This document shows positions 1-36,336 of a DNA stretch of 36,336 nt, in pieces. Within the stretch, counting starts at the first letter, position 1; every line of letters starts with the position of its first letter. A program made the position numbers and the translations under genes. The DNA comes from Bacteroidia bacterium (GTDB taxonomy: Bacteria > Bacteroidota > Bacteroidia > J057), in contig JAIBAH010000037.1 of the NCBI GenBank assembly GCA_019695295.1, positions 1 through 36,336 on the forward strand. The letters run 5' to 3'. The notes under the pieces are model-generated. The model was not told the DNA's origin. It saw nothing but the letters and a program-made list of their open reading frames with translations, and ran no database searches.

Positions 1-345
1 GGAGAAGTTGTTGTTTTGGCAGGTGTGGTTACCGGAGAAGTTGTTGTTTTGGCCGGTGTAGTTACCGGAGGAGTTGTTGTTTTAGCCGGTGTAGTTACCG
101 GAGGAGTTGTTGTTTTAGCCGGTGTGGTTACTGAAGGAGTTGTCGTTTTAGCCGGAGTGGTTACTGAAGGAGTTGTCGTTTTGGCCGGAGTGGTTACTGA
201 AGGAGTTGTCGTTTTGGCCGGAGTGGTTACTGAAGGAGTTGTCGTTTTGGCCGGTGTGGTTACCGGAGAAGTTGTCGTTTTAGCCGGAGTAGTTACTGAA
301 GGAGTTGTCGTTTTGGCCGGTGTAGTAGTCGTTTTAGCCGAAGTA
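1..345 (-). repeat. 33-bp in-frame tandem repeat (minisatellite) in the 3' part of the PDZ/MORN gene
   Basis: Unit boundaries fall every 33 bp at 16, 49, 82, 115, 148, 181, 214, 247, 280 and 313, so nine complete units are visible plus partial ones, and the array continues past base 1. On the coding (minus) strand each unit encodes T-T-x-x-V-T-T-P-A-K-T, where xx is SP, PP or PS. Units differ at only a few bases (for example accggagaa, accggagga or actgaagga on the plus strand), so the array probably changes copy number by slippage. Because 33 is divisible by 3, gain or loss of units keeps the frame. Confidence 0.93.
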
Positions 346-1535
346 GAAGAACCTCTCATTGGCAATTCACTCGTTTTTGGAGTCATATTGTCGGCATAAA
401 GTATATCAGAAGTATTATTCGGCTTGAATGACCCTGATTTTACGCCTGCAAGGTATTGTTGTTCCGAAATAGGGTTCATACTCAGGTCATAATAGGCCTT
501 GAATTCGCCTTTCCATACTTCATAATAAGCAAATCCGTTGGGTAAAGTGAACTTATTCGAATTTCCGGGTTTACCATTAGCATAGATTGTTTCAACCTGA
601 ATCCCGTCCTGCCTGAATTCAGTTCCGGAGCCATTCTTCTTGCCATTTTTAAAATTGCCTTCAAAAACCACCTGTTCGTTTTTGAGAATTTTTCCTCTTC
701 CATCATATTTCCCTTCTGCAAAATACCCGTTATAGGTTTCTGACCCGGACTTCATCACTCCTTTTCCGTTAAAACAATCCCCTGAAACACAGTTTTTGAT
801 TACCTGAGGAGCGGTAACTTCCCCGTAAAGATTGGCTCTTTCTATGGTTTTTTTAGTATTTCCATTGATATAAAGTACCACTTTTTCTCCAATATCTCCT
901 TTCATCTGCTCGATAATCCACTCCAGAGGCATATTGTAAAAAGTTTCTTTTCCTCCTTTTGCAGACTCAATCCCCGTAATCTCATCTCCGATCAAAATCC
1001 CGGCTGATTCCGCAGGGCTTCCCTTAACAACATCCTGAACTACAGGAAGATAAGTAAATGCTGTATTGGATTTTTTCTGTACTTTGTAGGTAAGCCCCAG
1101 AAAACCTCCTGACAAATCCGGCTCAGACCGGTGAAATGTTCTGTTAAAATCATTACCGAAACAGAAAATTTCCTTATAGCCAACCCATGATTTTTTCCCT
1201 GCATTACCAATATCCATCGTACGGAAATTACAATCATTGCAATCGGATAAATCCTTAGCCCAGGTTTCTCTGGATTTCAGGAATGCGGTTTCATCTGCAA
1301 GAAGATTTTCATATATTTTAATGCTTTTCCCATTGAATTCTATGATTGGCTCACCTTCTGAAATCGCTACGCTACCAAACTGAGAGTTTTGCATCACTAC
1401 AGGTGCATAAAAAGGTCTTTTTTCTATATCCTTAAAATAACCAATTCCCAGTTTAAGCGTTGATTGTGCAAAGATATTTACCCCTTGTATTAAAAGTAGC
1501 CCTGTTACTGCAAATTTGAAAACAGAAAGTTTCAT
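1..1535 (-). CDS. Secreted PDZ/MORN-repeat protein with Thr/Pro/Lys tandem-repeat tail (3' partial)
   Basis: Reading the minus strand from ATG at 1535 gives an open frame to base 1 with no stop, 511 codons visible; the C-terminus lies outside the window. Residues 1-24 are a signal peptide ending IFAQ. Residues about 145-230 look like a PDZ domain (FLGLTYKV, then GSPAESAGILIGDEITGI). Residues about 250-330 hold MORN-like repeats (GDCFNGKGVMKSG, YNGYFAEGKYDGRGKI, FEGNFKNGKKNGSGTEF). From about residue 397 the protein becomes a low-complexity stalk of an 11-residue unit, TTPSVTTPAKT with variants. PDZ domains bind peptide C-termini and MORN repeats often sit at membranes or in scaffolds; the combination suggests an envelope scaffold, but no enzyme motif is visible and the substrate is unknown. 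A -7 type box at 1608-1615 would give a leader of about 70 nt. The missing end could carry a sorting or anchoring domain. Confidence 0.85.
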   Translation of the reverse strand, partial: MKLSVFKFAVTGLLLIQGVNIFAQSTLKLGIGYFKDIEKRPFYAPVVMQNSQFGSVAISEGEPIIEFNGKSIKIYENLLADETAFLKSRETWAKDLSDCNDCNFRTMDIGNAGKKSWVGYKEIFCFGNDFNRTFHRSEPDLSGGFLGLTYKVQKKSNTAFTYLPVVQDVVKGSPAESAGILIGDEITGIESAKGGKETFYNMPLEWIIEQMKGDIGEKVVLYINGNTKKTIERANLYGEVTAPQVIKNCVSGDCFNGKGVMKSGSETYNGYFAEGKYDGRGKILKNEQVVFEGNFKNGKKNGSGTEFRQDGIQVETIYANGKPGNSNKFTLPNGFAYYEVWKGEFKAYYDLSMNPISEQQYLAGVKSGSFKPNNTSDILYADNMTPKTSELPMRGSSTSAKTTTTPAKTTTPSVTTPAKTTTSPVTTPAKTTTPSVTTPAKTTTPSVTTPAKTTTPSVTTPAKTTTPSVTTPAKTTTPPVTTPAKTTTPPVTTPAKTTTSPVTTPAKTTTS

Positions 1536-1855
1536 ACGTTTTTTTATATTGAATTAAATTACTTCATCAGGAATGTACAAAAAATGTACCAATACATATT
1601 TCCTTCACAAATATACACAGAGTATTTATAATAATTAAATAGTTATTTTTATTTTCGCCTCATAATCAAGTAAAAAGAAAATATTTCCGGAAAATATTTT
1701 CTCAAAAAATTATTACAAAAATATAGCTTCTGTATTCTTTCATTGCCTCAGGGAGAAATCCGGAAAAAGAGATTTTTATATTGTTTGCCCGAAATTTTAA
1801 CTTATTCCGGAAAATCATCGTATTATTGCATTATAATTAGTTAAAATTAAACATT
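1536..1855. other. Divergent intergenic region with repeated TCCGGAAAA words
   Basis: This AT-rich 320-bp region separates the PDZ/MORN gene from the plus-strand gene at 1856. It holds the leftward -7 box, a short hairpin (GTACA-TTTTT-TGTAC on the minus strand, 1575-1589) and three copies of TCCGGAAAA at 1686, 1759 and 1806. The first lies inside a near palindrome, TTTCCGGAAA flanked by AAAATATTT on both sides. I see no ORF or RNA gene here. No good promoter box was found for the rightward gene. Confidence 0.5.
1608..1615 (-). promoter_or_regulatory. -7 promoter box TATATTTG for the PDZ/MORN gene
   Basis: CAAATATA on the plus strand reads TATATTTG on the minus strand, an exact match to the Bacteroidota -7 consensus TAnnTTTG. 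No TTG is present at the -33 distance. The predicted start is about 70 nt upstream of the ATG at 1535. This is a sequence match only. Confidence 0.45.
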
Positions 1856-2245
1856 ATGTCTGAAATTTCACGACTGAAAAGACTGGCAAAATCACTGATT
1901 TCCTCTTTGAATAAAAGCAGAAGCCATTATTATAGTTTTGAAGACGCCAAAATGGCAATAAATGAACTGGGTATGAGTATCCCTCCGGATTTACTGGCAA
2001 AACTTCTGGACTCTGATAGTCTTTTGGATGATTTTCTCAGTAATCTCTATACCCTGGAAGATGACTACGGCAAGCCTGTGCTCAATGCTTCCTCTGCAAT
2101 TATTCCGGAATTGCAACCCAAAGTTTATGCAGAAGGACAAAGGATTGCATTTACTGTAACGTATGGGACTTTCAGAAAACAGGAGGTAATTTTTGCGGAA
2201 TACAATTTTGGTGAGCCTTATTTTAAGGAGGTAAACGTTGAATAA
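1856..2245 (+). CDS. Hypothetical cytosolic protein, 129 aa
   Basis: I do not recognise this family. The product has no signal peptide or membrane segment. The N-terminal part is basic and helical (SRLKRLAKSLISSLNKSRS), followed by an acidic helical stretch (LLDSDSLLDDFLSNLYTLEDD) and a C-terminal half rich in beta propensity (IAFTVTYGTFRKQEVIFAEY). The ATG at 1856 is preceded by AT-rich sequence without a Shine-Dalgarno motif, as usual for this phylum. A membrane-protein gene begins 46 bp downstream in the same direction, so the two may be co-transcribed. No function can be assigned. Confidence 0.7.
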   Translation: MSEISRLKRLAKSLISSLNKSRSHYYSFEDAKMAINELGMSIPPDLLAKLLDSDSLLDDFLSNLYTLEDDYGKPVLNASSAIIPELQPKVYAEGQRIAFTVTYGTFRKQEVIFAEYNFGEPYFKEVNVE

Positions 2246-2291
2246 AAATACCGGAAATATATTTTTCCCTTCAAATACTTAATTTTATATT

Positions 2292-2675
2292 ATGCATAAT
2301 AATACCTTAAATCTGGATTTTTATTTCTACTATCTGATGATAGGAATCATCCTGACAGGAGGCCTGAGTGCCTTTTTGTACTGGCAGGGCGGGCGTTTCC
2401 TGATGGAGGCTTTCCAGAAAGATGAAAATTTTGCCCGGCGTACCAACAGCATGCTCCTCGTCGGATTTATTCTGCTCAACTTCGGATATATCTTCCTGAC
2501 TGCCAACCCCGGAATAGATATCGTAAATACGAATCACTTGTTTGAAAAACTCGTGTACAGAATCGGGATTTTTATCATTATTCTTGCAGTGGAACATACC
2601 TGCTCACTGATTGGTTTGTATGTAATCAGACAGAGAAGAAAGGTTAAAACCAATATTGAAAATTCGGAATATTAA
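2292..2675 (+). CDS. Small integral membrane protein, three predicted helices, 127 aa
   Basis: Three hydrophobic segments are visible at residues about 13-32, 51-71 and 88-113, with a basic C-terminal tail (IRQRRKVKTN) that should lie in the cytoplasm. Short loops carry little conserved chemistry apart from a WQGGR motif after helix 1. The length and topology match small uncharacterised membrane proteins common in Bacteroidota, but I do not recognise a named family. It follows the 129-aa gene by 46 bp, and its stop lies 133 bp before the CpcT-like gene, which has its own promoter box. Confidence 0.75.
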   Translation: MHNNTLNLDFYFYYLMIGIILTGGLSAFLYWQGGRFLMEAFQKDENFARRTNSMLLVGFILLNFGYIFLTANPGIDIVNTNHLFEKLVYRIGIFIIILAVEHTCSLIGLYVIRQRRKVKTNIENSEY

Positions 2676-2757
2676 TATTACAAAAAACGTATTTTAATAA
2701 AAATTTCCTTACGGATAATTTTAATATATAATAATTTTTTTATAAAAAATTTATTAT

Positions 2758-2765
2758 TACCTTTG
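2758..2765 (+). promoter_or_regulatory. -7 promoter box TACCTTTG for the CpcT/CpeT-like gene
   Basis: An exact TAnnTTTG match lies 43 bp before the ATG at 2809, downstream of a very AT-rich stretch. No clear TTG is seen at the -33 position. The match is good enough to suggest that this gene is transcribed separately from the two genes before it. Confidence 0.45.
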
Positions 2766-2808
2766 TATTGGTTTTTTAGAGAGTTTTTAACCTTATTTTC
2801 TGAACTTA

Positions 2809-3543
2809 ATGAGCCTTAAATATTTTTTTATTGCTTGTCTTCTTGCTTTTCCGCTGTTTTCTGTGGCACAGTCCACTCAGGAAGATAAAACACAAAAGCC
2901 TGTCGTCCTTAAGAATTATGACCTTTTTATGCTAAAGGAAAGGCTCATTGGTATTTTTTCCAGTGAAGAGCAATCTATCAATGACCCTCAGTATTTCAAT
3001 ATCAATGTAGTAATGAGGCCTGTATGGACCGAAAGAAGGGATGGCTACTGGATATATGTAGAACAATCCTATGCAGAAAAACCGGATGTCCCTTACAGAC
3101 AAAGAGTGTATCACCTTTTCCGCAAAGATGATAAGACACTGGCAAGTCAGGTGTATGATGTAAAAAAAGCAAGTATGCTTACCGGTGAATGGAAAAAAGA
3201 GAAACCACTGGCACATCTTTCCCCTGACTCTCTCGAAACCAAATCCGGCTGTATCGTGTATATTCACAAAAATGTAAATGGAGAATTCTACGGAAGTACT
3301 CCCGGAAAAGGATGTATCACCAACTATAAAGGCGCAAATTATGTAACCTCTCAGGTATATCTGGATGAAGAAACGTTTTTTACCTGGGACAGAGGTTTTA
3401 ATTTTCAGGACAAACAGGTGTGGGGCGCATATAACGGAGGATACCTCTTTAAAAAGATTTCCGATGACTTCAATCCCTCAGTGCTTGATGAAAGCTACAA
3501 AAGAGCAAAAGAACTTTCCGCTTCCCTGAATCAGGAGTTTTAA
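2809..3543 (+). CDS. Secreted CpcT/CpeT-family protein
   Basis: The 244-aa product starts with a signal peptide (residues 1-20, ending FPLFSVA before QST). The rest follows the CpcT/CpeT family pattern: an N-terminal helix (LFMLKERLIGIFSSEEQS), a beta strand with PVWTERRDGYWIYVEQSY, then QRVYHLF, two GC motifs at 147-148 and 168-169 (SGCIVYI and PGKGCITNYKGANYVTSQVYL), and the closing WDRGFNFQDKQVWGAYNGGYLF. In cyanobacteria this family attaches bilins to phycobiliproteins; here there are no phycobilisome genes and the protein is exported, so it more likely binds another small hydrophobic ligand in the envelope. That is inference. Both Cys residues could pair in the periplasm. A terminator overlaps the stop codon. 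Confidence 0.85.
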   Translation: MSLKYFFIACLLAFPLFSVAQSTQEDKTQKPVVLKNYDLFMLKERLIGIFSSEEQSINDPQYFNINVVMRPVWTERRDGYWIYVEQSYAEKPDVPYRQRVYHLFRKDDKTLASQVYDVKKASMLTGEWKKEKPLAHLSPDSLETKSGCIVYIHKNVNGEFYGSTPGKGCITNYKGANYVTSQVYLDEETFFTWDRGFNFQDKQVWGAYNGGYLFKKISDDFNPSVLDESYKRAKELSASLNQEF

Positions 3544-3573
3544 TCCCAAAAGCTCCGGGGATTTTTATTTTTC
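3542..3573 (+). terminator. Intrinsic terminator after the CpcT/CpeT-like gene
   Basis: AATCCC at 3542-3547 pairs with GGGATT at 3558-3563 across a 10-nt loop, followed by TTTATTTTT. The stem begins inside the stop codon. Confidence 0.6.
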
Positions 3574-3574
3574 A

Positions 3575-3950
3575 CGCATTTTTTTTCACGCTAAGCCGCA
3601 GGGTCGCAAAGGGGGGAGGATATTTTACCATACATCCTCAGCGACTTTTGCGCCTCTGCGAGAAACTCATCACACACCCGGAACCGCAGCAACTTTGCAG
3701 GAAATCCTTCAACCCTTAGCGAGAAACTATATCCCCCCTATTCACCCCAACACCTTAGCAACTTTGCGCCTCTGCGAGAGATTACCCAAACCAATCTTAG
3801 CGACTTTGCGAGAAACTATATCCCCCCTATTTCACCCCAACACCTTAGCGACTTTGCGCCTCTGCGAGAGATTACCCAAACCAATCTTAGCGACTTTGCG
3901 AGAAATCATTACACACCATTCCACCCCTCTTGCGCTTTAGCGAGAGGATA
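3575..3950. repeat. Degenerate intergenic repeat block with 89/90-bp tandem duplication
   Basis: The block is built from variants of TTAGCGACTTTGCG-CCTCTGCGAGA. Plus-orientation words occur near 3637, 3756, 3796, 3844 and 3886, with decayed or partial ones near 3685, 3714 and 3937. A reverse-orientation word (CGCTAAGCCGCAGGGTCGCAAAGG, near 3588) faces the word at 3637, so the two could form a stem. Two nearly identical tandem units, 3721-3809 and 3810-3899, differ by one inserted T and one A/G change. The block is cytosine-rich on the plus strand (CCCCCCTA, CACCCCAAC). The 81-codon ORF across it is made of the repeat itself and I do not regard it as a gene. It lies between a rightward gene end and a leftward gene end. 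Confidence 0.88.
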
Positions 3951-3991
3951 TAATTAAACGCGGCTCATAGAATATCCGCTATATTTTTTCC

Positions 3992-6088
3992 TTATTCCAC
4001 CATCATTTTTTCTACGAAACTCCCCTTCCCTGTCTGAATTTTCACCCAGTAAATGCCCTGCGTCCATGAAGCCACACTGAGCGATTTTTCAAATCCGGTA
4101 GTTCCATATTCAGAAGCAGAATAAATCATTTTTCCGGTTAAATCATAGATAGATACAGTAAGGTCTTCTTTTCCGGATAAAATTACTGATAGATTCAGCT
4201 GGTCCTTTACGGGATTGGGGTAAATACCCCATGAATCAACCCCTAAGGCTTGTGGATTAATGGCCAAAGCGGTTTCTACTCCGATAGAAACAGTTACCTT
4301 ACAACCATTAGCATCCGTTACCTGACAACTATATACGCCGGCAGCAAGTCCGGAAGCAGTTACGGAAGTCTGGACAGGAGAGGTACTCCAGGAATAGGTG
4401 TAAGGAGAAGTTCCACCCACAGGATTGACAGTGGCTGTACCAATGGCGTTTCCGGTAGTAGTAGGCGTAGAGGATGCCGTAGCAGTAAGAGCGGCTAAAG
4501 GCTGAGAAACCGTTACAGACTGACTCGTAGTACAGTTATTGGCGTCGGTTACGATACAGGTGTAATTCCCTGCCGCAAGATTTTGAATCGTTGCGCCGGA
4601 AAGTCCGTTGCTCCAGGAGTAAAAATAGGGTGAAGCTCCCCCTGAAGCGTTGGCGGTAGCAGAGCCGGTAAGCTGACCAAAACAAGCAACCGGAACGGCT
4701 GTAGCTGACAGATTGAGTGCAGCAGGTGCGGTCAGGGTTACATTGACAGTGGTAGTACATCCGGAAGCATCCGTTATCTGACATCCATAGTTCCCGGCAG
4801 AAAGCCCGGTGATGGTTGCCGTATTCTGGCCGGTACTCCACAAATAAGTATAGGGTGCAGTGCCATTATTGGGAGTAAGCGTAATCGAGCCATTGCTTCC
4901 TCCACCACAGGATACGTTTACCGGAATGCTTGATACGCTGAGAGGCTGTGCTCCGGGTATTGCTGCCGTTACTATGGTTGTACATCCTTTGGAGTCTGTT
5001 ACGGTACAGGTATAAACGCCGGGAGCAAGATTAGCAGCCGTTGCAGTACTCTGACCACTACTCCAGGTATAGGTATAGGGACTTGTGCCGCCGGAAGGGG
5101 TTACAGAAGCAGAACCGGTATTAACGGAGCAGGTCGGAGGGGTAATCTGTACCGTTCCATTCAAAGCCGCAGCAGGCTGGGAAATAGTTACGCTTCCGGT
5201 TACATAGCAAACGCCTCCTCCTCCGCTTCCGGAAGTAATCTCCACATTATTTACAGCAAAAGAAGGGTCTGCCCCAACTCCATCATCATTGTTGGTCCAG
5301 TTAAAGGCGATTCTCAGGTTGGGGATATTTTCACAGGTTGCAGGTAATATAAAACTTGCCGCTGTCCACTGACCCTGACCTGAAGGGCAGGTTGTGGATT
5401 TTAAAGAAGGCGAAAGAGTATTCCATGAAGTACCGCCATTGGTACTGTATAATAAAGACGCATTGTCTGTAAGCCCCTGACCATTCCCGATATAATCGAA
5501 GGTAAGCGTCATTCCGCTATAACCCATTGTGGATATATTGGGGGATTCCGCTCTCATATTGGTTACCACACAAATACCAATGATACACAAACCGCCAGCG
5601 TTATAGGTTGCCCCGGAGGTAGGGTCAAGCTGATTGGAAACATGAAGGGTATTGTCACCATTCCCTCCAACTCCACAGCCAGGTGGTAAAACCCCACCTT
5701 CTCCGTCTCCGATTACCCAAAGATTATAGTCTGTGTCATTCACTCCTGAGCTTTGATTGATAGCCCACGTCTGAACTCCGTCAAAATCTTCAGAATATAC
5801 GGTCTGCGTTCCTCCTCCCCCGCCAATATTGGCTACTGAAACGCTGTACGTCCCGGCAGCAAGATTACTGGCAGTCTGCGTAGTGGATACGGAAGGAGTC
5901 CAGGTGTAGGTATAGTTTCCGGTTCCGCCGATTACAGAAACAGTGGCACTTCCGTTATTTCCACCAAAACAACTCACATCCGTTTTCTGAATATTCAGTG
6001 AAACACTCGGGGCACAAGGCTGAGCATATAAACTCACACTCAGCAATAGCAGTATAAAGCAATAAAAAGTATTAAATAGTTTCATCAT
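3992..6088 (-). CDS. T9SS-secreted SprB-repeat protein with inserted jelly-roll-like domain and type A sorting domain
   Basis: The 698-aa product starts with a signal peptide (1-23, ending SLYAQ; the second Met at 6085 is an equal candidate). SprB-like repeats follow, each with the pattern C-x-G-x2-G-S-x-GG-x-x-PYTYxWS...L-AGxYxCxVTDxxGC: repeat 1 is split between residues 36-88 and 293-305, and repeats 2-5 lie near 316-382, 386-455, 462-530 and 540-605. Residues about 96-288 are a different beta-rich domain starting YSEDFDG and ending FAVNNVEI, like MAM or lectin-type jelly rolls. Residues about 619-698 are a type A T9SS C-terminal sorting domain (GIYPNPVKDQLNLS, YDLTGKMIY, GIYWVKI, EKMMVE). 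SprB repeats occur in the gliding adhesin SprB and other cell-surface proteins; an adhesive role is likely. No terminator or strong promoter box was seen. Confidence 0.92.
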   Translation of the reverse strand: MMKLFNTFYCFILLLLSVSLYAQPCAPSVSLNIQKTDVSCFGGNNGSATVSVIGGTGNYTYTWTPSVSTTQTASNLAAGTYSVSVANIGGGGGTQTVYSEDFDGVQTWAINQSSGVNDTDYNLWVIGDGEGGVLPPGCGVGGNGDNTLHVSNQLDPTSGATYNAGGLCIIGICVVTNMRAESPNISTMGYSGMTLTFDYIGNGQGLTDNASLLYSTNGGTSWNTLSPSLKSTTCPSGQGQWTAASFILPATCENIPNLRIAFNWTNNDDGVGADPSFAVNNVEITSGSGGGGVCYVTGSVTISQPAAALNGTVQITPPTCSVNTGSASVTPSGGTSPYTYTWSSGQSTATAANLAPGVYTCTVTDSKGCTTIVTAAIPGAQPLSVSSIPVNVSCGGGSNGSITLTPNNGTAPYTYLWSTGQNTATITGLSAGNYGCQITDASGCTTTVNVTLTAPAALNLSATAVPVACFGQLTGSATANASGGASPYFYSWSNGLSGATIQNLAAGNYTCIVTDANNCTTSQSVTVSQPLAALTATASSTPTTTGNAIGTATVNPVGGTSPYTYSWSTSPVQTSVTASGLAAGVYSCQVTDANGCKVTVSIGVETALAINPQALGVDSWGIYPNPVKDQLNLSVILSGKEDLTVSIYDLTGKMIYSASEYGTTGFEKSLSVASWTQGIYWVKIQTGKGSFVEKMMVE

Positions 6089-6286
6089 TAAATTTTTAAT
6101 CTGTTTACGGCACTAAGTTAATTATTTTTTGAGACAGGAAAAAATATTTTCCCCTAAAATTAAAAAAACAGGCTGATTTCATCAACTTTTCAGTTGGATT
6201 CCCGTAAGAATACATTGTTTTAAAAAGACCAGTGTCTGACGAAAACAGCTAATCATTATTTTAAAATCTAAAATTCAAAAAGAATC

Positions 6287-6535
6287 ATGGAAATCATCAA
6301 ACAAATTGTAGAAAAAACAGGCATCTCTGAAGATCAGGCAAAAGGCGCAGTAGATACAGTAATCGCATACCTGAAAGGTAAAATGCCTGAAAGTATCGGT
6401 AACCAATTAGGAAATGTGTTTGAAGGAAAAGAATTAAGTGTAAGCGATATCGCAAATGAACGCTTTGCAGAATTGAAAGAGGATGCTTCTGAGACATTCA
6501 ATAAATTAAAAGAAGATTTAGGAAAATTATTCTGA
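6287..6535 (+). CDS. Small conserved helical protein, 82 aa, DUF2267-like by pattern
   Basis: The protein is short, acidic and helical. The first half (IVEKTGISEDQAKGAVDTVIAYLK, KMPESIGNQLGNVF) resembles the repeat found in DUF2267/DUF2780-type proteins, in which a helix precedes an LP-x2-IGxQL-type motif. The second half (ELKEDASETFNKLKEDLGKLF) is an amphipathic helix with heptad-like spacing. It has no signal peptide or membrane segment. The function is unknown; the family link is tentative. The ATG at 6287 sits in AT-rich sequence, and a strong shared terminator follows 20 bp after the stop. Confidence 0.8.
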   Translation: MEIIKQIVEKTGISEDQAKGAVDTVIAYLKGKMPESIGNQLGNVFEGKELSVSDIANERFAELKEDASETFNKLKEDLGKLF

Positions 6536-6553
6536 TTTTTTCCGTAAAAAAAT

Positions 6554-6588
6554 AAAAGGCAGGTTCTATTCTGAACCGGCCTTTTTTT
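6554..6588. terminator. Bidirectional intrinsic terminator between the 82-aa gene and the glycosyltransferase gene
   Basis: GGC-A-GGTTC (6558-6566) pairs with GAACC-G-GCC (6573-6581), with one A/G mismatch and flanking AAAA/TTTT that lengthens the stem. It has a T run on either strand and so can end both convergent genes. Confidence 0.8.
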
Positions 6589-6589
6589 A

Positions 6590-7303
6590 TTAATCACTGA
6601 ACAATCCGTATTTTACAATACAGTAAATTGCCCGAACCCCATCTCTCCATCCGATTTTTTTCCCTTCCTCGTAGGTTCTTCCGTAATAGGAAATTCCTAC
6701 CTCATAAATTCTGACCTTAGGGATTCTTGAAATTTTGAGGGTAACTTCCGGCTCAAATCCAAACCGGTTTTCTTTGAGATTCACAGACTGAATGATTTCT
6801 CTCCGAAACAATTTATAGCAGGTTTCCATATCGGTAAGATTCAGGTTCGAAAAAGCATTAATGAGAAAAGTCAGAAACTTATTGCCGATAGAATGCCAGA
6901 AGAATAAAATCCGGTGAGGTTTTCCTCCAATAAAACGGGAGCCGTAAACCACATCTGCAAATCCGTCAAGAATGGGTTTTAGCAGAATATTGTATTCGTT
7001 AGGGTCGTACTCAAGGTCGGCATCCTGAATAATTACAAAGTCTCCGGTTGCTTTTTGAATCCCCGTTCTTAATGCTGCTCCCTTTCCCTGATTTACTTCA
7101 TGTTTATAATACGTAATATTCAAAGAAGGATTGGAAGCCATATAACTTTTGATGGCGGTCTCGGTGTCATCCTTTGAACAGTCATTGACAATGATGACTT
7201 CCTTTTCTATGCCTTCATGCATTTGTACCGCTTTTACTTTATCCAGAATCCGGTGAATAGTCCTTTCTTCATTGTAGGCCGGAATAATGATGCTTAGTTT
7301 CAT
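6590..7303 (-). CDS. Family 2 glycosyltransferase, polyprenyl-phosphate mannosyl/glucosyl transferase-like
   Basis: The 237-aa product is a single GT-A domain without membrane helices. Motifs in order: [12 protein letters not shown] (4-15), [11 protein letters not shown] (37-47, nucleotide binding), [12 protein letters not shown] (71-82), the metal-binding DADLEYDP (94-101), YGSRFIGG (120-127), and the acceptor-side block [13 protein letters not shown] (157-169) with [10 protein letters not shown] (181-190). This arrangement is typical of DPM1/GtrB-like enzymes, which move a sugar from a nucleotide donor to a lipid phosphate at the inner membrane for glycan or protein glycosylation. The donor sugar cannot be read from the sequence. 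The C-terminal membrane helices found in GtrB are absent, so it is closer to the soluble DPM1 layout. It ends at the shared terminator. Confidence 0.9.
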
Positions 7304-7486
7304 AATTTATCTGCTTTTTTCTGAATTCATTCGTAAAATTAACGTAACTTTTTAATTTCTTATGCTATAAAAACCTAACGGTACAAATCACAGAAAAAAG
7401 AATCAGCACTCCAATTCCATTTTTGGATTCTATACAATGTAAAAACAAAAAACCCGGAAAGCACTTTTAGCCCTCATTCTGAAAAT

Positions 7487-7519
7487 AAAACTCCCGAAAA
7501 AAATTTCCGGGAGTTTTTG
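7487..7519 (-). terminator. Intrinsic terminator of rny
   Basis: AAAACTCCCG (7487-7496) and CGGGAGTTTT (7508-7517) form a perfect 10-bp stem with an 11-nt A/T-rich loop. It lies just after the rny stop on the minus strand and has T runs on both sides. Confidence 0.8.
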
Positions 7520-7546
7520 TATTAAGGATAGTCTATACCCGAAAAA

Positions 7547-9184
7547 TTATTTCGCATACGCAACAGACCTTTTTTCGCGGATAACCGTTACTTTGATATG
7601 TCCGGGATATTGCATATCGGTTTGGATTTTTTGGGAGATGTCAAAAGCAAGCTGATCGGCTCCGTCATCGGAAACCCTTTCACTCTCAACAATTACCCTG
7701 AGTTCACGTCCTGCCTGAATTGCATAGGTTTTTGTAACTCCCGGATAGGAAACCGCAATTTCTTCCAGTTCCTTCAACCTTCTGAGATAACTTTCTACAA
7801 TTTCCCTTCTTGCTCCCGGTCTTGCACCACTGATAGCGTCGCAGGCCTGAATAATAGGAGAAATAATGGAAGTCATTTCTATTTCGTCGTGATGTGCGCC
7901 AATTGCATTAAGGACTTCCGCGTCTTCTTTGTACTTTTCGCAGATTTTCATTCCCAGCAAGGCGTGAGGCAATTCAGACTGCTCCTCAGGCACTTTACCG
8001 ATGTCATGGAGTAATCCGGCTCTTTTTGCGAGTTTTACATATTTTGCATCAAGACCAATTTCGGTAGCCATAATTTCACAAAGATTGGCCACCTCGCGGG
8101 AGTGCTGCAACAGATTTTGTCCGTAAGAGGAGCGGTATTTCATACGACCGAGGTGACGGATAATGTCCGGATGTAATCCATGAATTCCGAGGTCAATTGC
8201 GGTACGCTCACCGGTCTCTATCATTTCTTCCATCAGTTGCTTCTCAACCTTCTTCACAACTTCTTCAATCCGTGCAGGGTGAATCCTGCCGTCAATTACG
8301 AGTTTGTGAAGTGATTTTCTGGCAATTTCTCTTTTTACGGGATCAAAGCAGGAGAGGACAATCGCGTCGGGCGTATCATCCACAATAATTTCCACACCGG
8401 TAGCGGCTTCAAGTGCCCTGATATTTCTACCTTCCCGGCCAATAATCCGTCCTTTAACGTCATCATTTTCGAGCGGGAAAACAGTAATTGCATTTTCAAT
8501 GGTCGTTTCAGCTGCGGTTCGCTGAATAGATTCAATGATAATTTTCTTCGCTTCCTTGTTTGCAGTAATCCGGGCCTCATCCACAATATCCTTCACATAA
8601 GAAGAAGCCTTCGTTCTTGCTTCATCAATCAGTGCGTCCATCAGGTTTTTACGGGCTTCCTCAATGGAAAGACCTGCAATTTTCTGCAGTTCCGCTACCT
8701 GTTTTTTTCTGAGTTCTTCCACTTCATCCTGTTTTTTGGCAAGAGCGGAAAGTTGTTTTCCTACATTTTCTTTGATTTGCTCAGCATCCGCTTTTACTTT
8801 GAGTGATTCATCGCGGATTACATAAGCGTCCTGTTGTTCTTTTCTGACCTGATCAGTGATTTTTTTAAATTCATCCTGACGCTGATTCAGAACCTGTTCT
8901 TTTTGTCTGATTTGATTTTCCCGGGAATCCAGTTTTTCTTTGCGGGCATTGGCTTCTTTCTCGAACTGAGATTTCCGCTGCTCATAGCGTTCATTTACCT
9001 GATTCAGTTTTTCCTGTTTGAGGTTTTCTGCCTTGATTTCAGCGTCCTTTCTGAAAAGCTCGGCTTTGGATTGAGCCGCCTCGAGAAGCCGTTCGTTTGC
9101 AGCAGTAAGCAGATAGCGATTAATAAAAAAACCAATTAATGTACCTGCCAATATACCAATTACAATTCCAATTAAAATTTCCAT
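7547..9184 (-). CDS. rny: Ribonuclease Y
   Basis: The 545-aa product has the full RNase Y layout: an N-terminal membrane helix (residues 1-22), a long charged coiled coil (about 28-215), a KH RNA-binding domain with [15 protein letters not shown] (246-260), and an HD phosphohydrolase domain with His361, the HD pair at 393-394 ([10 protein letters not shown]), HHDE at 431-434 and Asp449. RNase Y is a metal-dependent endoribonuclease that initiates mRNA decay at the membrane. The length is in the usual range (510-550). It is the last gene of a minus-strand block behind the coiled-coil protein and zapA, but it also has its own -7 box at 9195-9202, predicting a leader of about 7 nt. A strong terminator follows. 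Confidence 0.97.
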
Positions 9185-9194
9185 TAAATATACA

Positions 9195-9202
9195 CAAAAT
9201 TA
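9195..9202 (-). promoter_or_regulatory. -7 promoter box TAATTTTG directly before rny
   Basis: The minus strand reads TAATTTTG, an exact TAnnTTTG match, ending 11 nt before the rny ATG. A TTG lies 15 nt upstream, shorter than the usual spacing of about 17-23. If active, it would yield an mRNA with a leader of about 7 nt. Confidence 0.4.
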
Positions 9203-9299
9203 ATAAAGTGAAAAATACAACCTGACTGATTGAGCAGATTGCGTAACCTAATGGTGATTTTGGAATAGAAAGATAATTAAAAGGAGTGCACAGCAAACA

Positions 9300-9608
9300 C
9301 TACTCAACATATTGAGTAATATCCAGTTGTTTCTCTAATCGGGATAATTTTTCGATTAATAACTGTGTATCCAAGGGGGCGGATTGTTTTTTATTCTTCA
9401 TAAACTCCAGTGCAATATCCAGACAACACATCAAAACAATATCTACCTCATCTCTCATACCGTATTCCAGTCGAAACCGGCTTACTTTATCATTAATCAT
9501 TTTGGCAGCCTGCTGTACCGCAACTGCCTCATCTTCATCCACGAGAACGGGAAAGGTCCTTCCCACTATATTGAGTCTAAGCGAATGTTTCTCCACTTTA
9601 TTTCTCAC
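9300..9608 (-). CDS. zapA: Cell division protein ZapA
   Basis: The 102-aa product matches ZapA: an N-terminal beta-strand region (HSLRLNIVGRTFPVLVDEDEAVAVQQAAKMIN, which I split here as strand then helix) and a C-terminal helix suited to a coiled-coil dimer (IEKLSRLEKQLDI). ZapA promotes FtsZ filament bundling at the Z-ring. The start is GTG at 9608: an in-frame TAA lies two codons upstream and no ATG precedes the conserved core. It begins 17 nt after the stop of the coiled-coil gene, so the two are an operon. Neighbouring rny downstream is a common arrangement in this phylum as I recall it. Confidence 0.9.
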   Translation of the reverse strand: MRNKVEKHSLRLNIVGRTFPVLVDEDEAVAVQQAAKMINDKVSRFRLEYGMRDEVDIVLMCCLDIALEFMKNKKQSAPLDTQLLIEKLSRLEKQLDITQYVE

Positions 9609-9625
9609 TCTTTCTTTAATATAAC

Positions 9626-9901
9626 CTAATCACCAAATTTATTCAAACAGCTATCAATTGCTACTAAATATTCGTCTATTGATTGCTTAATTTCAGATTT
9701 TTGAGCAGGAGTCAGAGATTGTTTTGTTTTTAATATCTTTTTCAGCTCCTCCTTTTCTATAGTTAGTTTTTCAGTTTGAATTTTCAGCTCTTCGATATTT
9801 TTTTCCATCTCCTCTCTTTCTTCCAGTAAAAAACTGATAAAACGATTCATTTTATCTGCTTTTAATATCAAATTATCCAACTGCAATTCCAATGAATCCA
9901 T
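9626..9901 (-). CDS. Coiled-coil protein upstream of zapA, ZapB-like in character, 91 aa
   Basis: From ATG at 9901 the product is almost entirely helical and charged, with heptad spacing through MNRFISFLLEEREEMEKNIEELKIQTEKLTIEKEELKKIL (split into shorter heptads: LEEREEMEKNIEEL and KLTIEKEELKKIL), followed by a short helical hairpin (LTPAQKSEIKQSIDEYL). A longer frame from TTG at 9910 adds only three residues and is less likely. Its place directly before zapA (17-nt gap) and its small coiled-coil form suggest a division-associated partner such as ZapB, but I see no family-defining residues, so this is inference from context. Confidence 0.75.
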   Translation of the reverse strand: MDSLELQLDNLILKADKMNRFISFLLEEREEMEKNIEELKIQTEKLTIEKEELKKILKTKQSLTPAQKSEIKQSIDEYLVAIDSCLNKFGD

Positions 9902-10035
9902 AACGCTCAACTGCTAAACTTAAAAATAAAGTACTAAGTTAGGCACTTTTTTTACAATGACCAAAAAAAAATTTAATACCATTTTTAAAAAATAATATTT
10001 ATTTAATATAACAATTTTATTATCAACATATTAAT

Positions 10036-10067
10036 AAAAAACCCCTGTTAATAAACAGAGGTTTTTT
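10036..10067 (-). terminator. Intrinsic terminator of the 1572-aa protein gene
   Basis: AAAAAACC-C-CTGTT and AACAG-A-GGTTTTTT pair around an AATA loop with one C/A mismatch. It lies 20 bp after the stop of the leftward gene, with a T run on the minus strand. Confidence 0.75.
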
Positions 10068-10086
10068 TATTATTTAAATTTTTGGT

Positions 10087-13000
10087 TTAACGCATGAGCG
10101 TAATATTTCCATTATAGACTTTGGTGCCCAGTATCACATTATAATAATAGATTCCGTCAGCACAGTCTTTTCCTTTCAGGTCTTTACCATTCCAGGAAAT
10201 ATTCTGTCCTTTGGCATTGAATACCGGTTTGCCCCAACGGTCATATACGGCAGCTTCAATATTTTCGGTTCCCAGATACTGAATTATCCACTCATCAAAA
10301 AATCCGTCTCCGTTCGGTGTAAAGACATTCGGGAAGAAGAAGTCAGGATCAATCACGACGTAAGGCCCGTGTGTAATTTCACTCACACATCCATCTTCAT
10401 TGGTAACCTGAAGCGTTACAGTGTATTCTCCTACAAAACGGTAGGTATGTACCGGATTTTGCTCCGTAGTAGTAATTCCATCCCCAAAAGTCCATAACCA
10501 GGATACGGCATTGAGCGAAGTATCGGTAAAGGAAACAGTTGCAGCCGGCAGAAGCAATGTATCACTTACCAAAGGTGCTGAAGTAAACCCTGCGGAGGTA
10601 TTGGAAGAAACAGTTACCGGTGCAAGTGCGATATCATCGGTACATCCTCCTACTCCGACAACCGTCAGCGTTCCATTATAAGTACCTGCTTGAGTATAAA
10701 CATGTATGGGGTCCGGTTCGTTGGAAACAGGAGTACCATCTCCGAAATTCCAGATATAGGTCAAAGCACTCTGAGTTTGTTCAAAGTAAGCCACTTCCAG
10801 TTCATCACAACCATTGGCATTCGTTGCTACATAATTGGCTACCGGCTCCGGATGTACTGTAATGGTCACGCTGTCAGTACTGCTGCAACCCGCTCCATAC
10901 ACTGTACCATAATACGTAACGGTACTATCCGCTGTACTTACCGGATTGGCAATTGTACTGTTGTTCAGACTTTGAGAAGGCGTCCATGAGTAGTAAGAAT
11001 TACCGGTACCTCCTGTAATATGAAGCGTAGTAGAACCATTTCCGCAGATTATGGTTGTATCAGCCCATACATTGGCAGGTTCAAAGGGCACTACAATTAC
11101 AGTAACTTCATCATAGGTTGGACACTCGCCGGCAACACTTGTCCTGATTGTATAAACCGTAGTCTGTGTTGGAGAAACAAACGGATTCTGAGCAGTAGGA
11201 TCCAGAATAGAGTTTGCATCCGGGCTACCTGTCCAGTAGAAAATCACAGGTGAAGCCGGAGTGGTATTGACAAAACTGTAATCCGACATCAATTGGATTG
11301 TATCATCTGAACAAATTACAGTATCCTGAGTAAGAATATTCGCAATCGGTGTAGGTTTTACCTGAACCAGTATATCATCTACAAATCCAGTACATACATC
11401 CGAAGAAACCTGAAGAGAATAGATAGTAGAAGTATTGGGAGATGCCCAGGTAGTACCACTATTCGGATTGGATAACCCTGCGGTTGTCCCTGTACTTGCC
11501 ACCCACTGATATTCATATATTGTACCAAAAGGATCTCCATCCGCCAATCCGTCCAGCCAAACTGAATCACCCTGACAGATATCCGCTACCGTTGGTTCAA
11601 TGGAAGCCGTCGGAAGGGTTCTGACAATAATAGTCATTGTATCTGTACCCGTACAACCGTTGGAAGTAGCGGATAAGGTATAAAGCGTGGTAAACTGAGG
11701 CGTTGCGGTTGTATTCTGGTTCGAAGCATTAGCAAGTCCGGATAACGGATCATTCGGAGTCCATGCGTAAGTGTATGCGGGGCCTGCGCCGGTTGCATAT
11801 CCCTGCATTGTAATTGTTTCGCCAAAGCAGATTTCCTGAGTAGGTCCGGCATCCACAACGGGCACCGGATTAACCCACACAGTGGTTGTACTCATGGTAT
11901 CCAGCGTAGTAACGTCACTGCTACAACCATTATGGGAAACCACAATCAGCGTATAAATCGTTGTTTGAGAAGGATGTACATAAGGATTGGGTAAGGTATC
12001 CCATCCCAGTAATCCGCCACAGTTTGGCGTATTGCAGGACCAGCTGTAATGATATGGGCCGGGAGCCTGATTATTTGCGGCAAGCTGACCGTTGAGGAAT
12101 ACTCCCGGAGAGTTACCGGCACCGCAGATATACTGATCAGGGCCTGCATCCACAAGCGGCTTGGGCAATATTGTCACTACAGCAGAATCAATATTACTTA
12201 CACATCCGTTGGCATCGGTAGCCTGGAAGTAGTATGTCATAGGAGATACCCCCGGATTTACCATAGGGGTTGGGACATACGGATTGGAAATCCCGCAAAG
12301 AGAAGGATTATTACAAGTCCATGTATAAGTAAAGGCCGGGAAACCGGTTCCGGGAAGTACTTGTCCGTCAAGCATGATGGGACCATCTCCACTACAGAAA
12401 GATTTATCAGGACCTGAGGTCACCTGAGGAGAGGGAGCCACGAATATCTGCTGAACCATTGTATCACAACAGAACTGATTGCAAACAATCAAACTAACTG
12501 CAACAAGTCCGGGAGAAGTAAAGGTTACACAACTAACGGTATCCAAAGAACTGAACTGAGGAGAAGCAGTAGGGCCGAAATTCCATAAATAGGACTGATT
12601 TGGTGCAACTACATTTCCGGTATAAGCAAAATTCAGACAACCTCCCTGACAAACATTGGTATTACTTGCAGTAAAGTTTGCGTTCGGATCCGGGATTACA
12701 TTGAAGTTTGCGTAAGCGGTATCACTGAAACATCCGTCATCCACTACATACATCCAGATAGTTTTGGGTCCGGCATTCGGATAATTCACGCACGTAGGAT
12801 TGGGGTTGTTGGCCACCGGTGGGTTTGCACCCGGCATACTCCAGAAGTAAGAAGTTACATTAGGAGTGCCGCAATAAGAGAAATTAAAGCAGTTATTATC
12901 CAGACACTGATCTGCAACCTGAGAAATACAGGCTGTAGGTCTTGGTAATACAGTAACTAACTGACATCCTACCACGGAATTACATCCATTTTCGGAAACA

Positions 13001-14805
13001 GTAAGACAAACGGTATAAGTACCCGGAAGCGACCACTGTACTTCATAAGGTCCCTGACCTGTTGCTCCATTACAAATCACTCCTCCGCCAAAATCCCAGT
13101 TATACACTGCATTGGAAGAAGCATTACCCGTATAAACAATTTGGTTACATACTCCCTGACAAATATTATTCGGGAAAGCGAATAAAGCGGTAGGTACCTG
13201 ATAAACGGTAATTTGCTGAGTAGAAACCGGACTAAGACATCCGTTCAGGTTGATAAGCAAAGTAACGTTTTTCACGCCGGGCTGAGTCCAGTACACATTG
13301 TACGGGCCGATTCCCTGCCCTGAAGGAGTAGCAATCCCACCGTCAAAATCCCAGACGAAACCCGCAGAGGCAGGTGCCCCACCTGTGTAGGTAAGCGTTA
13401 CCGGAACTCCCTCACAAACACTGTTGGAGGTTGTGGTAAAGGTAGAAGACGGCACAGGGTTTACATTTACGGTAACTGAACCGGTACCAAAACAACCGAG
13501 TGCATCTGTAACGGTTACGTCATAAGTTGTGGTAAGCGCAGGACAAACCACGATATTTGCGCCCCCAAGACCTACGGGTTGCCATACGTGATTATACCCC
13601 GGAGTAGCACTATAATTATCCGAAAGCGTAGCGCACTGTCCCTGACAAATCGTCTGAGGGGAAGCATAGGCAACTACATTCGGATTAGGGTTTACCTGAA
13701 CCGTAACCGTTGTGGAAGAAGTACAACCTGCCCCACTCGAGGCGGTTACAGTATAGGTAGTCGTAGTTATCGGATTAACCAGAAAAGTCGGGGAAGTAGC
13801 AGCACCCGGATTCCATGTAAAACTCGTTAGCGGCGTACCCGAAAGATTAGTAGAAAGAATTGTGGTATCGCCGGAACAAATTATCGGAGGGGTCGCAAAA
13901 GCGGTAAGTGCAATCGGTACTACATTCAATGCGATTCCGGTCGGAGTAGAAACATTACCACAATTGTCCTGAACCGGACCTACAAGCTGAACCTGATAAG
14001 AGCCGTTCTGGGTAATCGGAGGGCTTACGGTCAGGGTAAAGTTGTCTTCAAAAGTACCGCCATTCACACAATTTGCTCCGGTTACAGCAGTAACGGTATA
14101 GGGACCACCGGGACCAACGATGTTAAAATCTGAAATATTTACTGTATTACACAGTACATTTTCGCTAAACTGCAAATTTATGGTGTCAGTACCACAGGCA
14201 GGTGCTGCAATCTGCGTAAATACAGGGGGAATATTATCAAAAATTATCGCAGTAGATGCGGAGAAATCTATGGTATATCCTGTAGCACTACCGGTAAAAT
14301 TACTGACATTAATTACAAAGGTTTGACCGTTGATTACAGGGATACAGGCATTGAAAGGAGTCCCGCCGGCACCCTGAGTATTCAAACCTGAACCACCGTT
14401 GGCGCCTGTCGCTCCCGGAGTACCAGAGAAATTACAACTGACCTCCAGCGCTGCATTGGTTGCAATGTCTGCACAGGATGCATTTGTAATATTATAAACT
14501 GCCCAGTCGTAGTCATCTGTAGGGTCAATAGGGGTAATCGTAAAACAAAGATTACCAGGCGTAAGCACCGTAAAGATGTACCAAACGTCATTTTGTTCTC
14601 CTGAGCCTAAGCAGGTACTTACCAGAGGGTCAATTTCATTCGGATTATTCCCTTCTCCGGAATAAGAAACCTGTTGAGTATAGGAGTTCTGACAAATTGG
14701 AAGTGCATTAAAGCAATCCTGCTCGGGCGCCTGACCAAATAAAACCTGACTTAGCCCCGCGATCATTATCAGCAGTAAATATTTTCGTAAAAAGTTACCA
14801 CACAT
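10087..14805 (-). CDS. Giant secreted Ig/PKD-repeat protein with gliding-motility-type (type B, CHU_C) C-terminal domain
   Basis: The 1572-aa product has a signal peptide (1-25, ending LFGQ). Residues about 26-185 form an N-terminal domain (DCFNALPICQNSY, NDVWYIFTV, DDYDWAVYNIT) typical of Bacteroidota adhesin-like proteins. Residues about 186-305 are an Ig-like domain. Then come about a dozen Ig/PKD-like modules, each opening with a variant of xxICxGxxxxL (for example PPIICSGDTTIL, SPQTICQGQCATL, PTQEICFGETITM). Two canonical PKD domains near the end carry WNFGDG and WTFGDG with HxY. Residues about 1489-1572 are the CHU_C domain (FFPNVFTPNGDGFFDEWII, VYDRWGKPVF, WNGKDLKGKDCADGIYYYNV), a type B T9SS signal. 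Likely a surface fibre or adhesin. No PorP/SprF-like partner lies next to it in this window. A -7 box sits 27 nt before the ATG. Confidence 0.93.
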   Translation of the reverse strand: MCGNFLRKYLLLIMIAGLSQVLFGQAPEQDCFNALPICQNSYTQQVSYSGEGNNPNEIDPLVSTCLGSGEQNDVWYIFTVLTPGNLCFTITPIDPTDDYDWAVYNITNASCADIATNAALEVSCNFSGTPGATGANGGSGLNTQGAGGTPFNACIPVINGQTFVINVSNFTGSATGYTIDFSASTAIIFDNIPPVFTQIAAPACGTDTINLQFSENVLCNTVNISDFNIVGPGGPYTVTAVTGANCVNGGTFEDNFTLTVSPPITQNGSYQVQLVGPVQDNCGNVSTPTGIALNVVPIALTAFATPPIICSGDTTILSTNLSGTPLTSFTWNPGAATSPTFLVNPITTTTYTVTASSGAGCTSSTTVTVQVNPNPNVVAYASPQTICQGQCATLSDNYSATPGYNHVWQPVGLGGANIVVCPALTTTYDVTVTDALGCFGTGSVTVNVNPVPSSTFTTTSNSVCEGVPVTLTYTGGAPASAGFVWDFDGGIATPSGQGIGPYNVYWTQPGVKNVTLLINLNGCLSPVSTQQITVYQVPTALFAFPNNICQGVCNQIVYTGNASSNAVYNWDFGGGVICNGATGQGPYEVQWSLPGTYTVCLTVSENGCNSVVGCQLVTVLPRPTACISQVADQCLDNNCFNFSYCGTPNVTSYFWSMPGANPPVANNPNPTCVNYPNAGPKTIWMYVVDDGCFSDTAYANFNVIPDPNANFTASNTNVCQGGCLNFAYTGNVVAPNQSYLWNFGPTASPQFSSLDTVSCVTFTSPGLVAVSLIVCNQFCCDTMVQQIFVAPSPQVTSGPDKSFCSGDGPIMLDGQVLPGTGFPAFTYTWTCNNPSLCGISNPYVPTPMVNPGVSPMTYYFQATDANGCVSNIDSAVVTILPKPLVDAGPDQYICGAGNSPGVFLNGQLAANNQAPGPYHYSWSCNTPNCGGLLGWDTLPNPYVHPSQTTIYTLIVVSHNGCSSDVTTLDTMSTTTVWVNPVPVVDAGPTQEICFGETITMQGYATGAGPAYTYAWTPNDPLSGLANASNQNTTATPQFTTLYTLSATSNGCTGTDTMTIIVRTLPTASIEPTVADICQGDSVWLDGLADGDPFGTIYEYQWVASTGTTAGLSNPNSGTTWASPNTSTIYSLQVSSDVCTGFVDDILVQVKPTPIANILTQDTVICSDDTIQLMSDYSFVNTTPASPVIFYWTGSPDANSILDPTAQNPFVSPTQTTVYTIRTSVAGECPTYDEVTVIVVPFEPANVWADTTIICGNGSTTLHITGGTGNSYYSWTPSQSLNNSTIANPVSTADSTVTYYGTVYGAGCSSTDSVTITVHPEPVANYVATNANGCDELEVAYFEQTQSALTYIWNFGDGTPVSNEPDPIHVYTQAGTYNGTLTVVGVGGCTDDIALAPVTVSSNTSAGFTSAPLVSDTLLLPAATVSFTDTSLNAVSWLWTFGDGITTTEQNPVHTYRFVGEYTVTLQVTNEDGCVSEITHGPYVVIDPDFFFPNVFTPNGDGFFDEWIIQYLGTENIEAAVYDRWGKPVFNAKGQNISWNGKDLKGKDCADGIYYYNVILGTKVYNGNITLMR

Positions 14806-14831
14806 AGGTGTTTATTGATTTGAAATTTATA

Positions 14832-14839
14832 CAAAAGTA
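14832..14839 (-). promoter_or_regulatory. -7 promoter box TACTTTTG for the 1572-aa protein gene
   Basis: The minus strand reads TACTTTTG (exact TAnnTTTG), placing transcription start about 23 nt before the ATG at 14805. It lies in the 69-bp gap after the preceding gene, so the giant gene need not depend on read-through. No TTG is visible at the -33 spacing. Confidence 0.5.
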
Positions 14840-14874
14840 ATTATATAATTCGAAATAGTAGATAGCGAAAACCC

Positions 14875-15423
14875 TTAACGACCATTCAAGGTTCCATTCT
14901 GAATGGAGAAGCTGAGTACATCACTGCAAATATCTCCGTGATTTCCCACGTTTAAGCCCACATTTCTGATATCCCAGTCGAGGGAAAGGTCAAACGTAAT
15001 CTGATTTCCCTGCTTGTTTATATTAACAATAGCAGTTCCCTGAGCAGATTGAGCGTTGTATTTCAGCGTGTAAGGCAAAGACACGCTTTGCTGAGCAAAA
15101 TTCTGGGTTAAATCCCATCCTGCATTCTGATAATCGAGAGTAAGGGAAATGATACCGTTGGAATTGTAATTAAGCACATTCCCCAGAACTGTAATCTGCT
15201 GACCCGTAGCATTTTGGGCAAGCATTGGAGTTTTTAGTCTAAAATTCCATTTTTGCTGACCCAAATCCATATCTGACCAAAGTTTATCCGAGGATAATAC
15301 GGTAGTACTTACCGTTCCTGTTCCGGTTAGCATTAAAGTCGCACTTCCGCCAAATGTTGATTGAGCAAAAGATGTAATAGCAGTAATTGTTAAGAATAAC
15401 AGAAAAAAACAATATTTACGCAT
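14875..15423 (-). CDS. Small secreted beta-rich protein, 182 aa
   Basis: A signal peptide occupies residues 1-21 (MRKYCFFLLFLTITAITSFAQ). The mature part is beta-rich, with alternating polar and hydrophobic strands (QQITVLGNVLNYNSNGIISL, GTAIVNINKQGNQITFDLSL) and a closing segment with one Cys (HGDICSDVLSF). I do not recognise the family; the layout is reminiscent of small lipocalin- or YceI-like barrels, but no diagnostic motif is present. It has its own promoter box at 15464 with a TTG 22 nt upstream. It precedes the giant PKD protein gene by 69 bp, and a functional link is possible but unproven. Confidence 0.75.
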   Translation of the reverse strand: MRKYCFFLLFLTITAITSFAQSTFGGSATLMLTGTGTVSTTVLSSDKLWSDMDLGQQKWNFRLKTPMLAQNATGQQITVLGNVLNYNSNGIISLTLDYQNAGWDLTQNFAQQSVSLPYTLKYNAQSAQGTAIVNINKQGNQITFDLSLDWDIRNVGLNVGNHGDICSDVLSFSIQNGTLNGR

Positions 15424-15463
15424 ATTTTTTATAATTATTTACGAGTAGAAAAATAATACAAGG

Positions 15464-15496
15464 CAAAAGTAATGATATTTATGTAAACTTTATCAA
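15464..15496 (-). promoter_or_regulatory. Promoter (TTG-N22-TACTTTTG) for the 182-aa secreted protein
   Basis: On the minus strand TTG (15496-15494) is followed after 22 nt by TACTTTTG (15471-15464). Both elements match the Bacteroidota primary sigma consensus, giving a leader of about 37 nt before the ATG at 15423. Confidence 0.55.
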
Positions 15497-15559
15497 TTTT
15501 TTCTTTTTTATGTATAAAACGCTGCATGAACCGTAAAATATAGCCCTTAACCGGACTTT

Positions 15560-16585
15560 TTAAACTTGTTTGCGGGAATCCAGCACGCGTTGAATAAATC
15601 TGTAATATTTTTTTTCTTTAATATTTGAGTGCTTCCGGAACAAAACTTCTGCCGATTCTATCTGATTTTTCTGAACGCAGTTGATAATAGTCCGGGTCAC
15701 AAATACATCATGGACTTCTGACTTCAAGAGAGAATCCGAAAGGGTCAGCAGTTTTATCTGACTTGTTTTAAAATCCTCCCCGGAGTCCGGGTTTTTATCG
15801 CTGATTATTTTTTTCATGTACTGATTCAGATATAAATAATAGTAATAGGAAAAAACAGCGTCTTTATTATCCAGCGCAACGGAATCTGCGTATCCCGCAG
15901 GTAATTCGTTTTTTCCGGCAGCAGACAATTTCATATATGCTTTCTGATAAATCAACTCATTGGTCTGAAAGAGGACAAACCATTCGGGAAGGGAAAGCCT
16001 TGTCTTCATTTCATTGAGAAATGCCAAATCCACCTTCAGGATAGAGTCCGCTTGTTTTCCGAATACATTTAAATCCTCTGAAGATAACGAATTCAGCTGA
16101 GAAAGGGAGTGCCGGCCAGCTATCTGATAATAACGGCAGATACTTGCGGCAGGCCCTTCAAATATCAGTGAGTCAATCGTTTGCTTTTGAGGGTTATAGC
16201 CAAAGCGTATTTTAAGCGTGCTGTCAGGAATCAAAAAAATCTCAATGCTTTCTCCCTCTATATAAACCGTAGCAGGTCTTGGACTGTTTACATTAAAACT
16301 GAAGTGATAAAATCCTGAGTCATTGTGAGTTGCCGCAACAGACTCCCGCTGACCTTCTACTACATTATTAAAGATTGCATTCACAAGAATCTCATTATTA
16401 GGATTTATAGGCTCTGCTTTTACAGTACTTGTGCTGTAAAAATTAAACTCAGGGTCATTATTCTTAATATTGAGAGAATAATAGGACAAAAGACCCAGAT
16501 AAAGAATCATAAGTACCGAAATTACAATCGGTGCCGGAGTCCTGTATAAATCCTGAATTAAACCCTTATAAGGAATTTGTGTCAT
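15560..16585 (-). CDS. Membrane-anchored protein resembling the N-terminal part of TlpA/ResA-type proteins, without a thioredoxin domain
   Basis: The start is taken as ATG at 16585 (341 aa); a TTG at 16600 would add five residues. A single membrane helix near the N-terminus (PAPIVISVLMILYLGLLSYYSL) follows a short basic cytoplasmic tail. The exported part begins with a beta region (EILVNAIFNNVVEGQRE, HNDSGFYHFSFNVNSPRPATVYIEG), like the DUF4369-type domain in front of Bacteroidota thioredoxins, and continues with a helical stretch (FGKQADSILKVDLAFLNEMKTRLSLPEW, here cited in two parts: DSILKVDLAFLNEM and LSLPEWFVLFQ). The CxxC thioredoxin domain that usually follows is absent; the protein ends in basic helices. 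Role unknown. The family link is by pattern only. Confidence 0.75.
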   Translation of the reverse strand: MTQIPYKGLIQDLYRTPAPIVISVLMILYLGLLSYYSLNIKNNDPEFNFYSTSTVKAEPINPNNEILVNAIFNNVVEGQRESVAATHNDSGFYHFSFNVNSPRPATVYIEGESIEIFLIPDSTLKIRFGYNPQKQTIDSLIFEGPAASICRYYQIAGRHSLSQLNSLSSEDLNVFGKQADSILKVDLAFLNEMKTRLSLPEWFVLFQTNELIYQKAYMKLSAAGKNELPAGYADSVALDNKDAVFSYYYYLYLNQYMKKIISDKNPDSGEDFKTSQIKLLTLSDSLLKSEVHDVFVTRTIINCVQKNQIESAEVLFRKHSNIKEKKYYRFIQRVLDSRKQV

Positions 16586-16766
16586 AAACAATAATGTCAA
16601 GCAGGTTTTTTATTCAATTGGGGCGCAATTTAAGACGTTTTTTCTCAATTTTCATAATTAATTATCCCCAATACGGGGAGATTTTATGTAATTTTATCGA
16701 ATATTTTCAAGGTTTATTATTCCGGCACGCTCTTTTTTGCGTTTTTACAGGGTTTTTGAACAAAAT

Positions 16767-16774
16767 TACCTTTG
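16767..16774 (+). promoter_or_regulatory. -7 promoter box TACCTTTG for scoB
   Basis: An exact TAnnTTTG match lies 95 bp before the scoB ATG at 16869. No TTG occurs at the expected spacing, though two TTG words lie 8 and 27 nt upstream. A monocistronic scoB message is plausible. Confidence 0.4.
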
Positions 16775-16868
16775 AGCGTTTCGGGTATAAAAAGAAAATA
16801 AATTTGCTGTTTTGATATAATTTCCCGTTTTTTGCTTCAAATTTCATGATAATACAGCATTCCAGATT

Positions 16869-17525
16869 ATGGCACTCAATAAAGAACAAATTGCAAAAAG
16901 AATTGCAAAAGAATTACAGGACGGGTTTTATGTAAATCTGGGAATCGGAATCCCAACCCTGGTAGCAAATTATATCCCTGAGGGAATGAGTATTTTTCTT
17001 CAGTCTGAAAACGGATTGCTCGGAATGGGTCCCTTTCCTTCGGAAGAAGAAGTGGATGCCGACCTGATTAATGCGGGCAAACAAACGGTTACGATGCTTC
17101 CCGGAGCGTCTTTGTTCAGTTCTGCGGATAGTTTTGCGATGATTCGTGGCGGGCATGTGGACTTAACGGTGCTTGGAGCTATGGAGGTTTCTCAAAACGG
17201 AGACATCGCCAACTGGAAAGTGCCGGGTAAAATGGTGAAAGGAATGGGGGGCGCTATGGACCTCGTGGCAAGTGCCAAAAATATCATTGTTGCCATGCAG
17301 CACACCGATAAGGCCGGCAACTCCAAACTGCTGCCTTCCTGTACTTTGCCTATTACGGGCGTTCGGTGTATCAAAAAAGTAGTATCAGACCTGGGCGTTT
17401 TTGATATCCGGGGTGGCTCGTTTCATTTACTCGAATATGCTCCCGGAGTAACGATAGAAGAAATTCAGGCTAAAACAGCCGGTAAATTAGTGATTTCTCC
17501 TGATGTAAAAGAAATGGAAGTATAA
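16869..17525 (+). CDS. scoB: 3-oxoacid CoA-transferase subunit B
   Basis: The 218-aa product is a full beta subunit of succinyl-CoA:3-ketoacid CoA transferase. Visible signatures are the glycine-rich GFYVNLGIGIPTLVANYIP (19-37), the SENG motif with catalytic Glu47 (FLQSENGLLGMGP), and downstream GGHVDLTVLGAMEVS and GDIANWKVPGKMVKGMGGAMDL (cited as GDIANWKVPGKM and GMGGAMDL). The enzyme transfers CoA from succinyl-CoA to acetoacetate, or related acids, and needs a separate A subunit. No scoA is next to it in this window: the upstream neighbour is an unrelated gene on the opposite strand. The gene has its own promoter box and ends in a perfect hairpin terminator. Confidence 0.95.
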   Translation: MALNKEQIAKRIAKELQDGFYVNLGIGIPTLVANYIPEGMSIFLQSENGLLGMGPFPSEEEVDADLINAGKQTVTMLPGASLFSSADSFAMIRGGHVDLTVLGAMEVSQNGDIANWKVPGKMVKGMGGAMDLVASAKNIIVAMQHTDKAGNSKLLPSCTLPITGVRCIKKVVSDLGVFDIRGGSFHLLEYAPGVTIEEIQAKTAGKLVISPDVKEMEV

Positions 17526-17538
17526 TAATGTATAAAAT

Positions 17539-17576
17539 AAAAAAGAGGCTGAATCTATTGGGACAGCCTCTTTTTT
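17539..17576. terminator. Bidirectional intrinsic terminator between scoB and the TPR gene
   Basis: AAAAAAGAGGCTG (17539-17551) and CAGCCTCTTTTTT (17564-17576) form a perfect 13-bp stem with a 12-nt loop. T runs on both strands let it end scoB rightward and the TPR gene leftward. Confidence 0.9.
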
Positions 17577-17585
17577 ATTCCTGTT

Positions 17586-18893
17586 TTATCCGAAAAAACT
17601 ACCTCCCAGCGGACTTTCCCTTACAAATAAATGTCGTTTCCCTTTATTTTGAGCGCATTTCAATAGCTGTTTTTGCTTTTTATAAAATGTCAGATGCTTT
17701 TCGAAAGCGGCTTTTTCGGTTTCCTCCGCTAAAAGGTCAGAGATTTCCCGGGCAATGATTCCGGCGTTCCGGTTATCTGCCGGCACTCTTTCGGGGTTGC
17801 CTGTTCCGGAATCGATTCTGATCGTTTCTTCCCAGGGGAAATATATATATTGTGCTATTACCCCGGTAATATCCGGGCAAAAAACGGCTTCTTCCAGCCA
17901 GTTCATTCCCCAGACCATCGTCCACTGACGGGGCTGAATTTCGGATAATGCCCTCCATTCTGCAAAATCTTCGGATTTGGCCGCGATGATCAGTGAGTCT
18001 TCTTTTCCGGCGTTGGTTTTATCGAGAACCTGAAAAGGAATATTCAGTAAATTACCCAGGATTGTGGCGAGAATGAGGCTGTTTCTTTCCGGTGCATGCA
18101 GAATCTGACGGGGCTTTAACTCCATTTCATTCAGGAATGAGTGGGTATTTTCAGCGATATTGCGTACTGAAGCGGACGAAAGCCATAATGCAGCGGCTCT
18201 TCCACCGGCAACACTGATTTCCTCCTCATTATCCATGAAGTGAAGAATTGCTCCTCCGTATTGTACAAAATGATAGTCCCTGATATGTTGTTCCGGATTT
18301 CCGACTGACTCCATCCGCTGTACCATTTCCTGGAGTTGATTCAGTTTGTATAAGGCGAATTTATCGTCTTCATCCTGAACGGGTTTTTCATAAATTACCT
18401 GACGGATATACCGGATAAATTCCTTTGCCGTTTTAATATCCTGATTCAGCAGAATTTCAAAAAAATACACTCTGTAGGAAGTCCAGAAGTCGGCGGTATA
18501 ATTGGTTTTTTTCAATACATCCAGGGCTTTCTGAAACCGGAAATTGGCGGCAAGTGCCAGCGAGTATTCATAGGCTACATCGCAATCTTCCGGCTTAAGC
18601 GCATTGGCCCTTTCGAGCATAGCCTCTGCCATCGGCCATTGATTTACTTCTACAAAATGATACCCCAAATCAAAAAAAGGAGTATGACTTTCAAAATCAG
18701 CCAGTGCTTTTTCAAACAGAATTGCTTCTTCGTCTGCCTCAAAATTAAGAAGGGTTTCGAGTGCCAGTTCGTAGAAAGGCTTGTAGGCACTGTTGAAAAT
18801 CAGACCTGTCTGAACTGTTCTGAGCGTTTCATTATACTCCTTCAGGGCCAGATGAGATTTGGCTTGCTGATAAAGTACTTCCGGATTCATCAT
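17586..18893 (-). CDS. TPR-containing protein with an unrecognised C-terminal domain, 435 aa
   Basis: Residues 1-160 are helical tetratricopeptide-like repeats (LYQQAKSHLALKEYNETLRT, AEAMLERANALKPEDCDVAY, YSLALAANFRFQKALDVL). Residues about 200-390 are a mixed alpha/beta region I do not recognise, rich in Trp (PRQWTMVWGMNWLEEAVF) with a stretch resembling a Rossmann-like turn (ILHAPERNSLILATILGNLL). The end is a basic helix followed by a Gly-rich tail. There is no signal peptide, so it is cytosolic. Either of two ATGs (18893 or 18890) could start it. It begins 19 nt after the lipoprotein-like gene at 18913-19557, so the two form an operon. Function unknown; TPRs imply protein partners. Confidence 0.8.
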   Translation of the reverse strand: MMNPEVLYQQAKSHLALKEYNETLRTVQTGLIFNSAYKPFYELALETLLNFEADEEAILFEKALADFESHTPFFDLGYHFVEVNQWPMAEAMLERANALKPEDCDVAYEYSLALAANFRFQKALDVLKKTNYTADFWTSYRVYFFEILLNQDIKTAKEFIRYIRQVIYEKPVQDEDDKFALYKLNQLQEMVQRMESVGNPEQHIRDYHFVQYGGAILHFMDNEEEISVAGGRAAALWLSSASVRNIAENTHSFLNEMELKPRQILHAPERNSLILATILGNLLNIPFQVLDKTNAGKEDSLIIAAKSEDFAEWRALSEIQPRQWTMVWGMNWLEEAVFCPDITGVIAQYIYFPWEETIRIDSGTGNPERVPADNRNAGIIAREISDLLAEETEKAAFEKHLTFYKKQKQLLKCAQNKGKRHLFVRESPLGGSFFG

Positions 18894-18912
18894 ATTGGTA
18901 AATGAAATTATT

Positions 18913-19557
18913 TTAGTTCGGGTTTTCGGGAAGATATTTTAAGGAACGTATAGCAGTTGCCAGTACTCTTTTTATATCTTTATAGTCTTCTTTATTATAA
19001 AAAACCATGATATTAAAATAACCATGATTTTTTTTATACGCCATGAGATGAAGGCAGGTATTGTTTTTCAGGCACTTTTGCACATTCTCATTTACCGGAA
19101 ATGTAGTAACTTCCACCTTGTCTGCATTGAGGTCTTTTGTGATATTTTCGATAATGGCTATTTCAGTGCCCGACTCCAGACCTTCAATAAAAGGGGAGTT
19201 ATAGAGTCCAAAAGCCAGTGGAAGATAGTTTTCATACGTTTTCAAGCGGTCTTCGTTAAGCGTTGCAGGCGTATATTCAATTTTATAGAGGATTTTCAAC
19301 TCCTTTTTTTTCCCGATATAGGCTCTCGCTTCAGGCATAAATCCTTCCACTGCTTCACAGGTATTCAGGTCAATGGTACGATGTGTAGGTTTAGTCGCAG
19401 GGGTTTTCTCAATTTCTCCGGTAAGAGAGAATTCGATTTTACTCTGATTGAGTTTAATGAGGAAAGAATCCGGCAGTACCGGTTCCTCTCCCTGTGCTGA
19501 ACAAGTTAATATCAGGGACACAAGAACAAGAAACAACAAGCAAAATTTTTTCCCCAT
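18913..19557 (-). CDS. Secreted or lipoprotein-type hypothetical protein, 214 aa
   Basis: The N-terminus is a signal sequence (MGKKFCLLFLVLVSLILTC then SAQGEEP). It could be cut at Cys19 as a lipoprotein, although Thr before Cys is unusual in a lipobox, or after SAQ as a soluble export. The rest alternates beta strands and helices (FLIKLNQSKIEFSLTGEIEK, KELKILYKIEYTPATLN, NKEDYKDIKRVLATAIRSLKYL cited as KEDYKDIKRVLATAI) and has a Cys pair near residues 161 and 167 (KCLKNNTC). I do not recognise the family. Its stop is 19 nt before the TPR gene, so they are probably co-transcribed. Confidence 0.78.
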   Translation of the reverse strand: MGKKFCLLFLVLVSLILTCSAQGEEPVLPDSFLIKLNQSKIEFSLTGEIEKTPATKPTHRTIDLNTCEAVEGFMPEARAYIGKKKELKILYKIEYTPATLNEDRLKTYENYLPLAFGLYNSPFIEGLESGTEIAIIENITKDLNADKVEVTTFPVNENVQKCLKNNTCLHLMAYKKNHGYFNIMVFYNKEDYKDIKRVLATAIRSLKYLPENPN

Positions 19558-19627
19558 ACTTCTTTAAGATTTTATCCAAAGGTTGAAAAAACGTTGCAAT
19601 ATTACAAAAATTCAACATCATAAAAAA

Positions 19628-19667
19628 GAAAAAACATCACCAAAGAAATCCTTGATGATGTTTTTTC
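19628..19667 (-). terminator. Intrinsic terminator of the left tandem lipoprotein gene
   Basis: GAAAAAACATCA (19628-19639) and TGATGTTTTTTC (19656-19667) form a perfect 12-bp stem, and an inner CAAGG/CTTTG pairing can extend it. It lies just after the stop at 19678 on the minus strand. A homologous hairpin follows the neighbouring paralogue. Confidence 0.8.
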
Positions 19668-19677
19668 AATATTTATA

Positions 19678-21447
19678 TCAATCAAGAAGAATGTGTACTG
19701 TAGTATTGAAGGGCATGACCCCGTTAGGAAAATTGGTATATGTACCACTGATTACGCAGTCTAGATACTGACCGGGAGCGGAGGGGTAATTTATCACTGA
19801 AACGTTTGAAACATTATATACAGTGTACTGAGCTCCGTTAAACCCATAACCATAAAAATTTGATACATTATAAGTTGACCCAAGTGTATGACTCAAAACA
19901 AATGATAAATACTGTTGATTTCCTCCCCATAAAGAATGGGCAGATACATTAATAAATGAAGTTCCTGCACTTACAGAATCTGAACAATTGAATGTACCAC
20001 CATTGGTAATAATATGTCCTTCCCCGTTCACTTTTTGCAATACATATTCGGGAACAAAGTCCCCACAAGCTAGAAAATCCTGAGACACGTCTCCTCCATT
20101 CAAAAAAACAGTATAAACGTCGCTTTGAGTGTTTTGACTCAATTCTTGTGCAAACATATCAGCATATAAACCTCCAGGTGAACAAGAAATATGGGAGATA
20201 GAATAAATCCCGTTTTCATCTGTTAAATCATAGTAATTATTGCCTCCTACTTGTAACCCTACAACCCCATTAGTAACAGGAACCATATTACAATCTAATA
20301 CTACTCCCGTTAAGGCCGTTATTTCGCCCGAACCTGTATTAAGTACTATATTTCCCAGATTGGTATTGACATTAAATGGCCCGATATTCTGACCCATAAT
20401 CTGGCAATTTTGCCCTTGAATCGGCATTGAGACAGACATTGACAAAACCTCATCATTAGGAATAAGTCCGCCAACCCAACCGGCAGCACTAGTAACGCCT
20501 GAGCGGATACCATAATTGGCAGAAGTAAGCGTGACCCAAAGGTTGGGTAAAGGATTGCCACTAGCATCAACAAGGGTCATCTCTATCGTAATGTTTGCCG
20601 CTTCGGGAGTATCGCAATTCCAGAAAGAGAAATGTTTTACCTTTCCTATATATTTTCCATTATGAATCGTTGCACTTCCTTCTCTCATCCAAAATCCGTT
20701 GGTTTCGTCAAAATGCCATAAAGGAATTTCTGAAGGAGCTACTCCGGCCTGATTAGCCTGAATAGGAAATTCCACAGTTGCCTCGTTTCCGGGGGTAATC
20801 TGAAGGGGTTCTCCCATACTTCCTACCAATTCTACGCCTACCATTCCGTAGGTTTTGAGAAGTTCCGGCACATTGTACTGATTTTTGGAAACCAAATCTC
20901 CCGGCATAATCAGGGAAAGATTGGGGTCATTGGGATTCAGATATTGTCCCAAAACCGTAACGGTTCCTGTATAGGGAGCGCCGTTTTCTTTTTTTACTGC
21001 ATAAGCCGGAAGGATTACTGTAAAGCCATCAAAACTCACAGAACCTCCGCTTACTGCATTAATTGTTCCTCTTGCTGTTTTGGGCAGTAATTGGATGTAA
21101 ATATAATGTGTTTCTCCATCCTGCATTTTAAACGTTCTTGAACCATTAAAAAATTCGTTTTTTTCTATCTTAACGTATCCGTAAGGGCCTTTTAAGTCCA
21201 CGTTCTTTACAAAAAAATAGCCTTCATCATTGGTTTGTACGGTTTTGTTTCCAATACGAGCGGTCGCATTGGGAACCGGTTGCTGATTGTCATCAATTAC
21301 CTGGCCTACCAGATTAATTTTCATCACAGAACTGCTCGGGTCAGGTAAAACAACCATGTTGTTGTCATCAATTGCGCGGTTACATCCGCTGATACTGACT
21401 GATACAATAAGCATCAATAAAGCGAATGCACTAAAAATGTTTTTCAT
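19678..21447 (-). CDS. Surface lipoprotein with carboxypeptidase-regulatory-like domains, tandem paralogue A
   Basis: The 589-aa product is a lipoprotein: signal peptide with lipobox SISGC and Cys22. Residues about 44-125 are a CarboxypepD_reg-like beta sandwich (INLVGQVIDDNQQPVPNATA, QTNDEGYFFVKNV). Residues about 130-290 are a beta domain starting GGSVSFDGFTVILPAYAV and ending PLWHFDETNGFWMREG...HFSFWNCD. Next comes an Ig-like region (MTLVDASGNPLPNLWVTL), a second regulatory-like sandwich (TALTGVVLDCNMVPVTNGVV, LTDENGIYSISHI), and a distinct C-terminal domain ending in PFNTTVHILLD. No enzyme motif is visible, so a structural or binding role at the outer membrane is likely. The gene is closely related to its right neighbour (21647-23419), with the N-terminal half far more alike than the C-terminal part. 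Confidence 0.9.
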   Translation of the reverse strand: MKNIFSAFALLMLIVSVSISGCNRAIDDNNMVVLPDPSSSVMKINLVGQVIDDNQQPVPNATARIGNKTVQTNDEGYFFVKNVDLKGPYGYVKIEKNEFFNGSRTFKMQDGETHYIYIQLLPKTARGTINAVSGGSVSFDGFTVILPAYAVKKENGAPYTGTVTVLGQYLNPNDPNLSLIMPGDLVSKNQYNVPELLKTYGMVGVELVGSMGEPLQITPGNEATVEFPIQANQAGVAPSEIPLWHFDETNGFWMREGSATIHNGKYIGKVKHFSFWNCDTPEAANITIEMTLVDASGNPLPNLWVTLTSANYGIRSGVTSAAGWVGGLIPNDEVLSMSVSMPIQGQNCQIMGQNIGPFNVNTNLGNIVLNTGSGEITALTGVVLDCNMVPVTNGVVGLQVGGNNYYDLTDENGIYSISHISCSPGGLYADMFAQELSQNTQSDVYTVFLNGGDVSQDFLACGDFVPEYVLQKVNGEGHIITNGGTFNCSDSVSAGTSFINVSAHSLWGGNQQYLSFVLSHTLGSTYNVSNFYGYGFNGAQYTVYNVSNVSVINYPSAPGQYLDCVISGTYTNFPNGVMPFNTTVHILLD

Positions 21448-21592
21448 ACTTTTTTTATTTATAACTTTGAGTAAAACTTTATCAGTGAAATCCCTTGAAT
21501 AAATAGAAAAATGGGACTAAATCACAATAAGAATCTTTTAATTCAAATCAGGAACACTGCAATATTACGAAAAATAAACTCCCTAAAAAAGA

Positions 21593-21628
21593 AAAAACAT
21601 CATCCGGAAAATCCTGAATGATGTTTTT
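21593..21628 (-). terminator. Intrinsic terminator of the right tandem lipoprotein gene
   Basis: AAAAACATCAT (21593-21603) and ATGATGTTTTT (21618-21628) form a perfect 11-bp stem. Its sequence and its preceding TAAAAAAGAAAAA-type context match the hairpin of the left paralogue, so the terminator was duplicated along with the gene. Confidence 0.8.
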
Positions 21629-21646
21629 CTTGATTTTTTATTCTAA

Positions 21647-23419
21647 CTAATCCTTAAGGATATGAACAGTTGTATTGAAAGGCAAGGGTCCGTTTGGCGG
21701 ACTGGTAAATGTACCACTGATTACGCAGTCCAGATACTGACCGGTCAGGGTAGGGAAGTTGGTAACTGACACATTGGTGATTGTATATTGACTCGTTTGT
21801 AATCCCGTGAATCCGTATCCAATGAAATAGGTTACGTTGTAGGTTCCGCCTCCGGTATCTTCAATATTGAAATTCAACTGCTGCTGACTTCCTCCTCCAA
21901 AGTTATCGACATATACCTGCAGAGCAGGGTTTCCTCCGCTTGCTGAATCAACACAGGAGATGTTTAATGGATTGGTAAACATGAAGTTCGTACCATTTTC
22001 GGTATGAGAAATATATTCTGCTATCGTAACCCCACAAGCTGACAGGTTTTGAGTTATACTTCCCCCGTTCAGCAGGATAGTAGAAGTAGGCCCCTGAACG
22101 AAGTTAGAAAAATCCTGAGCAAAGAAATCAGCATTCACTCCTCCGGGAATACAAGTGATATGAGAGAAAGTGTAAGAGCCGTTGGCATCGGTAATATCGT
22201 ATGCATTTGAGTTGGCTGAGCTCATCATTACAGCACCGTTGGCAACAGGAAGCATATTACAGTCCTGTACAATCCCTGTAATGGAAGTTACGACAACAGC
22301 ACCTGATGCAGTAATGACTACATTTCCCAGATTGGTATTGACGGTAAACGGCCCGATATTCTGAACCATGAGCTGACAATTTGTATTCTGAAGAGGCATA
22401 GAGACCTCCATTACCAGCACTTCATTATTTGGGATGAGGCCACCGACCCAGCCTGTTGCATTTGTGAATCCTGCACGGGTACCATAGTTGACAGAAGTGA
22501 GGGTTACGAAAAGGTTCGGTAGCGGATTACCGCTTGCATCCACAAGGGTCATCTCCAGATTAATATTGGCTGCTTCGGGAGTATCGCAGTTCCAGAAAGA
22601 GAAATGCTTTACTTTGCCGATATATTTTCCATTCTGAATGGTAGCACTTCCCTCTCTCATCCAGAATCCGTTGGTTTCGTCAAAGTGCCAGAGCGGAATT
22701 TCAGTGGGTGCTCCTGAGAGTTGATTGGACTGAACAGGGAATTCTACGATTGCTTCCTGTCCCGGAGTAATCTGAAGGGGTTCTCCCATACTTCCTACCA
22801 ATTCCACTCCTACCATTCCGTAGGTTTTAATCAGTTCCGGTACGTTATACTGGTTTTTGGAAACCAAATCTCCGGGCATAATAAGGGAAAGATTGGGATC
22901 ATTGGGATTCAGATATTGTCCCAAAACCGTAACGGTTCCTGTATAGGGAGCGCCGTTTTCTTTTTTTACTGCATAAGCCGGAAGGGTTACTGTAAAGCCG
23001 TCAAAACTCACAGAACCTCCGCTTACCCCGCTGATTGTTCCCCTTGCAGTTTTGGGAAGTAGCTGAATATATACATAAGTTTCTCCACTCTGCATTTTAA
23101 ATGTCCTGGAACCATTAAAGAATCCGTTTTTTTCTACTTTTACATATCCGTAAGGTCCTTTCATCTCTACATTTTTCACAATAAAGTAGCCGTCGTCATT
23201 GGTTTGAACCGTTTTGTTTCCGATACGGGCCGTGGCGTTGGCTACCGGTTGCTGATTGTCGTCCAGTACCTTTCCAACCAGATTAATTTTCATTACAGCA
23301 TTATCAGGGTCAGGCAGTACTACTGTATTTTTGTCATCAATTGCGCGGTTACATCCGCTTATTCCGATTGATAAAATCAGGATAAGCAATGGGATTAATT
23401 TAAAAAGATTTTTTTTCAT
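21647..23419 (-). CDS. Surface lipoprotein with carboxypeptidase-regulatory-like domains, tandem paralogue B
   Basis: The 590-aa product has the same layout as its left neighbour: lipobox GISGC with Cys23, the conserved NRAIDD after it, a CarboxypepD_reg-like domain (INLVGKVLDDNQQPVANATA, QTNDDGYFIVKNV), the central beta domain closing with WHFDETNGFWMREG and FSFWNCD, a second regulatory-like sandwich (SITGIVQDCNMLPVANGAV, ITDANGSYTFSHI) and the C-terminal segment ending PFNTTVHILKD. DNA of the two genes is identical over 87 nt in the central domain (22899-22985 against 20927-21013), while residues about 440-560 are strongly diverged. No catalytic motifs are seen. It has no clear promoter box, but a TAATATTGC word lies about 30 nt upstream. 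Confidence 0.9.
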   Translation of the reverse strand: MKKNLFKLIPLLILILSIGISGCNRAIDDKNTVVLPDPDNAVMKINLVGKVLDDNQQPVANATARIGNKTVQTNDDGYFIVKNVEMKGPYGYVKVEKNGFFNGSRTFKMQSGETYVYIQLLPKTARGTISGVSGGSVSFDGFTVTLPAYAVKKENGAPYTGTVTVLGQYLNPNDPNLSLIMPGDLVSKNQYNVPELIKTYGMVGVELVGSMGEPLQITPGQEAIVEFPVQSNQLSGAPTEIPLWHFDETNGFWMREGSATIQNGKYIGKVKHFSFWNCDTPEAANINLEMTLVDASGNPLPNLFVTLTSVNYGTRAGFTNATGWVGGLIPNNEVLVMEVSMPLQNTNCQLMVQNIGPFTVNTNLGNVVITASGAVVVTSITGIVQDCNMLPVANGAVMMSSANSNAYDITDANGSYTFSHITCIPGGVNADFFAQDFSNFVQGPTSTILLNGGSITQNLSACGVTIAEYISHTENGTNFMFTNPLNISCVDSASGGNPALQVYVDNFGGGSQQQLNFNIEDTGGGTYNVTYFIGYGFTGLQTSQYTITNVSVTNFPTLTGQYLDCVISGTFTSPPNGPLPFNTTVHILKD

Positions 23420-23538
23420 AATAGTTAAATATTAATTTTCAGCAATATTAGCGAAAATAAATAACCCGTATCATTTTATTCTTCATGAATGGTAAAAATT
23501 GAACCATCACCTGCGAAGTTTTGGTTCTGAATCGTTAT

Positions 23539-26500
23539 TTAGAATAATGCCCTGATTTGAACCCGGCCTGTATGAATCACCGGCGCACTTGCAGGAGCCC
23601 GCCCCTCATAAGTAATTCCCAGCTCCATATCCTTAAAAATATAATAGGTCAGAAAAACCTGCCATACGGCATTAATTCCTGGATTCAGGCTTTCGAGCAG
23701 TTCATAGTTGGCAGTAAAATTGGGGCCGTCACCTGTATTTCTTTGCCTGATTCCAATCAGATCCAGTTTTACGTTCAGGTTATTCCTTTCTTTGAGATTC
23801 CACCGGTTTTCGGCGGTGAGTTTATGATAACTTACCCTTGAGTTTACAAAAGAGGAATCATTGATATTTTTTTTGTATTTATACTGATAGCCTGCGGTAA
23901 AGCGGAGCTTCCGGCTTGCCTGCCAGTTGATATGCGGATAGGTTTCGATGTATCTGACATCATAATTGCGGGTTGGAAAATTCCGGGCATACGAGAAGCG
24001 TTTTCCGAACCCGGTTTCAAGTTCGAGGCTTTTATCACTTCCGACAGAAAGCCGTTGTGCCAGAGTCCAGAAACGGGCTGCCCTTGTTTCCGCCCCTGTA
24101 CTCAGAAATTGTTTGGTGCGGTTATTCTGATAGGCAAATTTAAAATCGCCTGTAGTAGAGTTCTGAAAAAAGAGAAATTCCTGACGGAAATTATAGCTCA
24201 TATCTATCAGGGCTGTATCTGAAGGGGATTCGTTAAACCGCACAAGATAAGCCGAAAGGCTGTTTTCTCTTTCTTTGCTTTGGGTAATTCTGACATTAGT
24301 AAATGACTTAAAGTTCCGGAGGGTTTCTTTCCAGGGGTTTTTAGATTTAGGGTAGATTTTTTTGAAGTCAAGTCTTATATTCCCCTGAAGGGCAGGTCTT
24401 GTAGTAGGAACAAATCGCTGAGTAGGCAGAACGGTACGGATAAAGTCAGCGGTGAGGGGATTGTTGGAAATCACAAATTCATTGATACTCTGAATATTAT
24501 CCTGATTATAGTCTATCCACTGATATTCTCCCTGTCCGGGATTTACGCGAAGAAACTTTATGTCTCTCTGTGCTATCTGCTCTGACGTAATCTCATAAAT
24601 CAGATTGGCGTAAATCATACGGTTTGTGGAAGAGCCTGTAAGCTGAAGATTGGTATTTACTACCCGGTTATCATTTAATCCGGTTTTTCGGAAAGTGGTA
24701 TCGAGCAGATTAAGGCTTCGGAAAGTGGTGATATTCTGAATCCGGAAATGTTCCGACGGGGCATAGATTATCTTGTAAAACTGAGTGGTTGCCGAAGATT
24801 TATTTCTGAAAAGAGACTGATAAAACTCTTTGTCGTACCGGTAATTCAGCGAGATATCCATTTGCAGTTTTTTATCATCGGGAGTACGGAAATAGGGTTT
24901 TATATCCCAGAACTGAAAAGTACCGACTGCCACAGAATCTGCTATATTTTCCTTTTTATTTTCAATCCATATTTCAGTACCTGCTTTCCATAACGGTTTT
25001 TGATAAAAAACATCACCTTCGTGCCTTTGCCAGTATGACAACCGCTTAAGATTATCTTCCCTTGCGATAATGTGGGTAAAAGTATAATTTCCCTGAATGG
25101 CTTTTTTCATAGAAGAAGTAATGGCATAGACCTGACGGATTGCGGTTCTCCCCTCCCCCGTTAGCCTTACCCCGTTTTCTGTATTGATTTTTAATTTTCT
25201 TTTCCATTCCCACTGCGTTTTGGCCATGAAGATATTTTCATTATACCGCTTATCGCTCAGGTCGTTAAAGTTCCAGATACGTCCGTATTCTGCCTTGTAA
25301 ATCCGGTCGAGGTTCTGATATTTTTCCTGAACGAGGGAGTGACTCAGGTCTGCGCTGAAAAAAACAGAGTCTTTCAGGGCTACTTTATCCCATTTGAGAC
25401 CGGTTAGTGACGCAATTGCGCCGTTATCTTCATCGCTGAGGGAGGAAAGCCGGTTCTGGTCGTTGATACTATAAGCCTGTTCAGCATAAAACTTCATTTT
25501 GGGAGTGATGTCAAAACTACTCTGTAGTCCTGCTACCTGAAGCAGTTTAGGCAATATCCAGGGCTTCACGGGGGAATAATCTCCGGTAGGATTGCCGTTG
25601 ATATCCGGCGGGCTCCATTCAAAAACATATTGATTGAATCCGCTTGCGTCTCTTTTATAAAACCCTTTGCCCGGACCGGTATAACTAAAGTAGATTTTGT
25701 ATTTTGCCTGAAGAGAATCCGTTGTATGAATATATCTTTCATAATTGATTCCGTTGATAAGCGTATCATTCCGGTAATAAAAAGCCTGCAAGCGGTTAAA
25801 TGCTGAATCTTTAATAATCCCGGAAGTATAAACCACTCCGTCCGGCGTATCGCCGTAGAGTGCGAGAGAGTCTTTCACAGAAAAATAAGCCGCTTTGTCA
25901 TCAAAAGGGGCATTGGGATTGTCGGCGTCCCGGCTGTAAGTAATGCGGAGTGAAATCCGGTCATTGAGTAATTTTTGTTCTCCTTCCGCAAATATCAGGC
26001 TTCGGTTAAAATAACGGTCAGTGTATTCAAAATCCACCACGATACGGGAAATATTCGTGATGACATTTCTGGCGGTAAAAGTAAGCTGAGCCGTATTGTA
26101 ATCAATGACATAATCATAATTTTCTCCCCTTACGAGCAACTTTCCGTTCAGATATACTTTTTCACTGCCTGCAAGCACCGTAAAAAACTGCTCTCCGCTT
26201 TTTCCTGTAAGCCTGTAAGGGCCTGATACTCCATCAAGTCCGGAGATAGAATTGGAGTGAAATTTCCCCTTGGCAACCGCACCGCTGACAAACCCTTTGT
26301 TTTTTTTACCTTCATATCCGATTTTCACGCCCTGAACATTTCGGTAAAGGTCTGTAAAACGGGAGCCTTTTTGCTGTATTTCATAATCGCCCACTGTAAC
26401 GGAAGCTCCGTTTTTTTTGAGCTGAATAAAGACTTTGTCAAAATCAGATATTTGCTGCGTACTTCCATCCGGCTGAACGGGAATATTGTCATCCGTAATC

Positions 26501-27030
26501 GCACCTACGATTTGCAGACCGTCTCCGAGGTCGCCTTCGAGTTGCAGCCTCATTCCGGAAGTAACCGCAGTACCGGTAGCATTTCCTACTGTGATACCCC
26601 GGGTAACGCTACCGCTTTTCCTGAGTTTGTTTTCTTCCTTAAATTCTTCCCACTTAAAATACGTATCTCCCACTATCAACTGAGGTTCATCCAGAGAGTC
26701 CCTGATAATTTTTGCCTGCTTCAAGGCAATCGTATCCATAGGATTGCGGGTAAAATAACGGTAAACAACGATTACGGTATCATTGGGATAAATCGCATTT
26801 TTGACAAAAGTAATGTTGCCTTTGTCGTAATTGATGCTGTACTGAGCTTCGGGAATAATTGCGCCGTATAAACGAACTTCCTCTGAAAAAGGGACAAGAT
26901 TTCGCTGTGAAAGTATCAGGGAATTGTCTTTAACGGTAAGCGTATCGGTTTTCACAAGGCTATTCTGGCCTGTAAGAGAACCCCAACTTATCATAAAAAG
27001 AAAAAATATTCCCGCAAAATATGAGCGCAT
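23539..27030 (-). CDS. Very large outer-membrane beta-barrel-type protein, 1163 aa
   Basis: The N-terminus is a signal peptide (about 1-21, ending GSLTG). Residues about 40-120 form a beta domain (LYGAIIPEAQYSINYDKGNI, NDTVIVVYRYF). From about residue 140 the chain is a long series of amphipathic strands with aromatic girdles and short turns (GSVTRGITVGNATG, LQLEGDLGDGLQIVGAITDD, FDKVFIQLKKNGASVTVGDY), and the last residue is Phe (VQIRALF), the usual signal for barrel insertion. No TonB plug or TonB box is visible. The motif set (RGITVGN, ITDDNIPVQPDGSTQQ) is one I associate with conserved large surface or barrel proteins in this phylum, but I cannot name a function. It is encoded alone. Confidence 0.85.
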   Translation of the reverse strand: MRSYFAGIFFLFMISWGSLTGQNSLVKTDTLTVKDNSLILSQRNLVPFSEEVRLYGAIIPEAQYSINYDKGNITFVKNAIYPNDTVIVVYRYFTRNPMDTIALKQAKIIRDSLDEPQLIVGDTYFKWEEFKEENKLRKSGSVTRGITVGNATGTAVTSGMRLQLEGDLGDGLQIVGAITDDNIPVQPDGSTQQISDFDKVFIQLKKNGASVTVGDYEIQQKGSRFTDLYRNVQGVKIGYEGKKNKGFVSGAVAKGKFHSNSISGLDGVSGPYRLTGKSGEQFFTVLAGSEKVYLNGKLLVRGENYDYVIDYNTAQLTFTARNVITNISRIVVDFEYTDRYFNRSLIFAEGEQKLLNDRISLRITYSRDADNPNAPFDDKAAYFSVKDSLALYGDTPDGVVYTSGIIKDSAFNRLQAFYYRNDTLINGINYERYIHTTDSLQAKYKIYFSYTGPGKGFYKRDASGFNQYVFEWSPPDINGNPTGDYSPVKPWILPKLLQVAGLQSSFDITPKMKFYAEQAYSINDQNRLSSLSDEDNGAIASLTGLKWDKVALKDSVFFSADLSHSLVQEKYQNLDRIYKAEYGRIWNFNDLSDKRYNENIFMAKTQWEWKRKLKINTENGVRLTGEGRTAIRQVYAITSSMKKAIQGNYTFTHIIAREDNLKRLSYWQRHEGDVFYQKPLWKAGTEIWIENKKENIADSVAVGTFQFWDIKPYFRTPDDKKLQMDISLNYRYDKEFYQSLFRNKSSATTQFYKIIYAPSEHFRIQNITTFRSLNLLDTTFRKTGLNDNRVVNTNLQLTGSSTNRMIYANLIYEITSEQIAQRDIKFLRVNPGQGEYQWIDYNQDNIQSINEFVISNNPLTADFIRTVLPTQRFVPTTRPALQGNIRLDFKKIYPKSKNPWKETLRNFKSFTNVRITQSKERENSLSAYLVRFNESPSDTALIDMSYNFRQEFLFFQNSTTGDFKFAYQNNRTKQFLSTGAETRAARFWTLAQRLSVGSDKSLELETGFGKRFSYARNFPTRNYDVRYIETYPHINWQASRKLRFTAGYQYKYKKNINDSSFVNSRVSYHKLTAENRWNLKERNNLNVKLDLIGIRQRNTGDGPNFTANYELLESLNPGINAVWQVFLTYYIFKDMELGITYEGRAPASAPVIHTGRVQIRALF

Positions 27031-27336
27031 CCGGACGTTTCTGTTTTTTTCGTGACTCTAAGAGAATGTAAAGATAACGAAAATTAGGACAAAAGGGCTT
27101 AAGAGAAAAATATTGCCTTATTTTTATACTATCCGCTTTATTTTTCAGGGGGAAGTTTTTTACACGGTTCTGGTCTGATAAAGCACGAAAATAAAATATT
27201 CATCCCCATACTATCTGTTCTGGAGCTACTGATAAAAATAATATTTCTTTTTTTAGTAATTTTGTAGTGTGAATCTGCAGAACGATTGAGCGGCAGATTC
27301 GTTTATCCCTTTTAATTCATCATCAATTTAAATTTT
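27031..27336. other. Divergent intergenic region between the barrel gene and the DUF4476 gene
   Basis: This 306-bp AT-rich region separates two genes read outward. It contains the -7 box for the rightward gene at 27257. For the leftward gene I see only weak partial matches (TATCTTTAC near 27075). No ORF, RNA gene or repeat is apparent. Confidence 0.5.
27257..27264 (+). promoter_or_regulatory. -7 promoter box TAATTTTG for the DUF4476 gene
   Basis: An exact TAnnTTTG match lies 72 bp before the ATG at 27337. No TTG is visible at the -33 position. Confidence 0.4.
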
Positions 27337-27951
27337 ATGAAAAAAATTACATCTGTTTTAGTTTTATCTTTGTTTCTGAGCCTTGGAGCAAAAGCACAAA
27401 TCAATATGGGCATTAATATTCAGGAGAATCCGGACGGCAGCGTCAATATGGATATGCAAATGGATACCCCTGAAGGAAGCATCAGAAGTTCCCAAAGTGC
27501 GGGAATGAACGGCGTACAGCAAAATGTAAATATTCAGGAGAGCAGCAGTTCCAGCACTCAGATTCAACAGGAAGTATGGAATCCTGCTCCTCAACCCAGA
27601 ACGAGCCAGCCGGCACCGCAGCCCGGATTTCAGCAACAGCAACCCGTTCCTCAGCGCTGTATGTATGCGATGAGCCCTTACGATTTTCAGCAGGCAAAGC
27701 AAAGTATTGGTAAACAAACCTTTGAAGATACAAAAATCCAGGTTGTAAAGCAGGTAGCCGGGGCAAACTGCCTTTCAACAGCTCAGGTTAAAGATCTTTT
27801 GCAGTTATTTACTTTCGAAGAAAATAAACTGGATCTGGCAAAAGCACTTTATGGTGTAGTCGTGGACAAAAACAATTATTATCTTGTCAATGACGTATTT
27901 ACCTACAGCAGTTCTGTAGATGAGCTGAATGATTTTCTGATGGGGAAATAA
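27337..27951 (+). CDS. Secreted DUF4476-domain protein
   Basis: The 204-aa product has a signal peptide (1-21, ending GAKAQ). Residues about 22-110 are low complexity, rich in Asn, Ser, Gln and Pro (SSSSTQIQQE, PAPQPRTSQPAPQPGFQQQQ split here). Residues about 113-203 match DUF4476: FQQAKQSIGKQTFEDTKIQ, ANCLSTAQVKDLLQLFTFEE, KLDLAKALYGVVVDKNNYYL. The domain is helical and common in Bacteroidota secreted proteins; its function is not established. The domain resembles a repeat in which polar residues after FE(D/E)xK and LxLAK alternate. It has a promoter box and a strong 15-bp hairpin terminator shared with the convergent kinase gene. Confidence 0.9.
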   Translation: MKKITSVLVLSLFLSLGAKAQINMGINIQENPDGSVNMDMQMDTPEGSIRSSQSAGMNGVQQNVNIQESSSSSTQIQQEVWNPAPQPRTSQPAPQPGFQQQQPVPQRCMYAMSPYDFQQAKQSIGKQTFEDTKIQVVKQVAGANCLSTAQVKDLLQLFTFEENKLDLAKALYGVVVDKNNYYLVNDVFTYSSSVDELNDFLMGK

Positions 27952-27969
27952 ATCTCTCAGGAAGACAAA

Positions 27970-28008
27970 TCAATGCCGGAGCAATTGTATTTTTTGCTCC
28001 GGCATTGA
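27970..28008. terminator. Strong bidirectional hairpin between the DUF4476 and hybrid kinase genes
   Basis: TCAATGCCGGAGCAA (27970-27984) and TTGCTCCGGCATTGA (27994-28008) are exact reverse complements, a 15-bp stem with a 9-nt loop. The two genes converge on it. The downstream T run is short (TTATTTAT), so it may act as an RNA-stabilising hairpin as well as a terminator. Confidence 0.8.
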
Positions 28009-28022
28009 TTATTTATATCCGT

Positions 28023-30086
28023 TTACAGCAGCACTTCTTTTTGTAATTCGGCTTCCAGCTCAGCACCTACAACCTGAATCACCTGTTTGATTTTTTCGAT
28101 ATAGGCCGGCAACTCATCCAGATTTATACCTTTATCCGCATACCTTTCAACCAGCCTGATTTCATTTTGAATTTGCTCAAGACATAATAAATCAATAGAA
28201 GGCTTAATCTGATGTGCAATAGAACGCACCCGCTGAAGATTGCCATTCCTGAAATTTTCAGCGATTTCGTTTACCGCGTCCGGGGTTTGCTCCAGAAAAA
28301 GCCTTAGCATTTTTCGTACAAACTGCTCATTGCCGTGAGAATATTCTTTTAGTTTGGTTAAGTTATAAAGCGGACTGGCCAGCATAGAAACAGTAAGTTC
28401 CGACGAAACCGGAAGATTTTTTTCCAACAGCAGGCGTTCTTCCTGATATTTTGCCCTGTCTTCCGGATTTCCGAGCAGTTTTGACAGAGTTTCAAATAAT
28501 GCAACTTCTTCAAAAGGCTTGGTCAGATAGGCATCCATTCCCGCATTCAGAAATTTTTCTTTGTCTCCAATAATGGCATTTGCGGTAAGGGCTACTATCG
28601 GAATATCCGATTTCAATTCGTCCCTGATGATTCTTGCAGCCTCAACGCCCCCCATTTTAGGCATCTGAATATCCATAATTACGATATCATACACCTCTTT
28701 TTTCAACATTTTTACGGCATCCAGTCCGTTCTGTGCGATATGTACCTCCATTTGCCAGCTTTCAAGAATTGCTGTAGCCAGAATCTGGTTCCATTTATTG
28801 TCTTCGACCATCAAAATCCGGGTTCCTCTTAAACTCATATATTCCGGTTTCTGATTATTTTTGACGGGCAAATCCTGAGGAGTGCCTTTGGGATAACAGA
28901 TACAGAAAGTAAAGATTGTACCTTTTCCTTTCTCGCTTTCTACCTCTATTGTTCCATTCATTCTTTCTACAAGCTGTTTGGTAATGGAGAGTCCCAGCCC
29001 TGTGCCTCCGAAATTCCGGGTTGTGCTTGTATCTTCCTGAATAAAGCTATCAAAAATCACGGAAAGTTTATCTTTATCTATACCGATACCTGTATCTGAG
29101 ATTTTACACTCGATACAATTGGTAGTATCTGTACTTTCTTTCAGTACACAGTTTACCTCAACACTCCCCTGATTGGTAAATTTAATCGCATTACTAATCA
29201 GATTCAGAAAAATCTGTTCGAGCCTGACAGGGTCCCCAATCAGGATTTTTTCTATGCCGGCATCAATACTGTACCCAAGAGAGACACTTTTGGAAGCAGC
29301 CAGATAAGACAGAGACTGAATTGCATCCGAGACTACTTTTTGAAAATCAAATCCAATATTTTCAAACACTAATTTTCCGGCCTCTATTTTGGACATATCC
29401 AGAATATCATTGATAATCGCCAGCAGGTGCTCGGAAGAAACCCTGATGGCTTCGAGATAGGATTTTTGTTTTCCGGAAAGTCTTGTTTTTTCGAGCAGGC
29501 CGGCCATTCCCAGAATTGCATTCATGGGAGTCCGGATTTCGTGGCTCATATTCGCCAGAAAAACCTCCCGGGATTTGGCGGAGTTTTCCGCTCTGACCTG
29601 TGCTTCGCGGATTTCATTTTCGTATTTTTTCTGACCCGTTACATTAATAAACTGCCACATATATCCATAAAAACACCCTTCCCGGAAAAGCGGGATTTGT
29701 TTACATTCCAGAAATTCGCTATTGCGGGACTCCATCAGAAAATGATGTACCATTGTAGTATGTGCAGGGGCCTCCCTCCATTGTCCCAGAAAAAGGTCTT
29801 TATCCCGAAAAGTATCTGCTATTTGATTCAGGAGAACTACAGCATCAGTATCCGGCAGATTATTTTCCGAAAATTCAAACAACTCAAAAGCATGGTGATT
29901 GACAAAAATAGTTTTACGGAAAGCGTCTGAAACAACCACCGCAAAATCCAGATGTTCAAGGATAACCGGTAATCCACTCCATTCGCCGGAGGAATCATTC
30001 AAAGAAGAGAAAGCTGGCTGAGAGGAAATATTCAAGTTCATTAAAGAAGGCTGACGATTAATATTGAGAAAAAAGGAAGTAATCAT
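28023..30086 (-). CDS. Soluble hybrid histidine kinase with PAS, REC and HPt domains
   Basis: From ATG at 30086 the product has 687 aa and no membrane segment. Domains in order: PAS-like sensor (about 43-150, [20 protein letters not shown]), HisKA with the phospho-acceptor His182 in [13 protein letters not shown], HATPase (N box NAIKFTN, G1 DTGIGI, G2 GGTGLGLSI), a receiver domain (about 423-540, MVEDNKWNQ, phospho-acceptor Asp472 in [12 protein letters not shown], Lys in TKPF), and a C-terminal HPt domain with His625 in IAHQIKPS. It therefore contains a complete His-Asp-His phosphorelay, but no output domain; the final response regulator must lie elsewhere. The -7 box at 30105 supports the 30086 start. 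The signal sensed is unknown, although a cytosolic PAS suggests an internal or redox cue. Confidence 0.93.
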
Positions 30087-30104
30087 TCCCAATCATAGAC
30101 TTAT

Positions 30105-30112
30105 CAAAAATA
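30105..30112 (-). promoter_or_regulatory. -7 promoter box TATTTTTG for the hybrid kinase gene
   Basis: The minus strand reads TATTTTTG, an exact TAnnTTTG match, ending 19 nt before the ATG at 30086. It would give a leader of about 15 nt. No TTG is found at the usual -33 spacing. Confidence 0.4.
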
Positions 30113-30208
30113 ATGCCTGAACCTCCAGTCAGAAAAAAAGCGTCAAAAAAAGAAGGTTTTCTCCAGAAATCTGCTTAAAACAGGGAGAATAATACCGCTT
30201 ATAAATGC

Positions 30209-30239
30209 CAAAAACGGCAAAGAGTCTTCGCCGTTTTTG
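30209..30239 (-). terminator. Intrinsic terminator of gap
   Basis: CAAAAACGGC (30209-30218) and GCCGTTTTTG (30230-30239) are a perfect 10-bp stem with an 11-nt loop, 20 bp after the gap stop and with a T run on the minus strand. Confidence 0.85.
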
Positions 30240-30259
30240 TGTATTATTTTCTGATAGAA

Positions 30260-31633
<1,374 letters not shown>

Positions 31634-34600
31634 TTAACCGACTTCCGTAGAGCGGGGGAAAACGATATAGAAAGTAGTACCTTCGCCTTCAATCGTATCA
31701 AGCCTGATTTCACCCTGAGAAGCCTCAATGATTCTTTTCACCATAGCAAGTCCGAGGCCCATGCCGGAAGATTTGGTTGAGAAATTAGGTTCAAAAGCTC
31801 TTTTCTGTACCTCTTCTGTCATACCACAACCGTTGTCTTTTATAGTAATGATCGCCTTGTCATTGATAATATGTAGTTTGATTTCCACGAAACCATTTTT
31901 ATTTTCTTTATTATCAATTGCCTGAATGGCGTTTTTACACAAATTGATAAAAACCCTTAAGATTTGGTCCTTATCTGCATAAATCACGAAATTTTCTTCA
32001 GGTAGCAAAACACTGAGCACAATATTTTCGTCCTGATGAGTATATAGCGTAACAATTTCAGTCAGAATATCATTGAGGACAATATTTTGCCTGTGGGCTT
32101 CGGGCATAGTAGCAAACTCAGAGAAATTATCTGCAATCCGGGTAAGCGTATCAATCTGACTCAAAATGGTCTGAGTAACCTTCTGGAACATTTTTTCGAT
32201 ATTCGGATGTTTATCGCCCCAGGCTTTTATGAGATGCTGTACACTTAACTTGATGGGCGTAAGCGGATTTTTAATTTCATGCGCCACCTGTCTTGCCATT
32301 TGTCTCCAAGCCAGGTCCCGCTCGGTCTGTGCGAGCTGTTTTTCAGACTCTTTGAGTTTATTCAGCATTGAATTATAGGACTTTACGATAGCCCCGATTT
32401 CATCATTGCCGGAATATTCCATTGGTTCATTGGCAATCCCGAACTTAGTGGTAGAGATTTTGTTTTGAAGTTCTTTCAGGGGTGAAGTCAGATACCGTGA
32501 AATATAAATCGTAATGAGTGCGATAAAAATAATGAAGAGCATTACAATACTAATGATAAAGCCCAGCAGGTTGGTGATTTTTCTGTTCAGTTCCTCTGTA
32601 CGGTCAAAGTACGGAACATTGAGAAACAACGTAGTGTAAGGTTGGGTTGATTCCGAAAGTCCCAGCTCCGACTTACGGTTATCAATTCTCACTGTTTTAT
32701 ATGCAGACAAAAACTCAATATTGGCATTTTTTTCTTTGATAAAAGCCTCGGACATTCCTTTCTTTTTCAATATATCAAATGCGTTGTAATCCATCAGGCC
32801 TGAGGTGAAGTTGTCGTCTTTCATGAGATTCTGAGTAGAAAGAACCAATTCGCCCTTATTATTGAACACATTGATATCCATATTCTGCTTTTCACTCAGC
32901 TCCCGCTTCAGGTTAAAACTAAGCGCAGCGACAGGCAACTTGGCTATAGAATCTTCCTCAGATAAATCCTCTGTTTTGGAGTAAGCTACAAGTCCCTCCG
33001 CCATATTGATAACGATATTATTCAAGTCGCTCAGTTCATCGTGGATGGTATTTTGGTTTTCGACGACAAAGCGTTCCTTAATGGTAAACAAAAGGAAAAC
33101 AGAAACGGAGGTCAAAATAAAAACGCTCAGAACCAGTAATAATACCTGAAACCGGAACTGAAAAGTATAGATATTTACAGGTATTTGGGAGGTGAACAGC
33201 CATGTCAGGAGAAAAACGATGAGAAATATGACCAGTGTTCCTACTGAAAGGAAAAAGAAAATAAGGGAAAGCGTATTGGTATAATCTGTCCAACCTATTG
33301 AATTATAACGGATTACGACCGCTTTATTACTCCCAAAAGCCTGAATAAGGTCTCTTTTCCCTTCATCTTGACTAATCGTTTGCTGTACTATCAGGGAATC
33401 GTTTGTCCTGTTTCGGGTAATAATCTCCTGAGGAAAAAGGCTGTTACCGGAGCTTGATTTCAGAAAATCATTTTCATATATAGCGAGGTCAAAATCTCTG
33501 AGCATCTCAGAAAACCGGGCATTTTCAGTATTTTGCAGAAAATACGGATATACTCCGTTTAGCTTCAGTTTTGATGGGTAAATTTGTACGTGGAGTAATA
33601 TAGAATCATTGTTTTTCAGTTTTATGATAGGAGTTCCTACATAGATATCTTCCTGATCTTCCGCAACGCCCTTATAAAACCGCGTTTCAATCTCTTCTCC
33701 CAAAGATTCCTGCTTTATAAAGCCTGTGGGCGTTTCAGCTGAATTGCTGTTCGTTTTGGTTTCAGAAACAAGCCTTTTGCCTTCTGGTGTAAAAAGAAAT
33801 AGCTTTAGTTTTTCATTTTTGAAATATCTTTTGAAATATTTTTCCTGAAGAAAATTAATGAAAACATTTTTGTTGTCTTTAAATTCTTCATACTTCTCCC
33901 GGATTACCGTACTGTCACCGTCAAGCTGAAAAATAGCCTGGTCATAGCTCTGATAGATTTTATTATCCTGTTCGCTAAACATTTTTTCGGCAAAGGAAGC
34001 GACCATTTTTTGTTTTTTATTAAAGTTGTATTCTACAATATGTGTACACAACAAAATCGAAAACGAACCTATCAGAATGATATAATTTACCAGGTCATAT
34101 TCCATTAATTGCCTGTTGGGTACGAGGTAGATGATTATCATCCAGAGGGTGATAATCATAAAGATGGAAAACTTATTAATCAACTCAATATCCGGAAAGG
34201 AAAGGACGATAAATGCGACAATGATTAACTCAAGGAGAAAATAAAACAGCTTATTACTCCGGTAACTAACAAACATAGTAATAAACCGCAGAAAAGGAAT
34301 ACTCAAAAAATAAACCCCCAGCAGCAGCAACCCGATTCCCCCCAGCAAAACCTGTGCATAGATATTTCGGCTAAATTCAAGAATGTTTGAAAAATCTATC
34401 TTCAACTGGGAATTGGAAAGAATCTGGCGGGTAATATCCACAAATACGAGAATCATCCCGGCGATAATTATCAAATTAATAATGGTAATGATAAATGCCA
34501 GAACCGGATAAGGCTGAGTAACCTTAAAAAGGTAGGTTGCCAGCTTACGCAATACTTCTCTGTAGATTATATAGGAAAGCAGATTAAACAACAAAATATT

Positions 34601-35473
34601 TACCAAAAGGTCACCCAATGAAGGAACGAGCCAGTGAAAGGCCAGAGTTTCGGCTGAAAAAAGGTATATCTTACTGTATTCATAGGGAAAGTTATAGTAT
34701 GACATTATTAACCTTAGGATTAAAATCGCAGCCAGTAATAAAATATTACTGACTCTGTTGCTGAAATTAAACCGGTTTCTAAAATAATAAAAACCTCCAG
34801 CCAACAGTAAAAAAATACCGGACAGGCCTATAAGAATAAACGCAATACGAAAAGGGAGTCTTAAAATATCTGTATTAAACTGTGAAATATAAAAAACAGG
34901 CGTTCCGTTTTTTCTGATTGTAAGATAGTCCTTCTCCTGACCTTTTGCAGGTTTCTTTACCGTTACGTCCAGCGATTTCAGCCTGTCATTGTCTTTCAAT
35001 ACGTAACTTCCTGCAAAATTATATTCCGGAAGGCTGGTACTTGCGACCCTGTACCGGATTTTAAGGGGAATCAGCCGGTATTTTTTTTGCTTCGGAAAAG
35101 GTATTATATAATAACTCTTCATCGAAAACTCATGATACCCCTCCTGAATACCAGGAATGTCTTTTTTTATTTCCTCCTTATCGGGAAGATAATTATTCCC
35201 TTTCCAGAAAACAACATTATTGACGGAATCAAAAACGACTTCCGCCACAGGAATACCACCTTCACTGACTGCGGCAGTATCAATCAATCTATTAAAATCC
35301 TTCTGGATTCTGGACTCAGCCATTCTGCTGAAATAGGCATTGCTGATATTCGACTCAATGATTCCGCCCAGTGCAGCAATTACAAGTAGTGTCACCCCGG
35401 CCCAAAAAGTGATTCCTTCTTTGGCGTTCTTCAAATACAGAATTATTTTGGCTGAATTTACTTCTCCCATCAT
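31634..35473 (-). CDS. Very large NtrY-like membrane histidine kinase, about 12 membrane helices
   Basis: From ATG at 35473 the product has 1279 aa (numbers below count two more residues). Predicted helices: 24-42, 208-230, 244-262, 285-308, 325-348, 376-396, 408-428, 435-453, 463-480, 737-763, 777-800 and 970-993. They leave three large extracytoplasmic regions (43-207, 481-736, 801-969) and the alternation is consistent. A HAMP linker (about 994-1047) precedes HisKA with His1067 in RQVAHEIKNPLTPIK, and HATPase motifs NLCKNAIQA, DNGCGM, and SSGMGLGLAMVKRI. The kinase core resembles NtrY, but the sensory part is far larger than in classical NtrY (about 750 aa). No response regulator is adjacent. 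The stimulus is unknown; extracytoplasmic domains suggest an envelope or extracellular signal. Confidence 0.92.
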   Translation of the reverse strand: MMGEVNSAKIILYLKNAKEGITFWAGVTLLVIAALGGIIESNISNAYFSRMAESRIQKDFNRLIDTAAVSEGGIPVAEVVFDSVNNVVFWKGNNYLPDKEEIKKDIPGIQEGYHEFSMKSYYIIPFPKQKKYRLIPLKIRYRVASTSLPEYNFAGSYVLKDNDRLKSLDVTVKKPAKGQEKDYLTIRKNGTPVFYISQFNTDILRLPFRIAFILIGLSGIFLLLAGGFYYFRNRFNFSNRVSNILLLAAILILRLIMSYYNFPYEYSKIYLFSAETLAFHWLVPSLGDLLVNILLFNLLSYIIYREVLRKLATYLFKVTQPYPVLAFIITIINLIIIAGMILVFVDITRQILSNSQLKIDFSNILEFSRNIYAQVLLGGIGLLLLGVYFLSIPFLRFITMFVSYRSNKLFYFLLELIIVAFIVLSFPDIELINKFSIFMIITLWMIIIYLVPNRQLMEYDLVNYIILIGSFSILLCTHIVEYNFNKKQKMVASFAEKMFSEQDNKIYQSYDQAIFQLDGDSTVIREKYEEFKDNKNVFINFLQEKYFKRYFKNEKLKLFLFTPEGKRLVSETKTNSNSAETPTGFIKQESLGEEIETRFYKGVAEDQEDIYVGTPIIKLKNNDSILLHVQIYPSKLKLNGVYPYFLQNTENARFSEMLRDFDLAIYENDFLKSSSGNSLFPQEIITRNRTNDSLIVQQTISQDEGKRDLIQAFGSNKAVVIRYNSIGWTDYTNTLSLIFFFLSVGTLVIFLIVFLLTWLFTSQIPVNIYTFQFRFQVLLLVLSVFILTSVSVFLLFTIKERFVVENQNTIHDELSDLNNIVINMAEGLVAYSKTEDLSEEDSIAKLPVAALSFNLKRELSEKQNMDINVFNNKGELVLSTQNLMKDDNFTSGLMDYNAFDILKKKGMSEAFIKEKNANIEFLSAYKTVRIDNRKSELGLSESTQPYTTLFLNVPYFDRTEELNRKITNLLGFIISIVMLFIIFIALITIYISRYLTSPLKELQNKISTTKFGIANEPMEYSGNDEIGAIVKSYNSMLNKLKESEKQLAQTERDLAWRQMARQVAHEIKNPLTPIKLSVQHLIKAWGDKHPNIEKMFQKVTQTILSQIDTLTRIADNFSEFATMPEAHRQNIVLNDILTEIVTLYTHQDENIVLSVLLPEENFVIYADKDQILRVFINLCKNAIQAIDNKENKNGFVEIKLHIINDKAIITIKDNGCGMTEEVQKRAFEPNFSTKSSGMGLGLAMVKRIIEASQGEIRLDTIEGEGTTFYIVFPRSTEVG

Positions 35474-35476
35474 CTG

Positions 35477-35505
35477 CAAATATAGATATTTATTTTATTT
35501 CTCAA
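35477..35505 (-). promoter_or_regulatory. Promoter (TTG-N18-TATATTTG) at the start codon of the large kinase
   Basis: On the minus strand TTG (35505-35503) is followed after 18 nt by TATATTTG (35484-35477), a good match to the Bacteroidota consensus. Only three nucleotides (CAG) separate the box from the ATG at 35473, so transcription would begin at or within a few bases of the start codon. Confidence 0.6.
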
Positions 35506-35538
35506 AAAATTCCGGTTAAAATTAATAATTTACTCCAC

Positions 35539-36336
35539 TTAAATCCACCCTTCCCGAATAATACTGCCCTTCTCCTGATCCTGATATATATTCAGACAGG
35601 TACTGATTTCCTGCTGAAGTTCTTCTACATGTGAAATAATTCCTACAATCCGGTTTTCTTTTTTGAGGGACTGCAGTGTCTGAAAAATCATTCTGAGAGA
35701 ATCTTTATCCTGAGACCCAAACCCTTCATCAATGAAAAAGAAATTTTGGCTGGAATGATTTTGCTGATGTACCGAATCTGCCAGGGCAAGCGCCAGCGAC
35801 AAAGCCGCCTGAAAGGTCTGCCCTCCGGAAAGCGTTTTGATACTCCGGGTTTTTCCGTTATTGAAAAAATCCCTGACCTGAAGTTTGCCGTCTTCCGTTA
35901 CTTCCAGTTGCAGCATTCCCTGAGTGAGTTTCTGAAAACGCTCATTCGCAGCAAAACAAAGTTGCTTGAGATAGGCAAAGGAGACATAGTTTACGAATCC
36001 CATTGCTTTGAACATTTTAGAAAGGCTTTCTATATTTTCACCCCGGTTTTTCAATGCGTTGTATTCTTTTTCTATTCTGATTTTTTCCTGAATCCTCTCT
36101 TCCGTTTCTTTCTTTTTATTGCCTAATCCCCCGATTTCCTGCTGAATACCGTTATATTCTTCTTTGTACTCTGCGATTTTTTTTCCGAGATTTTCCATTT
36201 CCTCCGGAATGAAGGTTTTTCCCTCGGATTCGGATATCAGCCCTGCAATTTCGGACTTTAGTGCCCCAAAAGCGATTTTATACTCCTCGATTTCTTTTTT
36301 GATGGTTTCAGTATTCAGGGGATTGCTGAGAATCTC
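35539..36336 (-). CDS. sbcC: Exonuclease SbcC, C-terminal part (5' partial)
   Basis: The frame is open to the right edge at 36336, so the N-terminus with the Walker A motif and most of the coiled coil is missing; 265 residues are visible. The internal ATG at 36198 is not the true start: the coiled coil (KKEIEEYKIAFGALKSEIAG) continues upstream of it. The visible part holds the end of the coiled coil and the C-terminal ATPase lobe: signature motif LSGGQTFQAALSLALALAD, Walker B FFFIDEGFGSQD, and the H-loop IISHVEEL. SbcC pairs with the nuclease SbcD (Mre11) to process DNA ends and hairpins. The gene stops 66 bp before the ATG of the large kinase. The lobe layout fits SbcC/Rad50 better than SMC, RecN or RecF. 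Confidence 0.92.
   Translation of the reverse strand, partial: EILSNPLNTETIKKEIEEYKIAFGALKSEIAGLISESEGKTFIPEEMENLGKKIAEYKEEYNGIQQEIGGLGNKKKETEERIQEKIRIEKEYNALKNRGENIESLSKMFKAMGFVNYVSFAYLKQLCFAANERFQKLTQGMLQLEVTEDGKLQVRDFFNNGKTRSIKTLSGGQTFQAALSLALALADSVHQQNHSSQNFFFIDEGFGSQDKDSLRMIFQTLQSLKKENRIVGIISHVEELQQEISTCLNIYQDQEKGSIIREGWI

Follow-up and report, generated by a model that had tools for sequence, protein, structure and literature searches.

The window, a stretch of 36,336 nucleotides from a Bacteroidia genome, contains a gene for a 698-aa protein whose first SprB repeat is interrupted by about 195 residues of another kind. This raises the question of whether a complete domain is nested inside a single repeat, as the original prediction held, and what such an arrangement might do. 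The features of the gene are as follows.

3992..6088, minus strand: whole gene, 698 aa; it encodes a signal peptide, SprB repeat 1 split by its guest domain, four further SprB repeats (2-5) and a sorting domain of T9SS type A.
5825..6010, minus strand: N-terminal part of SprB repeat 1 (aa 27-88), from Pfam SprB, the HMM and strands; five predicted strands and Cys40.
5810..5824, minus strand: glycine linker 1, GGGGG (aa 89-93), from the sequence; a predicted strand extends into it.
5225..5809, minus strand: guest jelly-roll domain (aa 94-288), MAM/cleaved-adhesin-like by fold matches; NF038128 at 28.2 bits against a cut-off of 30.
5213..5224, minus strand: glycine linker 2, GGGG (aa 289-292), from the sequence.
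5168..5212, minus strand: C-terminal part of SprB repeat 1 (aa 293-307), its last strand, with Cys294; splice gain of 12.7 bits and model strand 265-279.
4943..5167, minus strand: SprB repeat 2 (aa 308-382), intact, the internal reference; from Pfam and the model.
4262..4942, minus strand: SprB repeats 3-5 (aa 383 to about 609), from Pfam and the sequence.
3995..4225, minus strand: T9SS type A C-terminal sorting domain (aa 622-698); PF18962 at 78.3 bits and TIGR04183 at 67.9 bits.

The protein matched the Pfam SprB profile PF13573 in five stretches at 152.6 bits, with a curated cut-off of 28. Its N-terminus is signal-peptide-like, and the TIGR04183 score exceeds the cut-off of 23, which places it among T9SS type A cargo. 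A T9SS is encoded in the same genome (SprA at 2074 bits by profile search), and the PorP/SprF family is also present.

Repeat 1 was found to read normally up to GTYSVSVANI (aa 79-88). This is followed by GGGGG, the guest domain and GGGG, after which the repeat resumes at its Cys with VCYVTGSVTISQPAA, the usual end of a SprB repeat. The insertion site corresponds to a turn that reads TDSKGC, TDASGC, TDANNC and TDANGC in repeats 2, 3, 4 and 5, respectively. The inserted domain and its linkers fall exactly at the predicted positions, 5213-5824. The short DxxGC turn that had been described for repeats 2-5 was present in repeats 2, 3 and 5, but not in repeat 4. Shuffling the protein gave two runs of at least four glycines in 0.8% of cases, counted without requiring that the runs lie at both junctions.

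Next, the unity of the two halves was assessed with a splice test, in which the domain and its linkers were excised and the joined flanks were scored against a 72-position SprB profile built for the analysis. Thirty shuffles of the downstream flank served as the control, and the junction was optimised alike for real and shuffled flanks. The score of the window copy rose from 76.0 to 88.7 bits after splicing, compared to a gain of 7.4 bits for the best of its 30 shuffles. All 14 nested copies scored higher against the SprB profile once the guest was removed, with gains of 7.5-15.8 bits, while shuffled flanks with equal trimming freedom gained 2.6-5.9 bits on average. Eleven of the 14 copies, including that of the window, exceeded all 30 of their shuffles.

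An AlphaFold2 model was built from a 23-row alignment containing 12 nested rows (pLDDT 85.6, pTM 0.60). No reading was based on a single-sequence model of the full protein, which had a pLDDT of 44.9. In the alignment-based model, the strands of split repeat 1 are 7-13, 23-30, 36-41, 49-53 and 56-68, followed by 265-279, and those of intact repeat 2 are 287-293, 302-309, 316-319, 327-331, 334-341 and 347-354. The six strands of repeat 1 match those of repeat 2 one-to-one and in the same order, with the guest located between the last two. Both the splice test and the model thus agree that aa 36-88 and 293-305 make one repeat and that neither half is complete alone. Strands 56-68 and 265-279 extend into both glycine stretches, which suggests a two-stranded ribbon that would form the stem of the guest. 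This pairing was taken from DSSP and not from contacts, and the placement of the guest relative to the repeat cannot be read from the model.

A third line of evidence for a single repeat is that the Cys at the end of the turn was retained in every nested copy. Both this Cys and the early one were found in 155 of 181 intact repeats, 78 of 87 in the window's genome. A disulfide between Cys40 and Cys294 likely closes repeat 1 across the insertion. Covariation of the two positions gives no proof of such a bond since both are nearly invariant.

The original prediction had proposed a search for other SprB-repeat proteins with insertions at the same turn, and these were found. The same split arrangement occurred in other genomes at 36-51% identity. 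In about 12 of the 395 genomes of the class, a search with the nested alignment gave matches that run across both halves of the repeat (a hand count from query ranges). A split repeat was seen under ten family codes (f1, f14, f20, f27, f30, f35, f37, f52, f54 and f61), some of them with at least two copies. The independent genomes include single-contig assemblies, and one pair of loci (L013/L046) comes from a complete chromosome. In the window's genome, no second guest insertion was detected among about 176 SprB-repeat matches, weak ones included, in 32 stretches. The claim that glycine linkers mark both junctions held for repeat 1 here, but such linkers are not obligatory, as IMPVT, SGSGTA or AIGG takes their place in several nested copies. 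Glycine linkers are common in nested copies, and on these sequences they are neither universal nor a defining feature. Two Flavobacteriales MAGs (SKYG; L040 and L041) have two consecutive SprB repeats that are each split by their own guest, the first without poly-Gly. A complete chromosome also contains a second nested SprB/guest region with stop codons and a frame change (L135, G076:C1:3663182-3663998), which looks like a decayed copy.

One alternative is a plain tandem order, in which a partial SprB repeat, a jelly roll and a chance SprB-like tail follow each other and the halves do not fold together. T9SS domains are often shuffled with glycine linkers, and in three loci (L043, L056 and L064) the guest does lie between domains with G7/G5 linkers. 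This explanation was rejected as very improbable on the basis of the splice gain, the strand-for-strand agreement with repeat 2 and the recurrence of the split in ten family codes. That the arrangement is an assembly or annotation artefact fusing two genes has a negligible chance of being correct. The genome is a draft of 223 contigs, but the gene is a single uninterrupted frame with no stops, and the independent genomes with the same arrangement, including the complete chromosome, refute this explanation. The nested domain in repeat 1 is therefore real as a sequence arrangement and beyond chance, given the Gly-run shuffles, the splice gain, the recurrence in other genomes and the strand order in the model.

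The identity of the guest was examined by fold comparison, using rows that span the guest only (model residues 69-266) and so say nothing about the fold of the host repeat. The domain had been predicted to be jelly-roll-like, and its matches are of the MAM/cleaved-adhesin type: meprin MAM (Z 14.5, 154 residues, 2.8 A), the Kgp cleaved adhesin domains K1, K3 and K2 (Z 13.2, 12.8 and 12.3; K1 over 150 residues) and reelin repeat 8 (Z 13.0). Eph ligand-binding domains also matched. All of the matches are extracellular proteins and many are binding modules. The fold of the MAM/cleaved-adhesin/reelin group is thus shared over most of the guest. By sequence profile, neither MAM nor Cleaved_Adhesin matched the guest, and Reelin_subrepeat-B reached 18.1-19.1 bits with a cut-off of 27. 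The best NCBIfam match, choice-of-anchor J (NF038128), remained below its cut-off and covered the second half of that model; only 3 of 23 relatives matched it at E 0.01. A phmmer search of the guest against the PDB returned chance matches only. Since the guest falls below the Pfam and NCBIfam cut-offs despite fold matches of Z 12-14.5, it is, as judged from the model and the profiles, an unnamed relative within a known jelly-roll group. The core motifs W..N..G.ND, GGxSW and NNDDGxGxDPSFA are kept across families at 36-51% identity.

To trace the history of the guest, 77 copies were placed on a quick IQ-TREE phylogeny with SH-aLRT support only; their host labels had been fixed beforehand from the surrounding sequence. 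Because the loci were retrieved through their resemblance to the nested alignment, the host proportions are not a census. About 45 of the 77 copies follow signal peptides, at the distal tip of their proteins. The SprB-nested label required 8 changes on the tree, at least 6 of them forced by starred branches. A single clade of all 16 SprB-nested guests was rejected (p-AU 1e-10), which means that the guest entered or left the SprB turn more than once; the change counts cannot separate gain from loss. Without the outlier L132 the single clade gave p 0.015, which is only indicative because that set was chosen after the tree. The guests of L132 and L022/L131 belong to one genome (G027) and sit at the same turn, but fall in clades that are far apart. 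This implies that the turn was entered repeatedly by different guest lineages or that guests were exchanged there.

Other hosts were also observed. In eight loci scattered over the guest tree (L012, L034, L057, L137, L138, L140, L141 and L143), the guest is located at one loop of a host domain with the motifs FPVGK...IxIS / TAEYFxxNP. In L037 it lies in a PKD-like loop. The cleanest Gly-bounded case is L045: at about aa 620-930 of the ORF, the guest interrupts a different Ig-type repeat, GSVALSGLPASGTWTV, at the same GC turn, bounded by GGGGGG and GGGGG.

Split domains are known from the RTX adhesins, in which an Ig-like domain of this kind holds a ligand-binding domain outward and the adjacency of the guest termini is a hallmark (PMC12077191, PMC10865825). 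The present protein resembles RTX adhesins such as MpIBP, FrhA and AhLap in having, by the splice test and AlphaFold2, a discontinuous Ig-like stalk domain from which a second, complete domain buds out, and the termini of the guest would likewise lie together. The Ig-like nature of the SprB repeat was supported by profile matches to decoration and neck-whisker proteins. RTX adhesins are T1SS proteins of Proteobacteria with Ca-binding extenders, whereas the protein studied here has a T9SS signal, SprB repeats, another guest family and Gly linkers; the likeness is one of architecture. No RTX match was found in Pfam up to E 10, and the C-terminus is a T9SS domain rather than an RTX beta-roll/T1SS signal. 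By analogy, then, the protein is a T9SS counterpart that would work like a split-domain adhesin, and it is not an RTX adhesin.

The gingipain cleaved adhesin domains are also T9SS cargo of Bacteroidota, but they stand in tandem with other domains and not inside another domain. Kgp K1-K3 (4itc, 3km5 and 3m1h) share the jelly-roll fold with the guest (Z 12.3-13.2) at 15-21% identity, and the sequence similarity is below family thresholds. Meprin MAM and reelin subrepeat B have the same fold but are eukaryotic, and the Reelin_subrepeat-B profile stays under its cut-off. The Flavobacterium gliding adhesin SprB has the SprB repeat in common with the present protein, but it is a type B adhesin anchored by SprF (PMC12635249, PMC9143113). 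The sorting domain here is of type A, and there are five repeats and a domain nested in one of them. No description of split SprB repeats turned up in a search of open-access papers, a set that does not include the main split-domain survey (doi 10.1002/prot.26689).

Based on the sequence, the model and the RTX analogy, the protein is probably a short, surface-anchored T9SS adhesin in which SprB repeat 1 acts as an Ig-like split domain and the guest, at the outward tip, most likely recognises a ligand, either glycan or protein. Five strands of repeat 1 would form first; the chain would then leave along one Gly linker, at the turn that precedes the sixth and last strand. A complete MAM/cleaved-adhesin-like jelly roll would then fold outside repeat 1, and the chain would return along the second linker to add the last strand. 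With its N and C termini held together at repeat 1, the guest would present its opposite face to the outside, at the end of the stalk farthest from the anchor. The original prediction had placed the guest on the side of a fibre. Because repeat 1 comes first after the signal peptide and the protein is anchored C-terminally, the guest also lies at the outermost end of a short stalk of five repeats; "fibre" and "display" are interpretive terms here. Surface anchoring of type A cargo via the C-terminus is described in PMC9143113. We infer outward display and ligand binding by analogy: since RTX split domains project ligand-binding domains, binding is assigned to the guest in what would be a small adhesin. 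Glycan and protein ligands both fit the fold group.

Another possible explanation accepts the nesting but takes the guest for a structural cap or protective tip without a ligand, a harmless insertion that persisted at a tolerant turn. The rarity of nested copies in the class and the lack of another insert in the window's genome could be explained in this way. We consider it unlikely, since the fold group is rich in binding domains, the core motifs are kept across families and the same guest follows signal peptides at the distal tip of many other proteins. The Gly linkers could also be the marks of a mobile cassette that moves from one host turn to another through recombination within repeats of Gly codons. 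The several host sites and repeated moves would fit such a cassette, and GGAGGAGG is common to both junctions, which are both GGA-rich. However, 8-9 common bases are expected from Gly codons anyway, many nested copies have no Gly runs and no mobility genes were seen in the gene list, so that a cassette seems more doubtful still than a cap.

With the guest again read as the binding part of an adhesin, a broader proposal can be made, which we favour only slightly over its negation. The last hairpin of the SprB repeat may be a reusable display port, at which an unnamed family of MAM-like binding domains was placed repeatedly and independently across Bacteroidia, as well as in at least two other host-domain loops. 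This would be a T9SS counterpart, of separate origin, of the RTX split-domain adhesins. SprB-repeat proteins are numerous in Bacteroidia, with well over 100 repeat matches in this genome, and few of their binding parts are known. Should a split repeat indicate a binding domain, as it does in the RTX adhesins, interrupted repeats could provide a way to find those ligand-binding domains of T9SS surface proteins that are missed by profiles.

Several other features were observed in the window. Just downstream of the gene, at 3715-3905, there is a 90-bp direct repeat (2.1 copies, 97%) with shorter TTTGCG/CTCTGCGAGA-like units. A 33-bp tandem repeat at 6-323 (9.6 copies, 92%) encodes the Thr/Pro/Lys-rich tail (TTPSVTTPAKT) of a PDZ protein that is cut by the window edge. 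Lastly, 19678-21447 and 21647-23419 are tandem paralogous lipoprotein-like genes, which are highly similar over their first two thirds and have diverged at the C-terminus.
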